Origin: Pelagibacteraceae bacterium AG-426-M19
GTDB taxonomy: Bacteria > Pseudomonadota > Alphaproteobacteria > Pelagibacterales > Pelagibacteraceae
NCBI GenBank assembly: GCA_003210025.1
Contig: QCNW01000001.1
Coordinates: forward strand, 1-64,000
Length of the DNA stretch: 64,000 nt
Reading direction: 5' to 3'
The stretch's first letter is position 1. Every line of letters starts with the position of its first letter. Of the stretch, positions 1 to 64,000 are shown piece after piece. The translations under genes and the position numbers were made by a program. A model generated the notes under the pieces. The model did not search any database, was not told the DNA's origin, and saw only the letters and a program-made list of their open reading frames with translations.

Positions 1-229
1 CCATGCTGACATGAGCTTTTTCACTTAAAACATATGCACTACCTATAAATGTTGAAGCAACCAAGAGCATTGTAACAAGCTCAGTTTGCCACGTTATTGC
101 TCTTTGAAAAAAGTATCTTTCAAAAACTAATTCAACAATAACAAGAATTGATAAAAGTAAAGCTAATACAGCAAAAGCTCCGCAAGCTCTTGCAACAAAA
201 TCACAGAATTTTAAGTATTTTTCTTTCAT
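1..229 (-). CDS. TRAP transporter small permease (DctQ-like), C-terminal part outside window
   Basis: Reverse-strand reading from ATG at 229 gives MKEKYLKFCDFVARACGAFAVLALLLSILVIVELVFERYFFQRAITWQTELVTMLLVASTF..., hydrophobic DctQ-like; next to DctP. Confidence 0.75.
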   Translation of the reverse strand, partial: MKEKYLKFCDFVARACGAFAVLALLLSILVIVELVFERYFFQRAITWQTELVTMLLVASTFIGSAYVLSEKAHVSM

Positions 230-235
230 AAAAAA

Positions 236-266
236 AACCCCTACTTATGGAGAATAAATAGGGGTT
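236..266 (-). terminator. Hairpin with U-run between dctP and dctQ; possible attenuator/RBS-sequestering hairpin
   Basis: aacccctacttat / ataaataggggtt arms (one G-U on the minus strand), 5-nt loop, followed on the minus strand by TTTTTTT then ATG. Confidence 0.7.
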
Positions 267-280
267 CTTTATATATTATT

Positions 281-1291
281 TTATTTAACTGCTAAAGCCA
301 TTTCCATAAGCTTATCGCCACCTGGAACTTTTTCAGCAAAAGCTTTGTGAGATGATTTTATTGCAATATCAACCCATGCAGCATGATCCTCAGCATCCAT
401 ATACACTAATTTAACACCTGCAGCTTTGTATGCTTCCTCAAACTTTTTATCTAAGTTTTCTACTTGAGCTGTCATATATTTTTCAGCAACTTTTCCAGCT
501 TTCATTAAAGCCACTTGTTGGCTAGAATTTAAAGCATTGTAGCTTTTCTTAGACATTAAAATTGGCTCATACATAAACCATAAACCAAATTTTCCTGGAG
601 GAGTTGCACATTTTACTTGTTCGTAAATTTTGTAACTTACAAAACTTCCTGAACTAGTATTTGCACCTGTTAATACACCAGTTTGTAAACCAGTATAAAT
701 TTCAGATGATGGCATACTTTGAATACCTGCACCAGCAGCTTCTAACATTTGGTTGAAAGCTTTTCCTGCAGCTCTCATCACTTGTCCTTTAGCATCACTT
801 GGATTTTTGATACATTTAGTTTTTGATGCGAAACCACCACCTAACCATGCATCAGATAGTACTACAACACCAGCATCACTGATTATTTTTTTAATCTCTG
901 TCATCATTGGACCTTTATTAAATCTCAATGCATGCTCATGATTTTTTACAGTTCCTGGCATCAATGTAGCATCAAATTCTGGATGGAATTTTGATGCATA
1001 AGCTAATGGGAAAGCAGAAATATCTAATTGACCTGTAGTCATAGGTTTCCACTGTTCTTTTGGCTTATAAAGTGACTTAGCTGGATAAATTCTAATTTCT
1101 AAATCAACGTTTGCTTTTTTTACTTCATCAGCAATAATTTGTACCATTTCATGACGTGGGTCAAAAGAGCCATCGGCTCTTGGTGTTCCTGGCCATTGGT
1201 GACTTGCTTTTAATGTAACTGCGTATGCAGATCCTACTATTGAAAAAGCTATAATTATTGAAGACAAATATAATGTTATTTTTCTTAACAT
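281..1291 (-). CDS. dctP: TRAP transporter substrate-binding protein (DctP family)
   Basis: Signal peptide MLRKITLYLSSIIIAFSIVGSAYA; DctP-like body. Start moved to 1291 from the longer ORF. Confidence 0.85.
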   Translation of the reverse strand: MLRKITLYLSSIIIAFSIVGSAYAVTLKASHQWPGTPRADGSFDPRHEMVQIIADEVKKANVDLEIRIYPAKSLYKPKEQWKPMTTGQLDISAFPLAYASKFHPEFDATLMPGTVKNHEHALRFNKGPMMTEIKKIISDAGVVVLSDAWLGGGFASKTKCIKNPSDAKGQVMRAAGKAFNQMLEAAGAGIQSMPSSEIYTGLQTGVLTGANTSSGSFVSYKIYEQVKCATPPGKFGLWFMYEPILMSKKSYNALNSSQQVALMKAGKVAEKYMTAQVENLDKKFEEAYKAAGVKLVYMDAEDHAAWVDIAIKSSHKAFAEKVPGGDKLMEMALAVK

Positions 1292-1376
1292 AGTTTTCCC
1301 CTTTTTATTTATAATGTTGATATTAAATTGAACTTGAGAGTAAGAGTCAATATAAGGAAATGACATACTTATTATT

Positions 1377-2519
1377 ATGGATGGTCCTTTAAAAAATTTA
1401 TTAGTTGTTGATCTTACTAGGGTTTTAGTAGGTCCATATTGTACAATGATTTTATCTGATCTCGGTGCACGTGTAATTAAAATAGAAGCGCCAGAAATTG
1501 GTGACGATTCAAGAAAGTTTGGACCTTTTGTAAAAGACTATTCAGCATATTTTATGTCACTGAATAGAGGAAAAGAAAGTATTGCTCTAAATCTAAAAAA
1601 TGAAGATGATAAAAAAATCTTTGATAAAATTTTAGCAAAGGCAGATATTTTAGTAGAAAATTTTAAACCAGGTACTTTAGAAAAATGGGGATATGGTTGG
1701 AAAGATGTAAGCAAAAAATATCCAAAATTAATATATGCATCTGCATCTGGTTTCGGTCAAACCGGACCTTTAAAAGAATTACCAGCTTATGACATGGTCG
1801 TTCAAGGAATGGGTGGACTGATGAGTGTTACAGGTCATCCAAATAGTGAACCAACAAGAGTTGGAACATCAATTGGTGATATTACAGCAGGCCTTTTTAC
1901 TGCAATTGGAATTAATGCAGCTTTGTATGATAGACAAAAAACAGGTAAGGGAATGTTTATAGATGTTTCAATGTTAGACTGTCAAATTGCGATTTTAGAA
2001 AATGCAATTGCAAGATATTTATCTAAAAATGAAATTCCTAAACCGATGGGATCTAGACATCCTTCAATCGCTCCGTTTGAGGCATTTAAAACAAAAGATA
2101 GTTATATAATCATTGCTGCAGGTAACGATAAATTATATGAAAAACTTTGTGAAGTATTAGGAATACCTGAAATGGTCAGTGATAAAAGATTTAGTACTAA
2201 TTCTCTTAGATGTGAAAATATGAATGAACTAAAATCAATTTTTGAAGATAAACTTTCTTCAAAAAATACTTCTGAGTGGGTAAGTGAAATGGAAAAATTA
2301 AAGATACCTTGTGGACCGATATTTAATATTAAAGAAGCGGTAGAAAATCCTCAAGTCGAAGCAAGAAACATGATTGTTAAAGCCTATCATAAAGTGGTTG
2401 GTAATTTTAGATTAGCAGGCAATCCTATAAAAATGTCTTCATACGAAGATAAAAGTACTAGAGGGGACATTCCTGATCTTGATGAACACAGGGAAAAAAT
2501 ATTAAAAGAGTTTTCTTAA
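1377..2519 (+). CDS. CaiB/BaiF family CoA-transferase (class III)
   Basis: MDGPLKNLLVVDLTRVLVGPYCTMILSDLGARVIKIEAPEIGDDSR... typical family III N-terminus. Confidence 0.92.
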   Translation: MDGPLKNLLVVDLTRVLVGPYCTMILSDLGARVIKIEAPEIGDDSRKFGPFVKDYSAYFMSLNRGKESIALNLKNEDDKKIFDKILAKADILVENFKPGTLEKWGYGWKDVSKKYPKLIYASASGFGQTGPLKELPAYDMVVQGMGGLMSVTGHPNSEPTRVGTSIGDITAGLFTAIGINAALYDRQKTGKGMFIDVSMLDCQIAILENAIARYLSKNEIPKPMGSRHPSIAPFEAFKTKDSYIIIAAGNDKLYEKLCEVLGIPEMVSDKRFSTNSLRCENMNELKSIFEDKLSSKNTSEWVSEMEKLKIPCGPIFNIKEAVENPQVEARNMIVKAYHKVVGNFRLAGNPIKMSSYEDKSTRGDIPDLDEHREKILKEFS

Positions 2520-3047
2520 TTAAGAATTATTTTCTTCGTCGCTTACGTTATCTGAAACTTGTTCTTCTGCTTCTGAAACTTGATCTAGTGAAACATCATC
2601 ATTTTCTTCAGCCTCACTTGGAGCTTCTACATTAACATCAGGTTGAGCTGATGGTGATAATTCAGCAAGATCTTCTTTTGAAACCTGAATTTTTTCAGGA
2701 ATTTTTCTAGCTCTTTTAGAAGGAAGAATTGGCACACCACTTTTTGAGATTTCACCTTTGTACAAATTCTCAAAATCATCACCAATATCTTCATCTTCTT
2801 CAGCAGTATCATCAATTTGTTCTACATGTTTTCTAAGTTTGTAAACTGCGGCTTCAGTTAAATCTGGAACTTTAATTGTTTCTTCAGCTATCTCTCTTAA
2901 AGCAATAACTGTGTGTTTGTCGTTATCTCTAACTAATGTAGGTTCAATTCCTGAATTCAGTTGAGTAGCTCTTTCTTTAGCAACCAAAACTAATTCATAA
3001 GGGCTATCTACTTTATCTATACAATCTTCAACGGTAACTCTTGCCAT
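2520..3047 (-). CDS. rpoZ: DNA-directed RNA polymerase omega subunit with long acidic C-terminal tail
   Basis: [30 protein letters not shown]... [14 protein letters not shown] is diagnostic of omega. Confidence 0.9.
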
Positions 3048-3088
3048 GGGCGATTAAATATACTCCAAGATCAACAAAATCAAGTGTT

Positions 3089-4297
3089 TTATACTAAAAT
3101 TGGATTTAATTTTTTTCTAACTAAAAAAAGAAGAATAAAAGAAATAAGTATATAAAGTGCAGATATTATAGCAATTTTCTCAATTGAAAATCCGATATCA
3201 ATTAAAATACCAAAAAGAGCAGTTCCGAAAGCTGTTGAAAAAACCATAAGTGCAGTGGTCAAAGCTTTAATAGATCCAATATGCTTTACACCATAAACCT
3301 CGGCCCAAGTGGAAGATCCCAAAACGTTTGCCAAACCATTTGATATTCCAATTAAACCTAAAAATATAAATGCAGTAAATTGTGCATCAAAATAAATAAT
3401 TACAAAAGTCGATAGAAATAAAGGAATATTCATAAATATTAAAAGTTTTCGACTTGTGAATTTATCAATTAAAAAACCAGATATTAAAAGTGTAATTACT
3501 GAAAATACTGAATAAGACATAAAAGATTGAGCAATTACAAATGGTCCCCAATTTTTTGATTCAGTAATAAATGACTGATAAACAAATACACCAGTTGCAA
3601 TCCAAGGCATGGCAAGCATATTCATGCTTACTATATAAAATTTATAATCTTTTATTACTTCAATTCTTTTCCATTGCTTGATATTTTCCTCTTTAAATTC
3701 TTCACCATCAGTGCTTTCTCTCGTATCAAGTTTAACAGTTCGAACTAAAAAGAATGATGCAATCGGTAAAAATATTAAAATTAATAAAGCAATTACTGTC
3801 CAAATATTTTGCCAAGTTGTTAATGACAACAAAAATACCATTAAAACAGGTAAAATAAATTCAGCACTTGATAAACCAAACCAGCAAATACTTAATGCCC
3901 TACCCCTAGATTTTGTAAAATATCTTGAAACTGTTGTTGTTGCAGTATGAGACATCATTCCTTGACCCGAAAATCTCATTAAAAAAATTGCAATGAATAA
4001 AAAAATGATTGATGAAATTTTTGAAAAGAAAAAACAAGAAAATGATAAAAGTAATGTTACATAGATTGCAAATCGGAAAATATTTATATCATCAATTTTC
4101 TTTCCAACCCAAATAAGTAGTAAACTACTGCACAATGTTGCTGATGCATATATTGAGCCAAATTGTCCATGAGTTATCGAGAGTGTCTCTCTTATACTTG
4201 TATTGAATATTCCAAGAAAAAAACTCTGTCCAAAGCTTGAAAAAAATGTAAATATAAAACCAAATACAATTACTTTTAAACTTAAATTTTTAAACAT
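3089..4297 (-). CDS. MFS transporter
   Basis: 402 aa, about 12 hydrophobic segments, MFS-like organisation. Confidence 0.85.
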   Translation of the reverse strand: MFKNLSLKVIVFGFIFTFFSSFGQSFFLGIFNTSIRETLSITHGQFGSIYASATLCSSLLLIWVGKKIDDINIFRFAIYVTLLLSFSCFFFSKISSIIFLFIAIFLMRFSGQGMMSHTATTTVSRYFTKSRGRALSICWFGLSSAEFILPVLMVFLLSLTTWQNIWTVIALLILIFLPIASFFLVRTVKLDTRESTDGEEFKEENIKQWKRIEVIKDYKFYIVSMNMLAMPWIATGVFVYQSFITESKNWGPFVIAQSFMSYSVFSVITLLISGFLIDKFTSRKLLIFMNIPLFLSTFVIIYFDAQFTAFIFLGLIGISNGLANVLGSSTWAEVYGVKHIGSIKALTTALMVFSTAFGTALFGILIDIGFSIEKIAIISALYILISFILLFLVRKKLNPILV

Positions 4298-4305
4298 AAA
4301 AAAAT

Positions 4306-5181
4306 ATGGCTTCTAAAGTTGCTTTCATAGGTCTTGGTGTAATGGGTTATCCAATGGCAGGATATATATCAAAAGCAGGACATAATGTAACTGTTTTTAA
4401 CAGAACAAAATCAAAAGCAGAAAAGTGGATTGGTGAATACAAAGGTAAAATGGCTGATACACCATCTGAAGCTGCTAAAGATGCTGATTTTATTTTTACG
4501 TGTGTTGGTAATGACGATGATTTAAGACAAGTCTCTTTAGGAGAACATGGTTTATTTCATAATGCTAAAGAAGGATGCGTTTATATAGATAATTCAACAG
4601 TGTCTGCTGAAATTTCTAGAGAACTTTATAAAGCTGCAAAAGATAAAGGATTTGGTTTTTTAGATGCTCCTATATCTGGAGGACAGTCAGGTGCTGAAGG
4701 TGGGATATTAACTGTTATGGTTGGTGGAGATGACAATGATTTTAAAAAAGCAGAGCCAATAATTGATTGTTATAGTAAAAAAGTAACTTTAATCGGACCA
4801 TCAGGTAGTGGACAATTAACTAAGATGGTTAATCAAATGTGTATTGGTGGTTTGGTTCAAGGTTTATCTGAAGCAGTAAATTTTGGAATTAATGCAGGTT
4901 TAGATATGGATAAAGTTATGGAAACTATTTCAAAAGGTGCAGCTCAATCTTGGCAAATGGAAAATAGGTATAAAACTATGGTAGCTGATAAATTTGATTA
5001 CGGATTTGCTGTAGATTGGATGAGAAAAGATTTAAAAATTTGTATTGAAGAAGCAAAAAGAAATGGTTCACCAGTTCCCGTAACTGAAATTGTTGATGGT
5101 TATTATGCAGAAGTTCAAAATATGGGTGGAAACCGTTGGGATAGTTCAAGTTTAATTGCTAGACTAAAAAAGAAAAAATAA
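4306..5181 (+). CDS. NAD(P)-dependent oxidoreductase, 3-hydroxyisobutyrate dehydrogenase family
   Basis: VAFIGLGVMGYPMAGYISKAGHNVTVFNRT; DAPISGGQSGAEGG; family hallmarks. Confidence 0.92.
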   Translation: MASKVAFIGLGVMGYPMAGYISKAGHNVTVFNRTKSKAEKWIGEYKGKMADTPSEAAKDADFIFTCVGNDDDLRQVSLGEHGLFHNAKEGCVYIDNSTVSAEISRELYKAAKDKGFGFLDAPISGGQSGAEGGILTVMVGGDDNDFKKAEPIIDCYSKKVTLIGPSGSGQLTKMVNQMCIGGLVQGLSEAVNFGINAGLDMDKVMETISKGAAQSWQMENRYKTMVADKFDYGFAVDWMRKDLKICIEEAKRNGSPVPVTEIVDGYYAEVQNMGGNRWDSSSLIARLKKKK

Positions 5182-5183
5182 TT

Positions 5184-5789
5184 GTGTCTACCACCGTTCC
5201 CTACTACGAGGATTTTTCCGAAATAAAAAAGAAAATTTGGTTAATGCTAACTGATGCAGTTACTAATAGATCTTCTCCTTTTAGAATACCTGTTTTTTCA
5301 TGTGGTAGTGAGAGCGATATCGAAAGTAGAATTGTTGTTCTAAGAAAATCAGATGAACAAAATAATTTAGTGCAATTCCACAGTGACATTAGATCTGATA
5401 AAATTAAAATCTTAGAAAAAAATCCTAATTCTTCAATGTTATTTTACGATAAAGATGAAAAAATTCAGGTTAGATTAAAAGTTGAAGCAATTATCAATCA
5501 TAATAACGATATAACAAAACAATCTTGGGAAAAAACTCAACATATAAGTCGTAAATGTTACTTGGTAGATAATGGACCAGGAACAGAGTCTGATATTCCA
5601 ACATCTGGTTTAAAACCTGAATTAGATAATTTTGATTACACAAAAGAACGAAGTGAAGAAGGATATAAAAACTTTACTGTTATACAGTGTAAAATTAAAT
5701 CTATAGAATGGTTATATTTAGCTGCAAAAGGTCATCGAAGAGCTAGATTTGATATTGATAATAGTAAAGATACTTGGTTGGTACCATAA
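5184..5789 (+). CDS. Pyridoxamine 5'-phosphate oxidase family flavoprotein
   Basis: GTG start; FRIPVFSCGSES...RIVVLRK...LVQFHSDIRSDKIK...RLKVEA; ends in WL.L.A.GHRRARF-type tail. Confidence 0.75.
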   Translation: MSTTVPYYEDFSEIKKKIWLMLTDAVTNRSSPFRIPVFSCGSESDIESRIVVLRKSDEQNNLVQFHSDIRSDKIKILEKNPNSSMLFYDKDEKIQVRLKVEAIINHNNDITKQSWEKTQHISRKCYLVDNGPGTESDIPTSGLKPELDNFDYTKERSEEGYKNFTVIQCKIKSIEWLYLAAKGHRRARFDIDNSKDTWLVP

Positions 5790-6187
5790 TGAAAAAATAT
5801 GAAGCTATGGTTTTGTCATGTATGGATCCAAGGTTTCAGCCAAAAGTTTTTAATTATTTAAAAAAAAAGAAATTAACTGGAAAGTATAGCTCATTTACTA
5901 TTGCTGGAGCGGCCATTGGTGTAACTTCTAAAAAATTTAAAAAATGGCAATCAACCTTTTTGGATAATTTATCAACTTCGATAAAGTTGCATAATATTAA
6001 TAAATTAATAGTTATTAATCATGAAGATTGTGGTGCAGCTAAAATAGTAAATGGAAAAAAAGAAATTAGTTCGTTTGTAGAAAAGAAAATTCATAAAGAC
6101 TCATTTGAAAAAATTAAAGCAATTTTAAATAAAAGATTTCCTAAATTAAAACTATCTTTTAAAATATTAAAACTAAGTGATAAATAA
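5789..6187 (+). CDS. Small carbonic anhydrase-like protein
   Basis: MVLSCMDPRFQP ... AGAAIGVTSKK ... LIVINHEDCGAAK resembles beta-CA metal-binding segments; ATG overlaps upstream TAA. Confidence 0.65.
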   Translation: MKKYEAMVLSCMDPRFQPKVFNYLKKKKLTGKYSSFTIAGAAIGVTSKKFKKWQSTFLDNLSTSIKLHNINKLIVINHEDCGAAKIVNGKKEISSFVEKKIHKDSFEKIKAILNKRFPKLKLSFKILKLSDK

Positions 6188-6202
6188 AAAATTTTAACAA
6201 GA

Positions 6203-7069
6203 TTATTCTTTCCATTTTTTAAACCAATCTTCTTTGGCATACTCAGTTAACTTATAAGTACACCATTCATTTTTTCGTCCTTTAAGTAATTTTTTATGAG
6301 TATATCTTGCTGGAATTTGATAATTTCCAGGAGGATTACCTCTTTTCTTTTGACCTAAAGCGCAAGCAATTTGAAGTGGATCAAATGGATTATCTGAAGT
6401 TGGAGTTAAATAAACTGAGTCTTTTAAGTCTGGACAAGTTGGATCATTGTGATCGTAAACTCCTTTTCCAAATTTTTTTGAAAGATTTTGACTAAGAATA
6501 CCAGTGGTTAAATGTGCTCCATCTTTAACTCCTTTAGTACAAGGCATAGCAAAACCATTGCCATGAAGTAATTCATGAATTGAAATTTTAGTAATTTGAC
6601 CTGATGCTCTTTTTATAAACAAGTATCCATGATGAGGCCCCATTTGACCTCCGTCTCCGCTTGCCGCATCTGTAAATGAGAAATATAATTTTTTTGGATT
6701 ATTAAATCCTTGTTTTTGCAAGTAATAATCTGGATAATTAACATTCCATCCACCTTTTTTAGCTTTACGATCCATTCTTACAAATGAGATATCTAGTTTG
6801 CCATCTTGTCTATAATCAAATTTTAATCTTTGCTTATTGCCAGTCATTTTAAAAAATAAATCATCTATTTTTTTGACTTCTTTTTCTATCCAGCCATTAA
6901 TATCTCTTTCATTATCTTTTGTTTTTTTTGCAAGAAAATAAATAAAATGAATTTGATAATCATCAGTAACATCTGGCTGGTCTTCAAAAAATCTACCTGG
7001 TTTTTCATCAGATGCAAATAAAGACGAACTAAATAATGTGATTATTAGAATTAAGAATATTTTTTTCAT
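6203..7069 (-). CDS. Secreted hypothetical protein with HExxH motif (putative metallopeptidase-like)
   Basis: Signal peptide MKKIFLILIITLFSSSLFA; ISIHELLHGNGFAMPC. Confidence 0.7.
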   Translation of the reverse strand: MKKIFLILIITLFSSSLFASDEKPGRFFEDQPDVTDDYQIHFIYFLAKKTKDNERDINGWIEKEVKKIDDLFFKMTGNKQRLKFDYRQDGKLDISFVRMDRKAKKGGWNVNYPDYYLQKQGFNNPKKLYFSFTDAASGDGGQMGPHHGYLFIKRASGQITKISIHELLHGNGFAMPCTKGVKDGAHLTTGILSQNLSKKFGKGVYDHNDPTCPDLKDSVYLTPTSDNPFDPLQIACALGQKKRGNPPGNYQIPARYTHKKLLKGRKNEWCTYKLTEYAKEDWFKKWKE

Positions 7070-7356
7070 AAGCCTCTTATTATTATATTGGTCCCTTCAG
7101 AATTATCGAGTCTAATCTGTTTGATAGGTTTATATTCCTCTGAATTATACCACTCCAAAGCCCTCTCATAACTTGGAAATTTTAGAATAATTATTCTTGG
7201 AAAATTAGTTTTTCCATCAAATATTTGATATTCACCATTTCTAACCAAGAACTCTCCATCAAATTTTTTTACAATTGGATTAACTTTTTCAATGTACTCT
7301 TTATAATTTTCTGGATTAGTTACTCTTAATTGCGCAATTACATACCCTGCCGACAT
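7066..7356 (-). CDS. DUF1330 family protein
   Basis: GYVIAQLRVTNPENYKEYIEKV...GEFLVRNGEYQIFDG...RIIILKFPSYERALEWYNSEEYKPI. Confidence 0.9.
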   Translation of the reverse strand: MSAGYVIAQLRVTNPENYKEYIEKVNPIVKKFDGEFLVRNGEYQIFDGKTNFPRIIILKFPSYERALEWYNSEEYKPIKQIRLDNSEGTNIIIRGL

Positions 7357-7375
7357 TTATTCTCCTTTAATCTCT

Positions 7376-9070
7376 CTAATTAATACAGTTAGATGGACTC
7401 GTGTCATAGTTTTGTTCATCTAGGTATTGAAAACGATTAGTTAAAAATTTATTAACTTTTTCATTATTTTTTTTTGAAATTCTATCTACTTTACATCTTG
7501 ATGCATACCACCATAATACAGTTTCAGCTAAGTCTTCATTTCCTGGTAATTCCCAAGCATATTCTGAAATATAATACTTGTCAGTGCTAACAGCATTTAG
7601 CCATTTTTCCTCATTAACAGATCCGCCCCACCACCAATCAAGAGAAGCGTGGGTTAATTCATGAAACATTAACTCCTCAGCATATTTTTTATTTTCATTT
7701 GTAAGATAATCTGTGTGAATTACTATAGTACCTTGTCCTCCTGCCCAGCCTACTTTGCCTTTATGTATATTTATTTCTTTAACATTTTTTTTTAAAAATT
7801 TTGGCATTTGTCCATATATTTTTGCCCACTTTATTGCTTGTTTTTTTGCCTTTTTATTAGTTTTAAATTCATCATTAACATTTATTAATATATCCTTACT
7901 GTTCTCAAAACTTGCGTTAAAGACAAAAACTGTAAAACTACTTTTACCCCAACCATCTTTTGTGTATTTGTTTGTCAAGGTTCTCTTATCATAACCCATC
8001 ACTTTTTTTTTCTCTACAAATGATAAATTTATAAAATTACTTGGGTCTTTTTTATTTATTATATCTCCATCTTTCCACTCACTGCCACCTTTAAAAATGA
8101 AATTTTTGCTTAAACTTATTGTTTTTACAGGTTTGTCCATTTCCCATATTGCAACTTGTTTTACACCATCGTTCCAAATCATTGTTCCTTCGCCATGTCT
8201 ATTATTATTTTTCCACTCTCCGGTATAAACACCTCCACCACTACTATAAAAATATTTACCTTGTCCAGTTCTTTGGCCATTTACCCAATCACCTTCATAT
8301 CTATCTCCATTTGGCCAAGTACCAATTCCAAAACCATGCATATTTTGCATTTTCCATTCACCGACATATTTAAAACCTTTTTCCCAAACACCTGTCCCCT
8401 TTCCATTATCACAATTGCCTTCAACACAACCTATTGCCTTTCCGCTCGAGTCTGTCTCGATTAAATTTCCATTTTTCCACTCTCCGGATTGTGTTATGCC
8501 GTTTGCGAATATAAAGGTTCCTTGCCCATCAGCTTCTCCATTTTTTCTTCCACCGATGTATTTATCTCCATTTGCCCAAGTAACTGTTCCTTGACCATTT
8601 TGTATACCCAGCTCCCAATCACCAATATATTTTGTTCCATTAACCCATTTAAAAGTACCTAGACCATGGGGTTTTTGATTTTTCCAATTTCCATTATATT
8701 TATCCCCATTGGGCCATATAAAAGTTCCTTTTCCATTAACGCAATTACCTTTTATGCAACCAGTCTTAAGGGCTGTTTTATTTTCTATAAATTTTTTCTT
8801 GCCAATTGCAAAAAGTTTGCACTCACCATTTATTCCTTTTTCTTTTCTATGTTTTTCACAATCATTAAATCCATCTTGCTTCTCTGTTCCACGTCCGTAC
8901 TCACATTTTCCATCATTCCCAACTACAACAAAAAGATGATCATTAGAGCCTTGATTTAAAAGGTCGGCATAAACTTCATCAACTATCCAATCACATATTT
9001 GTTGATTTTCTGCATTAGAAGTTTCACACCATATAAAGCTAAAAAATATGGTCGCTAGTATTTTTTTCAT
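7376..9070 (-). CDS. Secreted MORN-repeat protein with C-terminal HExxH (metallopeptidase-like) domain
   Basis: Signal peptide; repeated GxGTxxWxNGxKYxGxWKNG units; C-terminal EELMFHELTHASLDWW. Confidence 0.85.
   Translation of the reverse strand: MKKILATIFFSFIWCETSNAENQQICDWIVDEVYADLLNQGSNDHLFVVVGNDGKCEYGRGTEKQDGFNDCEKHRKEKGINGECKLFAIGKKKFIENKTALKTGCIKGNCVNGKGTFIWPNGDKYNGNWKNQKPHGLGTFKWVNGTKYIGDWELGIQNGQGTVTWANGDKYIGGRKNGEADGQGTFIFANGITQSGEWKNGNLIETDSSGKAIGCVEGNCDNGKGTGVWEKGFKYVGEWKMQNMHGFGIGTWPNGDRYEGDWVNGQRTGQGKYFYSSGGGVYTGEWKNNNRHGEGTMIWNDGVKQVAIWEMDKPVKTISLSKNFIFKGGSEWKDGDIINKKDPSNFINLSFVEKKKVMGYDKRTLTNKYTKDGWGKSSFTVFVFNASFENSKDILINVNDEFKTNKKAKKQAIKWAKIYGQMPKFLKKNVKEINIHKGKVGWAGGQGTIVIHTDYLTNENKKYAEELMFHELTHASLDWWWGGSVNEEKWLNAVSTDKYYISEYAWELPGNEDLAETVLWWYASRCKVDRISKKNNEKVNKFLTNRFQYLDEQNYDTSPSNCIN
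8140..8765 (-). repeat. MORN repeat-encoding segment, two blocks each opened by GC(I/V)xGNCxNGKGT
   Basis: TGCIKGNCVNGKGTFIWPNGDKYNGNWKN and IGCVEGNCDNGKGTGVWEKGFKYVGEWKM. Confidence 0.75.
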
Positions 9071-9583
9071 TTAAAATATTGATTTCGAATATCGTTTCCA
9101 ATTATCTTGGTAATGTTTAGCGTTTTCTGTTATTTTTCCTATCTCCTCATCAGTAAGTTTTCTAACTACTCTTCCTGGTGCTCCAACTACTAACGAGTTA
9201 TCCGGAATATCTTTATTTTCAGTTATTAATGCTTTTGCACCAATCATGCAGTTTTTGCCAATTTTCGCATTATTTAAAATGACAGCTCCAATACCTATTA
9301 AACTATTGTCTCCAATTGTACATCCATGAAGCATAACGATATGACCGATGGTTACGTCTTTACCTATTCTTAATGGGCAACCTGGGTCAGTATGTAGAAC
9401 GCTCCCATCTTGAACATTTGAACCTTCTCCAATATGAATGTTTTCATTATCCCCTCTAATTACAGCATTAAACCAAACGCTAGAGTTTTTTTCTAGAGTG
9501 ACATCTCCTATTATAGTTGCATTTGGTGCCACCCAATTTTCGCCAGAGTTTTTTGGTTTTTTATCTTTTAAATCGTAAAACAT
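9071..9583 (-). CDS. Gamma carbonic anhydrase family / hexapeptide-repeat protein
   Basis: WVAPNATIIGDVTLEKNSSVWFNAVIRGDNENIHIGEGSNVQDGSVLHTD...IGHIVMLHGCTIGDNSLIGIGA. Confidence 0.92.
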   Translation of the reverse strand: MFYDLKDKKPKNSGENWVAPNATIIGDVTLEKNSSVWFNAVIRGDNENIHIGEGSNVQDGSVLHTDPGCPLRIGKDVTIGHIVMLHGCTIGDNSLIGIGAVILNNAKIGKNCMIGAKALITENKDIPDNSLVVGAPGRVVRKLTDEEIGKITENAKHYQDNWKRYSKSIF

Positions 9584-9603
9584 AATTTATATATTATTAC
9601 ATT

Positions 9604-10158
9604 ATGCCTATTAAAACACCAGTATGTGATTTTGGAAAAAAAGCAGAAAACTTTGAATTAAAATCTACAGAGAACAAATTAATATCATTAAATGATATCA
9701 AAGGTGAAAATGGAACGTTGATAATGTTTATCTGTAATCATTGTCCATATGTAAAAGCAATTATTAGAGATGTAGTGGAGGACTGTACTAAGCTTGGTGA
9801 TTTAGGAATAAATTCAGTTGCAATATGCTCTAATGATCCAATTAATTATCCAGAAGACTCTTTTGAAAAAATGATAGAGTTTGCAATTAAACACAAGTTT
9901 AATTTTCCTTACCTGATTGATGAAACACAAGACATTGCAAAAAAATATGATGCTGTATGTACTCCAGATTTTTTTGGATATGATAAAGATTTTGGTCTTC
10001 AATATAGAGGAAGAATAAGAGAATTAAGAGAACTAAAACCTGTTAGATCAGGAGACAGTGATTTATTTATTGCTATGAAGCAAGTTTCAGAAACAGGCAA
10101 AGGTCCTGAAGAACAATTCCCAAGTATGGGTTGTGGTATTAAGTGGTCATCTAATTAA
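9604..10158 (+). CDS. Thioredoxin-family / AhpC-TSA-like redoxin
   Basis: NFELKSTENKLISLNDIKGENGTLIMFICNHCPYVKAI... Confidence 0.88.
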   Translation: MPIKTPVCDFGKKAENFELKSTENKLISLNDIKGENGTLIMFICNHCPYVKAIIRDVVEDCTKLGDLGINSVAICSNDPINYPEDSFEKMIEFAIKHKFNFPYLIDETQDIAKKYDAVCTPDFFGYDKDFGLQYRGRIRELRELKPVRSGDSDLFIAMKQVSETGKGPEEQFPSMGCGIKWSSN

Positions 10159-11240
10159 TGTATTTAATAATAACTAGAACTTTTCCACCCGATGTTGGTG
10201 GTATGCAAAATTTAATGTGGGGATTAGCAAGATCTTTATCAAAAATTGATATGGTTAAAGTTTTTGCAGATTACCACGAAGATCATAAAAAGTTTGATGA
10301 TAAAGTTTCTTTTACAATTGAAAGAGTTAGTGGAATTAAATTATTAAGAAAATATAGAAAATCTCTACTAATAAATGAATATTTAAATGAAAATAAAAAT
10401 GTAAATTGTATCATTGCAGATCACTGGAAAAGTTTGGAACTTATAAAATCCCCAAAAAAGAAAATATGTTTAATACATTCTAAAGAAATTAATCACCCTA
10501 AAGGATCTAGACTGAACAAAAAAGTTCTGGAGGTTTTAAATAATGTTGATCATATTGTAGCAAACTCAAATTTTACAAAAAATTTAGCAGTAAACCTTGG
10601 GGTTGAAGAAAAAAGATTAATAGTCATAAATCCGGGTGTAGATCCCGTTGAAGAAATTCCAAAAGATGATCTTAAACAAGCAGAAGAAATGCTAAAAGGA
10701 AAAAAACAAAGGCTAATTACTGTTTCTAGATTTGACAAAAGAAAAAATCACGAAAAAGTTATAATGGCTATTCGGAATTTAAAAGAGAAATATCCTGATA
10801 TTACTTACACTTGTATAGGATACGGAGATGAAGAAGAAAATTTGAAAAAATTAGTTATAGAACTAAAACTTGATAAATATGTAGTTTTTTTAAGTGATAT
10901 CTCTAATGAATTAAAAAATGCACTAATATCAAAGTCCAATATTTTTATTATGCCATCTGTAATTCACAAAACTTCAGTTGAGGGCTTTGGTATTTCTTTC
11001 ATTGAGGCTGCACAATATGGGATACCGTCTATTGGTGGCAAAGATGGTGGAGCTTCTGATGCAATTGTTCATAATAAAACGGGGTTACTTTGCGATGGCA
11101 ACAGTCTAGATGAAATTTATTCAAGTATAGATTATTTATTTGAGGGAAATAAATATATTGAATTTGGAAAAGAGTGCAAAACACATTCTAAAAATTTTCT
11201 TTGGGATAAGATAATTGAAAACTATAAAAGAATCTTATAA
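10158..11240 (+). CDS. Glycosyltransferase family 4-type
   Basis: ITRTFPPDVGGMQNLMWGLARSL; NPGVDP; VSRFDKRKNHEKVI; EGFGISFIEAAQYGIPSIGGKDGGASDAI. Confidence 0.9.
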   Translation: MYLIITRTFPPDVGGMQNLMWGLARSLSKIDMVKVFADYHEDHKKFDDKVSFTIERVSGIKLLRKYRKSLLINEYLNENKNVNCIIADHWKSLELIKSPKKKICLIHSKEINHPKGSRLNKKVLEVLNNVDHIVANSNFTKNLAVNLGVEEKRLIVINPGVDPVEEIPKDDLKQAEEMLKGKKQRLITVSRFDKRKNHEKVIMAIRNLKEKYPDITYTCIGYGDEEENLKKLVIELKLDKYVVFLSDISNELKNALISKSNIFIMPSVIHKTSVEGFGISFIEAAQYGIPSIGGKDGGASDAIVHNKTGLLCDGNSLDEIYSSIDYLFEGNKYIEFGKECKTHSKNFLWDKIIENYKRIL

Positions 11241-11249
11241 AGTTAAAAC

Positions 11250-11666
11250 ATGCTCGAAAAATTTAATGGAATAATTTATTTAAGTATTTTTATCGTTCAT
11301 TTCATAGTTTATGCCGCTTACGCTTTTAGAACAGTAGTTGCAACAAAATCATTTTTAGATCAATACAATATAGATCATTCTGCAGCAGTAATGGTTAGAT
11401 TTTTTGGGGCACCGTTTATTGCATCAGTTTTAGTAGCACTATACATAATGTTAATTAAAGCAGATGGTTTGGCAGGAACATGGGGTTTCTTTACATTAAT
11501 TTTTGCACAAAACGTTTTATATTTTTTAATTGGTATATATACAATTTATGTCAATAAGCTTGGACATAACGAAAAAACAAATAGTGAAGGTGTTATAGCA
11601 TCGGGAATTTTAACAGTGCTAAGCGGAATTCTTTGCTACGGTTTAGCTGATAAAATTTATATTTAA
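11250..11666 (+). CDS. Small hypothetical integral membrane protein
   Basis: 138 aa, about 4 hydrophobic segments, tight downstream spacing. Confidence 0.6.
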   Translation: MLEKFNGIIYLSIFIVHFIVYAAYAFRTVVATKSFLDQYNIDHSAAVMVRFFGAPFIASVLVALYIMLIKADGLAGTWGFFTLIFAQNVLYFLIGIYTIYVNKLGHNEKTNSEGVIASGILTVLSGILCYGLADKIYI

Positions 11667-13162
11667 TTTTTTTTTCTAAAAGTTGAAAAAATTTGCCAAC
11701 CAACAATTGTTATTGTGATCAATAATATTATTAGAGTTATTGGTCTATCCCATAAAAAATTAGGTGAACCATCGCTTATTAATAGTGATCTTCTCAATGT
11801 CTCCTCCATTAATCCCCCGAGTACAAAAGCCAATATTAAAGGTGGCATGGGAAAATCATAGAGCCTTAAAAAAGTTGCAACTACTGCAATACCTATCATT
11901 AAAAAAATATCAAAATTGTTAAATGACATTAGATATATTCCTGTTACTGAAAAAAATAAAATTAAAGGAATTAAGTAATTTCTAGGTACTGCTAAAATTC
12001 TAGCGATATAAGGTATTAAAGGTAAATTTAAAATCAAAAGCACGACCATACCAATGTACATTGACATGATAACTGACCAGAAAATTTCAGGGTTAGTTTG
12101 ATAAAGTCTTGGTCCTGGCTGAATACCAAACCCTAAAAGAGCTCCAAGCATAACTGCAGTTGTACCACTTCCAGGAATTCCTAATGTTAGCAATGGAACA
12201 AATGAACCAGAGCAAGCTGCATTATTTGCTGTCTCTGGGGCTGATAAACCATGAACGCTACCTTTTCCAAACTTTTGTTTTTCTTCTTCATTTACATAAT
12301 TTCTTTCCATTCCATATGCTAAGAAAGATGCAATAGTTGCGCCTGCTCCAGGTAAAACACCAATTAAAAAACCAAGTATTGAGGATCTAGGTATTGTTTT
12401 GGCCATTTTGATGGTTTCTTCTTTATTTACTTTAATTGAACCTAGTTCTGTTAATGAGATTTGTTTTGCAGCTCTGTTTGGATCTTTACCTCTAAAAATA
12501 ATCGTTAAAGCTTCACTCATTGCAAATGTAGCCATGACAATTAATACAAAGCTTATTCCGTCAGTTAAGTTCATATTGTTAAAGGTAAATCTTGTTATAT
12601 CTGACAATGAGTCCTGACCAACTGTAGCTAACATTAATCCTAAAACTACCATCATCATTGCTTTTAAAAATTGTCCTTTAGATGAAAATGCAGAAATTGC
12701 AGTTAAACCTAAAATCATTAGTGCAAAATAGTCAGGAGACCTAAAAGCCAAACTTACTTTTGACAAACTAGGGGCTGCAACTAATAAAAATATTGCAGAA
12801 ATTGTTCCTCCTGCAAACGAACTATAAGCAGCGATTGCCAAAGCTTTTCCAGCTTTACCTTGTTGTGCCATTGGATAACCATCAAATGCTGTTGCAACAG
12901 TACCTGGTATTCCAGGTGCATTTAACAAAATAGAAGAAGTAGATCCTCCAAAAACTGCTCCATAATAAACACCTGCCATTAAAATTAAACCTGTTGATGG
13001 ATCAAATCCATAAGTAATTGGTATCATTAATGCTATTGCAGTCATTGGTCCAAGTCCTGGTAACATTCCAATTATTGTTCCAGCAAAACAACCAACCATC
13101 ACCATTAAAATATTCGTTAATGATAGCGCTGTTGATAATCCGATAAGTATTCCTTCGATCAT
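11663..13162 (-). CDS. tctA: Tripartite tricarboxylate transporter large permease TctA
   Basis: GTIIGMLPGLGPMTAIALMIPITYGFDPSTGLILMAGVYYGAVFGGSTSSILLNAPG. Confidence 0.95.
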   Translation of the reverse strand: MIEGILIGLSTALSLTNILMVMVGCFAGTIIGMLPGLGPMTAIALMIPITYGFDPSTGLILMAGVYYGAVFGGSTSSILLNAPGIPGTVATAFDGYPMAQQGKAGKALAIAAYSSFAGGTISAIFLLVAAPSLSKVSLAFRSPDYFALMILGLTAISAFSSKGQFLKAMMMVVLGLMLATVGQDSLSDITRFTFNNMNLTDGISFVLIVMATFAMSEALTIIFRGKDPNRAAKQISLTELGSIKVNKEETIKMAKTIPRSSILGFLIGVLPGAGATIASFLAYGMERNYVNEEEKQKFGKGSVHGLSAPETANNAACSGSFVPLLTLGIPGSGTTAVMLGALLGFGIQPGPRLYQTNPEIFWSVIMSMYIGMVVLLILNLPLIPYIARILAVPRNYLIPLILFFSVTGIYLMSFNNFDIFLMIGIAVVATFLRLYDFPMPPLILAFVLGGLMEETLRRSLLISDGSPNFLWDRPITLIILLITITIVGWQIFSTFRKKN

Positions 13163-13629
13163 CCCATAACTCCAATATATTTTAAAAATGGATCACGAAG
13201 ATAAATGTTTAATAAACCGTGTAATAAATACATAAATGCAGCAACAAATGGAAAAGATAAAATAAACATTAATCCCCATCTTCTTTCACCTAAGAAATAG
13301 TAAGATGCAAAAAGAAATAAAGAAGTTGATATAAAATATCCAATTTTTAAAATTACAGCTGCATATATTAGAGAGACAATTATTAGATAGATTATACTTT
13401 TATAATCTAAGTGTTTATGATTTACCTCTGTAGTAATTTTCTCAGGTAAAATTATTTTTAAACTTGATAAAATTATACCTGCCCAACCTAAATATATTGG
13501 AAAAGTCCTAGCATTGAATGGTGCATTCTCATCGAATGCAAATACTTGAATATTGTAAGCTGTGTATAGATAAAATACTGATAAAGCTAAAAAAAGCAGT
13601 GAGATAAATTTTGTAGGACTTATTCTCAC
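13159..13629 (-). CDS. tctB: Tripartite tricarboxylate transporter small permease TctB
   Basis: 156-aa membrane protein between tctA and tctC; AFDENAPFNARTFPIYLGW. Confidence 0.88.
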   Translation of the reverse strand: MRISPTKFISLLFLALSVFYLYTAYNIQVFAFDENAPFNARTFPIYLGWAGIILSSLKIILPEKITTEVNHKHLDYKSIIYLIIVSLIYAAVILKIGYFISTSLFLFASYYFLGERRWGLMFILSFPFVAAFMYLLHGLLNIYLRDPFLKYIGVMG

Positions 13630-13659
13630 TGCTTTACATTCTTTAATAATCTATAAAGA

Positions 13660-14634
13660 TTATATTACTCCAAGTTTTTTCATCAGAGCTGTCATTTCAA
13701 CTGTTTGTTTTTCTAAAAATGCATCAAATTTAGAACCTGGGTTATAAATATTTACCCATGCATTTCTTTTTCTAACAGCTTCCCACTCTGGTGTTTTTTG
13801 AACATCGCCAAGCATTTTAGAGATTTTGTTATAGTCGCTCATGCTCATGCTTTTTGGCGCAAAGAAACCTCTCCAGTTAACAAACTGAACATCATATCCT
13901 TGCTCTTTTAATGTTGGAGCTTCTGGTGCATCACCTACTCTCTCAGGAGCAGTGATACCAATTATTCTTACTTGATCTCTAGCACCCATTACTTCACCTA
14001 AACCTGTTGAAAGTATTTGAGTTTCTCCGGATAAGAGTCCAGCAAGCGCTTTTCCACCAGCATCATATGGAACATAAATCACGTCGTTTGGATTTGCTCC
14101 AGCTGCTTGGAAAGCTAACGCACCAATTAAATGGTCCATGCTTCCTCTTACAGATCCACCAGCCATTTTAATTGACTTTGGATCTTTCTGATATTGATCA
14201 ACTGCATCTTTGAAATTTTTGATAGGTGAATTTTTTGCAACAACTATTGCACCATAATCTCCAATTACACCCGCAATTGGTTTAACATCTTTATAAGATA
14301 ATGTACCAGTACCTTTTACATAACCTTTGTGTCTTGTAATAGATCTTAATACTAATGGTGTTGACTGAACTAAAACTGTATCTTTTGGAGCGTTATTGAT
14401 TAGGTAAGCTAAAGCTTTACCACCCCCACCACCTGACATATTTTCAAATGATGCACTTTTCAAAAAACCAGCTTTTGTTAATGCTTCTCCAGTACCTCTA
14501 GCAGTTCCATCCCAACCACCACCAGCACCACCGCCAATTAAAAAATGTAATTTTTCAACTGCGAATGAACTTGTTGATGAAAACAGAAGGAAAGCAGAGA
14601 ATAAAACTGAAATAAAAGTTTTAATTAGTTTCAT
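13660..14634 (-). CDS. tctC: Tripartite tricarboxylate transporter substrate-binding protein (TctC/Bug family)
   Basis: Signal peptide MKLIKTFISVLFSAFLLFSSTSSFA; IGGGAGGGWDGTARGTGEAL; start revised to 14634. Confidence 0.92.
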   Translation of the reverse strand: MKLIKTFISVLFSAFLLFSSTSSFAVEKLHFLIGGGAGGGWDGTARGTGEALTKAGFLKSASFENMSGGGGGKALAYLINNAPKDTVLVQSTPLVLRSITRHKGYVKGTGTLSYKDVKPIAGVIGDYGAIVVAKNSPIKNFKDAVDQYQKDPKSIKMAGGSVRGSMDHLIGALAFQAAGANPNDVIYVPYDAGGKALAGLLSGETQILSTGLGEVMGARDQVRIIGITAPERVGDAPEAPTLKEQGYDVQFVNWRGFFAPKSMSMSDYNKISKMLGDVQKTPEWEAVRKRNAWVNIYNPGSKFDAFLEKQTVEMTALMKKLGVI

Positions 14635-14695
14635 TATTTCCTCTCTTATTATATTTATGAAGTCATCATTAAACATAAGTTATAAATTTTAGTCA

Positions 14696-15775
14696 ATGCT
14701 CAAATATAATCTTTCAAAAAATATTAAAGAATATTTCTTAGCTTTAATAGGTAGTTATAGGGCTCTTTTTATAGGACTTATCGGTGGATACCTAGGCACA
14801 TTAATTAATTTACCCTTACCATGGTTATTGGGCTCCTTGGGTTTGAATTTATGTTTTGCTTTCACTAATTACAAAATAATATTTCCAACTAAATTATTAA
14901 ATCCTATATTTTTGATCGTTGGTATAATTCTTGGTGGAACTTTAAACGTAACACTGTTGTATAAAATACATTTATGGATTTTTTCATCTTTAGCGATGTT
15001 AATCTGTACAATAGTCAGCACTATTCTTGCCGGTTATTATTTTTTTAAAGTTTGTAAATTTAGTAAATTCATTTCAGTTTTGGCAGCTCTTCCAGGTGCA
15101 TTTGTTCCAATATCAGCTGCTTTATTAGAATTTGGTAAAAGTAAAAATGATAAAGGTGTTTTGATCCCTCAGGCTACTAGAGTTATATTTATCGTAAGTT
15201 TTGTTCCTATTTTTTTTATAAATAATTTAGGGTTCTCTGAAATGTCAGGTTACAATTATGAAAATATTTATAACGGAAGATATTTTTTAGAAATATTATT
15301 TTTATTAATAATCTGTTTCATTTTTGCAAACATCTTAAAAAATTATAAAATTCCATCACCTACTTTAGTTGGTGCGATGGCTTTATCTGGTGCTTTTTAT
15401 ACCTTTGAAATAATTAATGCTAGATTTCCAGATGCATTTATAAATATTGCATTTATATTTCTTGGAACAGCTTTGGGCACAAGATTAAATGGATTAAAAA
15501 TTAAAGAATTATTATTTTTTATATTTCATGGAATAATTGTTAGTTCAATTTTAGTTGTTGTTGCAATGATAACTGCTTATTTACTCACTTATATAGGGTT
15601 TGAATTTATCCCAACTTTTTTAAGTTTTGCTCCTGGAGGAATTCATGAAATGGTTGTTATTAGTGTTGCTTATAACATTGATCCAATATTTGTGAGCTAC
15701 CATCATTTTTTAAGAATTTTTATAATAGTTTTATTTTTACCTTTTTTATTATCAAAATTTAGAAAAACTAATTAA
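14696..15775 (+). CDS. AbrB family membrane protein
   Basis: LIGGYLGTLINLPLPWLLGSLGLNL; FAPGGIHEMVVISVAYNIDPIFVSYHHFLRI. Confidence 0.88.
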   Translation: MLKYNLSKNIKEYFLALIGSYRALFIGLIGGYLGTLINLPLPWLLGSLGLNLCFAFTNYKIIFPTKLLNPIFLIVGIILGGTLNVTLLYKIHLWIFSSLAMLICTIVSTILAGYYFFKVCKFSKFISVLAALPGAFVPISAALLEFGKSKNDKGVLIPQATRVIFIVSFVPIFFINNLGFSEMSGYNYENIYNGRYFLEILFLLIICFIFANILKNYKIPSPTLVGAMALSGAFYTFEIINARFPDAFINIAFIFLGTALGTRLNGLKIKELLFFIFHGIIVSSILVVVAMITAYLLTYIGFEFIPTFLSFAPGGIHEMVVISVAYNIDPIFVSYHHFLRIFIIVLFLPFLLSKFRKTN

Positions 15776-16709
15776 TGGCTTCTTGCATTCTTTGAAATAC
15801 TTTATCTGCTGAAAGTTTGGTCAAATCTGAAACTTGAATTGCTTTAAAATATTCTCGCTCAATACTAACTTTTTTTGCAGAAGTATGCGATCCAAATAAA
15901 ACTAATCCTTTTACATTTAAATGAGCCGCCATGTGTGCTGGCCCAGTATCATTAGATATAACAAAATAACTTTCTTTTATTAATGATGAAAGTTGAGAAA
16001 TGTTGAGCGCTTTATCATTATCTAAAATAATATTAGCATCAATATCATTAGCTAATTTGATTTCATTAGGACCTGGAGCAATTAAAATTTGAATTTCATC
16101 TCTAAAAGTAGATTTAATTCTTTTTATCAATTCATTATAATATGGCCATCTTTTTATAGTTAAATGAGATGATGAAAAGGGGAATAAAATTAAATATTTG
16201 TTTAAATTATATTTTTTTTTGATTTCTGAAATATCCTCACAGCTCCAAGAAAAATCTGGTTTAGTAACGTGATTGGTTTTAATTCCAGAAACATTTAATT
16301 GATGTTCAAAGCGCTTTAGTACAGTGTCTTTATCAAAATCAATCTTACTAGTTCCTTCAGGAAGTGTTGTTTCTGTTGATGACCAAATATCTGATGTTAC
16401 TTTTGGAAAGAGAATATTTTTATAGAAACTAGTTCTTTTAGAATTTTGAAGGTCGTAAACTTTAATAAATTTATATTTTTTTATCTTTCTCATTAATAAA
16501 TATAAATAAATTAAGTTAAACCTAGAAAGTCGTTTATCTAAAATTACATCGGTTATATTTGGATTTTTTTTTAATAAATCATAATAAGGTTTGGTTGATA
16601 GTATATAAAGATCATCATTTGGATGATTATCAGATATATCTTGAATTGCACCACTTGCTTGCGCTATATCACCTAAAGATCCATGTTTTATAATAAGTAT
16701 ATTAGACAT
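15768..16709 (-). CDS. Glycosyltransferase family 9 (heptosyltransferase-like)
   Basis: ILIIKHGSLGDIAQASGAIQDISDNHPNDDLYIL; SNDTGPAHMAAHLNVKGLVLFG. Confidence 0.92.
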   Translation of the reverse strand: MSNILIIKHGSLGDIAQASGAIQDISDNHPNDDLYILSTKPYYDLLKKNPNITDVILDKRLSRFNLIYLYLLMRKIKKYKFIKVYDLQNSKRTSFYKNILFPKVTSDIWSSTETTLPEGTSKIDFDKDTVLKRFEHQLNVSGIKTNHVTKPDFSWSCEDISEIKKKYNLNKYLILFPFSSSHLTIKRWPYYNELIKRIKSTFRDEIQILIAPGPNEIKLANDIDANIILDNDKALNISQLSSLIKESYFVISNDTGPAHMAAHLNVKGLVLFGSHTSAKKVSIEREYFKAIQVSDLTKLSADKVFQRMQEAIN

Positions 16710-16741
16710 ATTTTTAACAACTTAACATAATATCGATTTAT

Positions 16742-17131
16742 ATGAATAAAATTTTAGTAGAAGTATCAGTAGGAGAATTACTGGATAAAATTTCAATTTT
16801 AGAAATTAAATCTGAAAAAATTAAAGATCCTAAAAAACTAAATTTCATAAATGATGAATATAAAATTTTACAAGATCAATTAAATACAAATATTAAAAAT
16901 TACAGTGAAATTGAAAGTTTATATAATTCACTAAAAGAAATTAATTCAAAGCTTTGGGTAATAGAAGACGATAAAAGATTATGTGAAAAAAATTCTGATT
17001 TTGGTGAAAAATTTATTAAATTATCAAGAGATGTTCACTTCCTAAATGATGAAAGGGCAAAATTAAAATTAGAAATAAACAATAAAACTGGTTCTAAAAT
17101 TAAAGAAATTAAAGAATATACAAAATATTAA
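16742..17131 (+). CDS. DUF6165-like protein
   Basis: VEVSVGELLDKISILEIKSEKIKDPKKLNFINDEYKIL...LWVIEDDKR. Confidence 0.75.
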   Translation: MNKILVEVSVGELLDKISILEIKSEKIKDPKKLNFINDEYKILQDQLNTNIKNYSEIESLYNSLKEINSKLWVIEDDKRLCEKNSDFGEKFIKLSRDVHFLNDERAKLKLEINNKTGSKIKEIKEYTKY

Positions 17132-17132
17132 T

Positions 17133-17855
17133 TTATTCCCAGTCAAATCTTTGAAAAGAATCAAATATCTTGAAAATACCTTGTGACCATTGATTACAAA
17201 CTTTTGAAAATTCAGGGTCATTCATATTTAAACATTTAAGTGATGCTATTTTGATTTCATCTTTTTTTATCACTGCAAAATCTATTGGCGGACCAACAGT
17301 TAAATCACTTTTTAATGTCGAGTCCATTGATATCAGGGCACATCTCGATGCATCTCCGATAGAGACTTTTGGTGTGATTACTCTGTCTAAAATAGGTTTT
17401 CCATATTTTACTTCACCTATAACTAAATATGGTTTGCTATCCGCTGGACGAATGTAATTGCCCTGAGGATAAACTAAATATAATTCAGGAGGTTGATCTT
17501 TTATTTGACCACCTACAATAAAAGTTGAACCAAGTAAAACACTATCAGTATTTATTCCTTGTGGAGATGAATGTTCAATATTGAGAGATCCAATGTAGGA
17601 TGCAATTTGCTCAAAATCACTACAGGTATTTAAATTCATAATACCCGTTTCGCTTTTTAAATCTTTTTTTATTGAATTATAAACTGCTTGAGAAGTTCCA
17701 AGATTTCCTGATGTAACAATTACTATTGTTCTATCTCCAACATCGTGAGTTAACATTTTAGAATATATATTTACATTGTCCAATCCAGCATTAGTTCTGG
17801 AGTCTGATGCAAAAACTAGTCCTGTCTCGGTTTTAATGCCAATACAATAAGTCAT
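17133..17855 (-). CDS. Anbu (ancestral beta-subunit) proteasome-type peptidase
   Basis: MTYCIGIKTETGLVFASDSRTNAGLDNVNIYSKML... Confidence 0.88.
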   Translation of the reverse strand: MTYCIGIKTETGLVFASDSRTNAGLDNVNIYSKMLTHDVGDRTIVIVTSGNLGTSQAVYNSIKKDLKSETGIMNLNTCSDFEQIASYIGSLNIEHSSPQGINTDSVLLGSTFIVGGQIKDQPPELYLVYPQGNYIRPADSKPYLVIGEVKYGKPILDRVITPKVSIGDASRCALISMDSTLKSDLTVGPPIDFAVIKKDEIKIASLKCLNMNDPEFSKVCNQWSQGIFKIFDSFQRFDWE

Positions 17856-17969
17856 AATAAGTTAAATGTTTAAATTATATGTGATTACAATAAAACCCAT
17901 TTATTTCATATCAGATATCGAATTTAATCATTTGCTTATTTAACTCTTATGTAAAAAAATTAAGCTAAC

Positions 17970-19418
17970 ATGTCTGATTTTTGGAAAAATTACGATTCTA
18001 AATCAACTTTTGATGGATATATTAGTAAAGAGAAGAAGTTGAGAAGTCATGCTAAAATCATTGCAGGCATACTTGAAAAATATGGAAAAAAAAAATTACA
18101 AGAAATTGAAAAAAATTGTCAAAGTACAATAAGCGCTAGAGGAATAAATTTTAGAGTTTATGCTGCAAATAATAGAGCTGAAGAGAAAAAATGGCCTTTA
18201 GACATCATTCCTAGAATTATACCAAAAAGTCAATGGTTAAAGGTTGCAAAAGGACTTGCACAAAGAGTTAAGGCACTAAATTTATTTATCGATGACGTCT
18301 ACAATGCAAAAAAAATATTTAAAGACAAAGTAATACCTAAAGAATTAATTTTTAATTCTCCTTTATATTTAAAAGAATGTGAAGGTTTCTCCCCAAAACA
18401 CAAAGCATGGTCAAATATATCTGGGATTGATCTTATTAAAAATATTGATGGGGATTTTTTAGTTCTTGAAGATAACTTAAGAGTTCCGTCTGGAGTTTCA
18501 TATATGCTGGAAAATAGAATGGTTATGAGAGATATTTTTCCAGAACTATTTACAAGATATAAGGTTTCCTCAGTTCATCAATATGCAAATAAATTATATA
18601 ATTGTATGACAGAGTGTATTCCAAAGAAAACTAATAACCCACACATGGTTTTATTAACACCTGGTATTTATAATTCAGCTTATTTTGAACACTCCTTTCT
18701 TGCTGAACAAATGGGAATAGCCTTGGTGGAAGGCAAAGATTTATTTGTTGAAAACGATCATGTTTACATGAAAACTGTTAAAGGCCCTTTGAAGGTAGAT
18801 TGTATTTATAGACGAATAGATGATAATTTTATGGATCCAAAAGTTTTTTTTAAAGGATCCTTATTAGGTGTGCCTGGTGTTTTCAAATGTTGGAGAAAAG
18901 GAAATGTTGGAATTATTAATGCTTTAGGAACAGGAGTTGCAGATGATAAAGCAGTTTATTCTTATGTTAATAAAATGATCATTTACTATTTAGGAGAACA
19001 ACCAATTATTGATCAAGTTGAAACTCTTCTTTGTGGAGATAAAAAAAATAGAGAACACGTTATAGATAATATCTCCAAATATGTCGTTAAACCTTCAAAT
19101 GCATCTGGTGGCTACGGAATTATGATTGGTCCTAAAGCCTCTAAAACAGAAAAAGATGAAATGATAAAAAATATAAAAAAAAATCCCAGAAATTATATTG
19201 CACAACCATTAGAGATTCTTTCTACTGTCCCTACAATAACACCTGATAACATTGAACCAAGACATCTAGATTTAAGACCTTTTATTTTAACAGGTAAATC
19301 AACTTATGTAACAACCGGTGGATTAACTAGAGTTGCTTTAAAAAAAGGTAGTACTATAGTTAACAGTTCACAAGGTGGCGGATCTAAAGATACGCTAATT
19401 GTGGATAGTAAAAATTAA
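17970..19418 (+). CDS. Circularly permuted ATP-grasp protein (COG2308-type)
   Basis: INFRVYAANNRAEEKKWPLDIIPRIIPKSQWLKVAKGLAQRVKALNLFIDDVYNAKKI; KPSNASGGYGIMIG; LDLRPFIL. Confidence 0.93.
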   Translation: MSDFWKNYDSKSTFDGYISKEKKLRSHAKIIAGILEKYGKKKLQEIEKNCQSTISARGINFRVYAANNRAEEKKWPLDIIPRIIPKSQWLKVAKGLAQRVKALNLFIDDVYNAKKIFKDKVIPKELIFNSPLYLKECEGFSPKHKAWSNISGIDLIKNIDGDFLVLEDNLRVPSGVSYMLENRMVMRDIFPELFTRYKVSSVHQYANKLYNCMTECIPKKTNNPHMVLLTPGIYNSAYFEHSFLAEQMGIALVEGKDLFVENDHVYMKTVKGPLKVDCIYRRIDDNFMDPKVFFKGSLLGVPGVFKCWRKGNVGIINALGTGVADDKAVYSYVNKMIIYYLGEQPIIDQVETLLCGDKKNREHVIDNISKYVVKPSNASGGYGIMIGPKASKTEKDEMIKNIKKNPRNYIAQPLEILSTVPTITPDNIEPRHLDLRPFILTGKSTYVTTGGLTRVALKKGSTIVNSSQGGGSKDTLIVDSKN

Positions 19419-20200
19419 ATTAGACTTGGTATTATTTTTCTTAAATCCATGGAAAGCTTAGGATTAATTTTTGAATATATCACTCCCTTCCCTGATTTTT
19501 TTAATGCTAGTATTTTTCCATCTGGTGAAATAATTGTTGTATGACCAAATGTTTCTCTTTTAGGGGTATTTTTGCCAGTTTGAGCTGGAGCAAAAATATA
19601 ACAAAAATTTTCAATCGCTCTTGCTCTTAAAAGTGTTAACCAATGTTTTTGTCCAGTAAACTTTGTGAAAGCAGATGGAACAGCTATAAAACTTAAATTT
19701 TTTTTTGATAAATTCCTATAAAGTTCAGGAAATCTCAGATCAAAGCAGATTGTAAAACCTATTTTACCCCAAGGTAAATTAGCAGATACTAATTTATTTC
19801 CTGCTTTAAAAGTTTTACTTTCTTTATGTTGCTCTTTATTTGGAATTTTAACATCAAACATATTAATTTTATCATAATATTTGACAATTTTTCCATTCGG
19901 TCCAACCAGTATCGATCTATTTCTGAGTTTATTTTTAACCTTAACGCAAATTGATCCAAGTAAAATCCATTTCTTATATTTTTTTGCAACTTCTTTAATT
20001 TTCTTCAAAATTGGATCTTTGTTCATTTCAAATGAAAATTTAAATAATGTTTCTCTACTGCTAGACATCAAAGAGGAGGTTTCGGGTGTAATGATTAAAT
20101 CTGATTTATTTTTTATAGCTTGATTTACATATTTAAGAATATCTTTAAAATTATTTTTATAATTTTCTCCACTAGATAATTGTATGCATGCTATTTTCAT
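19415..20200 (-). CDS. Carbon-nitrogen hydrolase (nitrilase superfamily)
   Basis: MKIACIQLSSGENYKNNF; KIGFTICFDLRFPELYRNLSKKN; catalytic E/K/C regions. Confidence 0.92.
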   Translation of the reverse strand: MKIACIQLSSGENYKNNFKDILKYVNQAIKNKSDLIITPETSSLMSSSRETLFKFSFEMNKDPILKKIKEVAKKYKKWILLGSICVKVKNKLRNRSILVGPNGKIVKYYDKINMFDVKIPNKEQHKESKTFKAGNKLVSANLPWGKIGFTICFDLRFPELYRNLSKKNLSFIAVPSAFTKFTGQKHWLTLLRARAIENFCYIFAPAQTGKNTPKRETFGHTTIISPDGKILALKKSGKGVIYSKINPKLSMDLRKIIPSLI

Positions 20201-20874
20201 GTTTGAAAGCCATATTTTTTTTCTAAATATTTAATTACATTATGAATTATAAAAGTCATAAACAAGTAAATACCTCCTGCAACAATAAAAACCTCTACCG
20301 GCTTAAATGTCGTTGATATTATATATTTTGCAACACCTGTTAAATCCATTAGTGTGACTGTGCTTGCTAGAGATGTTCCTTTAAGCATCAAAATAATTTC
20401 ATTCCCGTAGGCTGGTAAAGACTGTTTAATTGCAATAGGAATTTGTATTTTTGTAAAAATTATTTTTGAAGGTATGCCCAAACTTTTTCCAGCCTCTAAA
20501 TATCCCGTTTTTATAGTTTGAAAAGCTGATCTCAATATTTCTGAAGTATAAGCCCCTGTATTTAATGAAAATGCTATTATCGCACACCAGTATGGTTCTT
20601 TTAAAACTACCCATAAAAAGGTTGTTCTTAAATATTCAATTTGACCTAATCCAAAATATATTATGAAGATTTGAACCAATAAAGGTGTTCCTCTAAAAAT
20701 ATATGAATACCCGTAAGCAAATTTATTAATCAACTTATTATTATTCATTCTCAAGATTGCAAAACCTAATCCAATAAAAAGACCAAGAATTAGAGATACA
20801 GATAATAGTTTAAGAGTAATCAAAGTTGCGTTTAACAACTTAGGAAAACTATTTATCATTAATTCAATATCCAT
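20197..20874 (-). CDS. Polar amino acid ABC transporter permease (HisM-type)
   Basis: LLNATLITLKLLSVSLILGLFIG; IFRGTPLLVQIFIIYFGL; EAGKSLGIPSKIIFTKIQIPIA. Confidence 0.93.
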   Translation of the reverse strand: MDIELMINSFPKLLNATLITLKLLSVSLILGLFIGLGFAILRMNNNKLINKFAYGYSYIFRGTPLLVQIFIIYFGLGQIEYLRTTFLWVVLKEPYWCAIIAFSLNTGAYTSEILRSAFQTIKTGYLEAGKSLGIPSKIIFTKIQIPIAIKQSLPAYGNEIILMLKGTSLASTVTLMDLTGVAKYIISTTFKPVEVFIVAGGIYLFMTFIIHNVIKYLEKKYGFQT

Positions 20875-21566
20875 TAATAACCTTTGCTATATTTTGTTTC
20901 TAATCTGTTTAACAATTGCATACTTAAAAATGTTAGCATTAAGTATAAAACTGCTGCAAACGAGTAAAAAAATAATGGATCTCTAGTTGAACCAGCTGCA
21001 ATATATGATTGTCTCATTATTTCAACTAAACCCGTTACAGATATAAGAGAAGTATCTTTTAATGTAATTTGCCAAACATTGCTTAAGTTTGGAATTGCTA
21101 ATCTTAGCATTTGGGGCAAAATAATTTTAAAGAAGTTAATATATTTATTAAAACCTAAAACTTTTGCAGCCTCGAACTGACCTTTATCGATTGATTGTAG
21201 GGCTCCTCTAAATACTTCGGTTGAGTATGCTCCTGATATTATCCCTATTGAAAATGAACCAGTTAAAAAAGCATTAATTTCGATGTAATCATTATAACCA
21301 AATATTGAAGCAACAAACATAATTGCTCCACTTCCACCAAAGAAAAATAAATAAATTACTAGAAGCTCTGGTACACCTCTAATAACAGTAGTGTATGCAT
21401 TACCAATAGAATTAAGAAATTTATTATTAGATAATTTTAATGGAGTAAATAAAGCAGCAAATATAAAGCCAATTATCATTGCGGTTATTGAAACCGCAAT
21501 TGTTATTAAGGTTGCAAAGAATAACTCGTCTCCCCAACCTTTATCACCAAAATATAGAAGTTCCAT
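20874..21566 (-). CDS. Polar amino acid ABC transporter permease (HisQ-type)
   Basis: TTVIRGVPELLVIYLFFFG; TEVFRGALQSIDKGQFEAAKVLGFNKYINFFKIILPQM. Confidence 0.93.
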   Translation of the reverse strand: MELLYFGDKGWGDELFFATLITIAVSITAMIIGFIFAALFTPLKLSNNKFLNSIGNAYTTVIRGVPELLVIYLFFFGGSGAIMFVASIFGYNDYIEINAFLTGSFSIGIISGAYSTEVFRGALQSIDKGQFEAAKVLGFNKYINFFKIILPQMLRLAIPNLSNVWQITLKDTSLISVTGLVEIMRQSYIAAGSTRDPLFFYSFAAVLYLMLTFLSMQLLNRLETKYSKGY

Positions 21567-21605
21567 AATATAGGTGGCTAATTATAGCCACCCATAAATA
21601 ATTTA

Positions 21606-22433
21606 TTACATAGAAGCGTCAAAACCAAAATGTTTTATAGCAAGCTTACTAATAATGCCATCATCTCTAGCTTTATCAATTGCTGCATTAAAATCATTTA
21701 AAAGTTTAGAGTCACCTTTTCTAATACCTACACCAACGCCGTTACCAAAATCTCCACCTGCAAAAGTTGGTCCAGTTAATACGACTTCTTTACCAGATTT
21801 TTCTGCATAATCAGTAAAAGCAACAGCTGCAGCTAGTGCTGCATCTATTCTACCAGCAGATAAGTCTAGGTTTACTTCGTCTTGAGTTTTGTAAGTTCTA
21901 ATTTTTACATTACCCATTAATCCAGATTCTAAGAAGTTCTGGTGAATTGTTGCTGTTTGTACACCAATAGTTTTACCTTTAAAGGCTTTAGTCAAAACAT
22001 CTAGAGTAGCCTGCTCATCAGCACTTACATCAGATAAATTTATAGCTGACATTGTTTTAAGGCCTTCATTTTTTGATCCTTTCATAACAGCTAGTGACGC
22101 AACTTCATCAGCATAACCTTGAGAAAAGTTTATTGTTTTCATTCTCTCGCCAGTTATCGACATTCCAGCCATGATGGCATCAAATTTTCTTGAAACTAAA
22201 GCTGGTATCATTCCATCCCAGTCTTGCTCTACAATTGTGCAATCATGATTCATAATTTTGCATAATTCATTTGCTAATTCGACTTCAAAGCCAATCAAAT
22301 TTCCCGCTGAATCTTTAGAATTCCAAGGTGGATATGCACCTTCAGTTCCAATTTTAATTTGATCTGCAATTGAAGAAATTGTTAGAAATGATGATATTAA
22401 AATACCAAATCCTAATACTTTTAATTTTTTCAT
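21606..22433 (-). CDS. Amino acid-type ABC substrate-binding protein (family 3)
   Basis: Signal peptide; IKIGTEGAYPPWNSKDSAGNLIGFEVELANELCKIM. Confidence 0.93.
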   Translation of the reverse strand: MKKLKVLGFGILISSFLTISSIADQIKIGTEGAYPPWNSKDSAGNLIGFEVELANELCKIMNHDCTIVEQDWDGMIPALVSRKFDAIMAGMSITGERMKTINFSQGYADEVASLAVMKGSKNEGLKTMSAINLSDVSADEQATLDVLTKAFKGKTIGVQTATIHQNFLESGLMGNVKIRTYKTQDEVNLDLSAGRIDAALAAAVAFTDYAEKSGKEVVLTGPTFAGGDFGNGVGVGIRKGDSKLLNDFNAAIDKARDDGIISKLAIKHFGFDASM

Positions 22434-22492
22434 TTTTTTCCTCCAAAATTTTTTAAGATTATTTCATAAAATTATTGTTTTAAAAAGAAAAA

Positions 22493-23533
22493 TTAATGAT
22501 TTATTGACGAGGAAAAATTCCAAGAACAATCAAAACTTGGTATATAAACTCTTGAAAGTTTTGTATTTCCAAAATTTTTGTTAAAAACATTTAACCAATT
22601 TTCAACTTGTTTTGGTTTTTTGTCTTGGCTTCCTACTTGAGCAGTAATTACACCTTTAGGTTTTAAAATTCTTTCTAAAGATGACATATTTTTTGCAGCC
22701 AAATCTATACAAAATTGATCATCATTTAGATCAACAAATATTTGATCATAAGTATTGTCTTTGACAGATTTAATACTTTCAAAAGCATCCCCCCAAACGC
22801 ATTTAACTGAATTCTTTTCTGTAGCCTTCTCACCAATTTTACCCAGGTGTTTATCACACACATCCACAACTTCAGGATCTAATTCATACCAATCTATAAA
22901 GCCAAAGTTTTGTGAAATGCATTCTCTTGCGACACCGCCGTCACCTCCGCCAATAATTGCAGCTTTTTCTTTGTTTGAATTTAAATTAAGACCTGAATTT
23001 ACAAAGGTTGAGCTATATAAATGTTCATCACTTTCAGCTACTTGTATTTCATTATCAATAAATAAAGCTTTTCCAAATTGTTCTAAATCAAGTATTTCAA
23101 TATATTGACCAACTTTAGATTTAAAATTTTCTAAAACTCTATTAACCACATATGATTTTTTTAAACCTGGAGAACTATAATTGTCATGATAAAGATCAAT
23201 AGTATCTCTATTAAATTCTTTAATGATGATATTTGTGTGTTCCATCTCATCTTTTATTATATCTAGAGAAACTTTTGGTGATACTTTTCCACATGTAAAA
23301 AAATCAAAGCTTACAATTTCTTTTTCTGGGAAAGTATGAAAACTAATGTGACTTTCAGCAAGCAAAGCGACCAATGTAAATCCTTGTGGCTCGAATTTAT
23401 ATTTAGATATTTTTAGAACTGTTACTTTTGCTGCTTTAGCAATTTTATAAACTAACTTTTCATAAAATTCGGGAGTATATTCCTTTTTAGTTCCGACTAT
23501 ATCCAGTGTTATATGTTCCCCAACTTTTTCCAT
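22493..23533 (-). CDS. speDE fusion: Fused S-adenosylmethionine decarboxylase / spermidine synthase-type aminopropyltransferase
   Basis: N-terminal AESHISFHTFPEKEIVSFDFFTCG (AdoMetDC class 1B); C-terminal AIIGGGDGGVARECISQNFGFIDWYELDPEVVDVC (spermidine synthase). Confidence 0.92.
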   Translation of the reverse strand: MEKVGEHITLDIVGTKKEYTPEFYEKLVYKIAKAAKVTVLKISKYKFEPQGFTLVALLAESHISFHTFPEKEIVSFDFFTCGKVSPKVSLDIIKDEMEHTNIIIKEFNRDTIDLYHDNYSSPGLKKSYVVNRVLENFKSKVGQYIEILDLEQFGKALFIDNEIQVAESDEHLYSSTFVNSGLNLNSNKEKAAIIGGGDGGVARECISQNFGFIDWYELDPEVVDVCDKHLGKIGEKATEKNSVKCVWGDAFESIKSVKDNTYDQIFVDLNDDQFCIDLAAKNMSSLERILKPKGVITAQVGSQDKKPKQVENWLNVFNKNFGNTKLSRVYIPSFDCSWNFSSSINH

Positions 23534-23622
23534 AAGAATCTAATATATATTTTTTTTAACTAACGAAATTTTTTACTTCTTTCAAACAAAAAACTATTAT
23601 AATAATTTATTGAGGTTAAACA

Positions 23623-25656
23623 TTGAAAAACAATTGGTCAGATAACGAAGCTAAAAAATATATTAAAAAGTATAAGAAATTAGGTCATTCTGAAGATATG
23701 GCTTTAAGAGTTTATACAACCAGGCTTCTAGGAAGAAATCCAGAATTGGTGTTGCATGGTGGTGGCAATACTTCAGTTAAGACCAAAATCAAAGATATAG
23801 ATGGTAAATATTATGATGTTCTTTGCGTAAAAGGCAGCGGATGGGATATGGCTGAAATTGAACCAGCGGGTTTGCCAGCTGTTAAATTAAATCCATTGCT
23901 TGCTATGAAAAAAAAGAAAAAGCTCTCTGATGATAACATGGTTGCTTTTCAAAAAAAAAATTTGATAGATACAAAATCACCCAATCCATCAGTTGAAACT
24001 TTTTTACATGCATTTTTACCATTTAAATTTGTTGATCACACTCATTCAGACGCAATTATGAAAATCACTAATAGACCAAATGGAGAAATGTTATCAAAAA
24101 AAATATTTGGTAAAAAAACTGCAATAGTACCCTACGTAATGCCAGGATTTAAGTTAGCGCAAAAAATAAATGAAGTTTATTCTAAAAACCCAAATATAAA
24201 CTGTTTAATTTTATTAAACCACGGTATTTTTACATTTGCTGATAATGCAAAAGATGCTTACAGTTTAATGATTAAGTATGTATCAGATGCTGAAAAAAAT
24301 TTAACCAAACTGAAAAAGAAAAAACTAAAACAGATAAAGAAAACTAAATTTAATTTCTCAACTTCAGATATAGCTCCTATATTGAGAGGTCTTTTATCTG
24401 AAAAAAATGATAACAAATTTATCTTGAATTTTAAAAAAAATAGTAAGTTAGATTATTTTATTAATGGTAAAGATATAAACAGGTATTCAAATGAAGGAAC
24501 AGCTACACCTGATCATGTTATAAGAGTTAAACCATTTCCTTTAATAATATCACCAAAAGCAAACTGTACTTTAGATGATTTTAAAAATTTGGCTGAAAAA
24601 AAATTTAAAGAATACCGCCAAAAATATAAAAAATATTTTGAAACTAATAAGAAAAAAACTAAAGAAAAAAAAGTAATGCTTGATACATCTCCTAGAGTAA
24701 TTCTTGTTCAGAATTTTGGTTTATTTACAGTAGGAGATAACTTAAAAGCTGCAAAAATTGCAGGAGATTTAACTCAAACTAATGCCAATGTAATTTCGAG
24801 TGTTGAAGAAACATCCAGATATAAATTTTTATCAAAAAAAGACTTATTTGATGTCGAGTATTGGTCCTTAGAACAAGCAAAATTAAACAAATCAAAAAAA
24901 GAATTGCAAGGAAACGTTGTTGTTATTACTGGTAGCACTGGTGAAATTGGTAAAGCAACTTATAAATTATTTAAAAAATATGGAGCTGAAGTTGTTTTGC
25001 TTGATATTAATAAAAGTAAAATAAATGATTTAAAGAATAAAATAAGTGATCTTTGTATTCACTGTGATGTGACCAACAAACAAAGTGTAAAAAAAGCATT
25101 TAATAAAATTTTGGAGATATACGGAGGTTTAGATATTTTAATATCAAATGCTGGCACTGCTATGGGTGGATCAATTGCAGAAGTTAATGATGAAATACTT
25201 CGAAAAAGTTTTGAAGATAATTTTTTCTCTCATCAAAATTGTGCTTCAGAGGCTGTAAAAATTATGAAAAAACAAAATATAAATGGATGTTTGTTATTTA
25301 ATATATCTAAGCAATCAGTTAATCCTGGTAAAAATTTTGGACCATATGGATTGCCTAAGTCAGCACTTTTAAATTTGTGTAAACAATATGCAATTGATTA
25401 TGGACACCTTGGCATAAGATCAAATGGTGTAAACGCTGATAGAATTAGAAGTGGTTTATTAAATGACAAAATGATTAAGCAAAGAGCAAAGGCAAGAGAA
25501 GTAACTACTGATCAATATATGAGTGGCAACCTACTGTTAAGTGAGGTCAAAGCAGATGATGTGGCCAAAGCTTTTTATCATCTTGCAATATCAAAAAAAT
25601 CAACCGGAGCAGTATTAACCGTTGACGGTGGAAATATTGCAGCTTCTTTGAGATAA
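23623..25656 (+). CDS. Bifunctional class II aldolase / short-chain dehydrogenase (RhaD-like architecture)
   Basis: TTG start with GAGG upstream; HGGGNTSVK, DHTHSDA, NHGIFTF (class II aldolase); VVITGSTGEIGKA, NAG, YGLPK (SDR). Confidence 0.92.
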   Translation: MKNNWSDNEAKKYIKKYKKLGHSEDMALRVYTTRLLGRNPELVLHGGGNTSVKTKIKDIDGKYYDVLCVKGSGWDMAEIEPAGLPAVKLNPLLAMKKKKKLSDDNMVAFQKKNLIDTKSPNPSVETFLHAFLPFKFVDHTHSDAIMKITNRPNGEMLSKKIFGKKTAIVPYVMPGFKLAQKINEVYSKNPNINCLILLNHGIFTFADNAKDAYSLMIKYVSDAEKNLTKLKKKKLKQIKKTKFNFSTSDIAPILRGLLSEKNDNKFILNFKKNSKLDYFINGKDINRYSNEGTATPDHVIRVKPFPLIISPKANCTLDDFKNLAEKKFKEYRQKYKKYFETNKKKTKEKKVMLDTSPRVILVQNFGLFTVGDNLKAAKIAGDLTQTNANVISSVEETSRYKFLSKKDLFDVEYWSLEQAKLNKSKKELQGNVVVITGSTGEIGKATYKLFKKYGAEVVLLDINKSKINDLKNKISDLCIHCDVTNKQSVKKAFNKILEIYGGLDILISNAGTAMGGSIAEVNDEILRKSFEDNFFSHQNCASEAVKIMKKQNINGCLLFNISKQSVNPGKNFGPYGLPKSALLNLCKQYAIDYGHLGIRSNGVNADRIRSGLLNDKMIKQRAKAREVTTDQYMSGNLLLSEVKADDVAKAFYHLAISKKSTGAVLTVDGGNIAASLR

Positions 25657-26733
25657 CTAATGAAATAGTTTTTTTAATCCTTCAGAAGAAGCATCGCAAA
25701 CTCCCTTTTCTGTTATTAATGCAGTAACATATTTAGCAGGTGTTACGTCAAAGGCTAAATTTAATGATTTGCTTTTTTCAGGATATATTAAAACTTTATC
25801 AACTTTATTATCTTTGTTAATTCCATCCACATGAGAAAGTTCTTTTGGGTCTCTTTCTTCTATTGGAATATCTTTAGAGTTTTTTAAATTCCAATCTATA
25901 GTTGAACTTGGTAAAGCAACATAAAAAGGTACTTTATTATCATAAGCTGCAAGAGCTTTTAAATATGTTCCAATTTTATTACACACATCTCCATTAGATA
26001 ATGTCCTATCTGTTCCAACAATACACATATCAACCTGTCCTCTTTGCATTAATATTCCACCTGTATTATCTGCTATAATTGTATTTGGAATTTCTTCTTC
26101 ATTAAGTTCATATGATGTGAGGTTTGCTCCTTGATTTCTTGGTCTAGTTTCATCTACCCAAATATGTATTGGTATTCCTTTTTTATGAGCATGGTAAATA
26201 GGAGAAGTTGCAGTTCCCCAATCAATTGTTGCAAGCCATCCTGCGTTACAATGCGTTAATATATTTACAGTATTTTTCTTTTTATTATAAATTTCTTCAA
26301 TAATTTTTAATCCATTGATGCCAATATTTTTACAAAAACTTATATCTTCATCACATATTAATTTAGCCTCACTTATTGATGATTTAAGAAGTTTATTACC
26401 TTCTAATCCAGATAATTTTTTAGCCATTCTATCAACAGCCCATTTTAAATTTATAGCAGTTGGTCTCGATCTAATTAAGTCTTTAGAAGCATTAACTAAA
26501 AATTGGTTATTATTATTTTCTAAAATAGCCAACACTATACCGAATGCAGCTGTAGCACCAATCAAAGGTGCTCCTCTAACTTCCATTGTTTTGATAGCAT
26601 TTATAGCATCTTTAACTGAACTTAATTCTTTTATTATAAATTTGTGTGGAAGCTTTGTTTGATCTATTATTTTTACAACTTGTTTTTCTTCATCAAACCA
26701 AATTGTTTTATATTCAACACCATTAATTTTCAT
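25657..26733 (-). CDS. mtnA: S-methyl-5-thioribose-1-phosphate isomerase
   Basis: MEVRGAPLIGATAAFGIVLA; THCNAGWLATIDWGTATSPIYHAHKKGI; VDETRPRNQGANLTSYEL; GTDRTLSNGDVCNKIGTYLKA. Confidence 0.95.
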   Translation of the reverse strand: MKINGVEYKTIWFDEEKQVVKIIDQTKLPHKFIIKELSSVKDAINAIKTMEVRGAPLIGATAAFGIVLAILENNNNQFLVNASKDLIRSRPTAINLKWAVDRMAKKLSGLEGNKLLKSSISEAKLICDEDISFCKNIGINGLKIIEEIYNKKKNTVNILTHCNAGWLATIDWGTATSPIYHAHKKGIPIHIWVDETRPRNQGANLTSYELNEEEIPNTIIADNTGGILMQRGQVDMCIVGTDRTLSNGDVCNKIGTYLKALAAYDNKVPFYVALPSSTIDWNLKNSKDIPIEERDPKELSHVDGINKDNKVDKVLIYPEKSKSLNLAFDVTPAKYVTALITEKGVCDASSEGLKKLFH

Positions 26734-26757
26734 TATTTTAAATTATAATTTTTTTCA

Positions 26758-27624
26758 TTAAAGAACTCTTCCTGCAATTGTTTTTAATTTATCTTTAGTT
26801 TTTTGTGTTCTTTTTTCTGGAGCAGTAATTATTGCAACATCTAAGCAATTATTAGTTGGGTCATTAGGATCAATGTGATTTTCAAAGTTCTCTATCAATT
26901 TTTTAATCATATTTTTTGCTTTCGCTGCATTATCTAAGAGTACTTTAATAACTTGTTGAACATCAACATTTTCATGATCTGGATGCCAGCAATCATAATC
27001 TGTTACCATAGAAACTGAAGCATATCTAATTTCTGCTTCTCTTGCTAGTTTAGCTTCTGGCATATTTGTCATTCCAATAACATCTGCTTTCCATGATCTA
27101 TATAGGTTTGACTCTGATAATGTAGAAAATTGTGGACCTTCCATTACAACATAAGTTCCACCTCTTTGAAAAGGTATATTTTCTTTTTTAATAGCATGTT
27201 CACAAGCATTCATAAGTCCGTTTGAAGTTGGATGTGCCATTGATACATGCGCAACAATCTCATCATCAAAAAAAGTTTTGTTTCTTGCAAAAGTTCTATC
27301 AATGAACTGATCAACAATAACAAATTTTCCTGGATGCAATTCTTCCTTTAAAGACCCAACAGCTGAAACAGAGACTACGTCTGTGATACCGAGTTGTTTA
27401 AGTGCATCAATATTTGCTCTATAATTTATTTTTGATGGAGATATAAAATGACCTTTTCCATGTCTTGGTAAAAAAAAAATTTCTTTATTATTATATTTAG
27501 CTTTTAATATTAAATCTGAGGGTTTCCCCCATGGAGTGTTTAAATCTAAAGTTTCTCTATCTTTAAACTCTTCAACATCATATAGGCCACTCCCACCAAT
27601 AATTGCTAATTTATTATTTGCCAT
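26758..27624 (-). CDS. mtnP: S-methyl-5'-thioadenosine phosphorylase
   Basis: LAIIGGSGLYDVEEF; FLPRHGKGHFISPSKINYRANI; VMEGPQFSTLSESNLYRSWKADVIGMTNMPEAKLAREAEI. Confidence 0.95.
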   Translation of the reverse strand: MANNKLAIIGGSGLYDVEEFKDRETLDLNTPWGKPSDLILKAKYNNKEIFFLPRHGKGHFISPSKINYRANIDALKQLGITDVVSVSAVGSLKEELHPGKFVIVDQFIDRTFARNKTFFDDEIVAHVSMAHPTSNGLMNACEHAIKKENIPFQRGGTYVVMEGPQFSTLSESNLYRSWKADVIGMTNMPEAKLAREAEIRYASVSMVTDYDCWHPDHENVDVQQVIKVLLDNAAKAKNMIKKLIENFENHIDPNDPTNNCLDVAIITAPEKRTQKTKDKLKTIAGRVL

Positions 27625-27652
27625 AATACATTTTAGATTATAATTAAGTTTT

Positions 27653-28180
27653 ATGGATTTAAAAGAACATATTAGATCAATTCAAGACTATCCTAAAAAG
27701 GGAATTCTATTTAGAGATATCACAACTCTCATAAAAAATGAAAAGGCATTTAAAGAATGTATCAACCAAATTGTTGAGAGATCAAAAAAATTTAATTTTG
27801 ATAAAATTGCGGCTGTAGAGTCTAGAGGTTTTGTATTTGCTTCTGCTATCTCATACATCTTAGATAAGCCATTTATAATGTTAAGAAAAAAAAATAAACT
27901 ACCCGCTGAGGTACATTCTGTTGATTTTGAGCTTGAATATGGAACAGCTACAATTGAAGTCCACAAAGACTCATTTAATGAAAATGATAATGTATTAATT
28001 ATTGATGACCTAATTGCTACTGGAGGCACTGCTGAAGCTGCAGCTCAATTAATTGAAATATCAGAAAGCAAAGTTGCAGGATTTATCTTTGTAATTAATT
28101 TATTTGATCTTGGTGGTACTGATAATCTTTTAAAAAAGGGTTATAAAGTAGAAAATCTTTTAGATTTTCCAGGACATTAA
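27653..28180 (+). CDS. apt: Adenine phosphoribosyltransferase
   Basis: IRSIQDYPKKGILFRDITTLI; VESRGFVFASAISY; VLIIDDLIATGGTAEAAAQLI. Confidence 0.95.
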   Translation: MDLKEHIRSIQDYPKKGILFRDITTLIKNEKAFKECINQIVERSKKFNFDKIAAVESRGFVFASAISYILDKPFIMLRKKNKLPAEVHSVDFELEYGTATIEVHKDSFNENDNVLIIDDLIATGGTAEAAAQLIEISESKVAGFIFVINLFDLGGTDNLLKKGYKVENLLDFPGH

Positions 28181-29043
28181 TTTGCAGACATAATTGCCTG
28201 GAAAGGTCCACTACCAATAAATAATTTATTACTACCACCATTAACAAGGTGCATTCCCTCACCCACATTAAATGTCATACTTATAGAAGTAGTATCTGTT
28301 GTCACGACCACAGGATTTGCAAATGTTACTAAACCTTCTAGTTTATCAACTTCGGCCGCATTTGCTGCTCTATGTTCATTAGTGTCAACTAAATATCCAG
28401 CAATATCTGCTGTAGTTCCATTAATATTTTCAGCTTCAGCTTTTGATGAAAAAGTGTCTCCTACTCCACCAAAATGTGTTAAGGTTTCAACAAATTTTCC
28501 TGGAGTGATAGCGCTAGAGCCACAAACTGAACTATTGGTATGAGTGCTAGCTTGTGCATGTGTTCCTGAACCAGCTACAGTTCCACAAAAAACTCCTGAG
28601 CCTCCTGTCATGCCAGTCATTGATGCGCTGAGCTCACCTGCCCAAGTTATACCAAAAGTATTATCCATATAAGCGTATCCATGAGTATAAGTCCCTGCTG
28701 GAGGTCTTGTATAAGTTCCATCTAAAACTATTTCTGCTCCTTGAGTTACAGACGCAGTTGCTCCACTTGAATTAGTAAAAATTTGTGAACATGGAGTTAA
28801 AACAACTGTAGATGATGTAGTAGCTTCTGTTGGGGCACTTGTACATAAATATAATTTATAAATTACTACTTCATAAAGAGCTGGAGCTTCATCGCATCCA
28901 TCATCAATAAAATCAGCACCATCACCAGTTGCTTTTGCCACAACTCCATCAGTAACCGTGCATGCCTTTGCTTGGTTAGAATTTACTATCTCAAAAACAA
29001 AGATTAATGATAAAACTAGAAATAAATATTTTGCATATTTCAT
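28177..29043 (-). CDS. Secreted Thr/Ser/Gly-rich, Cys-containing hypothetical protein
   Basis: Signal peptide MKYAKYLFLVLSLIFVFEIVNSNQAKA; start abuts stop of upstream barrel gene. Confidence 0.65.
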   Translation of the reverse strand: MKYAKYLFLVLSLIFVFEIVNSNQAKACTVTDGVVAKATGDGADFIDDGCDEAPALYEVVIYKLYLCTSAPTEATTSSTVVLTPCSQIFTNSSGATASVTQGAEIVLDGTYTRPPAGTYTHGYAYMDNTFGITWAGELSASMTGMTGGSGVFCGTVAGSGTHAQASTHTNSSVCGSSAITPGKFVETLTHFGGVGDTFSSKAEAENINGTTADIAGYLVDTNEHRAANAAEVDKLEGLVTFANPVVVTTDTTSISMTFNVGEGMHLVNGGSNKLFIGSGPFQAIMSAN

Positions 29044-29892
29044 TTAAAATCCTCCTGCTTTAACAGTAAAACCTGCTCCTTTTTTCTTTATGATATTTTC
29101 TCTTCTAACCTTTTCATAAATTCTATCTTTCATAGAAATTCTTTCAAAAGCCTTGCTACTAAACAAAGATGTGCCAGGATTTTTTATACTATTACTATAT
29201 CTAAGATTGATAAAACTTTGATCGTTGTGATTATCATAATCAGTGTGACCAATTTCAAATGATAATCCAGAATTCGGTACTTTAAATAGTGTGGAAAATT
29301 CTAAACCTTGAAAATCATTTCCACTAGGAACTTCAAAATCGAAAGCTTTAAGATAAGCTTTCATGGATGGTATGTATGGAAGATGTGCTCCTAATTCAAC
29401 ATCAAATCCATCGATAGCCTCTTCGTCTTTACCATTTTTTCCTTTTTTACTAGAGCTTTGAGCAAAATATTGGTTGTAATTTAAATCTAAAATAGAAGAT
29501 TTAATTTCAGCACCTATACTAAATCTTTGGTGTTCATAATCAAATTCATAATCATAAAAAGCATTTAAACCAAATAATATACTTTCATCATTAGATAAAT
29601 ATCTTTGTCCAATTCCTAAATTAAATGTTTCTCTGTCACTGTCGTGTAAAAATAAAGATCCTTGGAAAAAAGATAAGTCTGAACTATCTTCTGAAAAAAT
29701 CTTAAATGTTTGTATTCCTATTTCTGGTTTAATAGTTTCAATTTTTTTTATTGAAAAATCTGTATTTTCAAAATTCTCCTCCAAAAAGCTTTCCAAAGAA
29801 GAATAAAATCTATCTACTACTTCATCTACTTTTGCAAAAGAAGCAGATATAAATAGCAACTGAAATATCATAATTTTTGCTAAAAACTTCAT
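29044..29892 (-). CDS. Intimin/invasin (inverse autotransporter)-like beta-barrel protein
   Basis: Signal peptide; LGIGQRYLSNDESILFGLNAFYDYEFDYEHQRFSIGAEIKSSILDLNYNQYF resembles inverse autotransporter barrel segments. Confidence 0.7.
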   Translation of the reverse strand: MKFLAKIMIFQLLFISASFAKVDEVVDRFYSSLESFLEENFENTDFSIKKIETIKPEIGIQTFKIFSEDSSDLSFFQGSLFLHDSDRETFNLGIGQRYLSNDESILFGLNAFYDYEFDYEHQRFSIGAEIKSSILDLNYNQYFAQSSSKKGKNGKDEEAIDGFDVELGAHLPYIPSMKAYLKAFDFEVPSGNDFQGLEFSTLFKVPNSGLSFEIGHTDYDNHNDQSFINLRYSNSIKNPGTSLFSSKAFERISMKDRIYEKVRRENIIKKKGAGFTVKAGGF

Positions 29893-29936
29893 AAGTTATT
29901 TATAGAGATATATATATGAATTAAAAGGTCTAAAAA

Positions 29937-30013
29937 TGGTAGCGGGAAGTGGGATCGAACCACTGACCTCGGGCTTATGAGTCCCGCGCTCTAACCAACT
30001 GAGCTACCCCGCC
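29937..30013 (-). tRNA. tRNA-Met (CAU), encoded CCA
   Basis: RC: GGCGGGGTAGCTCAGTTGGTTAGAGCGCGGGACTCATAAGCCCGAGGTCAGTGGTTCGATCCCACTTCCCGCTACCA; cloverleaf foldable, anticodon loop CTCATAA. Confidence 0.93.
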
Positions 30014-30064
30014 TTAAATAATTGTTGGTTTATACTACTTTTATTTTTTGATTCAAACAAGATT

Positions 30065-30178
30065 TCACTTATTCTTTTTCTTATCTTTTTTAATTTTTCT
30101 TTTTTCCTTTAGAGAAAGTTTAGCTTTTTTCATCACACTAGAGTCTTTAAATGATTTTCCACTATATCTTTTTGACAT
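30065..30178 (-). CDS. 37-aa highly basic small protein (not in supplied ORF track)
   Basis: MSKRYSGKSFKDSSVMKKAKLSLKEKRKIKKDKKKNK*, ATG directly after the stop of 30179..30628. Confidence 0.5.
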   Translation of the reverse strand: MSKRYSGKSFKDSSVMKKAKLSLKEKRKIKKDKKKNK

Positions 30179-30628
30179 TTAATTTATTTGTTCAAAGAAC
30201 TTATCTTTTAATTGATAGGTAAAAGGATATTCTTTTCCAAGTGGTTGGAATTTAGTCTTAATTACTATTACGTTTTGCTTATCAAGTTTAAATTTCCATG
30301 TTAATTTAATATCTCCTGAAAATACTCTTAACCTACCTAAATTTGTAAATCTCCATCCATCTTCTGAAATAACTTTCCCATCTTGGTATCTTTTGTAATT
30401 CTTTTCATTAAATATATAAGTAACAACACCTTGATTTCTCTCATCCTCCAATGTTATTGCATAATTATTTAAAAATTCTGCCGTTTGAGATTTATTCAAA
30501 CTTTTCTTAGTTATAGATTTTAAGAAGTCGGTAGTTTTATCAATCGTTTCATCTATTTTATCTTTCGCCATCGAAATTGACGAAAGAAAAAGAAAAATAA
30601 AAAGAATGCTAAATATATTTCTAAACAT
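30179..30628 (-). CDS. Secreted hypothetical protein
   Basis: Signal peptide MFRNIFSILFIFLFLSSISMA; 149 aa. Confidence 0.65.
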   Translation of the reverse strand: MFRNIFSILFIFLFLSSISMAKDKIDETIDKTTDFLKSITKKSLNKSQTAEFLNNYAITLEDERNQGVVTYIFNEKNYKRYQDGKVISEDGWRFTNLGRLRVFSGDIKLTWKFKLDKQNVIVIKTKFQPLGKEYPFTYQLKDKFFEQIN

Positions 30629-30634
30629 TATTTT

Positions 30635-31558
30635 CTAATTTAATAAATTTATAGTAAATAAAAAAGTAAATATTGAAGCAAATGTTGAAATAAATATTGC
30701 CTTAATGATATTTTCTGGACTTACATTATATGCGGAACACATAACAATTGACGTGGCTCCACATGGTCCAACACTCACTAACAAAGCTCCAGCAAAATTT
30801 ATTGGATTTGATAAACTAAAAAATGTGTAACCTAAAATTAGCAAAATCAATGGTGATATAATAAGTTTTAATAATGATATAGTGATTGTTAATTTATTGA
30901 AAACTTTTTTTGAGTAAAAAGATAGAATAATACCAATTGCAAATAACCCAACTGGCATCACACATGCTGCTAGTCTTTGAAGAATATACTCAAATGGAGT
31001 TTCGTCTATATTGATCTTTGAAATTCTTATTATTAATCCAATTAATATTGCTAATATCATCGGATTTAATATTAAATTTCTTAAAAACTGAAATAATTTA
31101 ATTCTTTTTTTTACAGTAAGTTCTAAAAAGAAACTAACTATGGATATTAAAACTACACTATCCATTAAAATAATACCTGATATTTGAGTTATCGTACTCC
31201 CTGCAAAGAATATTTCTGCGATAGGCAAAACCAATATTACGTGATTGGATAAAGCAACAGTTAAAGCCCAAATAATAGATTCTTGTATTGATCTTTTAAA
31301 AGTATTTTTAGTTAATAAAAAAGCAAATATTCCACTTGTAAACTGCATTAAAAAATATGATGAAATTTGAGATATGTCTATTTCCCCAACGTCGCTTTGC
31401 GCAACTAGTTTTATGATTAAAGCTGGTACTGCTATATAAAATGAAAATAAATTAAATATTCTAGCCTTTTTTAAATCAAATATCTTAATATATCCTAAAA
31501 TATAACCAATAAGAGTTATACCTATAAATGGAGTTAAGCCTAGAAATACTTGAAACAT
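30635..31558 (-). CDS. AEC family transporter (auxin efflux carrier-like)
   Basis: PFIGITLIGYILGYIKIFDLKKARIFNLFSFYIAVPALIIKLVAQ; VSVGPCGATSIVMCSAYNVSPE. Confidence 0.88.
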   Translation of the reverse strand: MFQVFLGLTPFIGITLIGYILGYIKIFDLKKARIFNLFSFYIAVPALIIKLVAQSDVGEIDISQISSYFLMQFTSGIFAFLLTKNTFKRSIQESIIWALTVALSNHVILVLPIAEIFFAGSTITQISGIILMDSVVLISIVSFFLELTVKKRIKLFQFLRNLILNPMILAILIGLIIRISKINIDETPFEYILQRLAACVMPVGLFAIGIILSFYSKKVFNKLTITISLLKLIISPLILLILGYTFFSLSNPINFAGALLVSVGPCGATSIVMCSAYNVSPENIIKAIFISTFASIFTFLFTINLLN

Positions 31559-32346
31559 TATTGGACAGTAATTCTATGCATAATTCTATCTCCTTTAAAA
31601 GCTGTTGCTTGATGAAGCATAGATCTATTATCCCAAATAGCTAATTGGTTCTTTTCCCACTCTAAAGAATATTGAAAACTTTTTTTTAATTGGTGTTTGA
31701 ATAAATAATTTTTTAATTTTTTATCAATTTTACTGTTATTAAAACGTATAAAGTGTCCTGGACTACAATATAAAGTATATTTACTGTTTATTTTTCTTAT
31801 TAATTTATGCTTTGAAATAAGTTCTTTTGCTTTTTTGCCCTTTTCTTTCTCTCTTTCCAATCTCGTTACAGATATAGGTCCTTCTGATGAAAATATACAT
31901 TTTTCGTTTTTAAACTTTTTTTTAAAGTTAGCTGGTAATTTTTCATAAGCTAAATATTGGGAACAAAAATCTGTGTTTGCCTGACCTTTTTTTGGAACTA
32001 ATTTAGAAAGCAACATAGTAAATCTAGGTGGTTTTTTTGTATAGATTGAATCAGTATGAAATTGCTCACCAAAACTAGGGCCTTTATCAGTAGATTTTCT
32101 TTGAACAACAGTTATTTGAGGATATTTTTTATTCAATCCTTTAAGTCTTGGATAATTTGCAAGTTTTCCAAATTTTTTTGCAAATTTTACATAATGATCA
32201 GAGCTTAATTTTTGGTTTCTAAAATAAATCATTCCATATTTTGAGAGAGCAGATTTTATTTTTTTTAATGTAGAATTATTAATTTTATTTAAATCACAGA
32301 CTAATTCTGCACCTATATTTTTTTTATTAGGAATAATTTTAAGCAT
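31558..32346 (-). CDS. TauD/TfdA family Fe(II)/2-oxoglutarate dioxygenase
   Basis: IYFRNQKLSSDHYVKFAKKFGKL; GEQFHTDSIY; LAIWDNRSMLHQATAFKGDRIMHRITV. Confidence 0.92.
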   Translation of the reverse strand: MLKIIPNKKNIGAELVCDLNKINNSTLKKIKSALSKYGMIYFRNQKLSSDHYVKFAKKFGKLANYPRLKGLNKKYPQITVVQRKSTDKGPSFGEQFHTDSIYTKKPPRFTMLLSKLVPKKGQANTDFCSQYLAYEKLPANFKKKFKNEKCIFSSEGPISVTRLEREKEKGKKAKELISKHKLIRKINSKYTLYCSPGHFIRFNNSKIDKKLKNYLFKHQLKKSFQYSLEWEKNQLAIWDNRSMLHQATAFKGDRIMHRITVQ

Positions 32347-33214
32347 TTTTTAAAAAGAAACTTTTTAATTGTTTAATTGTTTCTTTGGGATTTTGCTCTG
32401 GTATAAAATGTCCAGATTTAACAGCAACTCCTAAAACTTTTTTATTTGAATATTTTTGCCAAATTTTAATAGGTTTAAATTGTTTACCTATAACACCATT
32501 TTTTCCCCATAATACTTGAACAGGAATATTTAATTTTTTCTTTCGATCGTATCTGTCATGATCAAGATCTATAGTAGCAGATGCTCTATAATCCTCACAT
32601 GATCCATGTATTCTCTTTGGTTGCTTAAAGCACTTTAGATAACCCTCTTCAACTTTTCCAAATTTATGATTCCCAGACCATTTATCTAAGCAATACTTCA
32701 TCCATTTTCTTGGATCACTCATTATCATTCTTTCTGGTAGCCACTTTGGTTGAATTAAGAAAAACCAATGGAAGTAAGCTTTTGCAAAATCTCTAGTTGT
32801 TAGTTCGTACATGTCTAAAGTTGGACAAATATCTAAAACGCTAAGAGCAAGCACGTTTTTTCTGTGGTCTCTTGCCAATCTATGAGCAACTCTTCCACCT
32901 CTATCATGGCCTGCAACAAAAAATTTAGGATATCCTAATTTTACCATCATTTGATTCATGTCGTTTGCCATTTCTCTTTTTGAATAATTGAAATGTTTAT
33001 TATCAGATGGTGGAGCTAAACTGTCTCCATAACCTCTTAGATCTGCTGCAACAACTGTGAAGTTTTTTGATAACTCTGGAGCTGTTTTATGCCACATTAA
33101 ATGAGTTTGAGGGTAACCATGGAGTAACAATAAAGGTGGTCCTTCTCCTTTAACTTTGCAAAAGACTTTTCCTTTTTTAACTTGTACGTATCTACTCTTA
33201 AAACCTTCAAACAT
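32339..33214 (-). CDS. Alpha/beta hydrolase (haloacetate dehalogenase-like)
   Basis: GPPLLLLHGYPQTHLMWHKTAPELSKNFTVVAADLRGYGDS; FVAGHDRGGRVAHRLA. Confidence 0.92.
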   Translation of the reverse strand: MFEGFKSRYVQVKKGKVFCKVKGEGPPLLLLHGYPQTHLMWHKTAPELSKNFTVVAADLRGYGDSLAPPSDNKHFNYSKREMANDMNQMMVKLGYPKFFVAGHDRGGRVAHRLARDHRKNVLALSVLDICPTLDMYELTTRDFAKAYFHWFFLIQPKWLPERMIMSDPRKWMKYCLDKWSGNHKFGKVEEGYLKCFKQPKRIHGSCEDYRASATIDLDHDRYDRKKKLNIPVQVLWGKNGVIGKQFKPIKIWQKYSNKKVLGVAVKSGHFIPEQNPKETIKQLKSFFLKNA

Positions 33215-33318
33215 TTATTTAATTTAATTTATATTTTTATAATTCAATCAGTAATTTTAAAATTGTTCAAATACAACGTTAATAAGCTTAATTATTAAAT
33301 TGAATTATCATTCATTGG

Positions 33319-34371
33319 ATGTATACCTTCATTTTTGTGAGAATTGAAGAAGAGCTAAAACTAGATTATTCCGACGTACTTTTTAGACCTAAAAGAAGCA
33401 CTCTTAAAAGTAGAAAAGATGTAAATTTAAAGAGAACCTATCGTTTTAAATATAGTAAAAACGAATGGTCTGGTATTCCTATAATGGCAGCTAACATGGA
33501 CGGTGTAGGAGTACTAGGTGTTGCTGAAAAATTATCTGGATATGGGATGATAACATGCTTAACAAAACAGCATGATGTTAAGAAAATTAAACAATTTAAA
33601 AAAATTAAATCAATATATCCAAATGTAGCTTTAAGTATTGGAACAAAAAAAGAAGATTTTCAAAATTTAGATAAAATTTTAAAAGAATTTAGTTTCATTA
33701 AATTTATTTGTATTGATGTTGCAAACGGTTACTCAGAGCATTTTAGTAAATTTTTAAAATCTGTTAGAGATAAATATCCAACGAAAACAATCATAGCAGG
33801 TAATGTTGTTACTGCTGATATGACTCAAGAATTAATTTTATCAGGTGCAGATATTGTTAAAGTTGGAATTGGACCAGGAAGTGTCTGTACTACACGAATA
33901 CAAACTGGAGTTGGTTATCCTCAGTTAAGTGCAGTGATAGAATGTGCTGATGCTGCTCACGGATTAGGTGCACATATCATTGCAGATGGTGGATGCACAT
34001 GTCCAGGTGATGTTGCTAAAGCATTTGGTGGAGGAGCTGATTTTGTTATGCTTGGAGGAATGTTTGCAGGTCATGATGAAGGTAAAGGAAAATTAGTAAA
34101 ATCTAATGGCTCAAAGTATGTTGAATTTTATGGATCGAGTTCTGAAACAGCTAACAATAAACATTACGGCGGACTATCAGACTACAGAAGTAGCGAAGGA
34201 AGAACAGTCAGAGTGAAGTACCGTGGTAAAATTAATGATACCATTTTAAATATTTTAGGTGGTGTAAGAAGTAGTTGTACATATGTTGGTGCACCTTCTT
34301 TAAAGCAATTAAGTAAGTGCACAACTTTTGTCAGAGTTACTAAGCAATTTAACGATACATTCACTAAATAA
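33319..34371 (+). CDS. guaC: GMP reductase (IMPDH/GMPR family)
   Basis: [70 protein letters not shown]; true start may be GTG near 33337. Confidence 0.92.
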
Positions 34372-35445
34372 ATGAAAGAATATTCAATAGCTTCTATTGC
34401 TGGTGACGGCATTGGAAAAGAAGTTGTACCTGAAGCGCAAAAAATATTAAAAGAAATTTCTCAACAACATCAATTCAAATTAAAGATAGAAGATTATGAT
34501 TTTGCATCATGTGATTATTATGAAAAGCATGGAAAAATGATGCCAGATGACTGGAAAGATAAATTAACTAAACACGATGCAATTTTCTTTGGTGCGGTTG
34601 GTATGCCAGATAAATATCCTGACCACATAACACTTTGGGGATCGTTGTTAAAATTTAGAAGAGAGTTCGATCAATTTATTAACTTAAGACCTGTAAAACT
34701 TTTTGAAGGTGTTAATGCACCATTAGCTAAAAAAAAACCCGGTGATATTGACATGATAATTGTTAGAGAAAATACTGAAGGAGAATACTCATCAGTCGGT
34801 GGAAGAATGTATCAGGGAACTGATAGAGAGGTTGTTATTCAAGAAACAGTAATGTCAAAATATGGAATAGATAGAGTTCAACAATTTGCATTTGAATTAG
34901 CTAAAAAAAGAAAAAGAAAAAAACTAACAAGCGCTACGAAGTCTAATGGGATATCAATAACAATGCCTTATTGGGATGAGAGATTTAACGAGAATAAGAA
35001 AAATTACTCTGATGTAGAAACTGATCAGTACCATATTGATATATTAGCAGCTAGATTTGTTTTAAGTCCTGAACGCTTTGATGTGATAGTTGCATCAAAC
35101 CTTTTTGGGGATATTCTATCTGATCTAGGACCAGCTTGTACTGGAACTATTGGAATTGCACCGTCTGGAAATATAAATCCAACTAATAAGTATCCATCAT
35201 TATTTGAACCCGTTCATGGATCGGCACCAGATATTGCGGGACAAGGGATAGCTAATCCAGTGGGTCAAATTTGGTCAGCTGCAATGATGTTAGATTACTT
35301 AGGTGAAAAAGAAGCTTCTGATAGAATAGTAAAATCAATTGAATTAACTCTTAAAGATAAAGACAGTCGAACAAAAGATCTTCAAGGCTCTAGTAATACA
35401 GAACAGTGCTCAAAAAAAATTTTAGATAATCTTAGTTCAGTCTAA
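34372..35445 (+). CDS. Isocitrate/isopropylmalate dehydrogenase family, tartrate/D-malate dehydrogenase-like
   Basis: IASIAGDGIGKEVVPEAQKIL; DHITLWGSLLKFRREFDQFINLRPVKLF; NLFGDILSDLGP. Confidence 0.92.
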   Translation: MKEYSIASIAGDGIGKEVVPEAQKILKEISQQHQFKLKIEDYDFASCDYYEKHGKMMPDDWKDKLTKHDAIFFGAVGMPDKYPDHITLWGSLLKFRREFDQFINLRPVKLFEGVNAPLAKKKPGDIDMIIVRENTEGEYSSVGGRMYQGTDREVVIQETVMSKYGIDRVQQFAFELAKKRKRKKLTSATKSNGISITMPYWDERFNENKKNYSDVETDQYHIDILAARFVLSPERFDVIVASNLFGDILSDLGPACTGTIGIAPSGNINPTNKYPSLFEPVHGSAPDIAGQGIANPVGQIWSAAMMLDYLGEKEASDRIVKSIELTLKDKDSRTKDLQGSSNTEQCSKKILDNLSSV

Positions 35446-35460
35446 AATTTAATCAAAATT

Positions 35461-36342
35461 ATGAATTTTCTTAAAAATAAATCTATTACCAAAGTTATAA
35501 TTTTATCTATATCTGGATTTTTTATTTTAGTTTGCCAAGATTCTACTGCAAAATATCTGGGAACATTAATGCCATTAAATCAAGTAATTTGGGGCAGATT
35601 TTTTTTTCATTTTGTGATTATTTTAATTTTATTCGCGATATTAAAACCTAAATTAAACTTAAAAAGCAATTTTAAAATTAATATTATTAGATCTATATTG
35701 ATGGTTTTTGCTACTTTTTTTTTCATTCATTCTTTACAAAAATTTGACCTTGTCGATATCTATGTAGTGTTCTTCTCAGCTCCATTAATAGTATCAATTT
35801 TAACGGCATTGTTTTTAAAAGATATTCTTTCACTTAAAGGTATAATTTTAATGTTATTAAGCTTCGGGTGTATAATTTATTCAATGAGTCCTAGTATGAA
35901 AGTCTTAAGTTTAGACATAATTTTTCCTTTGGTACCACCAGTATGTTGGGCTTTATATCAATTTTTTACAAAATTTATTTCTGGTAATAATGATCCTTTA
36001 GTGGCGTTATTTTATGCTGCTGTTGTTGGGGCCATTGTTTTCTCTATTTATGTAATGTTAGACTGGACTCCCATTGAGAATAATAGCTTGTGGGTTTGGT
36101 TGATATTTCTTGGTGTATTAGGTTTTACCAGCCACCTTTTAATTATATTTGCAATTCAGCTATCAAATTTATCTTTTGTAACTAATTTTCAATATTCACA
36201 ATTAATTTGGTCAACATTAATCAATTTTTATATATTCGGAGTACCTTTTGATTTTAATAAAACTTTTGGAGTTATTGGAATAATAGTTTTTGGAGTTTTA
36301 TTTGTTCAGGCCGAGAGTAGAAAAAAAAAACTTAGTTCTTAA
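35461..36342 (+). CDS. EamA/DMT family transporter
   Basis: About 10 TM segments; DMT-type repeat organisation. Confidence 0.88.
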   Translation: MNFLKNKSITKVIILSISGFFILVCQDSTAKYLGTLMPLNQVIWGRFFFHFVIILILFAILKPKLNLKSNFKINIIRSILMVFATFFFIHSLQKFDLVDIYVVFFSAPLIVSILTALFLKDILSLKGIILMLLSFGCIIYSMSPSMKVLSLDIIFPLVPPVCWALYQFFTKFISGNNDPLVALFYAAVVGAIVFSIYVMLDWTPIENNSLWVWLIFLGVLGFTSHLLIIFAIQLSNLSFVTNFQYSQLIWSTLINFYIFGVPFDFNKTFGVIGIIVFGVLFVQAESRKKKLSS

Positions 36343-38770
36343 AATCCTTATTGTTTAAAGGTTTTTCTAATACCTCAACTGGATATTTTTGTTTTTCAAT
36401 TTCAATATATATATTTTTGTCTTTTAATGTTTTAACTGTATTACCAGAATTGACATATCCAAAAGAAAGATTTTTATCATAACAAAAAGAATAATTTCCA
36501 GAAGTTGTTCTACCAATTATTATGTCATCCATATAAATAGGTTCTTCATGTAATAAAAGTGGCTCACCAGGTTTACTGTCTTTAAGAGTAAACATCATCA
36601 TCCTTTTATCTAATTTTTGGTCTTTAATTTTTAATAGAGCATCTTTTCCAATAAAGTTTACATTTTTCTTATAACTAATTGCAAATTTTAAACCTGCTTG
36701 ATACTGATTTTCCTCTGGTGAAATATCATGTCCCCAGTGAACAAATCCACTTTCCATTCTCATAATATCCATTGCATGCATTCCACAATGAGATAGTTCA
36801 AAGTTTTTCCCCTCTTCAATTAGAATTTCATATAAATCCTTAGCTAAACTTGAGTCAACGTAAAGTTCAAATCCTAATTCACCAACGTAAGAAAGTCGTT
36901 GAGCCCAAACTTTTAAACCATTTATCATTATGAACTTTCCAGTTCCAAACTTAAATTTATCATTACTAAAGTCTTCATTGCTTATTTTCGAAATCATCTC
37001 TCTACTCTTTGGACCAAACAGTCCTAAACAACAAATATCCTCTGTTACATCTTTAAAAGATACGTCTTCATCTAAATATTTTAAGATATGGTATTTATCA
37101 TGTTCTCTTGTAGCTGCAGAGCTTACAACTCTAAAAAAGTTTTTATCCATACAAACAACTGTTAAATCTGTTTCTATTCCACCGTCCTCATTTAACATAT
37201 GAGTGTATGTTGTTTTTCCAATCTCATTTTTAATATTAGCAGTACACAACTTTTGCAATTCTTGGTGTGTTTTTTCACCTTTTAAGTCAAACTTAGAAAA
37301 AGTTGAAAAATCAAATAGACCAACATTTTTTCTTGTATTTAAAGTTTCATGCTTTGCTGATGGGTACCAATTTTGATAATTAAAACTATATTCATAATTA
37401 GGTTCTTTACCATTTAATGAATACCACATTGGTCTTTCAAAACCTCCAGCAACTCCAAAACAAGCTCCTGCTTTTTTTAATTCTTCATGATAGGGTAAAA
37501 GTTTTTGATTTCTTGATGTATTTGGTTGTTTATAAGGCCAATGCATTCCATACAGATCACCAAGCGTTTCTGTTACCCTTTCCATAATGAAATTTTTTGA
37601 AGAGTGGAATTTTTGAAACCTTTTAATATCTAATGAAAATAAATCTTCATTAATATGTCCATTCATCATCCACTCGGCAGTAACCCTACCCGCTCCTCCT
37701 GAGCTAGCAATTCCAATGCTATTAAAGCCACAACATGTATATAAATTTTTAACTTCAGGAGTTTCGCCTAATAAATATTGAGTATCTGGAGTAAAAGACT
37801 CTGGACCGGAGAAAAATTTTCTTATTCCTGCACTTTCTAACATTGGCAATCTATGAAATGATTTTTCTAAGTAAGGTTCAAAGTGATCAAAATCATCTGG
37901 CAGTTCACCAAATGAAAAATTATCTGGAACTCTTCCTGTATCTTTAAATGCTGGTTTTGCATTTGGTTCAAAAATACCTACAAGCATTTTTCCTGCATCT
38001 TCTTTTAAATATAAACAAGCATTATAATCTCTCAGCACTGGAAGATTTTGAGGTAAATCTTTTATTGGTTCTGTGATGATATAGAAATGCTCGTTTGGAT
38101 ATAATGGAATACTTACATTTATTTCTTCACCTAATTGTCTTGACCACATTCCTGTTGCCATAACAACATATTCACAATCGATGACACCTTTATCAGTTTC
38201 TACCCCACTAATTCTAGAATTTTTAATTAAAATTTTTTTAACAGGTGTCTTTTCAAAAATCTTTGCACCCTCCATTCTTGCAGCTTTTGCAAGCACATTG
38301 GTTACTCCAACTGGATCTGCTTGACCATCTTTCGGCATGTAAACACCACCTACAATATCTTCACTATGTAATACGGGATACAATTCCTTTAAACGTTTTT
38401 TATTAAGAACTTCTACTTCAACATTTGATAATTGAGCAGTTGTTGCTTGTCTTAGTAGTTCTTGCATTCTTTCTTTAGTGGATGCAACTGTGATTGCACC
38501 ATTTTGCTTCATTCCAGTTGATAGACCTGTAGTCTTTTCTAAATCTTTATAAAGATCTAAAGAATATTTTCTTATTTTTGTAATTGTTGATGATGCACCT
38601 AATTGACCTAGAAGACCTGCGGCGTGCCAAGTAGTTCCTGAGGTGAGTAAATCTCTTTCAAGCAAAACCACATCTTTCCATCCAAATTTTGCAAGATGAT
38701 AAGCGCATGATGTTCCGGCAACGCCTCCGCCTATAACAACTACTTTAGTACTTTTTGGTAACACTTTCAT
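36332..38770 (-). CDS. FAD-dependent oxidoreductase fused to GcvT domain (dimethylglycine/sarcosine dehydrogenase-like)
   Basis: [48 protein letters not shown] plus C-terminal GcvT-type domain. Confidence 0.92.
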   Translation of the reverse strand: MKVLPKSTKVVVIGGGVAGTSCAYHLAKFGWKDVVLLERDLLTSGTTWHAAGLLGQLGASSTITKIRKYSLDLYKDLEKTTGLSTGMKQNGAITVASTKERMQELLRQATTAQLSNVEVEVLNKKRLKELYPVLHSEDIVGGVYMPKDGQADPVGVTNVLAKAARMEGAKIFEKTPVKKILIKNSRISGVETDKGVIDCEYVVMATGMWSRQLGEEINVSIPLYPNEHFYIITEPIKDLPQNLPVLRDYNACLYLKEDAGKMLVGIFEPNAKPAFKDTGRVPDNFSFGELPDDFDHFEPYLEKSFHRLPMLESAGIRKFFSGPESFTPDTQYLLGETPEVKNLYTCCGFNSIGIASSGGAGRVTAEWMMNGHINEDLFSLDIKRFQKFHSSKNFIMERVTETLGDLYGMHWPYKQPNTSRNQKLLPYHEELKKAGACFGVAGGFERPMWYSLNGKEPNYEYSFNYQNWYPSAKHETLNTRKNVGLFDFSTFSKFDLKGEKTHQELQKLCTANIKNEIGKTTYTHMLNEDGGIETDLTVVCMDKNFFRVVSSAATREHDKYHILKYLDEDVSFKDVTEDICCLGLFGPKSREMISKISNEDFSNDKFKFGTGKFIMINGLKVWAQRLSYVGELGFELYVDSSLAKDLYEILIEEGKNFELSHCGMHAMDIMRMESGFVHWGHDISPEENQYQAGLKFAISYKKNVNFIGKDALLKIKDQKLDKRMMMFTLKDSKPGEPLLLHEEPIYMDDIIIGRTTSGNYSFCYDKNLSFGYVNSGNTVKTLKDKNIYIEIEKQKYPVEVLEKPLNNKDFKN

Positions 38771-38796
38771 ACTTGATGTGATTTATACGATTAAAT

Positions 38797-39619
38797 TTAA
38801 AAGCAAACAATATGATCGATATGGATGGGTCTTTTTATACCAAATTTTTCATCGACTTCATGTTGATGAATATGATGAGAATGCACAAAAACCGGTATTA
38901 ATTTATTACTTAATGTCTTTAATGTATAAATAAAATTTGATCCTCTGAATTTTCTATCTACTACTTCAAGTTTAAGATTGCTCGCATCATCGTGTTGTAA
39001 GTCTTCTGGCTGTATTAAAAGTTTTACTTTAGATCCTATTGGGAACGGTCTAGCGAAATTTCCTGTTATTGTACCTAAATCTTCATTTTCAAGACTTTTC
39101 GGACTGGTAACTTCTGCTGGTATTAATGTGCCTCTGTTTAAAAAATTAACTACTTCTACTGAATTTGGTAAATGGTAGACATTATATGGATCATCATATT
39201 GCTTTAACTCACCGTCTAAAATTATTCCACATTTGCTACCCAGGTAAAAAGCTTCATATGAGTCATGAGTTACAATTATTGTAGTTATTTTTGAATTTGT
39301 TAAAATTTGTTTTAATTCAACTTGAATTTCCTCCTTAAAACTTTGATCTACATTAGATAATGGCTCATCAAGCATTAATAAATCAGGTTGAGAAACTAAA
39401 GATCTTGCTAGAGATGCTCTTTGGGCTTCGCCAGCACTTATCTCATGTGGAAATTTGTTTAATATTTTGTTTAAGTTTAAAAAATTAATTACTTCTTTAG
39501 TTTGAATTTTTTTATCATCTTTCACCTTCATTTTCAATATTTAAAGTAACATTATTAACTTTGTTTTTCCCGCCAGCAGCAAAAGATACATTTTCAATTT
39601 CAAAAAAATTATCAGCCAT
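38797..39619 (-). pseudogene. fbpC-like: Iron-type ABC transporter ATP-binding gene with internal out-of-frame deletion; Walker A/Q-loop region missing
   Basis: ATG at 39619 gives MADNFFEIENVSFAAGGKNKVNNVTLNIENEGER*; 39537.. frame resumes at KDDKKIQTKEVINFLNLNKILNKFPHEISAGEAQRASLARSLVSQPDLLMLDEPLSNVD. Confidence 0.8.
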
Positions 39620-41229
39620 TAGTCTTTCAAAATAAATTTAGATGTGATCAAAATAAATGTACTTGCAATCAATATCAAGAATAATGATGGAACTGCTGCT
39701 GCTTCTAAAAGATCTTGGGATGCGAATATATATGCTGTTGTAGCGAATGTTTCAAAGTTAAATGGTCTCAATATCAAAGTTATAGGTAATTCTTTTATTA
39801 CTTCTATAGTAATCAATATCCCTATAAGAAATACAGAGTTTTTTAAATAAGGAACATGAATTCCTAAAAAAGTTTTAATTTTCGAGTAACCAAGAAGATA
39901 AGAACTTTCATCAATTGACCTATTTATTCTTTCATAACCAGTTTTCAATCCATTATAAGCTAGTGAATAAAATCTTATAAAATAAACTATCACTAAACCA
40001 AAAATAGATCCTATAAAAACTCTCTTTATAGAATTAAATTCAAGGGCTTTTATAAAAGTATTATCAAACCAAGCAATAAAAGTGATGAATGCTACAGCTA
40101 AAATTACACCAGGGATTGCATAACCAGTAATTGAAAATGTTGTAAGATAATTTAAGAATTTACTTTTAGTTACTCTGTTTCCATAATTTGAAATAAATGA
40201 AAAAATTACTAGAACAACGCTTGATAAAAATACCAGGTAAATTGTATTTATAAATAATTGAAAAGTATTTAAATCAAATAAATTTTTTGGAAAAATTATT
40301 GTCCAATACAACATTTGTAAAACAGGGAATAAAAAGCTGACTAAAAAAACTAAAAAACAAAATCCGAATGCTAAAGATCCTTTTGAAAAGTTTAATTTAA
40401 TTTTCTTCTTTTCTTTAATTCCTCCCTTAACTGGAGAGTGATATTGAGCTTTTTTTCTTGAGATATTCTCAATAAAAAAAAGTCCTAATATAAATAATAG
40501 TAAAAAAAATGAGAGCTGATTTGCAAAAGCTAAATCATCAAAAGATATCCATGAATCATATATTCCAGTAGTAAGAGTTGCTATTCCAAAAAATGATACT
40601 GCTCCAAAATCTGATAATGTTTCCATAGCAACTAAGGCTAATCCAGCAACTATCGCTGGTCTTGCAGATGGTAAAATGATTTTAAAGAAAGACTTATATT
40701 TTGAAAAACCTAGATTTTGTCCTAATTCTATTAAATTTTGAGACTGATAATGAAAAGATGCTCTAGTTAGAACATAAACATATCCAAATAGTGAAAAAGA
40801 AATAGATAAAATAGCACCAAGCATACCATCAAATTTTGGGATGGATTGATTGTATTCACCAGGTCCAAATAAAGATTTCAATATTGAATATAGTGTTCCA
40901 AAGTTTTCAAAAAAAGCAGTTAATGAATAAGCATAAATGTAAGCAGGTACTGCAAAAGATAATATTAAAGCCCATTTAAAAAATTTAACGCCTGAAAATT
41001 CATAAAATGATACTACATATGCACAGCCTACACCTAAGATTAATGTCAGAAATAAAACTCCTAAAAGTAATATTAAAGAATTATAAATATATTCAATTAA
41101 AAATGTATTTTTTAAAATATCAAAGTAATTAGTTGTTTCTTGGAAGAAACTTGCAAACACAGTCAAAATTGGAATTGCAACAACAAATGAAACTAAAAAT
41201 GAAGAAAGGTACCATGAATTAAATTTCAT
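39619..41229 (-). CDS. fbpB: Ferric iron ABC transporter permease
   Basis: 536 aa two-domain permease; PSARPAIVAGLALVAMETLSDFGAVSFFGIATLTTGIYDSW is typical of FbpB/SfuB. Confidence 0.92.
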   Translation of the reverse strand: MKFNSWYLSSFLVSFVVAIPILTVFASFFQETTNYFDILKNTFLIEYIYNSLILLLGVLFLTLILGVGCAYVVSFYEFSGVKFFKWALILSFAVPAYIYAYSLTAFFENFGTLYSILKSLFGPGEYNQSIPKFDGMLGAILSISFSLFGYVYVLTRASFHYQSQNLIELGQNLGFSKYKSFFKIILPSARPAIVAGLALVAMETLSDFGAVSFFGIATLTTGIYDSWISFDDLAFANQLSFFLLLFILGLFFIENISRKKAQYHSPVKGGIKEKKKIKLNFSKGSLAFGFCFLVFLVSFLFPVLQMLYWTIIFPKNLFDLNTFQLFINTIYLVFLSSVVLVIFSFISNYGNRVTKSKFLNYLTTFSITGYAIPGVILAVAFITFIAWFDNTFIKALEFNSIKRVFIGSIFGLVIVYFIRFYSLAYNGLKTGYERINRSIDESSYLLGYSKIKTFLGIHVPYLKNSVFLIGILITIEVIKELPITLILRPFNFETFATTAYIFASQDLLEAAAVPSLFLILIASTFILITSKFILKD

Positions 41230-41265
41230 ATATTATAATCCGCCTTATAATCATGAAAATCAAAA

Positions 41266-41299
41266 GTGCCCATGGTTTAGGAGACCAAACCATAGGCAC
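41266..41299 (-). terminator. Strong hairpin between fbpA/mini-ORF and fbpB (attenuator candidate)
   Basis: gtgcc-c-atggttt ... aaaccat-a-ggcac, 12 paired bases with one mismatch; CTTTTGATTTT follows on the minus strand. Confidence 0.6.
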
Positions 41300-41312
41300 A
41301 AACTTTAGAAAA

Positions 41313-41486
41313 TCAAAAATTAAATACTTTTAGGATATGCGGAACCTCCTTAGTTTTAATTTCAGACAATTTTCTATTATTTAAACGTTTATTGATTTTT
41401 TCACACTCCGTAGCACATGCAGGACAGGCTTTGGTAGATTTATTATAATCAACTTCCGTAGTAAATTTTTTTTTAACAGCTATCAT
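41313..41486 (-). CDS. 57-aa small protein with CxxCxxxC motif (not in supplied ORF track)
   Basis: MIAVKKKFTTEVDYNKSTKACPACATECEKINKRLNNRKLSEIKTKEVPHILKVFNF*, ATG immediately after fbpA stop. Confidence 0.55.
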   Translation of the reverse strand: MIAVKKKFTTEVDYNKSTKACPACATECEKINKRLNNRKLSEIKTKEVPHILKVFNF

Positions 41487-42509
41487 TTACTTCCAACCAG
41501 CAGCTAACATTACTTCTAATGCATCTGCTTGTTTTGCACCGTATGACTTAACACTTGTTTTGGTATCCATTACAAAGTTCATCTCTTTGCCTGGAACTAA
41601 ATCATTAGGTGTTACACCATCGATCATTGGATACTCAAAAGTATTATTTACAATGTGATTTTGAGCCTCTGTTGATAATAAAAACTCAACTAATTTTACA
41701 GCATTAGCTTTGTTTGGTGCATATTTAAGCATTCCAGCTCCACTAATATTAATGTGCGTTCCTCTATCTTGTTGATTAGGGAAAAAAGGCATTACTTTTT
41801 TTGCTGCTTCTTGTTGTTCAGCACCTTTTTTTCCAGATAACATCAAAGCATGATAGTATGTGTTTGCAACAGCAATATCAGCTTCTCCAGCTGCAACAGC
41901 CATGATTTGAGCACGGTCGTTACCTTTTGGACTTCTGGCCATGTTTGCTACAACAGCTTTAGACCATTCTGCAGTTTTTGCTTTACCATTATTCTTAACA
42001 AGTGAAGCAACTAAAGATTGGTTATAAATGTTGTTAGATTTTCTAATTACTAATCTACCTTTCCATTTTGGATCAGCTAGACCTTCGTAAGTCATGCCAT
42101 TTAGTTCATTTGCATTTACTCTTTCAGGTGAATAATAAATTATTCTTGCTCTCTTAGCTATTCCAGTCCATTTAGCAGATCTAAATTGTGCAGGTACAGC
42201 ATCCTTAATAGCTTTTGACCAACCAGCGTTTTGCATCATGCCTTTAGCTGCAAATGCACCTAATCTTCCAGCATCAGCTGTGATGTATAAATCTCCAACA
42301 CAGTCTGCTCCCTCTTCTGTAATTCTTTTTTGCAGGGCTTTATCTTTACCTGATACTACGTTTACTTTAATTCCTGTTGCTGCTGTGAACTTTTCATATA
42401 ATTGAATGTCAGAATCATAGTGTCTTGCACTAAAAATATTGACCTCAGCTGCAATCGTAAAACTTGAAATTAAAGCAAAAAACAATGAAATTATTGTTAA
42501 TTTTCTCAT
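41487..42509 (-). CDS. fbpA: Fe(3+) ABC transporter substrate-binding protein
   Basis: Signal peptide; EVNIFSARHYDSDIQLYEKFTAATGIKVNVVSGKDKALQKRITEEG; start revised to 42509. Confidence 0.92.
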   Translation of the reverse strand: MRKLTIISLFFALISSFTIAAEVNIFSARHYDSDIQLYEKFTAATGIKVNVVSGKDKALQKRITEEGADCVGDLYITADAGRLGAFAAKGMMQNAGWSKAIKDAVPAQFRSAKWTGIAKRARIIYYSPERVNANELNGMTYEGLADPKWKGRLVIRKSNNIYNQSLVASLVKNNGKAKTAEWSKAVVANMARSPKGNDRAQIMAVAAGEADIAVANTYYHALMLSGKKGAEQQEAAKKVMPFFPNQQDRGTHINISGAGMLKYAPNKANAVKLVEFLLSTEAQNHIVNNTFEYPMIDGVTPNDLVPGKEMNFVMDTKTSVKSYGAKQADALEVMLAAGWK

Positions 42510-42584
42510 TCTACTCCTTAAATTTATATTTATATTAAACGTAATTTGTCCTGCAATGCGGATGATAACTATTCTCAATGAAAA

Positions 42585-42621
42585 TGATTATCAATTGCAA
42601 TATTGTCGCAATTGATAATCA
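42585..42621. promoter_or_regulatory. Perfect 14-bp inverted repeat, candidate iron-responsive operator upstream of fbpA
   Basis: TGATTATCAATTGC - aatattgtc - GCAATTGATAATCA; each arm contains a GATWATC-type core as in Fur boxes. Confidence 0.65.
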
Positions 42622-42654
42622 ATCGCAATTAGTACTGTTTTTTGGTTAAATTAT

Positions 42655-43545
42655 TTAAAATTCCCACTCAGAAATTTTACTGTAAAGGAAGTTTCTAAAA
42701 GCTTGAACTCTAGCAACATTTTTAAGTGATTGAGGATATACAAAGTGTGCCTCAGTAGTTGGACCTTGAACGCTTGGTAAAACTTTAACAATATTTGGTT
42801 GTTTCACAGTTAAGTAATCTGGAATTGCAGCTAGTCCTACACCGCTTTGAACAGCTAATAGTAAACCATAAACACTATTCACTCTCATTACTGTTTTTCT
42901 TTTTTTATTATCTTTCATTCCAAGTTTTAATGCCCAATCTGGATTATAAACTGGAGATGGAGCTCCTCTACCAAATGAAATAAAGTTGTGCTTATTCAAG
43001 TCATTAACTGTCTTAGGATATCCATGTTTTTCTAAGTATTTTGGTGATCCGTAGATGTGATAATTAATATCTATGAGCTTTTTTTGAATATAATTAAGTT
43101 GTTTCGGTCTTCTCATAAATATTCCAATATCTGCTTGTCTTGTGCTTAAATCTAACTCCCTATCATCAAATATGAGTTCAACTTCAATTTCTGGATTTAA
43201 TTGCATAAATTCTTGTATTCTTGGCGTCAGCCAAGTTGTTCCAAAACTAACAACGGTTGTTACTGATAGTTTTCCGGATGGTTTATGTTTTTTATCTCCT
43301 AAAGTTGTTTCTACCTCTTTTAATTTGGAGATAACTTCATGAGCTGTTTTAAATACATATTCTCCATTTTCAGTTAGTGTTAAACCTCTAGCATGACGTT
43401 CAAATAATTTAACTTTTAAATCTTCTTCTAAAGATTGAATTTGTCTACTAATTGCAGATTGACTTAGATTTAGAATTACTGTTGCACTAGTAAAGCTACC
43501 TGCCTCAGCAACTGCATGAAATATCTTTAATTTATCCCAATCCAT
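42655..43545 (-). CDS. LysR family transcriptional regulator
   Basis: MDWDKLKIFHAVAEAGSFTSATVILNLSQSAISRQIQSLEEDLKVKLFERHARGLTLT. Confidence 0.95.
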   Translation of the reverse strand: MDWDKLKIFHAVAEAGSFTSATVILNLSQSAISRQIQSLEEDLKVKLFERHARGLTLTENGEYVFKTAHEVISKLKEVETTLGDKKHKPSGKLSVTTVVSFGTTWLTPRIQEFMQLNPEIEVELIFDDRELDLSTRQADIGIFMRRPKQLNYIQKKLIDINYHIYGSPKYLEKHGYPKTVNDLNKHNFISFGRGAPSPVYNPDWALKLGMKDNKKRKTVMRVNSVYGLLLAVQSGVGLAAIPDYLTVKQPNIVKVLPSVQGPTTEAHFVYPQSLKNVARVQAFRNFLYSKISEWEF

Positions 43546-44546
43546 TATTTATTTACATCCACTACTATTTTATTTTTTAAATTTCCTTTTAATATATCAG
43601 GATAGATATTTAATAATTCGTCTAATCCAATAGTATTTACTGATTTTTCTAAAATATCAAAATCTAGCAAAGCAGGGAATTCTCCCCATACAAACTCTTT
43701 TCTTTTTTTACTGATATTAACCGAGTCTACTCCCCATAATTTGACTGCTCTTAATATAAATGGAATTACTGATGTATTTAATTTATTGCCACTAGCATTT
43801 CCACATATAGCAACAATTCCTTTTGGTTTAGTTTGAGCTATTGCATTAGATAAAATGTTACCACCGACGGTATCTACAACTCCATCCCATGTTCCTTTAT
43901 CTATTAATCTTGCTTCACCCTCAAATTCTTTACGATCTATAACGTTTTTTGCACCAAGTTCTTTTAAGTAATCTGCTTTATCTGGTTTACCAGTTATAGC
44001 TGTTACATTAATTCCCATTTTAGCAAGAACCATTACTGCAACCATTCCAACACCTCCTGTAGAACCAGTTACTAATACATCATTAACTTTTGACTGCATC
44101 AAAAGTTCCTCTCTTGCTTTAACTGCAAAAGCACATAACAAACCTGTAAGACCAGCAGTTCCCAGTATCATAGCTTGTTTGTTTGTCATTGCCTCAGGTG
44201 TTTTTGTAATATGATCCTTTTTAACTTTTGCGTATTGAGAATATCCGCCATCAAAAAGTTCACCTGCTCTACAACCTGTTAATATAACTCTGTCTCCTTC
44301 TTTAAATTCTTCACCATCACCTTGTGCAACAGTTCCAGAAAAATCAATGCCAGGTATTCTTGGATACTCTTTTACTAATTTGCCACCATCTTTTAGTATC
44401 ATTGCATCTTTCCAATTAAGATCAGAATAATCTATCTTAACAAGCACCTCCCCATCTTTAAAATGGTCTAAACTTAGTTCTTTGACTTCTCTTGTGAAAT
44501 TTTCGTTCTGATTGTTTATTACAACTGCTTTAAATGAGTCCGCCAT
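43545..44546 (-). CDS. acuI-like: MDR family oxidoreductase, YhdH/AcuI (acryloyl-CoA reductase)-like
   Basis: FKAVVINNQNENFTREVKEL...DYSDLNWKDAMILKDGGKLVKEYPRIPGIDFSGTV; VLVTGSTGGVGMVAVMVLAKMG. Confidence 0.88.
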   Translation of the reverse strand: MADSFKAVVINNQNENFTREVKELSLDHFKDGEVLVKIDYSDLNWKDAMILKDGGKLVKEYPRIPGIDFSGTVAQGDGEEFKEGDRVILTGCRAGELFDGGYSQYAKVKKDHITKTPEAMTNKQAMILGTAGLTGLLCAFAVKAREELLMQSKVNDVLVTGSTGGVGMVAVMVLAKMGINVTAITGKPDKADYLKELGAKNVIDRKEFEGEARLIDKGTWDGVVDTVGGNILSNAIAQTKPKGIVAICGNASGNKLNTSVIPFILRAVKLWGVDSVNISKKRKEFVWGEFPALLDFDILEKSVNTIGLDELLNIYPDILKGNLKNKIVVDVNK

Positions 44547-44561
44547 GTTTATCAGTAAATA

Positions 44562-45164
44562 TTATTTTGCAATAAATCGCAAATATCTATTTTGATAACT
44601 TAAATCGTCTTTAAACTGTCCAAGATAAAAATTTGTAACTGTGGTAGCTTGCTCTTTTTTTATACCTCTCATAGTCATACACTGATGAGTTGAATCTATT
44701 GTTACCGCAACTCCTTTTGCATCCAACGACTCCATTAAAGTATTAGCGATCTGAACAGTTAATCTTTCTTGGGTTTGTAATCTTTTAGAAAATACTTCTA
44801 CTACTCTTGCTATTTTACTTAATCCTACAACTCTTTGATTTGGAATGTATGCTACATGAGCAATTCCTATAATTGGTGCCATGTGATGTTCGCAATGACT
44901 TTGAACTGAAATATTTTTCTGAACAACCATATCGCTATAGCCTTCAACATCACCAAATGTTTTATCTAAAACTGCTTTAGGATCTTCTTTGTATCCCTTG
45001 AAATATTCTTTAAATGCTTTTGTTACTCTTTTTGGAGTTTCCAATAAACCTTCTCTGGTAGGATCTTCACCTAACCACTTAAGAATTTTAACGAAAGCTT
45101 CTTCAGCTTCCTTGTCTGTTACTTCGTTAATTTTTTTTTCGTTTTCGTTTTTTACTAATTTCAT
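44562..45164 (-). CDS. folE: GTP cyclohydrolase I
   Basis: DPTREGLLETPKRVTKAFKEYFKGY; SVQSHCEHHMAPIIGIAHVAYIPNQRVVGLSKIARVV; THQCMTMRGI. Confidence 0.96.
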   Translation of the reverse strand: MKLVKNENEKKINEVTDKEAEEAFVKILKWLGEDPTREGLLETPKRVTKAFKEYFKGYKEDPKAVLDKTFGDVEGYSDMVVQKNISVQSHCEHHMAPIIGIAHVAYIPNQRVVGLSKIARVVEVFSKRLQTQERLTVQIANTLMESLDAKGVAVTIDSTHQCMTMRGIKKEQATTVTNFYLGQFKDDLSYQNRYLRFIAK

Positions 45165-45221
45165 GACGTGCTTTTATATATATAAAACCTTAATTTTAAA
45201 ATATTTATTATATTTATTATT

Positions 45222-45710
45222 ATGTTAGATAATTCCACATATATGTTTAAAAAAAGAGAAAATGTAGCAGAAATAGAAGAAGGCAAGCTTTTATCTCCTA
45301 AATTCGACAATGATGGATTGATTCCAGTCATTACAACATGCTCAAAAACAAAAGAAATATTAATGCATGGGTATATGAATGTCGAAGCCTTCAAGTTAAC
45401 TATTGAAACCAAAGAAGCACATTACTGGAGCAGATCAAGGCAATCAATTTGGCATAAAGGAAAAACAAGTGGGTTTGTTCAAAAAGTAAAAGAGATTCGA
45501 ATTGATGATGATCAAGATGCAGTGTGGATGACTGTAGATATTGGCGAAGGTTCTAGTTGCCACGTTGGGTACAGATCCTGTTTTTACAGATCTGTTCCTT
45601 TGGGTAAAATTGATAATGCAAGACAAATTGAAATGAAATTTGAAGAAGAAGAAAAAAAATTTGATCCAGAGGTTGTTTATAAAGGACAACCTAATCCAAC
45701 AAAAATATAA
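45222..45710 (+). CDS. hisI: Phosphoribosyl-AMP cyclohydrolase
   Basis: HGYMNVEAFKLTIETKEAHYWSRSRQSIWHKGKTSGFVQKVKEIRIDDDQDAVWMTVD...CHVGYRSCFYR. Confidence 0.94.
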   Translation: MLDNSTYMFKKRENVAEIEEGKLLSPKFDNDGLIPVITTCSKTKEILMHGYMNVEAFKLTIETKEAHYWSRSRQSIWHKGKTSGFVQKVKEIRIDDDQDAVWMTVDIGEGSSCHVGYRSCFYRSVPLGKIDNARQIEMKFEEEEKKFDPEVVYKGQPNPTKI

Positions 45711-45717
45711 AAAATTG

Positions 45718-46326
45718 ATGAAAGTTTTAAGTCCGTTTGGACCAAATATTGCTGTTATTAAAATTCCATCAAACTTAGTAAAAAAAATTAATGATGAAGT
45801 TGAAAGTATTATCAAAGATAAAAAAAAATTGAAATCAAATGACTACTCAAAAAAGTTAGTAGGTCAAGTTGAGCAAGAAATTGAATTAAAAAATAAATTT
45901 ATTAAAAAAAATTTAAAAAGTTTTATTTTTAAAAGTGTAAATCAATATTTAAAAAAAAATCTTAATAAGAAGTCAAAAAATATTAAAATTAAGAATTTAT
46001 GGGTCGTAAGACAATTTAAAAATGATTATAACCCTGTACATTTTCATGATGGCAATGTTTCTGGAGTTGGTTATTTAAAAATTCCAAACAATTTAACAAA
46101 GGGACATAAAAAAATTAAAACTAACGGAACAATTGATTTTATTTATGGTTCTAAATCTTTTTTAAATAATTCTATATTTAATCATAAACCAAGAGTTGGT
46201 GATCTTATCTTATTCCCAAATAATTTAATGCATACTGCATATCCATTTAAATCTGATGGTGAAAGAAGATCATTTTCTTTTAACATAGATATTGATAAAA
46301 AATTAACACAATTGTTTCATGGCTGA
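45718..46326 (+). CDS. Putative 2OG-Fe(II) oxygenase superfamily protein
   Basis: YNPVHFHDGNVSGVGYLKIP; GDLILFPNNLMHTAYPFKSDGERRSFSFNID; start revised to 45718. Confidence 0.75.
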   Translation: MKVLSPFGPNIAVIKIPSNLVKKINDEVESIIKDKKKLKSNDYSKKLVGQVEQEIELKNKFIKKNLKSFIFKSVNQYLKKNLNKKSKNIKIKNLWVVRQFKNDYNPVHFHDGNVSGVGYLKIPNNLTKGHKKIKTNGTIDFIYGSKSFLNNSIFNHKPRVGDLILFPNNLMHTAYPFKSDGERRSFSFNIDIDKKLTQLFHG

Positions 46327-46693
46327 TAAACAAAAAAATGTTTTAGATGAAGACTTGGAGTTATGTTCCAATGATCCTTTAACAGGATGGTATAGGGACG
46401 GATGTTGCAATACAGATGAAAATGACCATGGTATTCATACTGTTTGTGCAAAAGTAAATACTGAATTTTTAGAATGGTGTAAAGAAGCAGGCAATGATTT
46501 AATTACACCTCATCCTGAGTTTGGTTTTCCGGGTTTAAAAGATGGAGATAGTTGGTGTGTTTGTGCAGGTTGGTATGCTAGAGCTTTAGAAGCGGGAAAA
46601 GGATGTCCAATTTATTTAAAGAAAACTCATAAAAACACTTTGAAACTTATTCCATTTGAAACTTTAAAAAAGTTTGCAATCGATTTATCCTAA
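46319..46693 (+). CDS. DUF2237 family protein
   Basis: ELCSNDPLTGWYRDGCCNTDENDHGIHTVCAKVNTEFLEWCKEAGNDLITPHPEFGFPGLKDGDSWCVCAGWY. Confidence 0.9.
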   Translation: MADKQKNVLDEDLELCSNDPLTGWYRDGCCNTDENDHGIHTVCAKVNTEFLEWCKEAGNDLITPHPEFGFPGLKDGDSWCVCAGWYARALEAGKGCPIYLKKTHKNTLKLIPFETLKKFAIDLS

Positions 46694-48313
46694 CTACATA
46701 TTTCCATATTTAGGTCCACCCCCACCTTCTGGAGTGACCCAAGTAATATTTTGAGATGGCTCTTTAATATCACAAGTTTTACAATGTATGCAATTTTGAG
46801 CATTGATTACAAATTTTTGAACAGAATTTACTTCTTGGACTTCATAAACTCCTGCTGGACAATATCTTTGTGCGGGCTCATCAAATTTCTCTAAAGTATA
46901 TTTTATAGGCAAATCTGGATCTTTAAGTTTTAAATGTACTGGTTGATTATCATCATGAATTGTACCCGTTAAATAAACCGAACTAGTTTTATCAAATGTA
47001 ATAACGTTATCAGGCTTAGGATAATCAATTTTTGGCATTTTATCTGCTGGTTTTAAAGCTTCATGATCAGCATGTTTATGCTTTAATGTGAAAGGAAGCT
47101 TTCCTCTAAATAAAATCTGATCAATTCCAGTAAATAATATACCCAAAATTAATCCCCAGGAGAAACTTGGTTTTACATTTCTTGCCTCATGTAATTCTTT
47201 ATAAACCCAACTTTCTTTAAATTTTTGTTCATATGTAGATAAATTTAAATTTTTTGTAAGATGCTCATAAATTGTTTCAGCAGCGATCATTCCACTCTTC
47301 ATTGCAGTATGTGACCCTTTTATTTTAGGCATATTTAATGTTCCCGCGTCACATCCAACTAACAAAGCACCTGGCATAAACATCTGAGGTAAACTCTGTA
47401 TACCTCCCTCAATTAAAGCTCTTGCGCCATAAGTAATTCTTTTTCCACCTTCAATTATTTTTTTTATATCTGGATGAGTTTTAAATCTTTGGAATTCATC
47501 GAAAGGTGAGAGATGAGGATTTTGGTAATCTAATCCAATTACGTAACCAAGAAAAACTTGTTTATTTTCTGCATGATACATAAAACTTCCACCGTAGGTG
47601 TTATTGTCTAAAGGCCATCCAGCAGTATGCATTACTAAACCTTCTGTATGATTTTTTTCATCTATCTCCCAAATTTCTTTAAAACCAATTCCATATTGTT
47701 GAGGATTTTTACCTTTATCCAACTCAAACTTCTTAATTAATTCTTTTCCTAAGTGACCTCTGCATCCTTCTGCAAAGACTGTAACTTTTGCATGTAATTC
47801 CATTCCTGGTTCATAAGTATCTTTTTTATTTCCCTCTTTGTCGATACCCATATCTTGAGTTGCAATACCTTTAACTGATCCATCATCATTATATAAAACT
47901 TCACTTGCTGGAAATCCTGGGAATATTTCAACTCCTAATCCTTCAGCCTTCTCTGCTAACCATCTACAAAGATTTGCAAGACTTATAATATAATTGTTAT
48001 GATTTTGTTGAACCTTAGGAAGCAGCCATGTTGGCCAACTTAATGATTTTTGTTTTCCTAAAAATAAAAATTTTTCTTTTGTAACTTTTGTTTTAATGGG
48101 AGCATCTAATTCTTTCCAATTAGGTATTAGTTCGTCTAAAGCACGTGTTTCAAACACGTTCCCTGATAAAATGTGTGCACCTATTTCAGATGCTTTCTCT
48201 AAAAGGCAGACATTAATATCTGGATTTAACTGCTTTAATTTAATTGCAGTTGAAAGTCCTGATGGTCCGCCACCTACGATAACAACATCGTATTCCATCA
48301 CTTCTCTGGACAT
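46694..48313 (-). CDS. etfQO: Electron transfer flavoprotein-ubiquinone oxidoreductase
   Basis: YDVVIVGGGPSGLSTAIKLKQL; C-terminal CPAGVYEVQ...INAQNCIHCKTCDIKEPSQNITWVTPEGGGGPKY. Confidence 0.96.
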   Translation of the reverse strand: MSREVMEYDVVIVGGGPSGLSTAIKLKQLNPDINVCLLEKASEIGAHILSGNVFETRALDELIPNWKELDAPIKTKVTKEKFLFLGKQKSLSWPTWLLPKVQQNHNNYIISLANLCRWLAEKAEGLGVEIFPGFPASEVLYNDDGSVKGIATQDMGIDKEGNKKDTYEPGMELHAKVTVFAEGCRGHLGKELIKKFELDKGKNPQQYGIGFKEIWEIDEKNHTEGLVMHTAGWPLDNNTYGGSFMYHAENKQVFLGYVIGLDYQNPHLSPFDEFQRFKTHPDIKKIIEGGKRITYGARALIEGGIQSLPQMFMPGALLVGCDAGTLNMPKIKGSHTAMKSGMIAAETIYEHLTKNLNLSTYEQKFKESWVYKELHEARNVKPSFSWGLILGILFTGIDQILFRGKLPFTLKHKHADHEALKPADKMPKIDYPKPDNVITFDKTSSVYLTGTIHDDNQPVHLKLKDPDLPIKYTLEKFDEPAQRYCPAGVYEVQEVNSVQKFVINAQNCIHCKTCDIKEPSQNITWVTPEGGGGPKYGNM

Positions 48314-48337
48314 AATGACAATTTCTTACAGTATTTG

Positions 48338-49291
48338 CTATTTTTGTATAGTGTTTAATTTGTTCAATTCTGACAAAAACTGAGGAAGCGCCTCAAAAAG
48401 ATCTGCTTCTAATCCGTAATCTGCGACACTAAAAATTGGAGCTTCACCGTCTTTATTAATAGCTACAATAACTTTACTTTCTTTCATTCCTGCTAAGTGC
48501 TGTATCGCACCTGAAATTCCAACTGCAATATATAAATCTGGGACTACTACTTTACCCGTTTGTCCTACTTGATGATCATTCGTAATATAACCTGCATCAA
48601 CTGCTGCTCTTGATGCTCCAATTGCTGCATTAAGTTTATCAGCAATATCGCTGATTAATTTGAAATTTTCACCATTTTGCATTCCTCTGCCTCCAGAAAT
48701 AACTATTCTAGCTGTTCCAAGCTCTGGTCTGTCTGACTTAACTTCTTCTTTCTTTAGAAATTTAGTTGATGAACTAGCTTCTGCTGGATCAGATTTTGTA
48801 ATTTCAGCAGATCCACCACTCTTATCAGCAGGGTCAAACGACGTCGGTCTAATAGTAACACATTTTTTTTTGTCATTACTTTTAACCGTAGCAAAAGCAT
48901 TTCCTGCATAAATTGGTCTTAAAAAAGTATCCTCAGAAATAACTTTAATTATATCGCTCACTTGCGAAGTATCTAGTAATGCCGCAATTCTTGGCATTAA
49001 ATTTTTACCAAATGTATTTGCTGAGCTTACAATATGTGAATAACTTTCTGCATGCTTAATTATTGCTGCTGCATAATTTTCAGCAATGTAGTTTTCATAA
49101 ATTTCATTATCAACGTGAATAACTTTTTTTACATTTGGAATTTCAGATAAAGATTTTGCAACATCATCAGCTTGATGACCTAAAACCAAAACATGAAGTT
49201 CCTCATTTATTTGAGAAGCAGCAGTTATAGCATTATAGGTAAATGGTCTAACCTCTTTATTATTATGTTCTGCAATTAATAATACTGACAT
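48338..49291 (-). CDS. etfA: Electron transfer flavoprotein alpha subunit
   Basis: [73 protein letters not shown]. Confidence 0.96.
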
Positions 49292-50041
49292 TTAAATTAC
49301 CTTAGCCTCATTTTTTAATTTTTGCACTAATTCTTCTACACTAGCGACTTTTATTCCAGCTTTTCTTTTTGGTGGTTCTTCAACTTTAATTTGTTCGATT
49401 CTAGGATTAATATCAACTCCTAAATCTGAAGCATTTAACTGTTCTATTGGTTTTTTCTTAGCTTTCATAATATTTGGAAGCGAAGCATATCTTGGTTCAT
49501 TTAGTCTTAAATCACATGTAACAATAGCTGGAACATTTACTTCAATAGTTTCTAAACCTTCATCAATTTCACGAGTTACTTCTAATACATTATCTTTAAC
49601 TTCAATTTTCGATGCAAAAGTTGCTTGAGGCCAATTTAATAAAGCTGCAAGCATCTGACCAGTTTGATTGCAATCATCGTCAATTGCTTGTTTTCCCATA
49701 AACACCAAATCAGGATTTTCTTTTTCTACAATTTTTTTCAAAATTTTTGAAACTGCTAATGGCTCAATCACATTATCAACTTTGACATGTATTCCCCTAT
49801 CCGCTCCAACAGCTAATGCTTTTCTAACAGTTTCTTGAGCTTTTTCTTCACCGATTGTAATTGCAACTATTTCTTTAGCTTTGCCAGCCTCTTTAATTTT
49901 TACTGCTTCTTCTATTGCATTGTCATCTGGTGGGTTTGTTGACATTTTAACGTTATCAGTAACAATACCAGAACCATCTTCTTTGACTCTTATTTGAACG
50001 TTGTAATCAATAACTCTTTTAACTGCGACTAATATTTTCAT
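49292..50041 (-). CDS. etfB: Electron transfer flavoprotein beta subunit
   Basis: [71 protein letters not shown]. Confidence 0.96.
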
Positions 50042-52473
50042 TAAGCTCTTAATAAATTGTTTTCTGGATCGTAAGGACTTTCATCTAAAATTGTAGCATC
50101 ATATTTCTCACCTAATATTTCAATTTTAAGTTTTTGTCCAACATTTCCTAATTCTGGTTTAACCATTCCTAATGCTAATGATTTTCCAATTCTAAAACCA
50201 AAATCTCCTCCTGTAGCTCTTCCTATAACACTTCCATTTTCATAAATGGGATTGTTGCCTAATACATCTGCATCTTTTGGATTGTGAACCTCCAAGGTAA
50301 CAAGTTTGTTATCAAAACCTTTTTCTCTCCACTTGTTCAATGCTTCAAGTCCTATAAAACTTCCTTTATTAGGATGTATAAATCTATCAAGACCACTTTC
50401 ATAAGGTGAGTATTCTATTGATAGCTCTGTTCCAACTAATTTATACGATTTTTCTACTCTCAAACTATTCATTGCTCTAATACCATATGGCTTTAGTCCA
50501 AGATCTTGCCCTGCTTCCATAAGTTTATCAAAAATGTGATTTTGATATTCAATTGGATGATGAAGTTCCCATCCTAATTCACCAACAAAATTAACTCTCA
50601 TAGCATTTACTGGTGCGTACCCTACATCGACCATTTTTGCACTTAGCCATTTAAAGTTTTCATTTGAAAAATCATCTTTTGAAACTCTTTGCATTAACTC
50701 TCTTGCTTTTGGACCTGAAACAACCAAAACACCATTACTATTAGTTAAATTTTCAAACTGCACTGAACCATCTGAAGGCATCCATTTTAAAATCCAATCA
50801 TGATCTAATCTTTGAAAAGCTCCTGCTGATACTAAATAAAAGCTATCATGTGACTCTCTCATAATAGTAAATTCAGAATGAACTCCGCCTTTAGTATTTA
50901 AAGCGTGACATAAATTAATTCTTCCAACTTTTTTTGGTAATTTGTTTGCAACTAAATTATCTAAAAATTCCTCAGCACCAGGCCCTTTAATTCTACATTT
51001 TGCAAATGCAGTCATATCCAAAAGACCAACATTTTCTTTTACATTTTTGCATTCTTTTTCCATTGCATTGAACCATTTTGATCTTCTAAATGACCAATCA
51101 TCTTTTTGCTCCATTCCATCAGTCGCAAAAAAATTAGGTCTTTCCCATCCAAATTTTTGACCAAACACTGCTCCTAAATTTTTCATTCTGTCATAACATG
51201 GTGCTGTTCTTAATGGTCTTGCCGCTGGTCTTTCTTCATCAGGAAAGTGAGTTATGAAAACGTGACTGTAGGCTTCTTCATTTTTAGCTTTTAAATATGA
51301 TTTAGAGCAATAATCTCCATACCTTCTTGGTTCAACACCAAGCATATCAATAGTTGGTTCACCATCTACTATCCATTCAGCAAGTTGCCATCCTGCTCCA
51401 CCTGCTGCTGTGATACCAAAACTATGACCTTCATTTATCCAAAAATTTTTCAATCCCCAAGCTGGACCAACAATTGGGTTACCATCTGGAGTATAACAAA
51501 TTGCACCATTATAAACTTTCTTAACTCCTACTTCTCCAAATGCAGGTACTCTGTGTATTGCGCCTTCAATATGAGGAGCCAATCTATCTAAATCTTCTTG
51601 AAATAATTCATATTCAGAATCTTTTGATGGTCCATCTACATAACAAGCTGGTGCACCATCTTCATATGGTCCTAAAATTAATCCACCTGCTTCTTCTCTC
51701 ATATACCATCTACTATCACTATCCCTTAAAACTCCCATCTCTGGTAATCCATCTTTTTTTCTTTTTTGAATTTCTGGATGGGGTTCAGTAACAATGTATT
51801 GATGTTCTACTGGAATAACTGGAATATCTAATCCAACCATCTTTCCAGTTTGTCTTGCAAAATTTCCTGAACAAGAAATAATATGTTCACATTCAATGGA
51901 ACCTTTATCTGTTTCAACAACCCAACCATCTTTAGTTTGTTTCATTCCAAGAACATTTGTATTTCTATAAATTTCTGCTCCTCTATTTCTTGCACCTGTT
52001 GCAAGTGCTTGAGTTAAATCTGCTGGTTGAATATATCCATCTTCAGGGTGTTGTATTGCACCAACTAAATCTGATGTATTACATAATGGCCATATTTCCT
52101 TAACTTGATCTGGAGTTAAAAATTTTACATCAACACCTATTGTTTGAGCAACACCAGCGTATTGAAAGTATTCATCCATTCTATCTTTAGTGCTTGCTAA
52201 TCTAATATTAGATACAACACTGAAACCTACATTCTTGCCTGTCTCTTCTTCTAAAGTTTTATACAAATTGACAGCATACTTATGAAGTTGTCCCACAGAA
52301 TAACTCATATTAAATAGTGGTAATAAGCCAGCTGCATGCCAAGTTGAGCCTGAGGTTAGTTCTTTTCTTTCAATTAAAACAACATCTGACCAACCTTTTT
52401 TTGCTAAGTGATAGAGTGCGCTAACCCCTACTACTCCACCACCAACTACAACAACTTTTGCTTTGGATTTCAT
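50041..52473 (-). CDS. FAD-dependent oxidoreductase fused to GcvT domain (dimethylglycine/sarcosine dehydrogenase-like)
   Basis: [48 protein letters not shown] plus GcvT-type C-terminus; directly upstream of etfBA. Confidence 0.93.
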
Positions 52474-52519
52474 TATCAGATTCCTACTAAATTTTAATTA
52501 CTAACGAAACAAAATTCTA

Positions 52520-52723
52520 TTATTCATCATCTGCGTCACGCCAGCCCATTCTGAACATTAAATAAGCGGCAACTATAACGGAAATTGTACCTACTACCAT
52601 GCCAATATTAATCCCAACTTCACTTCCCCAAAAATACCATCCAAGTTGAGTGGATGAAATTGTTGGAAAGCATAATATAAACATTAGAATTGCGTACCTA
52701 ATATACATTGGAGGCTTTTTCAT
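52520..52723 (-). CDS. Small two-TM hypothetical membrane protein
   Basis: MKKPPMYIRYAILMFILCFPTISSTQLGWYFWGSEVGINIGMVVGTISVIVAAYLMFRMGWRDADDE; start overlaps upstream TAA (TAATG). Confidence 0.65.
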   Translation of the reverse strand: MKKPPMYIRYAILMFILCFPTISSTQLGWYFWGSEVGINIGMVVGTISVIVAAYLMFRMGWRDADDE

Positions 52724-53184
52724 TATATTGATGATCCCATTGGTATTGGTTGTGAAACTGCTGTTGTTAGCCAGCAATCTAAAAGATTACCTTCTTTATT
52801 ATTCTTTTCAACTTTCCATTTAAATTTAAAATATTGTTTGTCCTTATCCAAGACAACAACTTCATAAGTTGCCATTGTACTTGATTTGTAAATTTCAGTT
52901 ACTGTATTTTCTTTGTGATCAATCAGCATTGAGTATGAAGCCCCTTTTAACATTCTTTTAAATCTATCTAATGGACCTGTCATCCTTTGATTATTTGGAT
53001 GTGCAAATTCCCATGTTTGCTCAATTCCTCTGTCTTTATAAGGACTGTCATTTTTCATTAACGCCTTCAATTGAATTAGAACAACTTGTTTCGGATTTAT
53101 ATTCGCGCTTGGTTTTAAAACATCGGCAAATGAAGAATTAAAATAAAAAAATGTAATTAAAAAAAATAAAATTTTGAATTTCAT
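52723..53184 (-). CDS. DUF4864-like secreted protein
   Basis: Signal peptide; LKALMKNDSPYKDRGIEQTWEFAHPNNQRMTGPLDRFKRMLKG. Confidence 0.7.
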   Translation of the reverse strand: MKFKILFFLITFFYFNSSFADVLKPSANINPKQVVLIQLKALMKNDSPYKDRGIEQTWEFAHPNNQRMTGPLDRFKRMLKGASYSMLIDHKENTVTEIYKSSTMATYEVVVLDKDKQYFKFKWKVEKNNKEGNLLDCWLTTAVSQPIPMGSSI

Positions 53185-53250
53185 TTTTTAAATTTATCTT
53201 AAATTTAAAATGAAATAAAAGGTCTTAATATCACACTTAATAATTTGATA

Positions 53251-53676
53251 TTATATAGTTTTGAATAATTTATCGTATTCGTTTTTAATACATTTATTAG
53301 AGATATAATAAATTTTATTTTGAGAGACTAATTTTGCTGCATTTTCGTTATGAATTCCTAATTGCAACCATAATACATTTGCACCAATTTCTATTGTTTG
53401 TTTTGCTATTTCCTCAGCCTCCTCACTAGGTCTAAAAACATTAACAATTCCAACATGATCTTTAATATCCGTTAGTTTTTTATAAACTGGTTCACCATGT
53501 ATAATTTTATTATCTGTTACTGGATTAACAGGAAAAATTTTGTAACCTGTATTTCTTAAATATTTCATTATTATATTGGAAGTTTTTTTTGAGTCTGGGC
53601 TTGCTCCAACAATTGCTATCGTCCTATAACTTAAATATAGTTCTTTTATTTTTTCATCTAAAAGTGTTGTATCCAT
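53251..53676 (-). CDS. CoA-binding domain protein
   Basis: IAIVGASPDSKKTSNIIMKYLRNTGYKIFPVNPV; VNVFRPSEEAEEIAKQTIEIGANVLWLQLGI. Confidence 0.92.
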   Translation of the reverse strand: MDTTLLDEKIKELYLSYRTIAIVGASPDSKKTSNIIMKYLRNTGYKIFPVNPVTDNKIIHGEPVYKKLTDIKDHVGIVNVFRPSEEAEEIAKQTIEIGANVLWLQLGIHNENAAKLVSQNKIYYISNKCIKNEYDKLFKTI

Positions 53677-53684
53677 AATTTGAT

Positions 53685-54134
53685 TTAAATTTTAAGATCT
53701 AGTCGCGGTTTCCAAAATGGTCTGAAGAGTTCAATTTTTGGACATCTATTCATAACTACTTTTAAACCTGCATCTTCAGCAATTTTTGCTGCATCATGAT
53801 TAATTACACCTATTTGTCCCCATAATACTTTTGCTCCAATTGATATTGCCTCTTCAGCAATTCCATAAAGATCCTCGGATTTTCTAAATACTTCAACCAT
53901 ATCAACAGGTCTATCGATAGCCGATAAATTTGGATAAACTTTTAAATTTCTAATTTCCTTTATACCTGGTTTAGGATTTACAGGTATCATGTCATAACCA
54001 GTTTCGTGCAAAACTCTTAATACACCATAGCTAAATTTGGTTTTGTCTGGGCTAGCACCAACCATAGCAATTGTCTTAACTGAACTTAAAATATCTTTTA
54101 AATACTCAGCACTATAAGGCTCGTTATGATTCAT
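53685..54134 (-). CDS. CoA-binding domain protein (tandem paralogue)
   Basis: IAMVGASPDKTKFSYGVLRVLHETGYDMIPVNPK; VEVFRKSEDLYGIAEEAISIGAKVLWGQIGV. Confidence 0.92.
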   Translation of the reverse strand: MNHNEPYSAEYLKDILSSVKTIAMVGASPDKTKFSYGVLRVLHETGYDMIPVNPKPGIKEIRNLKVYPNLSAIDRPVDMVEVFRKSEDLYGIAEEAISIGAKVLWGQIGVINHDAAKIAEDAGLKVVMNRCPKIELFRPFWKPRLDLKI

Positions 54135-54136
54135 TT

Positions 54137-54502
54137 TTATTTTTTTTCATCCTTTTTATTAGCGATATCTGCTTTTAATTCGTGAGGTTCTAAAGGGTCT
54201 AGAAAAGGATTTCGATATAATTTATCATGACTTTCAACTCCTATCTCAATTGTGCAATCTGTTTTTGCTTTAGCAACACATAAAATAATATATCCATCAT
54301 TTATTTGTCTATTATTTAAAGCAACTTGAGAGCGTTGATCAACTTTTCCATTAATTAGTTTAGCTGCACATGTAATACATCCTCCATACTGACATCCGTA
54401 TGGAAGATCGACACCTTGATCTCTTAATTCATTTAATAGAGGTTTTTTTCCACTTACCTCAAATGCACTGTTATTTCTGTTTGAGATTGTAATCTTTGTC
54501 AT
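54137..54502 (-). CDS. 2Fe-2S ferredoxin
   Basis: LPYGCQYGGCITCAAKLINGKVDQRSQVALNNRQINDGYIILCVAKAKTDCTIEI; CxxxxCxxC...C ligand pattern. Confidence 0.92.
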   Translation of the reverse strand: MTKITISNRNNSAFEVSGKKPLLNELRDQGVDLPYGCQYGGCITCAAKLINGKVDQRSQVALNNRQINDGYIILCVAKAKTDCTIEIGVESHDKLYRNPFLDPLEPHELKADIANKKDEKK

Positions 54503-55851
54503 AGCCAGATATCACTTGTGCAATCTCCACCTGGATATCTACTTTCATGACACCTACTAGGTCCATTTGGCTCTTTACCAAAATCAACAATAAAATCTTT
54601 ATTAATTTTCATTCCGCCATTTTCAACATCGCAATCAATCATAATCATTGCTCCGCCCTGTTTTCTTATTTCAGGATAAAATTGATTATCCCAAGTAGAA
54701 AATAATGATGTTGTTACATACATCCTTTTGCCATCTAAAGATAATTGATACATTTGAGGTCCACCAGCAATTTTAACACCATTTACTTCTGGAGCCTTTC
54801 CTAACAATCCACCCATCCAAACTTGACCAGTTAATTTTGGTTTATGTGGATCTGAAATATCATATTGCCTCATATCACCATGAAGCCAATTATTTATATA
54901 GAGATATTTATCATCCATTGAAACTAATATCGCTGACATAACTCCAGGCACAGGGATTGGCCAATCAGGATGTGGTTCATTTTCAACATCAATTATTTTT
55001 TCCCATTCCCATTTTCCCTCTTTTGATTTCCAAAAATGAATTACATTTGCACTTAGTGCTGCACCACAAAATCCATGACTACTGTCAGGATTATGCATAA
55101 ATTTTACTTCTAATGGTATTAAACCATCTTCGCCTAAATACATTGTTTGAACTGGCTCTTTTTTTTTAAAATCCCAAACATGTAGCCGTCTACCATATTT
55201 CAAATGACCAACTTCCTCTAAGTCAAATCCGGGCATGAAAGTATTAGGAGCAGCCCATTCAGAACTAACCATCACATTGTGTCTTGGTTGATACCAGAAG
55301 TCATAACTAAAAGGTATATCTCCCATTGAATTTTCCCATCTACCTACAATTTCAAAATCTTTATTTAAATGTAAATATCCTCCAGGAGCTTCTCCTCGAG
55401 CATCTCCAAGAAAAGAAATAATAATTTCAGAACCTAGGCAATGAACTGTATGTGGTCCTGATAAATTAGTTTTTTTCTTTATTTCAGATCCTTCTACTAC
55501 TTTATGTATTTTTGGAGCTTTAGGATCAGATGCAGTATCAACAACATAAATGTTATTTGATCTAACACCTGGAACTAATAAATATTTTCTGCTCATGTTT
55601 GAGTCACCATGACAAGAAGAACATGCATTCCATCCCATGTGATGCAATTCGTCACCAATACCTGGCATTTCAAGTCTATGAATTACTTTAGAATATGTAG
55701 GGCTTTGCGGATCAACATCTACAGTTGCTAAATAGTCCGGTTTTTGTATTCCCGTCCCTGTGTAAATAGCTATAGTATATAAAAGCTTTTCTTTTGGTGC
55801 TTTTATTGCTTCTGCAGGACTAGCATATCCAGGGCCACAGCATCCATCCAT
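54499..55851 (-). CDS. mtoX-like: Selenium-binding protein SBP56 family (methanethiol oxidase-like)
   Basis: MDGCCGPGYASPAEAIKAPKEKLLYTIAIYTGTGIQKPDYLATVDVDPQSPTYSKVIHRLEMPGIGDELHHMGWNACSSCHG. Confidence 0.94.
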   Translation of the reverse strand: MDGCCGPGYASPAEAIKAPKEKLLYTIAIYTGTGIQKPDYLATVDVDPQSPTYSKVIHRLEMPGIGDELHHMGWNACSSCHGDSNMSRKYLLVPGVRSNNIYVVDTASDPKAPKIHKVVEGSEIKKKTNLSGPHTVHCLGSEIIISFLGDARGEAPGGYLHLNKDFEIVGRWENSMGDIPFSYDFWYQPRHNVMVSSEWAAPNTFMPGFDLEEVGHLKYGRRLHVWDFKKKEPVQTMYLGEDGLIPLEVKFMHNPDSSHGFCGAALSANVIHFWKSKEGKWEWEKIIDVENEPHPDWPIPVPGVMSAILVSMDDKYLYINNWLHGDMRQYDISDPHKPKLTGQVWMGGLLGKAPEVNGVKIAGGPQMYQLSLDGKRMYVTTSLFSTWDNQFYPEIRKQGGAMIMIDCDVENGGMKINKDFIVDFGKEPNGPSRCHESRYPGGDCTSDIWL

Positions 55852-55911
55852 GATTGATTTTCTCCTTTGATTACAACTTAATCTTTTTTTTAGGTTACTT
55901 CAACTTAATGG

Positions 55912-56685
55912 TTATTTGTTTTTCCAACTTGGATTTCTTTTTTCGATAAAAGCACTTATACCCTCTTTGGCATCATAAGATGACATATTAAGTGTCATCA
56001 TCTTACTTGTATAATCATAAGCCTTGTTGAGAGGCATTTCGAGTTGTTTATAAAAAGCTTTTTTACCTATTTTGATGGTTAAATTTGATTTTGAAGATAT
56101 TTTTTTTGCAATATCTAAAACTTTTTTATTCAAAGTTTTTGGGCTGTAATGATCATTTATCAAACCTATTTCCTTTGCATATTTTGCACTAATTGGATCA
56201 CCAGTTAGGAGCATTTCCATCATTCTTTTTCTACTAATTTTTCGACTGACAGCTACCATAGGAGTGCTGCAAAATAATCCAATTTTTACTCCAGGTGTAG
56301 CAAATGTTGCTGAGTTTGTACTATATGCAAGATCACAACTTGCTGCTAATTGACATCCAGCTGCGTAAGCTGCTCCATGTACTTTCGCTATCACTGGTTT
56401 ATTTCCTTCTACAATTTGCATCATAAGTTTTGAACAAAGTTTAAAAAGTTTTAGATGATTAGATCTATTTTTTATACCTCTTACCTCTTTTAAGTTATGG
56501 CCTGCACTAAATCCTTTTCCAGCACCTTCTAAAATAATGACCCTTGTTTCTTTATCATCATCTAATTTTTTGAATGCCTTTAATAAAGATGAAAGAGTTT
56601 TGTAGGATAATGAATTATAAGTTTTTTGATCATTAATTAAAACTCTTTTAACGCCTGGTGATACTTTATTTATTTTTACAGTCAT
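55912..56685 (-). CDS. Enoyl-CoA hydratase/isomerase family protein
   Basis: VIILEGAGKGFSAGHNLKEV; KVHGAAYAAGCQLAASCDLAYSTNSATFATPGVKIGLFCS. Confidence 0.93.
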   Translation of the reverse strand: MTVKINKVSPGVKRVLINDQKTYNSLSYKTLSSLLKAFKKLDDDKETRVIILEGAGKGFSAGHNLKEVRGIKNRSNHLKLFKLCSKLMMQIVEGNKPVIAKVHGAAYAAGCQLAASCDLAYSTNSATFATPGVKIGLFCSTPMVAVSRKISRKRMMEMLLTGDPISAKYAKEIGLINDHYSPKTLNKKVLDIAKKISSKSNLTIKIGKKAFYKQLEMPLNKAYDYTSKMMTLNMSSYDAKEGISAFIEKRNPSWKNK

Positions 56686-57060
56686 CTATTTTAATTGACC
56701 TTCTTCTCTCATCTTGGCTCTTATTTTAGTTGCTGAAATTTTTTGAATCTCTTCTGATAGAACTATTTCTTCAATTTTATATCCTACACCTCTTCCATAA
56801 CAAATATTTGTAATATTAGGTACAAGCATAATTTTAAACCTACCCTCAAACTCTGGATTAAGTTTTTCCTCAATGTTTTTTTTTACAGTTTCAAAATCAA
56901 ATGGGTTATCATCAACACCTTGAACATCTCTAATTTGAATACAAACTTGTCCTGTTTTTTTTATAATTTCTTTAAATAGAGTATAGTGACCATCATGAAA
57001 CGGTTGCCATCTTCCTAACATTTGTGCTGTTGGTTTTTTATTATCCCATTGATAAGTCAT
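56686..57060 (-). CDS. Cytidylyltransferase-like (nucleotidyltransferase) protein
   Basis: MLGRWQPFHDGHYTLFKEII (HxGH) and ISATKIRAKM (ISxTxIR-like); start revised to 57060. Confidence 0.85.
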   Translation of the reverse strand: MTYQWDNKKPTAQMLGRWQPFHDGHYTLFKEIIKKTGQVCIQIRDVQGVDDNPFDFETVKKNIEEKLNPEFEGRFKIMLVPNITNICYGRGVGYKIEEIVLSEEIQKISATKIRAKMREEGQLK

Positions 57061-57467
57061 TTTTTTATCTCCTCTGAAATCTTTGGTGCCCAAGACTTGG
57101 CGTCCTGAGAGGTAACGTGAAAGTCATATTTCTCAGGTTTTACAAACATTTTATTCGTATCATCAAATCTACCCTTTTTTATTGTATCTACCCAAATTAC
57201 ATAATCTGCTGGGAATAAGCTTCTAGCTTTTGGAGTAGGGCAAACAAAATCTGCAACAACATAATTTCCTTCATCTTTTAATTTTAAAGCAAAGTCTGCC
57301 ATTCTTTTTGCTTGTCTTGATCTACCTTGTTCTGAAAAATCCCAATCATTTGCAGCTTTTCTTACTTCATCTGCGTTTAATCTTTTTGCATTTAATAGTG
57401 GTGCTAATTCTTCAGCTAAAGTTGTTTTGCCAGCTCCTGGCAGTCCCATAATTAATATAATTTTCAT
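57057..57467 (-). CDS. P-loop kinase, adenylylsulfate kinase-like
   Basis: MKIILIMGLPGAGKTTLAEELAPLLNAKRLNADEVRKAANDWDFSEQGRSRQAKRMADFA. Confidence 0.88.
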   Translation of the reverse strand: MKIILIMGLPGAGKTTLAEELAPLLNAKRLNADEVRKAANDWDFSEQGRSRQAKRMADFALKLKDEGNYVVADFVCPTPKARSLFPADYVIWVDTIKKGRFDDTNKMFVKPEKYDFHVTSQDAKSWAPKISEEIKK

Positions 57468-57482
57468 GTTTTAGTTTTACCT

Positions 57483-58658
57483 TTAAATTAAATTACCAGC
57501 AACCCACTTATGAAAGTGATGTGTTGGATTGTCCATCTTTGGAGAAAAATTACCACCATTATAAGCTGGAGAGTTTCTACCTATTTGCATACTTTGAATT
57601 ATATCTACATCTTCTTTTTGAATGTCTTCCCATTGTTTGTGATTTTTTTGTCTTAGAGATTTAAATTTTGTTGAAGTTGCCGCTTCATCTCCTACATAAT
57701 AAATTTCCATATGTTCTATTGTAAATTCATGATTGATTGGCTCTAACCAATAAGCATAATAATGATCTTTGTGAATACCTAACATTACATTTGGAAATAA
57801 AGCTACGTACTCAGCTATATTTTCTTTATCTTTCGGCCAATTAGGAAAGCATGGAAACTTTTCATTTCCTTCAAACCTTGGATTATAAACAACTGTTCCT
57901 TGTCCAGCAAAACGATTTGATAGCCCTTGAATATGATAGTGATCTTCTAATTTTGAATAAGAATTTAATCCTGGATGAACCCATGGCAAATGATAGCTTT
58001 CACAATAATTTTCAATTGCAAATTTCCAATTACATTTTGCATCTAATTTAAAATAACCATAATCATTTGCATGATGAATTAATTCTCTATCTTTCAAAGG
58101 CCAAAATTTTTCCCATCTTTGACTTAAAGGACCAATGTAGTCCTCAAACGAAATTTCATTGTTGTTAATATTAATCATAATCAGATCCAACCAAATATAT
58201 GATCTTATCTCTTTTAAATTACTTTTTGATTTATCAAATTCAGGTGTTTGATGAAAATTCATACCTCCTATATGAGGTGTAGCAATTAATTTTCCCTCTA
58301 GATCATAAGACCATGAATGATATGAGCACCTCATAACATTTCTAATTTTGCCAGCTTCTTTGACTAATTTAACTCCTCTATGACTACAAATATTATGGAA
58401 AACTTTTATTTCTTTATTTTTTGTTCTAACAATAAGCAAAGGTATTCCAAGTAAATCAATTGGTTTCACATCGCCTTCATCTGGAATAGAACTTCCTACT
58501 CCTATTACGATCCACTTATCTTCAAATAATTTTTTTCTTTCAATTAAAGTATATTCTTTACTGATGTAACATTCATTTGGTAAACCATGAGCTTCACTAA
58601 TTGGTTTAGATACAATATCTAACTTTTGTTTATCTATAATATTGTAAATTTCTGACAT
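57483..58658 (-). CDS. Rieske non-heme iron oxygenase alpha subunit-like
   Basis: FHNICSHRGVKLVKEAGKIRNVMRCSYHSWSYDLEGKL (CxH...CxxH); FAIENYCESYHLPWVHPGL. Confidence 0.94.
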   Translation of the reverse strand: MSEIYNIIDKQKLDIVSKPISEAHGLPNECYISKEYTLIERKKLFEDKWIVIGVGSSIPDEGDVKPIDLLGIPLLIVRTKNKEIKVFHNICSHRGVKLVKEAGKIRNVMRCSYHSWSYDLEGKLIATPHIGGMNFHQTPEFDKSKSNLKEIRSYIWLDLIMININNNEISFEDYIGPLSQRWEKFWPLKDRELIHHANDYGYFKLDAKCNWKFAIENYCESYHLPWVHPGLNSYSKLEDHYHIQGLSNRFAGQGTVVYNPRFEGNEKFPCFPNWPKDKENIAEYVALFPNVMLGIHKDHYYAYWLEPINHEFTIEHMEIYYVGDEAATSTKFKSLRQKNHKQWEDIQKEDVDIIQSMQIGRNSPAYNGGNFSPKMDNPTHHFHKWVAGNLI

Positions 58659-58661
58659 GGT

Positions 58662-59291
58662 TTATTTTATCACTTGATATAACCCCAACCAAGCATTTAC
58701 GTCTTTGCTCGCAATGTAATCTGATTTAAAAAATTTTATTTCTTTCCATTTATTTTGCTCTTTAAGTTGTTCAATTTTTTTATCAAAACCATATTCTTCA
58801 TGTATTCCCTCATTAATAGTAAAACAGATAAATCCATCATTCTTTGTAATCCTGATAAATTCCTCCAAAGCTGGTGGCTTTACATGTCCAAAAGTAAATG
58901 TACCAACACACATAACAGAGTCATATTCATCATCTTTTTTATTAATGGGTTTATTCAAGTCTACTTGTTCAAGCTTTTCATAAAGATCATTTGGTACTAA
59001 TTCTAATAACTTTTTTGAAAGATCTGCCCCATGAAAATTTTTAAAACCATGTTTTTTTAATTCAACACCCACTAGTCCGGTACCACAACCAGCATCATAA
59101 ATTTTTGCATCTTTATTTTTCTGAAATTCTGAAAATACTTTTGTTGTTTCTTTTGGTCCTGTGTAATTCCAATCGACCATATCCTTATCATATTTATTGC
59201 CATCTCCCCACTCATCGTAATATTTCATTACTTCATCGGTGTCTTTTAACTTATAGATGGGAATTTTATTACCTACGTCTTTTTGCGCCAT
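58662..59291 (-). CDS. SAM-dependent class I methyltransferase
   Basis: AKIYDAGCGTGLVGVELKKHGFKNFHGADLSKKLLELV. Confidence 0.92.
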   Translation of the reverse strand: MAQKDVGNKIPIYKLKDTDEVMKYYDEWGDGNKYDKDMVDWNYTGPKETTKVFSEFQKNKDAKIYDAGCGTGLVGVELKKHGFKNFHGADLSKKLLELVPNDLYEKLEQVDLNKPINKKDDEYDSVMCVGTFTFGHVKPPALEEFIRITKNDGFICFTINEGIHEEYGFDKKIEQLKEQNKWKEIKFFKSDYIASKDVNAWLGLYQVIK

Positions 59292-59299
59292 AATAAAAC

Positions 59300-60262
59300 T
59301 TACTTCACTTTTAATAAAAAAACTCCAAAATAATTTTTTTTATCTGAAAAATATTTTAAGACTTTAAAACCAGATTTATTAACTAATTTAACAAAGTTAT
59401 TTTTTGAATATTTATGAGAATTTTCAGTATGAATTGTTTCGTTTTTAGTAAATTTAATATTCTTTTTATTAATTTTTAAAGTGAAATTTTTTTTTGAAAT
59501 AAGATGCATTTCAATTCTATTTTTTTTTAAATTATAGAATGCTTTATGATCAAAATTTTTAGTTTGAAAATTTGAATTACAAATTTTGTTTACTACATTT
59601 AATATATTTTTATTAAATTTTGCTGTAACTCCCGATTTATCATTGTAAGCATTTTCAAGAGTTTTCTTATTTTTGATCAAATCAACACCAATTACTAAAT
59701 AAGAATTTCTGCCTATGATTTTTGAAAAATTTTTTAATATTTTTTTTGCATTTTTGGGTAAATAATTTCCTATTGTCGATCCTGGAAAAAAACTGACTAT
59801 TTTTTTTTTATTTTTTAAAATTTTATTTAATCTGTTTGTCTGACTAAAATCTGCACATATTGCTGTTACTTTTAAATCTGAGAATTTTTTTGCAATTATT
59901 GATGCATTTTCAAACAAATATTCCTTACTAATATCTATAGGTATGTATTCCTTGGGTTCACTTAATGATTTAATAAATTTATTGATTTTTTTATTTGAAC
60001 CACTGCCAAATTCTACAATTGTTGAATTAATTGGTAATTTCTTTCTTATCTCTTTTTGTAAGTTACCTAGTATTTCTAACTCTTTATTTGTTGGATAATA
60101 TTCTTTAAGATTTGTAATTTTATTAAATAACTTTGAACCTTTTTCATCATAAAAATATTTAGGTAATAAATATTTTTGTTTTTTATTTAATAATCCTTGT
60201 AAGATTAATTTTTTATCGTCTTGAATTTGATTGTTTATATTTATTAATTTTAAATTAGTCAC
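59300..60262 (-). CDS. egtD: L-histidine N(alpha)-methyltransferase
   Basis: LPKYFYDEKGSKLFNKITNLKEYYPTNKELEIL; STIVEFGSGSNKKINKFI; FFPGSTIGNYLPKNA. Confidence 0.94.
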   Translation of the reverse strand: MTNLKLININNQIQDDKKLILQGLLNKKQKYLLPKYFYDEKGSKLFNKITNLKEYYPTNKELEILGNLQKEIRKKLPINSTIVEFGSGSNKKINKFIKSLSEPKEYIPIDISKEYLFENASIIAKKFSDLKVTAICADFSQTNRLNKILKNKKKIVSFFPGSTIGNYLPKNAKKILKNFSKIIGRNSYLVIGVDLIKNKKTLENAYNDKSGVTAKFNKNILNVVNKICNSNFQTKNFDHKAFYNLKKNRIEMHLISKKNFTLKINKKNIKFTKNETIHTENSHKYSKNNFVKLVNKSGFKVLKYFSDKKNYFGVFLLKVK

Positions 60263-61479
60263 TAGATGTCATCAGCTAGTCTGACACCGCAAAACTGCCA
60301 AGTATCACTTGGATAAAAGAAATTTCTATAAGATGCTCTAATATGATTAATAGATGTAGAATGCGAGCCGCCTTTTAAGACAAACTGATTACACATGAAC
60401 TTATTATTATATTCTCCTAGATTTCCTTCATAAGGTTTGTATTTTTTATAAGGTGTGTAATTACTACTTGTCCAAGCCCATAAATTTCCATAAACATTGT
60501 CTGCTTTTTCTTCAACTTCATGAAAAATTTTATTTTCTAAAAAATTACCTTTTTTCTCAGATTGTTTTAAGAAGTACTCTAGTTCAAATTCGGTTGGTAA
60601 TCTTTTATTTTTGTATCTTGCAAAAGCATCTGCTTCATAGAAACTTATATGAGAAACTGGTTTTTCATTATCAATTTTTTTTAATCCATTTAATGTAAAA
60701 TAATTATTATTATCTATCCAATACATTGGTCTTTCTAATTTATTATTATTTACAAAGTCCCATCCATCAGATAACCAATACTCATGGTTTTTATATCCAC
60801 CATTATTAATAAATTCTTTCCACTCTCCATTAGTTACAAATGAATGTATTTTAAAAGGAACTAATTGTGTTTCTGATACTGGTAATTCATTATCGTAACA
60901 AAAAATATCTTCGTTGTTTCCATATTTAAATTTTTTAGCAGTTTCTAATATTAATTCATTTTTCTCTTTAGCAGCTGGTTTATCATCGTTAGAATTATAA
61001 GTCGGCATCAATGGATTGTTGTAAAAAATATTTTTAATATCCATTAACATTAATTCTTGATGTTGTTGTTCGTGATTTGAACCTAGTTCAACTAAAAATG
61101 ATGTCCTGTTATTTTTTGTTCTTTTTAAAAAATCTATAATATTTTCAGTTACATAATGTCTGTAATTTACGACATCTTTTAAGAGTGGTCTATTTAATGA
61201 ACCTCTCTTATTTCTAGGATTGTACTCACCTACAGAATTATAATATGAATTAAATATATAATTATAATCTTTGTTGAAAGGTTTGTAACTTTCATCCAAT
61301 TCAGACAAGATGAATTTTTCGAAGAACCATGTGGTGTGACCAAGATGCCACTTAAGAGGACTAACATTTTTGCTGGGCTGTATGACCATATCCTCAGCCT
61401 CTAAGTTTTCGCACAAGGATAGAGTTTGTTGTCTTGTTTTGGAGAATAATTCTGTAATTTGAGATGATTTGTTTTCCAT
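60262..61479 (-). CDS. egtB: Ergothioneine biosynthesis protein EgtB (sulfoxide synthase)
   Basis: PLKWHLGHTTWFFEKFIL; ELGSNHEQQHQELMLMDI (HxxxHxE); C-terminal FGE-like GGSHSTSINHIRASYRNFFYPSDTWQFCGVRLADD. Confidence 0.94.
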   Translation of the reverse strand: MENKSSQITELFSKTRQQTLSLCENLEAEDMVIQPSKNVSPLKWHLGHTTWFFEKFILSELDESYKPFNKDYNYIFNSYYNSVGEYNPRNKRGSLNRPLLKDVVNYRHYVTENIIDFLKRTKNNRTSFLVELGSNHEQQHQELMLMDIKNIFYNNPLMPTYNSNDDKPAAKEKNELILETAKKFKYGNNEDIFCYDNELPVSETQLVPFKIHSFVTNGEWKEFINNGGYKNHEYWLSDGWDFVNNNKLERPMYWIDNNNYFTLNGLKKIDNEKPVSHISFYEADAFARYKNKRLPTEFELEYFLKQSEKKGNFLENKIFHEVEEKADNVYGNLWAWTSSNYTPYKKYKPYEGNLGEYNNKFMCNQFVLKGGSHSTSINHIRASYRNFFYPSDTWQFCGVRLADDI

Positions 61480-61583
61480 GCCTAAATTTAATTAAATTTT
61501 CAGATCATGACAATGGGTTACAATGTGTTCGGGTATTTAATATTTTTATAGACACGGAATATAAAATAATACAGAATTTACTT

Positions 61584-62312
61584 ATGAATTTTTCTTTAGA
61601 AATAGGTCCTAAAACTGATTTAAGCACGTTGCCAAAGGTAAAAGATGTTTATGTTACAATGCTACCTGGGGGTGATTATAAAGAGACCGCTAAACAGTCT
61701 GGAGAGTTAGTTAAAGAGGGATTTAATCCAGTTCCTCACTTCCCAGCAAGGTCAATAAATGATGAAAATCAGCTGAAAGATTATGTTTCTAGATGTAAAG
61801 ATTTAGGTGTTAAGCAGGTCTTGGTTATAGGTGGAAGTCGTGACCCGATCGGACAATTTGATAGCTCATATCAAATGCTAGAGACAGGGTTTTTTGATGG
61901 TATCAAGATTGGAATTGCTGGACATCCTGAGGGGAGTCCTGATATATCCGACTCTGATTTAGAAAAAGCTATGATAGATAAAAAGCCTTATGCTGATTAT
62001 ATAGTCACACAGTGGCTAATGGATACTCAGCCTATTATAGATTTTATCTCAAAACAAACAATACCAGTTCATGTTGGAATAACTGGGCCAATGAAAATAT
62101 CTAGCTTAATTAAATTTGCTAATATTGTAGGGGCAAAAAATTCCATTAACTTTCTTAAATCTAATTTTAGTAAGGCGTTAGATTTATTGAAACCTAAAGA
62201 CCCTAATGATTTAATTGGGAAAGTTAAATCGCATACTGATTATTTCCACATTTATACATTCGGCGGCTTGAAGGAAACTAACAAGTGGTTGAAGGAGAAT
62301 AACTATGTCTAA
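61584..62312 (+). CDS. Methylenetetrahydrofolate reductase family protein
   Basis: MNFSLEIGPKTDLSTLPKVKDVYVTMLPGGDYKETAKQSGELVKEGFNPVPHFPARSI; GISGHPEG-like GIAGHPEGSPDIS; start revised to 61584. Confidence 0.85.
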   Translation: MNFSLEIGPKTDLSTLPKVKDVYVTMLPGGDYKETAKQSGELVKEGFNPVPHFPARSINDENQLKDYVSRCKDLGVKQVLVIGGSRDPIGQFDSSYQMLETGFFDGIKIGIAGHPEGSPDISDSDLEKAMIDKKPYADYIVTQWLMDTQPIIDFISKQTIPVHVGITGPMKISSLIKFANIVGAKNSINFLKSNFSKALDLLKPKDPNDLIGKVKSHTDYFHIYTFGGLKETNKWLKENNYV

Positions 62313-63660
62313 TGAATTTGACTATAGTAAACTAAGACATACAACATCAGTAGATCAGTCTGATAGAAAAGTACCATACAATTTAAGGCAAAGCGGACCT
62401 ACTAAAGTTGAGATGCTAATATCAACAAGAGTAAGGAAATCTCCATACTGGCATTTATCTATGAAAGCAGGATGTTGGAGAGCAACTGTTTATAACAGAA
62501 TTTATCATCCAAGAGGTTATGTTAAACCTGAAGATGGTGGTGCAATGGTTGAGTACGAAGCAATTAAAAACCATGTAACAATGTGGAATGTTGCAGTTGA
62601 AAGACAAATACAAGTTAAAGGACCAGATGCAGAAAAATTTGTTGATTATGTAATTACAAGAGATGCTACAAAAATTTCTCCAATGAGAGGAAGATATGTA
62701 ATTTTGTGTAATTCTTATGGAGGAGTATTAAATGATCCTATTCTTTTAAGAATTTCTAAAGATGAATTTTGGTTTAGTTTATCAGATAGTGATATAGGAT
62801 TATATCTGCAAGGAGTAAATGCAGATGAAAGGTTTAATGTTCAAATTAATGAAATAGATGCTTGTCCTGTACAAATTCAAGGTCCTAAAGCAAAAGCTTT
62901 GATGAAAGATCTTTGTGGAAGTGAAGTTGATATTGATAACATGCCTTTTTATGGATTGGCTTCTGCAAAAGTTGGTGGAAGAAGTTGTATAATTTCTCAA
63001 ACAGGTTTTTCAGGCGAGTCTGGATTTGAAATATATTTAAGAGAAGCAACTTTATATGCCGAAGATATGTGGAATGCTGTTCTTGCAGCAGGTAAAAAAC
63101 ATAACTTAATGGTAATTGCTCCTGCACACCATAGAAGGATACAAGCTGGAATTCTTTCATGGGGACAAGATATGGATCATGAGCATAATCCATTTCAATG
63201 TAATCTTGGATATCAAGTTTCTTTATCTGGTAAAGGTGAATGGAACAAAAAAGCAGATTACATTGGTAAAAAAGCTCTCGAGAAAATGAAAGCTGATTTA
63301 AAAGCAGGTCATAAACCTTACAAACTTCAATTAGTTGGACTTGAATTAGGAGGAAAACCTATTGAAGAATATGCTCCAGATTTTTGGTTAATTTCAGAAA
63401 ACGGCAGTGAGCCTGTAGGATTTATAACTTCCCCTTGGTATCACCCAGAAAAAGGGAAAAATATTGCCATGGGATACGTTCCATTTGATGGCACGCTAAA
63501 TGCAAATGGTTTTCCAAGAGGTAAAGTTGGATCGAAATTTAAAGTCCACCTACCAGAAAAATATTCTGATAAACCTGGAGAACCGGTCGATGCAGTTGTT
63601 GTTGATATTCCATTTACTGAATCTTACAACGCAAATACAAGAGAAGTAGTTAATAAGTGA
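62305..63660 (+). CDS. GcvT/DmdA-superfamily aminomethyltransferase-like protein
   Basis: HVTMWNVAVERQIQVKGPDAEKFVDYVITRDATKISPMRGRYVILCNSYGGVLNDPILLRISKDEFWFSLSDSDI. Confidence 0.92.
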   Translation: MSNEFDYSKLRHTTSVDQSDRKVPYNLRQSGPTKVEMLISTRVRKSPYWHLSMKAGCWRATVYNRIYHPRGYVKPEDGGAMVEYEAIKNHVTMWNVAVERQIQVKGPDAEKFVDYVITRDATKISPMRGRYVILCNSYGGVLNDPILLRISKDEFWFSLSDSDIGLYLQGVNADERFNVQINEIDACPVQIQGPKAKALMKDLCGSEVDIDNMPFYGLASAKVGGRSCIISQTGFSGESGFEIYLREATLYAEDMWNAVLAAGKKHNLMVIAPAHHRRIQAGILSWGQDMDHEHNPFQCNLGYQVSLSGKGEWNKKADYIGKKALEKMKADLKAGHKPYKLQLVGLELGGKPIEEYAPDFWLISENGSEPVGFITSPWYHPEKGKNIAMGYVPFDGTLNANGFPRGKVGSKFKVHLPEKYSDKPGEPVDAVVVDIPFTESYNANTREVVNK

Positions 63661-63670
63661 TAAAAATTTT

Positions 63671-63697
63671 TTTAGGGGGAATTTAATTCCCCCTAAA
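63671..63697 (+). terminator. Perfect 13-bp hairpin (terminator or leader structure)
   Basis: tttagggggaatt t aattccccctaaa. Confidence 0.7.
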
Positions 63698-63699
63698 GT

Positions 63700-63807
63700 A
63701 TGACGAAAACCTTTTTCATAGTTGTTTGCATTATAATCACTATTGCACTAATAATATTCCCATTAATCGTTTCATATAAGGCGCAAAAAAAAAATAAAGA
63801 TAATTAA
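63700..63807 (+). CDS. 35-aa single-TM small protein (not in supplied ORF track)
   Basis: MTKTFFIVVCIIITIALIIFPLIVSYKAQKKNKDN*, stop overlaps next ATG. Confidence 0.5.
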   Translation: MTKTFFIVVCIIITIALIIFPLIVSYKAQKKNKDN

Positions 63808-64000
63808 TGTTTGCTCAGTTTTTAGATATTGTTTTTAAATCATTAAAGCTCGATAAAACTCTTTATAGAACTCCAAGATATTATGGAGAAGCTGGAATTT
63901 ATTTTGCAATTCTAATTATGATTTTAGATGGGGTTGCTGGAGCAGTTGCGGCTAACACGATTGTAAAAACATCAGTTGGTATATCTGGTTTAACAGCATT
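63807..64000 (+). CDS. Membrane protein, 5' part only
   Basis: MFAQFLDIVFKSLKLDKTLYRTPRYYGEAGIYFAILIMILDGVAGAVAANTIVKTSVGISGLTA... Confidence 0.65.
   Translation, partial: MFAQFLDIVFKSLKLDKTLYRTPRYYGEAGIYFAILIMILDGVAGAVAANTIVKTSVGISGLTA

Follow-up and report, generated by a model that had tools for sequence, protein, structure and literature searches.

A 233-bp deletion between short direct repeats removes the Walker A segment of the iron-importer ATPase gene sfuA in one SAR11 assembly

Background

In the SAR11 bacterium Candidatus Pelagibacter ubique HTCC1062, SfuABC is encoded by SAR11_1236-1238 and is induced by iron limitation, with the transcripts of sfuC, sfuB, and sfuA rising 16, 10, and 5-fold, respectively (PMC2864753). 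Sharing of ATPases among type I importers has been documented for sugar importers in a paper in which iron does not figure (PMC7658222), and we found no literature extending such sharing from sugar importers to iron. Chimeras formed during multiple displacement amplification (MDA) occur at about one per 22 kb, mostly at complementarities of 2-21 bp; inversions make up 85% of them, and direct joins below 10 kb accounted for only 11 of 475 (PMC1855051).

Here, we describe an operon of the same content as SfuABC of HTCC1062 (ATPase, permease, and periplasmic Fe3+-binding protein) in a 64,000-nucleotide window of contig QCNW01000001.1 from Pelagibacteraceae bacterium AG-426-M19. The window belongs to SAR11, and its nearest named relatives are the Pelagibacteraceae single-cell genomes AG-894-G18 and AG-893-J08. 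The operon is intact and syntenic in the relatives of the window, whereas the window's own sfuA lacks 233 bp.

Results and discussion

An iron operon with one broken gene

On the minus strand, the locus runs from sfuC through a 57-aa open reading frame, a hairpin, sfuB, and sfuA to a gene for an FAD-dependent dehydrogenase (Table 1); the last of these differs from the HTCC1062 listing, where the neighbour of sfuA is azlC (SAR11_1235). The sfuC product clearly falls within the FutA/FbpA group of periplasmic Fe3+-binding proteins, with PDB entry 2pt1 (“Iron transport protein”, FutA) as its best match (E = 8.6e-86) and 6g7n and 2voz as further matches, all three at E ≤ 3e-69. Because the binding protein matches these structures, iron is well supported by homology as the substrate of the operon, and, together with the induction of SAR11_1236-1238 by iron limitation (PMC2864753), this points to ferric iron as the probable substrate. 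SfuB carries the PF00528 domain within its 536 residues, as expected of a fused-type permease. Both sfuB and sfuC are intact, in line with a first, sequence-only reading of the window that had considered their fbpB and fbpA counterparts intact.

Table 1 Features of the iron operon and its surroundings in the window
Feature	Position	Strand	Remarks
sfuC	41487..42503	-	Fe3+-binding protein, FutA/FbpA family; intact; SAR11 naming
57-aa cysteine-containing ORF	41313..41486	-	Between sfuC and sfuB; kept in relatives
Terminator-like hairpin with T tail	41266..41299	-	Between sfuC/57-aa ORF and sfuB; consensus match only
sfuB	39619..41229	-	Fused-type ABC permease, 536 aa; intact; BPD_transp_1
sfuA, broken (fbpC/futC-type ATPase)	38797..39619	-	From translation
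N-terminal stub of sfuA	39515..39619	-	Residues 1-33 as in relatives, changed codon, then TGA
Deletion junction in sfuA	39520..39525	-	Single GTGAAA copy left; 233 bp absent relative to relatives
C-terminal remnant of sfuA	38797..39525	-	Residues 110-351 of intact protein; out of frame with stub
FAD-dependent dehydrogenase gene, 812 aa	38770-36332	-	Downstream neighbour of sfuA

Two small elements separate sfuC from sfuB. The 57-aa frame stays open in some 50 near relatives as well as in more distant ones whose DNA is about 80% identical; its product has a CPxC-x2-EC motif, and the C-terminus (SEIKTKEVPHILKVFNF) is near-invariant. Searches of Pfam and NCBIfam returned no match for it, and the frame probably encodes a genuine small protein belonging to the iron operon. 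The hairpin comprises 15 pairs and resembles a terminator by consensus match only; such a structure could account for the larger increase in sfuC transcript than in the transcripts of the two other genes when HTCC1062 is iron-limited. At the other end of the operon, two relatives (L060 and L094) carry an insert of about 1.06-1.08 kb between sfuA and the dehydrogenase gene.

The start codon of sfuA at 39619 overlaps the sfuB stop as TAATG, and the first frame reads MADNFFEIENVSFAAGGKNKVNNVTLNIENEGER before reaching a TGA after 34 codons, with the first 33 residues normal and identical to those of AG-894-G18. The rest of the gene is open in the next frame, down to 38797 and upstream as far as an ATG at 39531 and a TTG at 39537. 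Reading both frames, we found no P-loop encoded in the broken gene; translation thus bears out the sequence-only description of a normal N-terminus, a stop, and a displaced remainder. The remnant keeps the signature (ISAGEAQR), Walker B (LLMLDEP), the H-loop region, and a TOBE_2 domain. Residues 34-109 are lost, including Walker A (GPSGIGKT) and the Q-loop, so that only two of the four motifs by which we recognise a functional ATPase (Walker A, Q-loop, signature, and Walker B) remain. The ATPase of an intact relative matches the FbpC structure 3fvq at E = 8e-43, whereas that of the window has neither Walker A nor the Q-loop.

We sized the lesion by aligning sfuA with its counterparts in over 70 near relatives, mostly single-cell genomes with 90-99.5% DNA identity upstream of the break, all of which have an intact gene of 351 aa; the nearest intact copy is that of AG-894-G18 (L049:4659-5714, 351 aa). 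The gap is identical against every near relative at 233 bp, or 77 codons plus 2 bases, within the 70-90 codons estimated beforehand, and since 233 is not divisible by 3 the reading frame is shifted. With AG-894-G18, the window shares 99.5% identity upstream of the deletion (39520-42600) and 97% downstream (38501-39525), a drop near the break that may mark a recombination boundary.

A microhomology junction

The segment missing from the window is bounded on either side, in the nearest intact copy, by the 6-bp direct repeat GTGAAA (...GAAGGTGAAATAGT... and ...AGAGTGAAAGATG... in AG-894-G18), of which one copy is left in the window (...GAAGGTGAAAGATG...), where the 36-nucleotide junction reads ATTGAAAATGAAGGTGAAAGATGATAAAAAAATTCA. 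When deletions of 100-400 bp were placed at random in the window by simulation, 0.45% of them had end homology of at least 6 bp, a chance of about 0.0045. The sequence-only reading had proposed that AAGGTGAA could fit both sides of the junction; its GTGAA part and one further A are indeed common to both, and the remainder is not. The intact relatives, together with the repeat at the breakpoint, support its broader claim of a short-repeat-mediated, out-of-frame loss of Walker A and the Q-loop. As in microhomology deletions generally, MDA chimeras included, two 6-bp end copies are present and one is kept at the join. Nothing about the deletion is unusual in comparison with such events, and its sequence does not separate an in-cell from an in-vitro origin; it is an ordinary microhomology deletion, private to this genome, and either very young or artefactual.

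If the event took place in the sequenced cell, a single recent deletion would have joined the two GTGAAA copies 233 bp apart, by replication slippage or microhomology end-joining. Removal of residues 34-109 and the shift of frame would then make an active SfuA impossible, leaving a FutABC/FbpABC-type Fe3+ importer without its own motor, with binding protein and permease still encoded. Alternatively, a phi29 strand may have been re-primed at the second GTGAAA during whole-genome amplification, or a minor path of the assembler may have become the consensus, in which case sfuA would be intact in the cell itself. The frequency of MDA chimeras and their usual complementarities of 2-21 bp (PMC1855051) are consistent with an in-vitro join, and nearly all close relatives are themselves single-cell genomes, so that the source genome may well be one too. 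The scarcity of short direct joins among those chimeras, however, argues for a real mutation: with 85% inversions and 11/475 direct events below 10 kb, an amplification origin is possible and not favoured by type.

An otherwise clean contig

The constancy of the gap against all near relatives and the repeat at its ends favour a real mutation, as does the quality of the surrounding sequence. Beyond the break, the source contig is collinear with AG-893-J08 over 152 kb at 96.3% identity and shows no other deletion longer than 6 bp, and the assembly is thus clean in that stretch. Over the whole 213-kb contig we saw no second clean direct-repeat deletion within a gene, the remaining breaks relative to relatives reflecting differences in gene content or lying at the diverged far end. 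Likewise, no large frame-breaking indel was found in the corresponding loci of 51 relatives (0.51 Mb aligned, nearly all from single-cell genomes), and the absence of comparable events on both counts speaks against an in-vitro origin. A generally error-prone assembly was considered and set aside; the other indels of the window relative to its relatives are all short, and none is both large and within a gene. Separately, gene content differs from that of relatives at 6200-9090, 23528-25673, and 28181-29935, with collinear flanking sequence; the last of these adjoins a tRNA (29940-30013), the only match in an Rfam search of the window.

Age, spread, and selection

The exact junction had no match in 84,980 genomes (a scan that may omit the source genome's own record), and, allowing up to 3 mismatches, it occurred in the source genome alone among 399 genomes of the genus. 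A lineage-wide deletion is therefore rejected, the junction being private in both scans. Short sfuA frames in three other genomes of the genus (G025, G048, and G267) were traced, from the lengths of their contigs, to genes running into contig ends. A strong sfuA match was present in 43 of the 44 genus genomes that are at least 90% complete, source included (the exception being G009). Across the corresponding stretch, pairwise comparison of 13 relatives gave 1674 synonymous and 12 nonsynonymous codon differences, from which strong purifying selection on sfuA follows. Between the remnant and AG-894-G18, its nearest relative, there are 7 synonymous and 0 nonsynonymous codon differences; decay after the deletion is not visible.

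These results bear on both origins. A very recent loss-of-function mutation in the cell has, in our judgement, an even chance of being correct, and on that reading the change was presumably present in the living cell and transport lost. Against it stand the single observation of the junction and the strong conservation of the gene, and the absence of decay is equally expected from an artefact. An artefact is almost as likely, since an undecayed singleton allele interrupts a core gene under strong conservation and single-cell amplification produced most of the close relatives' genomes; we give the in-vitro deletion somewhat less than an even chance. The deletion mechanism put forward in the sequence-only reading is supported, whereas its conclusion that the cell's ATPase is disabled is tempered to this extent.

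The lack of decay might instead suggest that the remnant, of 242-244 aa, is a functional new product, translated by re-initiation from the ATG at 39531 and acting as a regulatory or dominant-negative subunit; the frame is open from that codon, and the signature, Walker B, and TOBE are all preserved. Its conservation, however, is older than the deletion, and the form occurs in no second genome; a homodimer of the remnant would have no composite ATP site, as Walker A is absent. We regard this as the least probable reading, with hardly any weight.

Other routes for iron

The source assembly is 91% complete, and sfuB and sfuC are each present in a single copy, with no second copy of either found in it. 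A second intact sfuA was sought with the lost segment, which matched only the join itself. FeoB and Zip were not found in the assembly; a single Nramp match fell below threshold and was discarded as an alternative importer, and a FecCD-like match was ZnuB adjoining ZnuC. No other recognisable Fe3+ importer is present in the assembled part. With the gene conserved and no alternative importer found, a viable cell with a broken sfuA would be unusual, which counts against a real mutation.

Loss of SfuA could nevertheless be tolerated as a stable trait of the lineage if another ATPase drove SfuB or iron entered by another way. Intact UgpC-, MalK-, and PotA-like ATPases, the closest paralogues with a TOBE-type tail, are present in the genome, and sharing of type I importer ATPases has precedent among sugar importers (PMC7658222). 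That precedent does not extend to iron, however, and the paralogues, each within an operon of its own, share only about 30-35% identity with SfuA; moreover, the allele is absent from relatives and the remnant is undecayed. We consider tolerated loss very improbable, and slightly more so a living SAR11 lineage without its own Fe3+ importer ATPase, in which SfuB would be run by a UgpC-, MalK-, or PotA-like ATPase or active Fe3+ import would be missing. Given the lack of another Fe3+ importer, the distance of the paralogues, and sharing known for sugar only, the deletion is better read as a loss of function than as a rewired system. Nothing supports an adaptive loss of iron uptake.

Conclusions

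Whether the sfuA deletion is real or artefactual, annotating it as a trait of the lineage would be unwarranted. An artefactual origin would make it a warning not to infer gene loss from a lone single-cell assembly. If it is real, it would be a naturally occurring null of the sole iron-importer motor recognisable in a streamlined ocean bacterium, on an otherwise clean contig, and would open the question of whether SAR11 can live without SfuA.
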